Virus record (IMG/VR): IMGVR_UViG_3300010392_004727
Coordinates: 1-22,817 of that record
Strand: one strand, 5' to 3'
From: a virus
Length of the DNA stretch: 22,817 nucleotides
Numbering within the stretch: position 1 is the stretch's first letter; each line of letters starts with the position of its first letter. The notes under the pieces were generated by a model. The model was not told the DNA's origin and searched no databases. It saw only the letters and a program-made list of their open reading frames with translations. Positions 1-22,817 of this stretch are shown in pieces. A program made the translations under genes and the position numbers.

Positions 1-338
1 ACATTGATGATCCATGGCTTATTATCGCTGCTTAATTTACGCTGATGGAATTTTGGCACGTTAGCCGCGTCCATTAACATATGTGCTTCTTGTAAAGAAA
101 TCGAGTAATGGTTGGCGTTATTTTTGGTAAATTGGTGCCCTTCTGCTTCTAGCTTGCTGATCGCATCGTCCAATTTACGACGAGTTAAACCCGAGCGTGT
201 TTCCATCAATGCCTTCGACATCGGCGGAAAATGATCGTCGCTACGCTCTTCAAGTACAATTTCAATCCGGTCTGCTTGAACTTGTTGAGTGAGCTGCGCA
301 AGTCGATTGAGGTTTTCTATCGTCTTATCTCGTTTCAT
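1..338 (-). CDS. parA2: ParA2, chromosome 2 partition ATPase (N-terminal part)
   Basis: This is the N-terminal 112 codons of a minus-strand gene cut by the left window edge. It begins MKRDKTIENLNRLAQLTQQV and runs to KPWIIN, just before the Walker A region would start. From memory it closely follows the N-terminal DNA-binding extension of Vibrio chromosome 2 ParA, a type Ia (P1-like) ParA with a winged-helix region that binds its own promoter. In this family the ATPase forms filaments on DNA and, with ParB2 bound to parS2, moves the chromosome 2 origin. The start is the ATG at 338-336; no second ATG in frame is closer to the upstream A/T-rich region. It faces away from the origin and rctB, the usual Vibrio chromosome 2 layout. 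The ATPase motifs are outside the window, so whether the gene is intact cannot be judged. Confidence 0.93.
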   Translation of the reverse strand, partial: MKRDKTIENLNRLAQLTQQVQADRIEIVLEERSDDHFPPMSKALMETRSGLTRRKLDDAISKLEAEGHQFTKNNANHYSISLQEAHMLMDAANVPKFHQRKLSSDNKPWIIN

Positions 339-546
339 TACATTTTATCCATAAGAATTACCTTGCATTAATTGTACAGCATTATCAAAGCATAACAATA
401 AAAAGGTGCACGTTCCTTTTAGAGTTAAATCACAAATAAATTGCTCTATTGTCACGATACGCTGAAAAAACGCACAATTACATCGCAAATTTCCTCGCAT
501 ATTGCCATGCAAATCGGCACAGAATTAAACAGTTACCGTGTCACTT

Positions 547-561
547 ATTTACAGTGTAAAG
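547..561. promoter_or_regulatory. parS2 centromere site 1 (ParB2 binding)
   Basis: The 15-mer ATTTACAGTGTAAAG is a perfect match to the Vibrio chromosome 2 parS2 pattern NTTTACANTGTAAAN, a palindrome centred on one base. It lies about 210 bp upstream of the parA2 start, inside the origin-proximal intergenic region, where ParB2 loading is expected. The match is read directly; binding is inferred from the known motif. Confidence 0.9.
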
Positions 562-1538
562 TACATAATTTGTTCAGATAAAACGAACCAAAGGGCAATT
601 CGCTGATAACCTCGGTTTGCGAACCGGTTCGTAGCAAAAGTCACATCGAGATCCCAAGTTCATCGCGCTGCTAATAAAGTAAGTCTCATTATTTCGCCTT
701 CTCGTCACCGCTCGGGCTTCGCGTAACAATAACTGGCCAATGAGAAATCTGCTCTGCCCCCCAACAAGAAGCGTTCACCTTGATCATGTTTCCAAGTGAG
801 CATCGGGCGTGTTTGCCGTTTCAGCCTGAAAATTGGTGTTTTTCTACCGTTAATCACTGCATGAGCTGCGTGAAATGTGCCAAATTTGCAGCAATCGTGT
901 CACGAGGAAAGAAAAAATAAGCGCAACAATGGCAATTTAAGTCGCGATAGCGCCAATACAGGCCAGTTTTTATACGGAACGATTGTTTGCGTCTGACAAG
1001 TTACGGGGCATGTCAGTTCAACCGTGCAGTCAAATGTCGCAGCCAATTTGAACCACTTGACGACCCTACATCGAAACCGCAAGCATGATCATACTTGCCT
1101 CTCTCTTGATCATGCTTTCGCAATAGATCGGAGCTTAAGGAAAGATGATCAAGGCGTGATTGGCTATGATTTCCGTTCATTTTGCTCTCAACTTAGCCAG
1201 ATCATTTCTGGATCGATGATCAAGTGGCGAATCGCGCCGGAAGCATGTAAATTGCAACTCGAATTACGGGAGATGTTAGATAGAATAAGGCTTAGTGGCG
1301 ATCTTAGCTGACACGGCCCAAAGTGGAAAAGCATCAAAAGCAGTTTCAAGCAGCAAGTTCGAGCCCTGATCATGCTTTCGTTTCCTTAAGGGACCAAACA
1401 AAATCGGCAATCTTTATCGTGATGATGTATTTCGATTTAAATCTGCGTCAAATTCCATCAGATAAGAGGAAAGTAACGTTACTTGATCATGCTTTCAGGG
1501 CAAAATTAATGGGCTAAAAATTAAATGCCACCAGCAAC
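562..1538. other. rctA-like region of ori2 (incompatibility / negative control)
   Basis: This long stretch has no convincing protein gene. It corresponds by position to the rctA segment of Vibrio chromosome 2 origins, which titrates RctB and restrains initiation rather than encoding a needed protein. Visible are RctB 12-mer-like sites at 780-793, 1081-1092 (inverted), 1106-1120, 1366-1380 and 1483-1497, plus weaker GATC-containing versions near 1145 and 1216. Two related blocks containing TTACGGG followed by ATGT(C/T)AG occur at 1001-1015 and 1264-1278 and may be parts of the longer inhibitory repeats (39-mers). A 95-codon open frame at 1024-1311 lacks a ribosome site and contains the repeats in-frame, so it is not called as a gene. 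Confidence 0.75.
1081..1120. repeat. Inverted pair of RctB 12-mers
   Basis: AAGCATGATCAT (1081-1092) is the reverse complement of ATGATCATGCTT, and TTGATCATGCTTTCG (1106-1120) is the same motif in direct orientation. Their GATC cores are 21 bp apart. Dam methylation of the GATC inside each 12-mer is known to be needed for RctB binding in V. cholerae. Confidence 0.75.
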
Positions 1539-1547
1539 TGTGGATAA
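1539..1547 (-). promoter_or_regulatory. DnaA box of ori2
   Basis: TGTGGATAA is the exact complement of the high-affinity DnaA box TTATCCACA. It sits 15 bp before the regular 12-mer array, as the single DnaA box does in other Vibrio ori2 sequences. DnaA is an accessory requirement there while RctB is the initiator. Confidence 0.9.
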
Positions 1548-1561
1548 CATGTGATCTTTCG

Positions 1562-1689
1562 ATGATCATGCTTTCCTATTATCAATGATCATCGATTCGA
1601 TCTCTTGATGATCATCTTTTCGAGCTTTTTTGATCATGCTTTCAATACGTTAATGATCATCGTTTCGCACTGGCTATGATCATGCTTCC
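1562..1689 (+). repeat. ori2 iteron array: six directly repeated RctB 12-mers
   Basis: Six copies of (A/T)TGATCATNNTTTC start at 1562, 1585, 1608, 1630, 1653 and 1676, giving spacings of 23, 23, 22, 23 and 23 bp, so all lie near the same face of the helix. Each has a GATC Dam site overlapping the ATGATCAT core; the tails alternate between GCTTTC and C(G/T)(A/T)TTCG. In Vibrio chromosome 2 this phased array is the initiation site where RctB binds as an iteron initiator. The array lies between the DnaA box and the AT-rich unwinding element, which is the canonical order. Confidence 0.93.
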
Positions 1690-1860
1690 TACGGCGGAAA
1701 TATATACTTGTTGTATTACAGTAACTTACAAGCAAAATCACAGCCAGATCATATGATCACTTAATCAATATAGATCAATATAATCAAAAAGATCAGTTTA
1801 AAAGAACAATAATTTTCTTCTTTATTTTTTAAAAGAATTTCTTTATTCTCTTGGAACGAT
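1690..1860. other. AT-rich DNA unwinding element of ori2 with ATCA repeats
   Basis: Between the iterons and the rctB leader the DNA becomes very AT-rich, with long T and A runs at 1810-1850. The top strand carries six ATCA tetramers at 1748, 1756, 1764, 1774, 1783 and 1792, spaced 8, 8, 10, 9 and 9 bases. RctB of V. cholerae is known to bind single-stranded ATCA repeats of the unwound region, so this is the expected strand-opening site. The rctB promoter must lie in or just after this stretch, but I cannot pick its -35 and -10 boxes with confidence. Confidence 0.85.
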
Positions 1861-1887
1861 AGCGAAATTACGGTTAATGAGACACGG
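1861..1887. promoter_or_regulatory. Candidate RctB operator (29-mer-like) in the rctB leader
   Basis: The leader just before rctB contains GAAATTACGGTTAATGAG, which resembles the GAATTACGGGAGATGTTAG block at 1261-1279 and the AAGTTACGGGGCATGTCAG block at 998-1016. Vibrio ori2 regions have a truncated 39-mer (29-mer) overlapping the rctB promoter through which RctB represses itself. Position and similarity fit, but I could not compare with the published consensus. Confidence 0.45.
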
Positions 1888-1895
1888 ACACTTAA

Positions 1896-3872
1896 ATGAC
1901 CACAGACGAAAAGATCTTGATCAAAGCACCTCGCAGCCACAAAGATGGACATTTGTTTTTAGTCAGTGAAAACACAATTGATTGGATCGAGCAATATCAA
2001 CACTTTAAAGGTGTCACCAAAAGCATTGTCGAATTATTAAACCTAATTTCGCTACGAGGCTTCTCTAGCAAAGATGGCTATGTTTCAACAACCGACTTAA
2101 TTGACGCTACCGAAGGTCAACTTACTCGCGCAGCAATTCAACAGCGATTGCGCGCCGCCGTTTCGATCGGTTTATTTACCCAGTCCCCTGTTCGCTTTGA
2201 ACAAGGCCTGGCAGGAAAAACCATGCTACACGGTTTTGTTAACCCAAGTCAGCTTGTGTCTGCGCTTGGTGCAACAAGCTTGATGACCGAGTCTAGTAAA
2301 CAAAACGAAAAACAAAAGCGTTCTAAAGCCCTCGCTCAAACCCAAGTTAACCGTCAGTTATTGAATGAGCATGGTCTAAATATCCCCCCGACGATGAAAG
2401 ATGAATCGGAACAATTTGTCGTTTCACCAACCAATTGGGCGGGGATTATTGACCAAGCTTTAGCGCCGCCACGCACTCGTAAAAGCTATCAGAAATCGAT
2501 GGTTTCGATCTCGGGCAGTCGCGCGGTGATCGAAACACGATCTTCTAAAAACATCATGACCGTTGATGATCTGATGACGCTGTTTGCGCTGTTTACCTTA
2601 ACGGTACAGTACCATGAGCATCACCAAGAAGAATATCAGCTCAACGGTAAGCACGTACCCAACAAAACCCCGCTGTACATCACAGATATTTTGGCATTAC
2701 GTGGCAAAAAAGACAGCGGCCCAGCTCGAGATTCGATCCGCGAAAGTATCGATAGGATCGAGTTTACCGATTTTCAATTGCATGAGCTTACCGGCCGCTG
2801 GATGAGTGAGAACATGCCTGAAGGCTTTAAGAGTGATCGTTTCCGCTTCTTAGCCCGAACCATTACCGCCTCTGAAGAAGCGCCACAGGAGAACGAAGCT
2901 GGCGAGATCCGCATTAAGCCAAACTTGTATATTTTAGTTTGGGAGCCTTCATTTTATGAAGAGCTGCTCACCCGCGATTACTTTTTCTTGTTTCCACCCG
3001 AGATCCTGCGTCAGCATACTTTGGTGTTCCAGCTTTATTCGTTTTTCAGAAGCCGGATGTCACGCCGTTTCACCGATAGCATGCTGCTGAGTGAATTAAA
3101 CCAAAAACTGGCGCGAAATATCGAATGGCGACGTTTTTCAATGGATCTGATCCGCGAGCTAAAGCGTTTGTCTGAAGGTAAAGGCACCGATGAGATGTTC
3201 GTGGTTAACCTTTGGGGTTACCACTTGACGGTTACTTGCATCGAAGAAAAAGGAAAAGTGCTGGATTATCAAGTTGATATCAAGTGTGATGTTGAAGAAG
3301 TACTGCGTTTTTCTCGCGCAAGAATGACCAACGCGGGCAAACGTAACATGGCGCCAACATTACCGAATCCGCTCAGACATGAAATGGTCTCTGCGCAGAA
3401 GCTTGAAGAGTTAGCCGAGATCATTGATGGTGAGTTTGAGCCGATCCAGCGTCGTCCTTCTTCACCAAAAGGCCGTTTAGGCCGCCGAGTGAAGCAGCGC
3501 AAGCATTTGGTTGAGATCAACGCCGATGAGCTGACCATCACGCTATCAAAATATACCTCACCAGAAGCGCTAGAACGCAGTGTAACCGCTTTGTCGGCAA
3601 TGACTGGTCACACGGTCAACTCTATCCGAGAAGAGTGTCAGGAGCTGATAGAGAAGCTTGATTGGCTGAGAGTAGGCGAGCAGGTCATCCCTTACGAGGT
3701 GCTGAGTAAGACGATTGAGCTATTTAATAGCCAAAGTAACGCGAAACACCTCTCTATCGAGCGTTTGATTGGCGGTTTAGCGGTGCGCCGTAAAGTGTGT
3801 AAACAAGTCCTAGATGGCCACATTGATGAAACCGTGATGCGGGTATTAGATGAAGTCGCGGTGGGGATCTGA
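1896..3872 (+). CDS. rctB: RctB, chromosome 2 replication initiator
   Basis: The 658-aa product has the length of Vibrio RctB and follows the V. cholerae protein through most of its length as I remember it (for example QYQHFKGVTKSIVELLNL near the N-terminus, RDSIRESIDRIEFTDFQLHE in the middle and LDEVAVGI at the end). RctB is a Vibrio-specific iteron-type initiator made of winged-helix domains. It binds 12-mers to start replication and 39-/29-mers to inhibit it and to repress its own promoter, and its timing is coupled to chromosome 1 through crtS. The ATG at 1896 gives the conserved N-terminus and is preceded by a weak purine-rich site. The whole ori2 lies immediately upstream on the same strand. 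No truncation or frameshift is seen. Confidence 0.98.
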   Translation: MTTDEKILIKAPRSHKDGHLFLVSENTIDWIEQYQHFKGVTKSIVELLNLISLRGFSSKDGYVSTTDLIDATEGQLTRAAIQQRLRAAVSIGLFTQSPVRFEQGLAGKTMLHGFVNPSQLVSALGATSLMTESSKQNEKQKRSKALAQTQVNRQLLNEHGLNIPPTMKDESEQFVVSPTNWAGIIDQALAPPRTRKSYQKSMVSISGSRAVIETRSSKNIMTVDDLMTLFALFTLTVQYHEHHQEEYQLNGKHVPNKTPLYITDILALRGKKDSGPARDSIRESIDRIEFTDFQLHELTGRWMSENMPEGFKSDRFRFLARTITASEEAPQENEAGEIRIKPNLYILVWEPSFYEELLTRDYFFLFPPEILRQHTLVFQLYSFFRSRMSRRFTDSMLLSELNQKLARNIEWRRFSMDLIRELKRLSEGKGTDEMFVVNLWGYHLTVTCIEEKGKVLDYQVDIKCDVEEVLRFSRARMTNAGKRNMAPTLPNPLRHEMVSAQKLEELAEIIDGEFEPIQRRPSSPKGRLGRRVKQRKHLVEINADELTITLSKYTSPEALERSVTALSAMTGHTVNSIREECQELIEKLDWLRVGEQVIPYEVLSKTIELFNSQSNAKHLSIERLIGGLAVRRKVCKQVLDGHIDETVMRVLDEVAVGI

Positions 3873-3888
3873 ACAACTTGACACTGTT

Positions 3889-3919
3889 TTGACAATTGAA
3901 CCATTTGGCTTGTTATAGT
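3889..3919 (+). promoter_or_regulatory. Candidate sigma-70 promoter downstream of rctB
   Basis: TTGACA at 3889-3894 and TATAGT at 3914-3919 are close to consensus, though the 19-bp spacer is longer than the usual 17 (TTATAG at 3913 gives 18). A second TTGACA lies at 3878-3883. It begins 17 bp after the rctB stop and points away from rctB into a stretch with no reading frame but two strong hairpins. Confidence 0.5.
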
Positions 3920-3924
3920 GGCTA

Positions 3925-4030
3925 ACGAAACCAAGAGACACTCTTGGTTTCGATGAATTAATAGATGGCTCATATTGTTCATTCATGAATAATGAAATCT
4001 TTGGCGAGTATTATTACTCGCCGTTTTTTT
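3925..4030 (+). ncRNA. Candidate small RNA of about 105 nt
   Basis: From the predicted transcription start the transcript would begin at once with a perfect 12-bp stem (3926-3937 and 3941-3952, loop ACA). It would run through about 50 nt with no open frame, which includes the 10-bp palindrome ATTCATGAAT, and end in a textbook terminator (stem GGCGAGTA/TACTCGCC, loop TTAT, then G and seven T). A promoter, stable 5' hairpin, unstructured middle and Rho-independent end are the features of an Hfq-type sRNA. The family is not recognised; it lacks the conserved Qrr core. The alternative is that this is only the rctB 3' untranslated region with two hairpins. Confidence 0.45.
4003..4030 (+). terminator. 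Intrinsic terminator after rctB / candidate sRNA
   Basis: An 8-bp perfect stem, GGCGAGTA-TTAT-TACTCGCC, is followed by G and seven T on the plus strand. On the minus strand the stem is not followed by a T run, so it acts in the rctB direction only. Confidence 0.85.
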
Positions 4031-4071
4031 ATCTAAATTTCCCCTACAGCTTCTAGAACATTCGATCTCTC

Positions 4072-4086
4072 TTGATCATCGTTCCG
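4072..4086 (+). repeat. RctB 12-mer-like site outside ori2 (TTGATCATCGTTCCG)
   Basis: This 15-mer differs from the ori2 iteron at 1653-1667 by two bases (T for A at the first position and one C for T near the end). It overlaps the 3' end of the minus-strand hypothetical gene, over 2.3 kb from the array. Binding by RctB is inferred from sequence identity with the origin repeats. Confidence 0.6.
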
Positions 4087-4531
4087 GCCCTTCATCTAAT
4101 AAGCGTATATGCTGCTGCGCCGCCATAAAGTGGATATAACTCTCTACTTGGCTTTCACACTCTTTTGTCCAGTGGCAACGGCTACAGTGCTCAAGTAGCG
4201 CAACAATCAGTTGATCTAACCGCTCTAAGGCCCAAATCTTCAGCTCTCTATCGGTTTCTGGCTCGCACGCAACGGCTTGCAACTTAGCGTAAGCAAAGTT
4301 GAGGTATTCATAGGCCCCTTGCTTGTTGTTTTGATCCAGTTGGTATTGGTAGATCCGCAGACAACCGTCGAGCCAACAGGCGAGCGCTTTACCTTGCTCT
4401 AACGAGACACTAGGCCCCCATATCTCTTTTGGCGGATGCATGATCAAGGGGATCAAAGTATCTACTTGATCATGCTTCCCAAGCTGGTACCAATTACTGA
4501 TCTGCGATTGCCATTCATTTAGGGCACTCAT
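4076..4531 (-). CDS. Hypothetical protein, alpha-helical, 151 aa
   Basis: I do not recognise a named family. The product is soluble, acidic and probably all-helical, rich in Leu, Ala, Gln and Glu, with a cysteine cluster near residues 115-124 (CSRCHWTKEC) and no signal peptide or membrane segment. The start at 4531 has GAGG a few bases upstream. It converges on rctB, and the sRNA-like cassette and its terminator lie between the two stop codons. Unusually, three RctB-type GATC repeats lie within or at the end of the coding sequence (4072-4086, 4434-4447 and 4466-4480), so the gene may be kept beside ori2 partly because it carries these sites. A regulator-like role is possible but nothing in the sequence proves it. 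Confidence 0.75.
   Translation of the reverse strand: MSALNEWQSQISNWYQLGKHDQVDTLIPLIMHPPKEIWGPSVSLEQGKALACWLDGCLRIYQYQLDQNNKQGAYEYLNFAYAKLQAVACEPETDRELKIWALERLDQLIVALLEHCSRCHWTKECESQVESYIHFMAAQQHIRLLDEGPER
4434..4480. repeat. Inverted pair of RctB 12-mer-like sites inside a gene
   Basis: TTGATCATGCTTCCC at 4466-4480 matches the sixth ori2 iteron (1676-1689) except at its first base. On the other strand 4447-4434 reads TTGATCATGCATCC, one base from the same pattern. The two GATC cores are 26 bp apart and face each other. The segment encodes residues of the hypothetical protein, so the repeats are compatible with coding. Confidence 0.55.
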
Positions 4532-4975
4532 AGAGCCTCAGAAGGTAAAGACTAGATACTTACAGTTTGGTGCATAATCGCGTGGCTTACCAATTTTTGG
4601 CCTCGAATTTTGCTGAAATCCTTGATTTGACAAGCGATCAATAAATCCGCGATCCGAGGCGGAAATTGAGCCCGAGCGAACTATACTTATTTTATAACAA
4701 ATGGGTTGGTTGAAGGAGAGTGCGAAGTGAGCTCAAGGCAAAGAGGACGCGGCGTTAGCTGCTTTTTGGTGAGAGTTAGGTCACACCTCATTTCTGAGGG
4801 CTAATCCTCTAAATTTAACCCTCCTTTTTCGCGAGCGCAAAACAATTTTTAGGGCCAGATTGGATTAGTTTCGGAACTCTTGGTTAGTTCACATTACTTG
4901 GCAAATTTGCTTAACAAGCTTACTGGGCTTTGCTACAGATTAGGTGTCCCGAACATGGTGTGGTTGGAGGTAAGT
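4532..4975. other. Intergenic region, 444 bp, mostly unexplained
   Basis: It holds the divergent leaders of the 151-aa and 66-aa genes. A sigma-70-like -10 box TATACT lies near 4682. An imperfect stem GAGGGCTAA/TTAACCCTC (4796-4804 and 4815-4823) followed by CTTTTT could be a terminator of an unseen short transcript. A reading frame at 4880 with a TTG start has no ribosome site and merely extends the next gene upstream. No RNA family is recognised. Confidence 0.5.
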
Positions 4976-5176
4976 ATGTCCATAAATTCTATTGACCATG
5001 ATGAAATGACTCGTATTGCAGAAAAATGGGATTTTCAGGAAGAAGCAACAGAAAAGTCGTCACGGAAGCAGCTCAAATCTGCAGAAGCGCGTCGTAGGAT
5101 CGAAGCGCTAAGAGAGATCAGAGAAAGTGGGTTGACCATGGAAGAGGCTGAAGAACTCGGTTTACTCCATCATTAA
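4976..5176 (+). CDS. Small highly charged protein, 66 aa
   Basis: The 66-aa product starts MSINSIDHDEMTRIAEKWDF and is rich in Glu, Arg and Lys. Its C-terminal half (ARRRIEALREIRESGLTMEE) looks like a single long amphipathic helix. It has no signal peptide, membrane segment or cysteine. I chose the ATG at 4976 because GGAGG stands five bases before it; the frame can be extended upstream to a TTG at 4880 but that start has no ribosome site. The gene stands alone, with a long leader and its own terminator 37 bp after the stop. It may be a small regulatory or envelope-associated protein conserved in Vibrio, but I do not recognise the family. Confidence 0.7.
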   Translation: MSINSIDHDEMTRIAEKWDFQEEATEKSSRKQLKSAEARRRIEALREIRESGLTMEEAEELGLLHH

Positions 5177-5213
5177 CCTAATGCTAACCCATCGTGGGTT
5201 GGTTGATACCCTA

Positions 5214-5234
5214 GGGCGCCATTGGCGCCCTTTT
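5214..5234 (+). terminator. Intrinsic terminator of the 66-aa gene
   Basis: GGGCGCC-ATT-GGCGCCC is a perfect 7-bp GC-rich stem followed by TTTT and a further T-rich tail. A weaker hairpin, AACCCA-TCG-TGGGTT, precedes it at about 5186. Confidence 0.85.
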
Positions 5235-5475
5235 GTTATTTTTCCCCCTAGCCGCAGGCTCAGTGTTCACTGACACCGCTTGGGGCTATCTGCTCGCTAA
5301 GTCTCACTTTTTATTTGTGATATTTTGTCTGCGAATGACGATTGGGTAGCGAAAGTGACTGGGTGCAAATCAGACCAAGCGCATATTCAGCGTTAATTAT
5401 GCGCTCGGGCATTCCCCATTAAAGTCTGGCTATGTTATATTCTCCCCCTATTTAACACCGATTGAGGCAGTCTAG
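5235..5475. other. Intergenic leader of the DUF3283-like gene
   Basis: No reading frame is supported. GCGCAT and ATGCGC around 5379-5404 form a 6-bp stem with a 14-nt loop, and TATATT near 5435 could be the -10 box of the next gene. No known riboswitch or RNA fold was recognised. Confidence 0.4.
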
Positions 5476-5685
5476 ATGTCGTTCAATTTGTCTCTTCTTT
5501 CTGCAACCGAGAAAAATAAGGTTGAGATTGATAAGCAAGCGTCGTTTTTGGTTTGGAAAATTAAGCAAGCTCAAGCTGGCCCAGAAGCGCTTACGGCTCA
5601 CCGTAATACGTTAAGAAGTGAGGATGAACGAGAACTGTTTGACCAATCAGTGCAAAAGTATAAGCGGGTGATGGGAATAGCTTGA
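5476..5685 (+). CDS. DUF3283-like small Vibrio protein, 69 aa
   Basis: The product begins MSFNLSLLSATEKNKVEIDK and ends VQKYKRVMGIA; size and start match what I remember of the Vibrio family annotated DUF3283, whose function is unknown. It is a small soluble, helical, charged protein without signal peptide or cysteine. GAGGC lies about ten bases before the ATG at 5476. A perfect short inverted repeat, CTCAGTT-G-AACTGAG at 5702-5716, follows the stop but has no T run, and the next gene has its own promoter there. The family assignment is from memory; only the small-protein call is firm. Confidence 0.75.
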   Translation: MSFNLSLLSATEKNKVEIDKQASFLVWKIKQAQAGPEALTAHRNTLRSEDERELFDQSVQKYKRVMGIA

Positions 5686-5706
5686 TCCCCCTAGCAGTCT
5701 ACTCAG

Positions 5707-5734
5707 TTGAACTGAGGCAAAGATTTGCTAAAAT
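5707..5734 (+). promoter_or_regulatory. Promoter of the YebC-family gene
   Basis: TTGAAC (5707-5712) and TAAAAT (5729-5734) are separated by 16 bp and lie 35 bp before the start codon of the yeeN-like gene. The -35 box sits inside the inverted repeat that follows the preceding gene. Confidence 0.55.
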
Positions 5735-5768
5735 TTGTCGCGTTAATTGAATCAGAGAGAACATCCCG

Positions 5769-6485
5769 ATGGGAAGAAGTTTTGAAGTGCGCAAAGCCTC
5801 TATGGCGAAAACAGCAGGCGCAAAAATTAAAGTTTATTCCAAATACGGTAAAGAAATTTACATGAGCGCCAAAAATGGCGGCGCTGATCCGGATATGAAC
5901 TTATCGCTTAAGCACCTTATTGCAAAAGCAAAGAAAGACCAAGTACCAAGCCATGTTATCGACAAGGCGCTTGATAAAGCGACCGGTGGCGGTGGCGAAG
6001 ACTACCAACCAGCACGTTATGAAGGCTTTGCTCCTGGCGGCGCGAGCGTGATTGTTGACTGTCTTACCGACAACGGCAACCGTACGTTCCAAGACGTTCG
6101 TCAGTGCTTTGTTAAGACAGGCGCAAAAATTGGTAGCCCTGGTTCGAGTGCACACATGTTTGATCACCAAGCGGTATTCCAGTTTAAAGGTGATGACGAA
6201 GAGGCGATTCTAGAAGCGTTAATGATGCAAGACGTTGACGTAACAGATATCGAACTTGAAGATGGCGTGGTGACGGTATTTGCTCCGCACACCGAATTCT
6301 TTAAGACCAAAACAGCGCTAAGCACTGAGTACCCGGATCTGGTTCTTGATGTAGAAGAGATCACGTTTGTACCACAAACGCACACTCCAGTGACTGGCGA
6401 AGACGCTGAAAAGTTCCAGAAGTTCCTAGATATGCTAGACGACTGTGACGATGTTCAGCAGGTTTACCACAACGCAGAGTTGTAG
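5769..6485 (+). CDS. yeeN: YebC/TACO1-family protein, YeeN type
   Basis: The 238-aa product starts [20 protein letters not shown] and contains the family hallmarks: the N-terminal [10 protein letters not shown]-like segment (here [10 protein letters not shown]), [20 protein letters not shown] with NRTFQDVR after it, [15 protein letters not shown], and the C-terminal [15 protein letters not shown]. The pattern and length are closer to E. coli YeeN than to YebC itself. Family members were long called transcriptional regulators (PmpR); YebC proteins are now linked to relief of ribosome stalling at proline-rich stretches, and which of these applies to the YeeN branch is not settled. The gene has its own promoter 35 bp upstream and a strong terminator after it, so it is probably monocistronic. 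Fully intact. Confidence 0.92.
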
Positions 6486-6501
6486 TAACCGTCGTCTAAT
6501 A

Positions 6502-6527
6502 AACCGAGCCTAGCGCTCGGTTTTTTT
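6502..6527 (+). terminator. Intrinsic terminator of the yeeN-like gene
   Basis: AACCGAGC and GCTCGGTT form an 8-bp stem around a 5-nt loop and run into seven T. Confidence 0.9.
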
Positions 6528-6600
6528 ATATCCAGATTAGTGGCAATCAACAAGGAAGAAACGCGTTTTAAGTAGAACGCGCACGACAAGGAAACAAAAG

Positions 6601-7470
6601 ATGAAGATAAGCTTTATTGGTCTTGGTGTTATGGGGTTTCCTATGGCGGGTCATTTACACCAAACCGGATTCGATGTCACCGTGTTTAACCGCAGTCAAG
6701 CAAAAGCGCAACGTTGGCTAGAGCACTACCAAGGCAAGATAGCCGATACAGTGGTTGAGTGCGTTAAAGATGCCGATATTGTTTTTGTCTGTGTTGGTAA
6801 CGATGACGATGTGAGAGCCATGACCGTGGACGCACAAGGGGCATTTGCTGCGATGAAGCCAGGCTCAATACTGGTGGATCATACAACGACCTCCGCTGAA
6901 CTGGCTGAAGAGCTTGGTAAGGCTGCACAGGAAGTCGGGGTGCGCTTTATGGATGCGCCAGTGTCCGGTGGCCAAGCAGGCGCCGAGAATGGCAAGCTGA
7001 CCGTGATGTGTGGGGGGGAGCAGAGCTTATTTGAAGCCTTGCAGCCCATTTTCGCTTCTTATGCTCAATCTTCGGTGTTGATGGGCGAAGTCGGCCAGGG
7101 CCAACGAGCTAAAATGGTGAATCAGATCTGCATTGCTGGTGTGTTAACCGGCTTGTCAGAAGGGCTGATCTTAGCGGAGAAGTCTGGCCTTGATATTCCC
7201 ACTTTGGTTGATTGCCTAAAAAATGGTGCTGCGGGTTCTTGGCAGATGGAAAATCGCGCGGTCACCATGGCACAAGATAAATTTGATTTTGGCTTTGCGA
7301 TTGATTGGATGATCAAAGATCTCGGCTTTTGCTTGCAAGAGGCAGACAACCAAGGGCTGCGCTTGCCACTGACAGAGCAGACGCAGGCGAAATACCAAGC
7401 GTTAGCCAAGCAAGGCATGAACCGTTTAGACACGTCCGTTATTATCCGTGCGATCAAACAAGACACTTAA
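6601..7470 (+). CDS. NAD(P)-dependent beta-hydroxyacid dehydrogenase (3-hydroxyisobutyrate dehydrogenase-like)
   Basis: The 289-aa product has the usual length and layout of the family. An N-terminal Rossmann fold has GLGVMG at residues 7-12. The substrate-binding signature DAPVSGGQAGAENGKL is at residues 118-133. The catalytic lysine is expected at K171 in GQRAKMVNQ, and an all-helical C-terminal domain closes the active site. Such enzymes oxidise 3-hydroxy acids (3-hydroxyisobutyrate, glycerate, tartronate semialdehyde as the reduced partner, and others) in the cytoplasm. The exact substrate cannot be read from sequence, and no pathway partner is adjacent. AAGGAAAC lies just before the ATG at 6601. 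A parS2 site begins 27 bp after the stop. Confidence 0.93.
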   Translation: MKISFIGLGVMGFPMAGHLHQTGFDVTVFNRSQAKAQRWLEHYQGKIADTVVECVKDADIVFVCVGNDDDVRAMTVDAQGAFAAMKPGSILVDHTTTSAELAEELGKAAQEVGVRFMDAPVSGGQAGAENGKLTVMCGGEQSLFEALQPIFASYAQSSVLMGEVGQGQRAKMVNQICIAGVLTGLSEGLILAEKSGLDIPTLVDCLKNGAAGSWQMENRAVTMAQDKFDFGFAIDWMIKDLGFCLQEADNQGLRLPLTEQTQAKYQALAKQGMNRLDTSVIIRAIKQDT

Positions 7471-7496
7471 TCTTGCGCTTATCCAATGAACCATGG

Positions 7497-7511
7497 GTTT
7501 ACAGTGTAAAT
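7497..7511. promoter_or_regulatory. parS2 centromere site 2 (ParB2 binding)
   Basis: GTTTACAGTGTAAAT is a perfect NTTTACANTGTAAAN match with the same 13-bp core, TTTACAGTGTAAA, as the site at 547-561. It lies between genes, 27 bp after the dehydrogenase stop. Vibrio chromosome 2 carries several parS2 sites clustered around the origin, so a second copy 7 kb away fits. Confidence 0.88.
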
Positions 7512-7555
7512 TAGCAACGAACCACGTCGGTTAAGGCGGTGAAAATCGCTTTATT

Positions 7556-7593
7556 TTCTATGGGGTTGGATGAAACGCCATTTCCCCATAGAA
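7556..7593 (+). repeat. Hairpin in the leader of the GGDEF gene
   Basis: TTCTATGGGG (7556-7565) and CCCCATAGAA (7584-7593) are a perfect 10-bp inverted repeat around an 18-nt loop, about 95 bp before the start codon of the diguanylate cyclase. No T run follows, so it is not a plain terminator. It could be an operator or an RNA control element. It does not have the conserved core of a GEMM cyclic-di-GMP riboswitch. Confidence 0.55.
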
Positions 7594-7688
7594 TATTGGT
7601 CAACATTTCTTTGTTTCAACGAGAAACTCGGTAAATTATCAGCTAATCTTAAAAAAAAGCATGATCTCGCCAGAAGTAGTGAGTGTAT

Positions 7689-8705
7689 ATGAGTAAAAAT
7701 GAATTTCAGAAGGCTACGGAAAACCTGCGTAAAGCGGTTCCCCTGATGATAAAAAATCAGGTGCCAACGACACCAAGCAACTATGCGCTTTGGTATACCT
7801 ACGTTGACAACGCGTTGCCTGAACTTAACCGCGAGCTTGACGAGGTGGTTAATGAGCATGGCCTTTGTCCGCCGGCGCAAGGTGAGTCCTTGTATCGTAC
7901 TTATGTGGCCAGCAAAACCGAAGCCAATGTCCAGCAGCTTCGTCAAAGCTTAGAACGCATGTTAACGGAGGTCTCTCATTCGATGAATGATACCCTAGTT
8001 AACACCAATAATTTTCAGTTGAAGATCGATAAAAGCTTCAGCAGCTTGCAGCGGGTGGAAGATGAAGGCCTCTCCTTTGATGAAGTGATGGGCTTGGTTC
8101 GCAATTTAATGGTCGAATCGAAAGACATTCGCCATACCACTCAATTTCTTAATAGCCAGCTCAGTGTTGCCAGTGGCGAGATAGAGCAGCTCAAAGAGCA
8201 GTTATCGCAATTTCAGCAAGACGCTTTGTACGACGGGCTATCTAGCTTGTTGAATCGTCGGGCCTTTGATCGTGACATCGCCGCCTACGCGGGCAGTGAT
8301 ACGTCGTTTAGTTTGATTTTGCTCGATATAGATCATTTCAAAAACTATAACGACCAGTTTGGCCACTTATTTGGCGATACGGTGATCAAAGCTTTGGCAA
8401 AACGCCTGCAGATCAGTTGCCGTGATGGCATTGCGGCTTACCGCTTTGGCGGCGAGGAGTTTGCGTTTATTGTACCAAACAAAAATTTACGCTTATCGAT
8501 CCGGTTTGCCGAATCGGTGCGTACCGCGCTTGAAAAGCTCACCATTCGCGATCGGCGTAGCGGTAAACAAGTCGACAGCGTGACTGCCTCGTTTGGTGTG
8601 GCTGAGTTTCAGATTGGCGAGTCGGCCAACGATCTGGTCGATAGAGCGGATATTCAACTTTATGAAGCGAAAAGACTGGGACGAAATCGCGTGCTACCAG
8701 TGTAA
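7689..8705 (+). CDS. GGDEF-domain diguanylate cyclase, cytoplasmic
   Basis: The 338-aa product has a C-terminal GGDEF domain from about residue 175, with DGLSSLLNRRAFDRD at its start, the metal-binding LDIDHFKNYND near residue 212 and the active-site GGEEF at 254-258, so it should make cyclic di-GMP from GTP. The RxxD inhibitory I-site normally found five residues before GGDEF is absent (IAAYRF stands there). The N-terminal 110 residues (PTTPSNYALWYTYVDNALPE) form a helical sensor-like module seen in other marine diguanylate cyclases; its ligand is unknown. A coiled coil at about 145-180 joins the two. No membrane segment or signal peptide is present. I prefer the ATG at 7689 to the in-frame GTG at 7683; the ribosome site is weak either way. 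Confidence 0.94.
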   Translation: MSKNEFQKATENLRKAVPLMIKNQVPTTPSNYALWYTYVDNALPELNRELDEVVNEHGLCPPAQGESLYRTYVASKTEANVQQLRQSLERMLTEVSHSMNDTLVNTNNFQLKIDKSFSSLQRVEDEGLSFDEVMGLVRNLMVESKDIRHTTQFLNSQLSVASGEIEQLKEQLSQFQQDALYDGLSSLLNRRAFDRDIAAYAGSDTSFSLILLDIDHFKNYNDQFGHLFGDTVIKALAKRLQISCRDGIAAYRFGGEEFAFIVPNKNLRLSIRFAESVRTALEKLTIRDRRSGKQVDSVTASFGVAEFQIGESANDLVDRADIQLYEAKRLGRNRVLPV

Positions 8706-8728
8706 GCGAATTGGAATGTGTGGATGGA

Positions 8729-8760
8729 AAGCTCAAGCAGTGATGTTTGGGCTTTTTTTG
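8729..8760 (+). terminator. Intrinsic terminator of the GGDEF gene
   Basis: A 10-bp stem with two G-U pairs (AAGCTCAAGC and GTTTGGGCTT, loop AGTGAT) runs into a T stretch. Confidence 0.75.
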
Positions 8761-8881
8761 TTTTTATCGGTGACGGGGGAGTATTAGGGGCTGGGTGGTG
8801 GCTCTCAAAAGCGCTTATGCAACTTGATAACTAAGGGGGAATTGACCACACTGGAGACATAATTGAGCTTGGAGCACTGAA

Positions 8882-9175
8882 ATGGATAAGGAACAATACA
8901 CTAAGGTGGTGACAGACCAAGGCAAGTCGGTGACGATTTTAGTTACCTTGATTGATGATATTGCTGAATCAGAATTAGAGTACCTCGACGACATAAGCTT
9001 TGCCGGTAAACAGTGGCAGCTGTCAATTGCAGGTAAAGACCACTGTTTTACTACTTGGACAGAATGGTTTCCTGATCCTCAGCAAGCGTTAGAAAGGGGC
9101 ATGGCGGCGATTTTGGAAGAGGGGATCGATGAGTTTTATCAAAACTCCGATGTGCCTAACTTCAACCAGTTTTAA
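8882..9175 (+). CDS. Hypothetical acidic protein, 97 aa
   Basis: The product starts MDKEQYTKVVTDQGKSVTIL and ends DVPNFNQF. It is acidic and soluble, with alternating hydrophobic strands early (VTILVTLIDD) and a helix later (ALERGMAAILEEGIDEF), which suggests a small alpha/beta fold. No catalytic motif, signal peptide or membrane segment is seen, and I do not recognise the family. TTGGAG lies eight bases before the ATG. It is followed by a 16-bp-stem terminator that also serves the remnant gene arriving from the other strand, so this is the last clearly native gene before the accessory region. Confidence 0.8.
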   Translation: MDKEQYTKVVTDQGKSVTILVTLIDDIAESELEYLDDISFAGKQWQLSIAGKDHCFTTWTEWFPDPQQALERGMAAILEEGIDEFYQNSDVPNFNQF

Positions 9176-9186
9176 CCCTAAGCTAA

Positions 9187-9220
9187 AAAAAGCGCCAAGA
9201 CTCAAGTCTTGGCGCTTTTT
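9187..9220. terminator. Bidirectional intrinsic terminator
   Basis: A perfect 16-bp stem (AAAAAGCGCCAAGACT and its complement) around a 2-base centre has A runs on one side and T runs on the other, so it can stop transcripts from both directions. This is what is expected between convergent genes, here the 97-aa gene and a now-truncated minus-strand gene. Confidence 0.92.
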
Positions 9221-9255
9221 ATGGTGGTGAGCCTAGCAATGGCTGTGCGTCACGA

Positions 9256-9318
9256 CTAGGCGATTTTTTCTTCTTCGCCTTCGCCAATAAAACCACCGGT
9301 TTGATTTGTAAAGATTTA
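9256..9318 (-). pseudogene. 3' remnant of a minus-strand gene
   Basis: Reading the minus strand down to the TAG at 9258-9256 gives IFTNQTGGFIGEGEEEKIA, preceded in frame by a stop at 9319-9321. The acidic, Gly-Glu rich tail ends 35 bp before a bidirectional terminator, exactly as a real C-terminus would. No start or upstream frame remains, so the gene was probably cut by the insertion of the accessory block on its right. I cannot identify the parent protein from 19 residues. Confidence 0.5.
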
Positions 9319-9321
9319 ATT

Positions 9322-9630
9322 CGTTGTAAGTCAGTGGTTTAGCTTTAATTCTTTAAGCTAGTGGCGACAGTGTGGCGGCAAGTTGAAAGATTATTTTGAT
9401 TTCTAGGTTACAAATCTAACAAGGTTCTGCCCCTTTTTAAGTTAGTGCTTTCACTCATTCACATCCTGCTTGTGAGATTTTGTCTTACTAAAAGTTATCC
9501 GAACTCAGTAAGCTTCAATTTATGTTCTACCACTCCACGCAAACCATCTCTTATCTTTCACTATCGGCCTAATGCGTTATATTGAAGCCTAAAAGTCAGC
9601 CTGCTCTGTTATTGAGTTGCGAAAATGCGC
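9322..9630. other. Intergenic stretch at the island edge
   Basis: About 300 bp of AT-rich DNA with no supported gene. No integrase, tRNA gene or direct repeat marking an attachment site was recognised. The right part leads into the promoter of the restriction-modification control gene. Confidence 0.5.
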
Positions 9631-9656
9631 TACTTATAGTCTGTAGACTTATAGAG
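9631..9656 (+). promoter_or_regulatory. C-box operator of the restriction-modification system
   Basis: Two copies of the controller-protein box stand in tandem: TACTTATAGTC (9631-9641) and GACTTATAGAG (9646-9656), separated by four bases. This is very close to the known GACTTATAGTC C-boxes of PvuII-type systems. The pair lies 39 bp before the controller start, so the C protein probably first activates and then represses its own and the endonuclease gene's transcription from here. Confidence 0.8.
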
Positions 9657-9694
9657 TTCATATGTAATTATCTCATTAATTAATAGGGGTAATT

Positions 9695-9922
9695 ATGCGA
9701 AAGCCAAGTAAGGAAATTTTAGCGTCACTTGCCAAAAATGTGAGGCGTTTTCGGCTCGAAAATGACATGTCTCAAGAGTTGCTTGCTGAAAAATGTGGAC
9801 TACATAGAACTTATATAGGTTCAATAGAGCGTGGTGAGAGAAATGCCACTCTAAGTACTCTGGAGGTTCTAGCTGAAACATTTAACGTATCAATTGCCCA
9901 GCTTCTTAACAATAATGAGTAA
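9695..9922 (+). CDS. Restriction-modification controller protein (C protein), XRE-type HTH
   Basis: The 75-aa product is almost entirely one Cro/C1-type helix-turn-helix domain. The core is MSQELLAEKCGLHRTYIGSI at residues 25-44, followed by ERGERNATLSTLEVLAETFN. Length and sequence are typical of the small dimeric C proteins of type II systems. These delay endonuclease expression after entry into a new host, giving the methyltransferase time to protect the DNA. The C-box pair upstream and the endonuclease gene eight bases after its stop support this strongly. The ATG at 9695 has GGGG a few bases upstream. Confidence 0.92.
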   Translation: MRKPSKEILASLAKNVRRFRLENDMSQELLAEKCGLHRTYIGSIERGERNATLSTLEVLAETFNVSIAQLLNNNE

Positions 9923-9930
9923 TTGATAAT

Positions 9931-10977
9931 ATGAATAGTTTGGCTTCAGGCTTAGGAAAGGTTTCAAATATTTCTCGTTCTGATTTAACAATTTATGACC
10001 AAATACAGACAGGAGATACACAATATTGGTTAACAAGCGAAGAGCTTTCCGCAGTTTTAAATGATCGATTAACTGGCGTATCTTTTGAAGGTTTAGCTAT
10101 TAGAACCCGCTCTAAAGTTGCTAAAGAATTAGTGTGTGAGACTCTTGGATATCCAGTGCCGCGCTCTTTTGTAAAGTGCCAGCCACGATTTACAGGTCAA
10201 ATGTTTGATACTTATGTACAAAAATCAAACAACTTGCAAGTTTGGAATGAAGAGTTAGATGTTGAAAGGCGATACGTAATCATCCGAACAGATGAAAATG
10301 ATATTATAACAAAAGTTAAAGTTATTTCAGGTAGTGATTTAGCCGCTTTAGATACTACGGGTACATTGACTCAAAAGTTCCAAGCGCGACTGACACTCTC
10401 AAATCACCAGATGGAGTTAATTTCTCAGTTTGATACTTTAAATGTTCAAAACACACTAGCTTTATCACCTATTGATTTGTCATTTGATAGCCCTGTGTCT
10501 CAGCCAGTGTGTGGTAAGATACTTCCTATTAATGAGTGCTTTAGAAGGCTATCAAGCATTGTAGGTCGCTCGTTTCCAGATGCTGGTCGTATTCAAGAAA
10601 GAAATAGAGGAGCAGCTTTGCATGCTCTAGTTTGCGAAGCTTTAGGATATTCAGACTATCGAGATAACGGACAGTTTCCAGATGTTAAGCATCAGCTACT
10701 TGAAGTTAAACTACAAACTTCTCCAACGATAGATTTAGGGTTGGTCTGTCCTGATAGTAAAGCCCTCTTAGATATCGAACAGGTAGGCTTTCAGCAAATT
10801 AAACATTGTGATGTGAGATACGCAATATTTTATGGTTATATTGATAATGGCTTAGTCCATATCACTAATCTCTACCTTACAACTGGTGAGGATTTCTTTA
10901 GTCGTTTTGAACAGTTTGGAGGCAAAGTTTTGAACAAGAAGATACAAATCCCTTTGCCTCGCAATTTTTTTGACTAA
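9931..10977 (+). CDS. Type II restriction endonuclease, PD-(D/E)xK fold, with an internal duplication
   Basis: The 348-aa product is assigned from its place between a C protein and a DNA methyltransferase and from a catalytic motif near the C-terminus: P250-D251 followed by E258-V-K260. The sequence is internally repeated. LVCETLGY at 67-74 and LVCEALGY at 233-240, each after R-rich helices, are followed at matching distance by FTGQMFDTYVQKSN (87-100) and FPDVKHQLLEVKLQ (249-262), then by a similar strand pattern. In the first copy the acidic catalytic positions appear lost and only the lysine (K98) remains, so the N-terminal half is probably a degenerate DNA-binding or regulatory copy. The ribosome site is weak and the start is 8 bp after the controller stop, so translation may be coupled. 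The recognition sequence cannot be predicted. Confidence 0.85.
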   Translation: MNSLASGLGKVSNISRSDLTIYDQIQTGDTQYWLTSEELSAVLNDRLTGVSFEGLAIRTRSKVAKELVCETLGYPVPRSFVKCQPRFTGQMFDTYVQKSNNLQVWNEELDVERRYVIIRTDENDIITKVKVISGSDLAALDTTGTLTQKFQARLTLSNHQMELISQFDTLNVQNTLALSPIDLSFDSPVSQPVCGKILPINECFRRLSSIVGRSFPDAGRIQERNRGAALHALVCEALGYSDYRDNGQFPDVKHQLLEVKLQTSPTIDLGLVCPDSKALLDIEQVGFQQIKHCDVRYAIFYGYIDNGLVHITNLYLTTGEDFFSRFEQFGGKVLNKKIQIPLPRNFFD

Positions 10978-10981
10978 TTAA

Positions 10982-12670
10982 TTAGTCTTTCGGCTGTGGG
11001 AGGTCAAATGCTTCCCACACAAGATCGTTCAAGACTTTTTCACTCTCAGTTCTTTTATGTATATTGCTCTCTGTGAAGATTGATTTGGCTAATTCAATCA
11101 TTTTTAGAGATATTCTTGATTTTGGATCAGGTAATGGGAATTGTTCAACGTATTGAGATATAAAACGTCTTTTGTTCGAATACAGCTTGTTATTGAACTT
11201 TGTATCGTAAAATAACTCAATAAACTTCGAGTTCGCTACAGCTAGAATTAACCAAAGAATGTCAGTTTCATCTTTTTGGAAGTCATTAACCATCCAGTAA
11301 CAATCACCGTTAACTATAGATTGTTTTTCATCCAACCAAAAAGTAGGTTCTTCACAAATGTCTCTAAAGACAATCTTGTCTTCTAACCATAATTGGGGAT
11401 TCTGAGGAACCCAGATTTCAAACCAATTTCGATTAGCTTTTATTACGTACTTACGACCTTCAAGCTGCTCTCTATGCTGCTCCAAGTAAGATTTACTTAC
11501 TGGATATTTTTCAATATCAATAGCTTTTTTCTTGCCGTTTACAGTCTCATGAGTATAGAGGATCTGTTTAGTTTCTTTATCTGATTGCTTAAATCTTCCT
11601 GCTACATGATGGGTAATTAATGGCTTAATAAGTTCAGGTTCTAACCCTGTCTCTTCAACCCATGACTCTTTGATAAAAACATTATCAGCGGTTGTTTTAA
11701 CTCCCACTCGAATCTTACCTACTTCACCAAATGTAGCCCATGTTTTGCTATCAACATCTGCCAACCACTTTTGAGATTTAAGATCTTTGATTCTCCAAAT
11801 GTCTTTTGGAGATGAGTCATAATCCAACAATCCAGACTTTATAATGTAAGACTTACCATTTGAGCACTTAACAACGCCACGATGTGAAATTGCATCTACA
11901 GGTGTTTCTGAGAAGTCTGTAGCTTCTTCACTCGTTTCATAGATAGAGCAGAATTCTGTAGAGGTTTCAGCATTTTTGTTTTTAAGTGAGAACAATAGAA
12001 CGGCAGGTAATACAGCAGCTTCAAATAGTTTTGTGTCTCCAAAATCCCATATGTTGTATATTTTATACAAGTCGTACAGAGATTGTCTGAGTGCTCCAGT
12101 CCCCTTAGTTGTTAGGAATCTATTCGATACAATAACACCTGCTACTCCATCTTCAGATAGACATTTACTCATACCAATTAGGAATGCTTGATAAATATCA
12201 ACTCGACCTTTTAAACCGAAGTTTTTAGATAAAAACTGAGATTGTTCTGCCCCCAAAACCTGAGTTCTTACATATGGGGGGTTTGCAATAATTACATCAA
12301 ACTTTGGTAGATTGTGCTTACAGAGTTCGGAGTTATTATTAATACAATAGTCTAAAAAGTCACCATGTATTAAGTTCATCTTAACATTTGGGAAATATTT
12401 AGAGATTCTTTTTTTACTAAGTTCGATGGAATCTATATTTATATCAAAACCAATAACTTCAACATGAACAGTTGATTCAAGTGAGCCCAGTAAGCTTAGA
12501 ATTAACTCACCATCACCAATAGCAGGATCTGCTACAACAATACGCTCTTTATCTTTCAACTTTGTAAGTATCTTTTCGCTAACAAATTTACTTAATTTTG
12601 TAGGCGTATAATGAGCACCTTCACTTTTTCTACATGATACGTGTTGATATCTATCTTCAATTACTTCCAA
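10982..12670 (-). CDS. Eco57I/TaqI-like N6-adenine DNA methyltransferase
   Basis: The 562-aa product converges on the endonuclease with only four bases between stop codons. It has the AdoMet site DPAIGDGE at residues 49-56, acidic loop GFDIN at 74-78, GDF at 103-105 and the catalytic NPPY at 130-133, the order of N6-adenine methyltransferases. Residues after about 330 resemble a TaqI-type target recognition domain (PELIKPLITHHVAGRF, then many aromatic residues). It should protect host DNA from the partner endonuclease. The only full-length start is TTG at 12670-12668. An ATG at 12696 begins a 12-codon frame that stops at 12661 and would continue into the gene if the A5 tract at 12677-12673 held six A. 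The gene is AT-rich compared with the flanking chromosome. Confidence 0.9.
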   Translation of the reverse strand: MEVIEDRYQHVSCRKSEGAHYTPTKLSKFVSEKILTKLKDKERIVVADPAIGDGELILSLLGSLESTVHVEVIGFDINIDSIELSKKRISKYFPNVKMNLIHGDFLDYCINNNSELCKHNLPKFDVIIANPPYVRTQVLGAEQSQFLSKNFGLKGRVDIYQAFLIGMSKCLSEDGVAGVIVSNRFLTTKGTGALRQSLYDLYKIYNIWDFGDTKLFEAAVLPAVLLFSLKNKNAETSTEFCSIYETSEEATDFSETPVDAISHRGVVKCSNGKSYIIKSGLLDYDSSPKDIWRIKDLKSQKWLADVDSKTWATFGEVGKIRVGVKTTADNVFIKESWVEETGLEPELIKPLITHHVAGRFKQSDKETKQILYTHETVNGKKKAIDIEKYPVSKSYLEQHREQLEGRKYVIKANRNWFEIWVPQNPQLWLEDKIVFRDICEEPTFWLDEKQSIVNGDCYWMVNDFQKDETDILWLILAVANSKFIELFYDTKFNNKLYSNKRRFISQYVEQFPLPDPKSRISLKMIELAKSIFTESNIHKRTESEKVLNDLVWEAFDLPQPKD

Positions 12671-12696
12671 GGTTTTTCTCTACTTAAAGTCGTCAT
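12661..12696 (-). other. Possible leader peptide or frameshifted N-terminus of the methyltransferase
   Basis: ATG at 12696-12694 opens the short frame MTTLSREKPWK, which ends at TAA 12663-12661 and overlaps the TTG start of the methyltransferase in another frame. Adding one A to the A5 tract would give MTTLSREKTLEVIEDRYQ, fused to the methyltransferase without interruption. It may be a coupling leader, a natural slippage site, a mutation or a sequencing error. Confidence 0.4.
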
Positions 12697-12732
12697 TTTA
12701 TATTTATCCTATCACAAACTTCAAGAGACTGC

Positions 12733-12742
12733 ACCACTACAT
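12733..12742. repeat. Left target-site duplication of the ISAs1 element
   Basis: ACCACTACAT is repeated exactly at 13986-13995, directly outside the other end of the element. A 10-bp duplication is in the range known for ISAs1-family elements. Confidence 0.85.
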
Positions 12743-13985
12743 TAGGGCAAGATCATGAACGTTTTTTATCCAATATTAGACCAAGGTTGACTTGATAAGG
12801 CCACCATGATCTCATACCCCTCTTTCGAGGAGTGGCCATGAATATCGATACCATTAAAGAGCATTTCAGTATTATCCGTGACGAACGGCAAAGCGCAAAA
12901 GTGGACTATCCACTGTTCGATATCCTGTTTGGTTCTATCTGCGCAGTGATAGCCGGAGGCCAAGGCTGGACAGACATTCGCGAGTATGTTCTTGGTCACC
13001 ATGAGTGGTTTCTTAAGCACAACCTGTTTGAAAATGGTGTTCCTGTAGATGACACCTTTGCTCGCCTGATCGCAAGCATTGATCCTGCAGAGTTTCGAGA
13101 CTGCTTTTTAGCCTGGATGAAGGCGGTGCATAAGCTAACTTCTGGTGAAGTAATTGCCATTGATGGCAAGACATTACGTGGCTCCTATGACAGAGACGAC
13201 AGACAAAGTGCCATCCATATGGTTAGTGCATACGCCAGCGCCAACCAACTGGTATTGGGTCAACTCAAAACCGAGAACAAGAGCAATGAAATTACCGCGA
13301 TACCTGCGCTAATTAAGATGCTCGATTTGCGAGGCGCCATAGTGACGATTGATGCAATGGCCTGCCAGACTAAGATTGCCGGGGTCATCACCAGCAAGGG
13401 TGGAGACTACTTATTAGCAGTTAAAGGCAATCAGGGTAAGTTAGCCGCCGCTGTACAGGCGGCTTTTGCCCCGTACCGCCGAGCCCCGGTTGATGAAGCT
13501 ACATGTCAAATCGAGAAGCAGAAAGGTCGTGTTCAAGCACGCACCTGCCATGTATTGAATGCGAGTGAGCTGGAAGGGGACTTCTCAGCCTGGAGTAGTC
13601 TAACCAGCATCGTGATGGTCGAAAATTACCGGGCAACAAAAGGTAAAGAGCCAGAGCTGGAGTACCGTTACTACATCAGTTCAGCTGAGTTAACTCCAGA
13701 GCAGGCCGGTAATGCTATCCGCGCTCACTGGGGCATTGAGTCAATGCACTGGATTTTGGATGTGAGTATGCGGGAAGATGCTTGTCAGATTTACCGGGAA
13801 AATGCGGCTGAAAACCTGGCAGGGTTAAGGCACATGTCGCTGAACATGCTCAGAGCTGAACCCACAAAGATCAGCGTGCCAATGAAGCAGAAACGCTGCA
13901 TGATGAATCCCGCCTTCTTGGAACAAGTTCTTCTGGCCGGATTTGCATCAATGGCTAAATCCTAACCATTCATGCGGATGCCCTG
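12743..13985. mobile_element. ISAs1-family insertion sequence, complete, 1243 bp
   Basis: The left end reads TAGGGCANNNNCATGAA inward and the right end, reverse-complemented, reads CAGGGCANNNNCATGAA, giving imperfect terminal inverted repeats. Outside them the 10-bp direct repeat ACCACTACAT is present on both sides. One intact transposase gene fills the element. The perfect target duplication and intact gene indicate a fairly recent insertion. It landed about 45 bp upstream of the methyltransferase leader, so it may alter or separate that gene's promoter. Confidence 0.88.
12838..13965 (+). CDS. ISAs1-family DDE transposase
   Basis: The 375-aa product has the family layout. The N-terminal segment is DIREYVLGHHEWFLKHNLF. 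The first catalytic aspartate is D109 in VIAIDGKTLRGSYD, the second is D172 in VTIDAMACQT, and the glutamate is E301 in HWGIESMHWILDV, with DCF, VKGNQG and YRYYISS between. It catalyses cut-and-paste or replicative movement of the element. I start it at ATG 12838 because GAGGAG stands eight bases upstream; the in-frame GTG at 12832 adds only two residues. It is also related to the E. coli H-repeat proteins. No frameshift or stop interrupts it, so it is probably active. Confidence 0.95.
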   Translation: MNIDTIKEHFSIIRDERQSAKVDYPLFDILFGSICAVIAGGQGWTDIREYVLGHHEWFLKHNLFENGVPVDDTFARLIASIDPAEFRDCFLAWMKAVHKLTSGEVIAIDGKTLRGSYDRDDRQSAIHMVSAYASANQLVLGQLKTENKSNEITAIPALIKMLDLRGAIVTIDAMACQTKIAGVITSKGGDYLLAVKGNQGKLAAAVQAAFAPYRRAPVDEATCQIEKQKGRVQARTCHVLNASELEGDFSAWSSLTSIVMVENYRATKGKEPELEYRYYISSAELTPEQAGNAIRAHWGIESMHWILDVSMREDACQIYRENAAENLAGLRHMSLNMLRAEPTKISVPMKQKRCMMNPAFLEQVLLAGFASMAKS

Positions 13986-13995
13986 ACCACTACAT
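13986..13995. repeat. Right target-site duplication of the ISAs1 element
   Basis: ACCACTACAT is identical to 12733-12742 and directly abuts the right terminal repeat of the element. Confidence 0.85.
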
Positions 13996-14115
13996 AGGCT
14001 AGATTTGTAGTAACGATTACAGCATGGCTACAATCACAGTTACGTGGAGTATTGTCCCAATCCTAAGCTCAGCGCTCGCTCTAAACAACTTGCTTTGCCA
14101 TACTGGAGGTTATTC

Positions 14116-14307
14116 ATGAATCGCTAATTTAGGAAAGTCGCTGGCAAATTTCTGTCCAACACCGAGTTAGCTGAGAGGGCGTTCAGAATTCTGAACGCCC
14201 TCGATGAAATGACCATAAGTGATCACCAGCTCTGTGTGATTAAGCTTCACCATCCTATAGTTAGTAACTCCACCCCATATCACCAACATCTAGGTTTATT
14301 TCGGTAG
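14116..14307 (+). pseudogene. Possible decayed small gene with an early stop
   Basis: GGAGG stands five bases before ATG 14116, and the frame reads M-N-R-stop, then continues open for about 60 codons: FRKVAGKFLSNTELAERAFR and then ILNALDEMTISDHQLCVIKL, ending at 14307 inside the antisense of the tape measure gene. Composition is protein-like with a helical pattern, and the ribosome site is good, but the TAA at codon 4 breaks it. It may be the relic of a phage or chromosomal gene at the prophage edge. The parent family is not recognised. Confidence 0.3.
14175..14202. repeat. Perfect 28-bp palindrome
   Basis: GAGGGCGTTCAGAA is followed directly by its own reverse complement, centred on the EcoRI-like GAATTC. 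It lies 59 bp downstream of the tape measure stop on the minus strand. A hairpin this long and GC-rich could end phage late transcription although there is no T run, or it could be a protein binding site at the phage boundary. Confidence 0.7.
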
Positions 14308-16861
14308 CTTTATTGCTTTGAGCTTTTTCAACTGTGACTGGATTATCTGACCTAATCCTTAGGTCAATTTCCGACTTACTTTGTACTACCTGGTTTCTTA
14401 TGGGTTGATAGTCTTTAACTAGGCCAGCTTGACCGAGTGGTTGATAGTCTTGGTTTGAGTTTTGTTTGTAGTCGGTGGATGTGTCCCAGGTAACCTGTTC
14501 AGGTGAATCTATCGAGCGTTGTACTTTTTCCTTGGTTGTGATCCCCAGTTCAATATTGCGGTTCTGTAGTGCCTTCATTTTTTTGGCCTGATCCATTACC
14601 TTTTCTTCCCACTTGACCTGCATATCAATTACATATGGGTTATATGCCTGCATGGTCGGCGGTTCATTATTTTTATAAATAGTAGAGTAATACTCCTGCG
14701 TGGTGAGTTTTTTGGTTTCACTGGTACTAATGCCCAGTTCTAGATTGCGGTTTTTCATCCCTTTCATGAGATTAGCCTGGCGCCGCACTTCATCCGCTCC
14801 GGTCGTTTGAGTGTTTAGGAGTAGATTTTGAGTTAGCTGCTCAGTGTTTTGATGCGTCTCATTGTAGTTTTTCTCAGAGTTGAGGACTTTGCTCTGGTTT
14901 AATACTTCATTGGTGGTTACGCCAAGCTCTACATTGTGGTTCTGAAGATCTTTCATTAGTTGCGCTTGGGCTTGAACTTTTTCCACGCCGATTACCTGAG
15001 CATTGACTATTTGATTTTGCTCCTTTAGCTCGCTGCTGTGGTAAGTGGCAGAATAATGTTGCTCGGTTACGAACTTTTGAGTCTGGTTGGCTACCTCGTT
15101 GGTGGTGATCCCTACTTCAACATTTTGGTTTTTTACTTGCTTCATTAGTTTGGCTTGAGCTTTCAGCGAATCGCTGTCACTTTCCAATGTGTTGAGAGTG
15201 TAGGGGGTATATGCTTGATACGCTGTGGGTTTAGTACTTTGGTGGGGTTGCTCCGTGTAGGTAAGGTGTTCATTGGTGGTTAGGGTCGTCACGACCTCTT
15301 TATTTTCTAATCCTTTTGTTGCATCAGACAGCGCTTGGGCTCTACCTTCGTCTTCTCCCCATAGGCCATCCCAGAATGATTTAACTTTGTCCATAACTGC
15401 GGTGATACCGCCAAAGTAATCAATTAGAAGCCCGGCTCCGGCAATGACGGCACCGATGGCGATAATGAATGGCCCTAAAGGATTCGCTAAAGCGATGATG
15501 TTTATCCCGATCAGGGCGAGTTTTACGCCCGCCAATACACCTAGAATACTTGCCATATTGTTGCTGAGAAACAAAACACCACGGCCAAGCGTTCGGAAAG
15601 CACTGAAGGTGTTTTTGACGATTTCACGAAGTTCAGCAATGGTGTCATTACGCCAATCCATGTTTTTCATGTTTTGGGCTAAATCTTCCATGATAAAGGA
15701 AAGTTCCGCCATGATAGGGGTAAGAGCACTGATTTTTAAGGAATCAATGATTGCTCTCATTTTCCCTAATGCGTCACTGAACGCTTGCGCGTTTTTCGTT
15801 GCTTCGGGCTCTACTGGGCCACCGGTATCCTTGAGTAGCTGCTTAGCTTGTTTGTACCCATTAACTCCGCCCTTGAGTACCTTGAGCATTTTCTCACTGT
15901 CGCCGCCAAAAAACTCGTCAGCCATAAAGTTTTGCTTGGCCGTGTCCGTTTCTTTGGCGATTTCACGCAGCAGGATTTGATAAGCTTCGCTCGCGTCTTT
16001 GGCTTTCATCAAATCTTGATAAGCTTTCCGGTTGCCGGTGTCTTCAAAGTAGTCATTCATCGCCCCTGACTGTAGGGTTTTCATTTCTCCCCAGCGTAAA
16101 GCCATCTCTTTGATAGCAGCGTCCATGTCTTCGGCTTCTGCGCCTGCTTGCGTTGCCTGCAAGCGCATTGCTTGGAGTTCTGCCACTGGCATCTGAATGT
16201 CATCGGCTGCACGTTGGAGGGCATCGAGCTCTGAGGCGGTATTATTGATGACATAACCAAAACCTGCCATTGTTCCGACGATCCCTGTGGTTGCGATCGC
16301 CCCCGTTTTTACGCCTTCGACGGTCGGCATTTTGAGTGCTTTGTTTATCCCACGAGGCACCTTCATCCATTTCTGCATTCCGGCGTATTTCTTCTGCAGG
16401 CGGGTGATTTCTTTACCATGGGTTTGATAGCTCTGGTTCAGGCGCTCATACTCAGAATCTAATTTGTAGACTTTGACGCCCGTTTTTGTCAGTGCTTTTC
16501 TAATATCGACCATACGCTTTTTGTAGTCGTTTTGACTTAGCGATAGCTTTTCAACTTTTACGCGTTGCTTTTCGAGCTTGGCGGTTAAGGCTGCACTGGG
16601 GCGCTGTAGTGCGTTGCTTTTTTGTTTCAGCTCATCGAGTTTTTCCACTTCAGCTTTAAGAGCCAAATTGTTTTGTTGCTTGACGGCCTTGAGCTGGTTG
16701 TAGGTGTCTATCATCCCCATTGCGGCGGAGTTTTCAGCCTGGGCTTTCTCTACTTTTTTTATTTCATTTCCGTATTTATTGGTCTCTTTGCTCATTTTTT
16801 TGAGCGGAGCGGTGGCGTTGTCGATCACCCCCATGACAACGGAAAGAAGCATTTTAGACAT
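14261..16861 (-). CDS. Phage tail tape measure protein with internal repeats
   Basis: The 866-aa product is the last recognisable gene of the tail cluster, close to the roughly 815 aa of P2 T. Residues 30-165 are strongly coiled coil; about 458-483 is a hydrophobic glycine/alanine-rich segment (NPLGPFIIAIGAVIAGAGLL) typical of tape measures, which set tail length and enter the membrane during DNA delivery. The C-terminal third is unusual: four copies of a QAxLMKxxxNxNxExGITTxE motif recur about every 63 residues (DNA 14520-15180). The minus-strand leader has AAGGG before the ATG at 16861, directly after a terminator-like hairpin. Downstream there is no U, X or D tail gene, so the usual P2 order stops here. 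Confidence 0.9.
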   Translation of the reverse strand: MSKMLLSVVMGVIDNATAPLKKMSKETNKYGNEIKKVEKAQAENSAAMGMIDTYNQLKAVKQQNNLALKAEVEKLDELKQKSNALQRPSAALTAKLEKQRVKVEKLSLSQNDYKKRMVDIRKALTKTGVKVYKLDSEYERLNQSYQTHGKEITRLQKKYAGMQKWMKVPRGINKALKMPTVEGVKTGAIATTGIVGTMAGFGYVINNTASELDALQRAADDIQMPVAELQAMRLQATQAGAEAEDMDAAIKEMALRWGEMKTLQSGAMNDYFEDTGNRKAYQDLMKAKDASEAYQILLREIAKETDTAKQNFMADEFFGGDSEKMLKVLKGGVNGYKQAKQLLKDTGGPVEPEATKNAQAFSDALGKMRAIIDSLKISALTPIMAELSFIMEDLAQNMKNMDWRNDTIAELREIVKNTFSAFRTLGRGVLFLSNNMASILGVLAGVKLALIGINIIALANPLGPFIIAIGAVIAGAGLLIDYFGGITAVMDKVKSFWDGLWGEDEGRAQALSDATKGLENKEVVTTLTTNEHLTYTEQPHQSTKPTAYQAYTPYTLNTLESDSDSLKAQAKLMKQVKNQNVEVGITTNEVANQTQKFVTEQHYSATYHSSELKEQNQIVNAQVIGVEKVQAQAQLMKDLQNHNVELGVTTNEVLNQSKVLNSEKNYNETHQNTEQLTQNLLLNTQTTGADEVRRQANLMKGMKNRNLELGISTSETKKLTTQEYYSTIYKNNEPPTMQAYNPYVIDMQVKWEEKVMDQAKKMKALQNRNIELGITTKEKVQRSIDSPEQVTWDTSTDYKQNSNQDYQPLGQAGLVKDYQPIRNQVVQSKSEIDLRIRSDNPVTVEKAQSNKATEINLDVGDMGWSY
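14520..15180 (-). repeat. Four tandem degenerate repeats in the tape measure gene
   Basis: Units lie near 15108-15170, 14915-14975, 14723-14785 and 14533-14597, each about 190 bp apart. They encode QAKLMKQVKNQNVEVGITTN, QAQLMKDLQNHNVELGVTTN, QANLMKGMKNRNLELGISTS and QAKKMKALQNRNIELGITTK. The linkers share tyrosine- and asparagine-rich stretches (EQHYSATYHSS, EKNYNETHQNT, QEYYSTIYKNN). Confidence 0.85.
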
Positions 16862-16874
16862 GTTAATCCCTTAT

Positions 16875-16901
16875 AAAAAAAGGAGAGCTATTCGCTCTCC
16901 T
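16875..16901 (-). terminator. Terminator-like hairpin just before the tape measure gene
   Basis: On the minus strand AGGAGAGC and GCTCTCCT form a perfect 8-bp stem around a 5-nt loop, followed by seven T. It overlaps the stop codon of the frameshifted tail chaperone (16888-16890) and ends 13 bases before the tape measure start codon. It should stop or weaken transcription between these two late genes. Confidence 0.75.
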
Positions 16902-17336
16902 GTGGACATCGTTCTATGGCTAGGTCTCGAAAGTGAAGAAGCTCATCAAAAGTGAGTTTATCGATTTCACTGGGTTGCCAACGGAACGCCATTGCTAAGT
17001 CCGCGTAGAGTGGTTCTACATGCGGAATATTTTCAATTAGCGTTCCGTATTCACGAAAAAAGTTGCTAGCGTGGTCAATAGTGGAGCCCAGTTAGCCGGA
17101 TCTAGATTTAGCATATCTCGGTCATCAAGCTCTGATATTCTCGGGATCACAATTTTTCCTGCGTCAAAATCGGCTTGGCAAATGTCGTTAAGGTTCACAC
17201 CGCGCAAATGGCCGGAATGTGGTTTCTGAAGTTCAACTTCTTTGATCGCCACTGTTTTACCTTTCACTTCTTTTTCAATTGCTACCGCCAAGACCGCGAT
17301 TTTGGTTGTGCCTTTGTCTTTAATTGGGTTGGTCAT
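16888..17336 (-). CDS. Tail assembly chaperone, -1 frameshift fusion (E+E'-like)
   Basis: If ribosomes slip back one base at the heptamer at 17061-17055, the 94 codons before it continue into 55 further residues ending AIERCPQESE before TAG at 16890-16888, a 149-aa fusion. The extension contains MAFRWQPSEIDKLTFDELLH, the pattern of the P2 GpE' family (a short W-x-P segment followed by an acidic helix). The two forms probably coat the tape measure during tail assembly, the role known for E/E+E' in P2 and G/GT in lambda. The extension has no start of its own with a good ribosome site, although an internal ATG exists. Confidence 0.75.
17037..17336 (-). CDS. Phage tail assembly protein (E/gp41-like), unshifted form
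   Basis: The 99-aa product MTNPIKDKGTTKIAVLAVAI... has the charged beta-rich N-terminus, the L(K)xPxxxxLRGVNLND-like middle and the LTTLATFF end of the P2/Mu tail assembly chaperone family. The start has AGGAG six bases upstream and overlaps the end of the preceding terminase-like gene by 17 bp. It lies directly before the tape measure, the fixed place for this gene in contractile-tailed phages. It ends normally at TAA 17039-17037 when no frameshift occurs. Confidence 0.85.
   Translation of the reverse strand: MTNPIKDKGTTKIAVLAVAIEKEVKGKTVAIKEVELQKPHSGHLRGVNLNDICQADFDAGKIVIPRISELDDRDMLNLDPANWAPLLTTLATFFVNTER
17055..17061 (-). promoter_or_regulatory. -1 ribosomal frameshift heptamer T TTT TTC
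   Basis: On the minus strand the zero-frame codons read ACT TTT TTC, giving the X XXY YYZ heptamer T TTT TTC, five codons before the zero-frame stop. P2 uses the closely related T TTT TTG at the same place in gene E. The -1 frame downstream is open for 55 codons and encodes a GpE'-like domain. Confidence 0.8.
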
Positions 17337-18018
17337 AGCCTAACTCCTGCCTTAAGTCTTTTAGTTTGATTTTGCGGCCACCACCATCAGGGTCTAGTTT
17401 CATTACTAGTTCAAAGAGGTCATGGGCCTTTTCTCGTTCGCCTGCTTCAAAGTGCCAATCACCGAGCAAGCGGAACATTTTCACTTTGAGTGGGGCATTG
17501 GTTGCTAAGTCACCAGAACGCAGGGCTTTAACTGCATCGGTTAGATATTCATGTTTAAACTCTTTTTTCCCTTTATGGGCGTCTAGAGAGTATTTGAATA
17601 CATAGCCACAGAATGCGGTTTGGCCATTCATCTTCCAGTTTTCTGGTGCCTCTAGCCCCCCATTGACGGCGTCGCGAAAGTCATCGTGAATAGCTTCTAG
17701 TTTGTTGAGGTCTACATGCCATAGAAACCACCACCAAATAACATCGAGATTTCCATAGCTGCCCTTGTGAGTAACGAGAAGTTTTTGTACCAGTGGACGG
17801 TACTTTTCGATCAACGCTTCTTTAAATGGCGCTTTTTCTTTAGTGCCTGCAAGAGTTCGCAGATAAGATAAATCCTGCTTTAAAATCAGTTGCGTCTCTT
17901 CCCATGGCTTGTCGGCAAAGGTTTGGCGAGTTGTTGTACTCGCCGTTGTTATTTCTGCTGCGACAACCGGCTGTAAGTTTTGCTGTTGAGCTTTGCGTTT
18001 CATCAGGATAGATAGCAT
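17320..18018 (-). CDS. P2 M-like terminase endonuclease (small) subunit
   Basis: The 232-aa product matches the P2 M pattern: a basic, Gln/Thr-rich start; LKQDLSYLRTLAGTKEKAPF, like the L-D-x-x-x-L-K stretch of M; KYRPLVQKLLVTHKGSYGNL with DVIWWWFLW after it (Y-x-P-x-V, KG, D-x-I); and a C-terminal helix-turn-helix repeat, LLGDWHFEAGEREKAHDLFE, ending in a basic tail. M pairs with the large subunit P to cut cos sites and package DNA. Its place is unexpected: in P2 it lies between capsid gene N and head completion gene L, whereas here it follows the tail tube and precedes the tail chaperone. The ATG at 18018 has GGAGT eight bases upstream; an ATG five codons later is possible. Confidence 0.75.
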   Translation of the reverse strand: MLSILMKRKAQQQNLQPVVAAEITTASTTTRQTFADKPWEETQLILKQDLSYLRTLAGTKEKAPFKEALIEKYRPLVQKLLVTHKGSYGNLDVIWWWFLWHVDLNKLEAIHDDFRDAVNGGLEAPENWKMNGQTAFCGYVFKYSLDAHKGKKEFKHEYLTDAVKALRSGDLATNAPLKVKMFRLLGDWHFEAGEREKAHDLFELVMKLDPDGGGRKIKLKDLRQELGYDQPN

Positions 18019-18028
18019 GCATTACTCC

Positions 18029-18394
18029 TTATTGGGTAATCATCTCGATGCCATTGAATAGCACTTCAAGTTGACCGTCCTTGGTTGACAATGTAATTGG
18101 ATCCACTGTCCACGCTTCTTTTAGGGTGTATGCTTTGCCACTGTTAGTTTCGATGGTAATGGTCTCATCAACAAAAGCTTTAATTGCTTCTTCATCGGTA
18201 TCTTTCGCGTGAATGATAGTGCATTTGATTGATGGTGCCTCTTCGTAGGACTCTGAGTAACCAAGCGGGCCATCGTCTCCCATCACTGCTTCGCGTTTGA
18301 GGTTACCAAAACCAATTTCTGCTCCTTCCTTGATAGGAAGGCGACCTAATGAACCGGCATTGATCACCGCTCGGCTAGTAATTTTTGTTGCCAT
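18029..18394 (-). CDS. Phage tail tube protein (Mu M-like)
   Basis: The 121-aa product is the size of Mu tail tube protein M, much shorter than P2 FII (about 172 aa). It has the same order: a short start, an insert with GRLPIKEGAEIGFGNLKREA, then ITIETNSGKAYTLKEAWTVD and the C-terminal LEVLFNGIEMI, a beta-rich fold. It should form the hexameric rings of the inner tube inside the contractile sheath. It directly follows the sheath gene with a 3-bp gap and lies before the M-like gene. Confidence 0.85.
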   Translation of the reverse strand: MATKITSRAVINAGSLGRLPIKEGAEIGFGNLKREAVMGDDGPLGYSESYEEAPSIKCTIIHAKDTDEEAIKAFVDETITIETNSGKAYTLKEAWTVDPITLSTKDGQLEVLFNGIEMITQ

Positions 18395-18397
18395 AAT

Positions 18398-19531
18398 TTA
18401 CTTCCTAAATTGAATTTTGCCTGCAACGATAATCAAACCGTTCACGAACTGCGGTGAGTCTTGATAGTTGACGCGTTGTTTATTGGTCTGATCAAGTTCA
18501 ACCACGAGTGATTTTTTATAACCGTCGAAGTCCTGCACGATCCCTCGGTACTCCAAATCCCGGTAGAGTGAAAGCAACTGACTTTTGAACATGGTTGGAG
18601 TCACAATTGGTTGGCCCTTGGCGAAATTGGTTCCATCTTTCGCCACTTTGTGACGTGGATAGATACTCAAGATTTTGGAGCGTTGCTTTTGGCGGAAGAA
18701 CATCGCTGTGGCTGGCGTCATGACGTCTAAATAACTGTTGTCGGCAATACCTGCACCGTTTTCTGTGTATGCAGTAATTGGTCGCTCAATCAGTACTTCT
18801 TTGGCGGAGCTGACCGTGTAGGTGCTTAGACCTTCATATAAAAATAGGTTGCGCTCGGCCCAGTCCCACTCACGAGCGGCAAGGGTATATACGCCGTTTA
18901 GTTTGAGGGTTTGTAGTGGTCGGCAAGGGTCAATCGCCAATGATGGGGCGATTTGGCCTACCCAGGCACCAATAGCAGCCGCATCCGATAGTGGTTTGTT
19001 TTCAGTATCGCCAAAACTATTGATTGGTAGAAAGTTAATCAAAGCGCAGTTGCTTGTCTCGCCGAATGTGATCAGTTCTGCGTGGGTACCTTTCTTTGGA
19101 ATGTACGCGATTCCGGGGATCTGGTTTAGCGCGTTGTAGCGCTCTTCCAGAAACAGCCCGAGCTCACGGATGGTGGTTTCATCGTTGAGTGAGCACATAA
19201 TGTGGTGATATTGGGTGTCACCTAACGCTGCCAGTGCCGCCGCAATATCGTCATCCGCTACGCTGATCGCGTAAATGGGCATGGTATCGTCTTGCTTACG
19301 GAAATAGGTGATCATCTCCACGATGTCAGATGCACCGAAGCTCTCTGCGGCAATAGTTTCATCCATGCAAAGAGTAACAGTGTTAGCGCCAACTTTGGCC
19401 CCTTCTACAGCGTTACCTATTGCTAGAATGCATTGCAGATCTTCGGCACTGTTCGCTAGACTGTTGTCAATTTCGATGTATACACCAGGCACTCGGGCGG
19501 TGGCTGGCACTTCATTAAAGCCAATTCCCAT
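18398..19531 (-). CDS. Phage contractile tail sheath protein
   Basis: The 377-aa product begins MGIGFNEVPATARVPGVYIE, the typical sheath opening (P-x-x-R-V-P-G-V-Y), and ends with the sheath C-terminal domain FVNGLIIVAGKIQF that links subunits. The protein is in the size range of P2 FI and Mu L, but the gene order (DUF2635 protein, sheath, short tube) is Mu-like. It polymerises around the tube and contracts at infection. The start codon overlaps the stop of the upstream gene as TAATG. Confidence 0.93.
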   Translation of the reverse strand: MGIGFNEVPATARVPGVYIEIDNSLANSAEDLQCILAIGNAVEGAKVGANTVTLCMDETIAAESFGASDIVEMITYFRKQDDTMPIYAISVADDDIAAALAALGDTQYHHIMCSLNDETTIRELGLFLEERYNALNQIPGIAYIPKKGTHAELITFGETSNCALINFLPINSFGDTENKPLSDAAAIGAWVGQIAPSLAIDPCRPLQTLKLNGVYTLAAREWDWAERNLFLYEGLSTYTVSSAKEVLIERPITAYTENGAGIADNSYLDVMTPATAMFFRQKQRSKILSIYPRHKVAKDGTNFAKGQPIVTPTMFKSQLLSLYRDLEYRGIVQDFDGYKKSLVVELDQTNKQRVNYQDSPQFVNGLIIVAGKIQFRK

Positions 19532-19728
19532 TATTTGGTCTCCTTATTGGCGGTGGCTTTAGCGTTGACTTTTACCTGAACGACATCTTCGTCGTGCAAA
19601 CGTCGTAGCCAGTAAGCGGAGCGAGGCTTCTCCTCGCCGATGTTTTTTAATGGCTCTCGGGTAAGCGGGTCTTTCACTTTTACCCCTGCCTTGGGTTTGA
19701 GTTTGAATGTTGCTTCGGGTGTTTTCAT
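19531..19728 (-). CDS. DUF2635-like small tail protein, 65 aa
   Basis: The product has the motif KPKAGVKVKDPLTREPLKNI followed by GEEKPRSAYWLRRLHDEDVV, which is the pattern of DUF2635, a small basic protein encoded just before the sheath gene in Mu-like phages. Its function is unknown. The start overlaps the stop of the upstream gene and its own stop overlaps the sheath start, so translation is tightly coupled. Confidence 0.85.
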   Translation of the reverse strand: MKTPEATFKLKPKAGVKVKDPLTREPLKNIGEEKPRSAYWLRRLHDEDVVQVKVNAKATANKETK

Positions 19729-20324
19729 TACGCTGCATCCTGTAGTGCAAAGTGTTCGGCGGCCATCGCCATCAGTTCCCGTTCGAGAGCGGGCGTCCAG
19801 CCAATAAAAGTACGTTTGGGCATTTGGTAATTGCGTTTAGTGAGGTGCCCGCCCTCCCATCGTCCAACTCGTTTACCGTCTTTCTTGTAGTTGGCGTTGT
19901 AAAAGCCATTCACCCGAGTCGAAAAGGAGATTTGTGAACCTTCGTTATGCTCGCGGCCAATGTTCCCGGCTACGCCTTTTAGCCCAACCGCAAAGCTTTC
20001 TTCCGACACTTGGGTGCGCAGTGCTCGGCTAAAACCAAACAGCATGCTTTTATTGTTGACGGTGTTTAATGCGACTAATTGACGATCGTGTTTTGCGCCA
20101 TGCTTCCCCCTGATACCTCGTGAGAAAACGGTCGCTTTCCTCGCCGTTCTCGATTGATAAGGATTATTATCAATATCTCTTTGGTTACGGACTTGCTGTC
20201 TAAAAAATTGACGCGCTCGGTTTGCCATTCGCTTGTTTAGCTCAAACTTTTCAGCCGCCGTCATAACTAAGCTTTCTACTATTTGCGTGAGTTGCTCTGG
20301 GGTTTGCAGCGTCAGTTCTGACAT
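19728..20324 (-). CDS. Virion morphogenesis / tail completion protein (P2 S-like)
   Basis: The 198-aa product is strongly basic in the middle (RTARKATVFSRGIRGKHGAK) and ends with MPKRTFIGWTPALERELMAM, the conserved P-x-R-x-F-(L/I)-G ending of the virion morphogenesis family (P2 S, Mu G). Such proteins act at the head-tail joint or tail end. It is longer than P2 S (about 150 aa) because of an insert between about residues 100 and 150. It overlaps the upstream gene by 13 bp, and TAATG joins it to the next. Confidence 0.85.
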   Translation of the reverse strand: MSELTLQTPEQLTQIVESLVMTAAEKFELNKRMANRARQFFRQQVRNQRDIDNNPYQSRTARKATVFSRGIRGKHGAKHDRQLVALNTVNNKSMLFGFSRALRTQVSEESFAVGLKGVAGNIGREHNEGSQISFSTRVNGFYNANYKKDGKRVGRWEGGHLTKRNYQMPKRTFIGWTPALERELMAMAAEHFALQDAA

Positions 20325-20785
20325 GGTAGATCCTCTTTGTGTCCTACCACGTACACTAGGTCATTGAGTTCAATCGGTTCCGCGGCTGGTTCAAATTCAC
20401 TGGTACACTCGTAGCGAGTGCCGTCTTGCATCCAGTTGCCCAGTTTGTTTTCCTGCAATGAATACTCTTCTTGTAGGTCTATTTTTATCTTGATGTCGCA
20501 CTTGCCATCATCGAGCACTTCGGTTGCAAATGTCGGGAATGGGAGCCCTTTCCCCAACCTGTCAGGATCATTTCTGTTTAGCCAATTTACTAGGTGCATG
20601 AAAAGGATATGCGGCTGGATTGCTGCTGATTGGATGTAAACAATTGCAGTATATTCCAGCGTGTAGCCGTCAACGTATGGCCCTTGTCCGCAAAACACTG
20701 CACCATCTTCGGCCCAGGCCGAGAAGTTTTGCGCATCCGTTACATGACTTTTAAATAGCTCGGTAATACTTTGTAGTGATTTCAT
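20312..20785 (-). CDS. Phage tail completion protein (P2 R-like)
   Basis: The 157-aa product starts MKSLQSITELFKSHVTDAQN and matches P2 R in size, place after L and pattern: an opening helix, FPTFATEVLDDGKCDIKIKI in the middle and an acidic region, VYVVGHKEDLP, near the end. It helps finish the tail end that joins the head. I choose the ATG at 20785, which overlaps the L stop as TAATG and follows GAGGTGG, instead of the upstream start at 20803. Confidence 0.85.
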   Translation of the reverse strand: MKSLQSITELFKSHVTDAQNFSAWAEDGAVFCGQGPYVDGYTLEYTAIVYIQSAAIQPHILFMHLVNWLNRNDPDRLGKGLPFPTFATEVLDDGKCDIKIKIDLQEEYSLQENKLGNWMQDGTRYECTSEFEPAAEPIELNDLVYVVGHKEDLPCQN

Positions 20786-21234
20786 TAAACCACCTCGAAA
20801 CAATAGGTTTCTTCGCCATGAACTAACATGTCTACCGCTTGGCGATACTGCACTTCACAGTGCTGTTTTTTGTCTGTGAGTGCTTGTTGTCGTTCTGCTG
20901 CTTCAGCTGTTGTATCGCAACTGATCTGAATGCCGATCAATTCACTTGCAGTTAGCGAAAACACGGCTTGTTTGTAGAGCGTCTCAGCTGCTTCATCATC
21001 TTCAAAAAGCGCGAGCGACAATTGCTTCAAACTAGCAAATAGTTTTATGGTGCCCTCAAGCTCTTTGTGTACTTTGATGCGTGACACTTTGGCTTGTTGA
21101 AGAATGCCTGCCTCTGTCTCATTGCTTAAGAAATTAAACAGAGACTGGAACTCTGATATTTTCATTGCTGGGTACTTGCTTGTTGCAGGCAGCTCCGACT
21201 CAAATACATCTCTTTTGTCACCAACAAACTGCAT
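20785..21234 (-). CDS. Head completion protein (P2 L-like)
   Basis: The 149-aa product begins MQFVGDKRDVFESELPATSK and is mostly helical, with the ISEFQSLFNFLSNETEAGIL pattern and the A-E-x-(R/K)-x-A-L-x-x-x helix seen near the end of P2 L, which completes the DNA-filled head before tail attachment. P2 L is a little longer (about 169 aa). GGGATGAAG lies upstream of the ATG at 21234. Upstream, the gap to the capsid gene holds a long inverted repeat where gene M would usually lie. Confidence 0.85.
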   Translation of the reverse strand: MQFVGDKRDVFESELPATSKYPAMKISEFQSLFNFLSNETEAGILQQAKVSRIKVHKELEGTIKLFASLKQLSLALFEDDEAAETLYKQAVFSLTASELIGIQISCDTTAEAAERQQALTDKKQHCEVQYRQAVDMLVHGEETYCFEVV

Positions 21235-21262
21235 AGCTTCATCCCAATGTCATGAATTAGGG

Positions 21263-21338
21263 AATGCGGGCAGACAAACGCTGAATACTCGTTAGCCAGA
21301 AAATAAGGCCAATAAGTTAGAGCGTTAGAGCCCGCATT
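21263..21338. repeat. Long imperfect inverted repeat in the N-L gap
   Basis: AATGCGGGCAGACAAACGCT (21263-21282) pairs with AGCGTTAGAGCCCGCATT (21321-21338) over 9 + 6 bp, interrupted by a small internal loop, around a 38-nt loop. On the minus strand it follows the capsid gene, with no T run after it. It may be a processing or stability element in late mRNA, a scar, or the fold of a lost cassette; the arms carry AACGCT/AGCGTT, loosely like integron attC arms but without the attC consensus ends. Confidence 0.65.
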
Positions 21339-21365
21339 GAGGGGGTGTTTATTTAAGTGGTGGCG

Positions 21366-22403
21366 TTATACCCAAGCACCGTCAATCCAAATTTTCACGT
21401 TTTTGAACTCAACTGCCGCCGCTTTACCAACTTCTTCGATAACGTAAGCCATATTCATTGACTCAAAGTTTTCAATTTGGTCTTTTTCGTCGTTTTTCTT
21501 GCCTGCGGAGCGACGAATTGAACCTTCTTGAATATAGATGGATAAGTTGTCGTAACTGGTGACCATGATGCCTGTAGATGGGAAGCCTGGTACTTTCACA
21601 GCAGGCAGACCACCATAAGTGCCGATGACTTGGAGCTCTTGAATTTTGCCTTTTTCGCTTGGCGTGTTGCCATGTGCTTCATAGAACTTGGCTTTGTCGT
21701 AAGCAAGCAGATCGGAGCCAATAATTGCCACTAGGTTTGAGTCATTTTCACAAGCATCATGCAGTAGGTTTTTCGTATTAAGAACGGCTAGATCTAGGTT
21801 AATGAAATCACCACCTTCACCGATGCGAATTTCACCTGCGGCTTTTTGACCTGTTGTAATTAAACGGTCGGCGTTGTGATCGCGCATGGCTTGGAACCAG
21901 CCTTTATTCACGTCTTCACCGTTCGGATTCTCGGTTGCATCGGTAGTGGCAGCGACTTTTTCGCCATACCACCCGATAGTGATTTTGTTGGCGTCAATTT
22001 GTTCACGATTGGTCTTGCTTATGATGGCACTAAAGTTTTTATGATGTGCCCATGCGTCCAGTTTGGCGTAGCGAAGAGCTGTATCGAAATTGGTTTGCTC
22101 GCACATGTACGGCATAGCACCCATGCTTGAGTAGTCTTTCGGTTTACGCTTGCCATCACCGGAAGTGTCTGTTCGGCTGGCAATCATGCCTGTGACGCCA
22201 AGGCCAATAGATTCACCTTTCTGATTTTTTACTGAGATGACATTAATTTTGTTGAGGAACCAATTACTTTCACGGATAGCGGCAATGATGCGTTGGGTTC
22301 CGTTTGGACTCACGTTGAACTTCTCTGTCGCGTCGTCAACATCGTTTTGTTTTGCTACTGCTTTTAAGTATGCATTAAGCTTTACTTTGGTATGTTTTTG
22401 CAT
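21366..22403 (-). CDS. Phage major capsid protein (P2 N-like)
   Basis: The 345-aa product is the size of P2 N (357 aa) and follows its pattern. The opening is YLKAVAKQNDVDDATEKFNV, followed by SNWFLNKINVISVKNQKGES and GLGVTGMIASRTDTSGDGKR, the middle is KLDAWAHHKNFSAI, and the end is VEFKNVKIWIDGAWV. It folds as the HK97-type shell protein and normally needs gene O for scaffolding. The start codon at 22403 has a weak AATTAGG site. The full length is present with no stop, so the head cluster looks functional here. Confidence 0.93.
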   Translation of the reverse strand: MQKHTKVKLNAYLKAVAKQNDVDDATEKFNVSPNGTQRIIAAIRESNWFLNKINVISVKNQKGESIGLGVTGMIASRTDTSGDGKRKPKDYSSMGAMPYMCEQTNFDTALRYAKLDAWAHHKNFSAIISKTNREQIDANKITIGWYGEKVAATTDATENPNGEDVNKGWFQAMRDHNADRLITTGQKAAGEIRIGEGGDFINLDLAVLNTKNLLHDACENDSNLVAIIGSDLLAYDKAKFYEAHGNTPSEKGKIQELQVIGTYGGLPAVKVPGFPSTGIMVTSYDNLSIYIQEGSIRRSAGKKNDEKDQIENFESMNMAYVIEEVGKAAAVEFKNVKIWIDGAWV

Positions 22404-22456
22404 GTTATTACCTAATTCAATTCGTTTTTGGTTGAGCTAGATTCTAGAGCTAGGGC

Positions 22457-22817
22457 CTATAGGTACGGTTCTTCTTGGTCGCCTTCACCTGCTAGCTGAC
22501 GCTCATCTTCATCGGTTAGCTTGCTTAGCTTTTCTAGTTGGCCACTGAGTTCACTGAACTGCGTTGACAGGGTTTCTACTTGACCTTTTAGTTCGGTGAC
22601 TTCTTTGTTGCCTTCGGCTTCCGGCTCATTTTTATCGCCGTCTTTTTTTTCTTGAGTAGATAGGCTTGTAACGAGTTGGCCTAATTTGCTGTTAAGTTCT
22701 TTGTTCTGCTCAATGCTTTGCTTAAGCAGCTCTTCGGTTTCTTTGCTCATTTCGTCTTCTTCCTGTTGTTGTGAGAGCTGCTCTGTGTGGCCTTCGCCTT
22801 TGAGCCAGCGCTTGAAT
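22457..22817 (-). CDS. Capsid scaffolding protein (P2 O-like), C-terminal part
   Basis: The 120 codons ending at 22457 are open to the window edge, reading FKRWLKGEGHTEQLSQQQEE, then an internal Met at 22750 that is not the true start. The region is a charged coiled coil (QNKELNSKLGQLVTSLSTQE and VTELKGQVETLSTQFSELSG) with an acidic tail. This fits the C-terminal scaffolding domain of gene O, which also has an N-terminal protease domain (outside the window) that cleaves N, L and O. It lies directly upstream of the capsid gene, the fixed P2 order. Confidence is limited by the missing N-terminus. Confidence 0.75.
   Translation of the reverse strand, partial: FKRWLKGEGHTEQLSQQQEEDEMSKETEELLKQSIEQNKELNSKLGQLVTSLSTQEKKDGDKNEPEAEGNKEVTELKGQVETLSTQFSELSGQLEKLSKLTDEDERQLAGEGDQEEPYL

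Follow-up and report, generated by a model that had tools for sequence, protein, structure and literature searches.

The M gene of P2-type phages encodes the small terminase subunit, and the capsid gene order Q-P-O-N-M-L, in which it lies between N and L, is common to HP1-type and many P2-type phages (PMC2771037). In the DNA analysed here, an M-like gene is found among tail genes, raising the questions of whether it is a functional terminase gene and how it came to lie there. The window, i.e. the whole stretch analysed, is IMG/VR record IMGVR_UViG_3300010392_004727 at its full length (positions 1 to 22,817; 22,817 nt). Its right end is mainly minus-strand coding, the order from right to left being O (cut by the window end), N, L, R, S, gp38-like, sheath, tube, M, chaperone and tape measure (Table 1). 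As the original prediction had it, M is absent from its usual site, N and L being separated by 131 non-coding nt, and is found between the tail tube gene upstream and the tail assembly chaperone gene downstream, both identified from Pfam and PHROG profiles. This places M 3.3 kb downstream of N rather than directly after it.

Table 1. Features of the late gene region in the window.
Feature	Position	Strand	Basis
O (scaffold), cut by window end	22457..22816	-	profile match; intact copy in contig L003 = PF05929
N (major capsid protein, P2 type)	21366..22403	-	PF05125, E 1.8e-116
Non-coding N-L gap, usual M site; conserved hairpin at ~21254-21349	21235..21365	-	fold z -4.5, covariation
L (head completion)	20785..21234	-	PF05926, phrog_71
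R (tail terminator)	20312..20803	-	PF06891
S (tail completion)	19728..20324	-	PF05069
gp38-like protein (DUF2635)	19531..19728	-	Pfam
Tail sheath, Mu type	18398..19531	-	39% to Mu gpL, residues 103-375
Tail tube, Mu type, 121 aa	18029..18394	-	PF10618
M, small terminase subunit (TerS), 232 aa, in tail cluster	17320..18018	-	PF05944, phrog_74, fold match
Tail assembly chaperone (TAC), E/gp41 type, 99 aa	17037..17336	-	PF10109
E'-like chaperone extension, -1 frame after TTTTTT run	16889..17065	-	sequence reading; programmed frameshift inferred
Intrinsic terminator-like hairpin, end of late gene run, before TMP	16881..16901	-	same place in relatives
Tape measure protein (TMP), 866 aa	14261..16861	-	phrog_8125, E 4.8e-63

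The record also takes in the chromosome 2 origin region of the Vibrio host adjoining the prophage, as indicated by rctB, the chromosome 2 replication initiator (1896-3872; RctB_central, 706 bits), and a gene with a ParA helix-turn-helix domain (3-338). Between these host genes and the prophage end (9695-13965) lie genes for a helix-turn-helix regulator, an Eco57I/TaqI-like methylase and a DDE transposase (DDE_Tnp_1 with its associated domain), along with an ORF without a Pfam match that is possibly a restriction enzyme.

Profile searches placed the M ORF, which has an ATG start, in the predicted P2 M family, with matches to PF05944 (Phage_term_smal; E 1.3e-11, 45.1 bits against a cut-off of 29.4, residues 45-166) and to phrog_74, 'terminase small subunit' (E 3.3e-32, residues 12-230). 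An AlphaFold model made from a 30-row alignment (pLDDT 84.5) is all-helical, with C-terminal helices that are TPR-like. The sole significant viral fold match of this model in BFVD is a 'terminase endonuclease subunit' (E 7.2e-8, TM-score 0.69), and a PDB search returned only generic TPR proteins and no solved family member. M had been described as a terminase endonuclease subunit and packaging nuclease, of which the packaging terminase part holds and the nuclease part does not, as no nuclease fold or motif was found in the all-helical model and the RNase H-like nuclease domain (PF17289) sits in gpP. M is the small terminase subunit, and 'packaging nuclease' is a historical label only. A second M gene was found neither in the window nor in the complete relative PQ189388.1 by search with PF05944. 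As M is only ~25% identical to classic M proteins, i.e. those of N-M-L phages, its function is assigned by homology together with selection: dN/dS between close pairs is 0.05-0.17, slightly higher than for tube, N and P, and M is clearly under purifying selection. Three of the related loci (L045, L051 and L052) encode a longer M of ~310 aa with an N-terminal extension of ~80 residues that is coiled-coil-like (alanine, glutamate and lysine rich).

The remainder of the packaging module lies beyond the right end of the window, where the original prediction had suggested looking for the large subunit, and was found in a near-identical copy of the locus on the IMG/VR contig L003, which extends further right. 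In this contig gpP (TerL) carries Terminase_6N, Terminase_6C (RNase H-like) and Terminase_5 domains and gpQ is a portal protein (Phage_portal), with both genes divergent from O as in P2, and the large subunit is therefore in its normal place. Adjoining the portal gene of L003, at 225-833, is a gene for a ToxN-like toxin of a type III toxin-antitoxin system (PF13958).

Comparison with known phages points to two sources for the late genes. The head module of P2 and the Peduoviridae has the same M family (PF05944), homologous O, N, L, R and S genes, Q and P divergent from O, and ~100 nt with a strong hairpin before L, but the loci described here differ from P2 in having M after the tail tube rather than between N and L, in the low identity of M, and in tail type. 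The HP1/K139 group shares the operon order in which L, R and S are directly followed by sheath, tube and later tape measure; however, M is located between N and L in that group, and its sheath and tube are assigned to different Pfam families (DUF2586, PF10772). The tail module of Mu (gp38, L sheath, M tube, gp41 chaperone and gp42 tape measure) has the same families in the same order, with the likeness of the window sheath to Mu gpL being in the C-terminal part. In Mu there are 9 nt and no gene between tube and gp41, and in the Mu-like Vibrio phage martha 12B12 tube and chaperone are likewise adjacent, so that in the tail-M loci a P2-type terS occupies this Mu-type junction. Lysis genes are found in the tube-to-tape-measure interval of HP1, K139, phiO18P and phi3, indicating that this stretch takes up genes elsewhere too. 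Pseudoalteromonas phages ACA1 and ACA2 similarly have a P2-type head with a different tail, with the small terminase gene reported downstream of the capsid gene, as in P2 (PMC10612066).

Gene order was then surveyed as the original prediction had suggested. Across 228 Vibrio genomes, PF05944 matched 59 places in 52 genomes, of which 37 were classic, with N directly before M (all 98 bits or more), and 22 had the tube before M and the chaperone after it (58 bits or less). No mixed arrangement occurred among the 59 places, and both types were present in one genome, Vibrio sp. RE88. A tail-M profile retrieved 78 IMG/VR loci and, with E values of about 1e-84 or better, 29 places in 27 of 330 Vibrionaceae genomes. 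Matches outside this family were few: 395 genomes of the order added two, G378 and the divergent G396, and 369 genomes from the class added, apart from RE88, one weak match (L161), where N is followed by M and the locus is therefore not of the tail-M type. In the phage collection, the close relatives were two Vibrio cyclitrophicus phages; Vibrio phages 1F53_PE003 (PQ189388) and 10N.237.312.G08_PE003 (PQ189295) belong to the same lineage and have the same order, with M 64% identical to that of the window (tblastn), and the complete PQ189388.1 (32,461 bases) has a single M. Their depositors' notes already label the gene VPM_BPP2, while the CDS products are given only as 'hypothetical proteins'. 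In total, approximately 116 locus records, several of which duplicate the window or PQ189388.1, show tube-M-chaperone without exception wherever the contig reaches, and the long loci show Q'-P'-O-N-L-R-S-gp38-sheath-tube-M-TAC-TMP. This fixed order, in records that form one clade, bears out the suggestion of an undescribed lineage layout; the gene family is already known, and no description of the tube-M-chaperone layout was found in the open-licence papers searched.

The genome of PQ189388.1 has several further features. Its Mu-type tail module is split, with baseplate and fibre genes upstream of Q/P (11141-18342), while the stretch from sheath to tape measure follows the head genes (22155-29576) and adjoins the prophage end. 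A full-length 5S rRNA-like gene is present at 10679-10794 (89.8 bits to RF00001) and is only 86-88% identical to the chromosomal copies in four Vibrio genomes, suggesting a diverged copy rather than recent host DNA. Matches to C4 antisense RNA and isrK, above the Rfam gathering score, were found near the right end of the phage (31185-31407).

The relationship between tail-M and classic loci was assessed with quick maximum-likelihood trees of M, P and N, unrooted, in which 31 tail-M rows were set against 18 to 29 classic ones from the P2 and HP1/K139 groups, all N-M-L. In each tree a single branch separated the tail-M rows from the classic rows (99, 100 and 99% SH-aLRT for M, P and N, respectively), and the locus L149 was the first tail-M branch in all three. 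N-M-L was the order in P2, HP1, K139, phiO18P, PHL101, Dobby, KS14, LPM4, Smp131, ST437 and Pseudomonas phage phi3. The simplest history would be one relocation of M, in the common ancestor of the tail-M phages, described as a move from the N-L site into the tail because N-M-L is the order in all other groups examined, with the direction taken from parsimony as the trees are unrooted and long branches meet. It is very probable, on the combined evidence, that M is the only functional TerS of a lineage with a P2-type head and a Mu-type tail, that it moved ancestrally to the junction of tube and chaperone, and that it is expressed from the late transcript.

Among other histories, the one that survives best, although it is unlikely, is loss of the resident M and acquisition of one from another phage, inserted at the tail junction. 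At ~25%, the identity of tail-M to classic M is somewhat lower than that of P, Q, O and N (31-39%), and at this sequence distance replacement and move look alike, but the resident gene R shows the same degree of divergence (26%). Pairwise distances of M within the lineage correlate best with those of Q (0.84) and L (0.82). Values of 0.71-0.77 were obtained for S, P, sheath, N, R and O, and the two flanking genes, tube (0.65) and chaperone (0.64), gave the lowest, these being compared as plain values without a significance test on the differences. This tracking of Q and L, like the deepest position of L149 in the M, P and N trees alike, shows later co-inheritance and is silent on the first event. 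The reverse polarity, with tube-M ancestral and N-M-L derived, would be compatible with the unrooted trees, in which P and N each show three main branches with the tail-M loci as one of them, but appears improbable given that the P2 group, the HP1/K139 group and the distant L161 all have N then M and that in the Mu-type tail module itself tube and chaperone adjoin with no intervening gene.

Less probable again is a tail protein that evolved from M and no longer has a terminase role, as might be imagined for a divergent ORF within a tail operon whose C-terminal half resembles TPR repeats, a general binding fold. Against this, no other TerS candidate was found by profile in the complete phage PQ189388.1, classic M proteins align with tail-M over the same length with the C-terminal helices included, and the distances of M follow those of portal and L more closely than those of tube and chaperone. 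Recent local recombination, as raised in the original prediction, or an assembly error in this one prophage can be dismissed despite the transposase and restriction-modification genes that border the prophage on its left, since the same order recurs in the isolate, phage and metagenome records, with M identities of 42-68%, and these form one clade in three trees.

With an ancestral move of M as the preferred reading, the layout around the gene bears on how it would be expressed. In the window, 10 nt separate the tube stop from the M start and GGAG immediately follows the stop codon; in most loci the distance is 9-11 nt with GGAG in the same place. The 3' end of M overlaps the chaperone start by 17 nt in the window and usually by 14-17 nt, overlaps being kept in 26 loci. 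Both the T-run (TTTTTT) and the downstream -1 frame after the chaperone are conserved in relatives, and this frame reads like P2 E', suggestive of a programmed frameshift from the chaperone into E'. A terminator-like hairpin, also conserved in relatives, overlaps the end of E' or closely follows it, before the tape measure gene. TGT-N12-ACA is the P2-type late activator site. Its frequency is 2.3 per kb in the P-O gap versus 0.08 in the N-L gap and 0.01-0.45 elsewhere, though with 27 of 96 loci having the motif the scan is weak evidence. No recognised late promoter was found between N and L in the TGT-N12-ACA scan, and a sigma-70 promoter scan of the region was uninformative, giving fewer sites than shuffles. 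From O to the chaperone the genes form one co-directional, tightly packed run closed by the conserved terminator, to which the premise that packaging and tail genes are separate modules is poorly suited. Given this packing and the lack of a recognised N-L late promoter, M appears to have moved within a single late operon; a single late transcript would extend from O to E', on which M would have shifted from third to ninth gene.

The vacated N-L site itself folds far better in the window than its shuffles. In 26 diverse loci, 87% of cells in the hairpin are paired, with changes on both sides in 13 of 16 pairs and a covariation score of 0.41 versus 0.04-0.13 for slid partners. A covariance model of the hairpin (R1) matches the window at 63 bits, the window being in its training set, and the Rfam search produced nothing in the window beyond a match at chance level, with no match to these hairpins in other loci. 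Classic phages, among them P2 and K139, have a hairpin of different appearance between M and L. Run on classic loci with such M-L hairpins, from P2, K139 and Vibrio prophages, R1 found no significant match (the best was HP1, E 1.1), so that homology of the N-L hairpin and the classic M-L hairpin is unsupported by sequence and structure. The N-L hairpin is a possible new structured RNA, and one guess is that it serves in processing, stabilization or attenuation where the capsid gene borders its low-copy neighbours. A regulatory meaning for the layout is conceivable but doubtful: the hairpin might separate N from the downstream genes including M, with TerS made late and at the level of tail proteins and packaging tied to completed tail-protein synthesis, whereas classic M lies upstream of the pre-L hairpin, alongside the highly expressed capsid gene. 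If true, this would place a new structured RNA element at the boundary between the capsid gene and L in P2-type phages.

The lineage, of Vibrionaceae phages, has its head and packaging module (Q, P, O, N and L) from the P2 type and its tail module (gp38, sheath, tube, chaperone and tape measure) from the Mu type, and the proposed course of events is that in the lineage ancestor M left its place between N and L for exactly the junction of tube and chaperone. M would be coupled to its neighbouring genes and remain on the same late transcript as the head genes, now near the 3' end, and from what is known of its family its product would recognize the packaging site and load gpP, with its ATPase and nuclease domains. 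A clade found mainly in Vibrionaceae departs in a fixed way from Q-P-O-N-M-L, with a packaging gene inside the tail module of another phage type, and the layout constitutes a natural test of how far terminase subunits need co-location or co-expression with the capsid. It also exposes the conserved RNA structure at the vacated N-L site, and provides a clean marker, in gene order, for this large and little-described family of phages with a P2-type head and a Mu-type tail, of which the phage collection searched yielded just two records.
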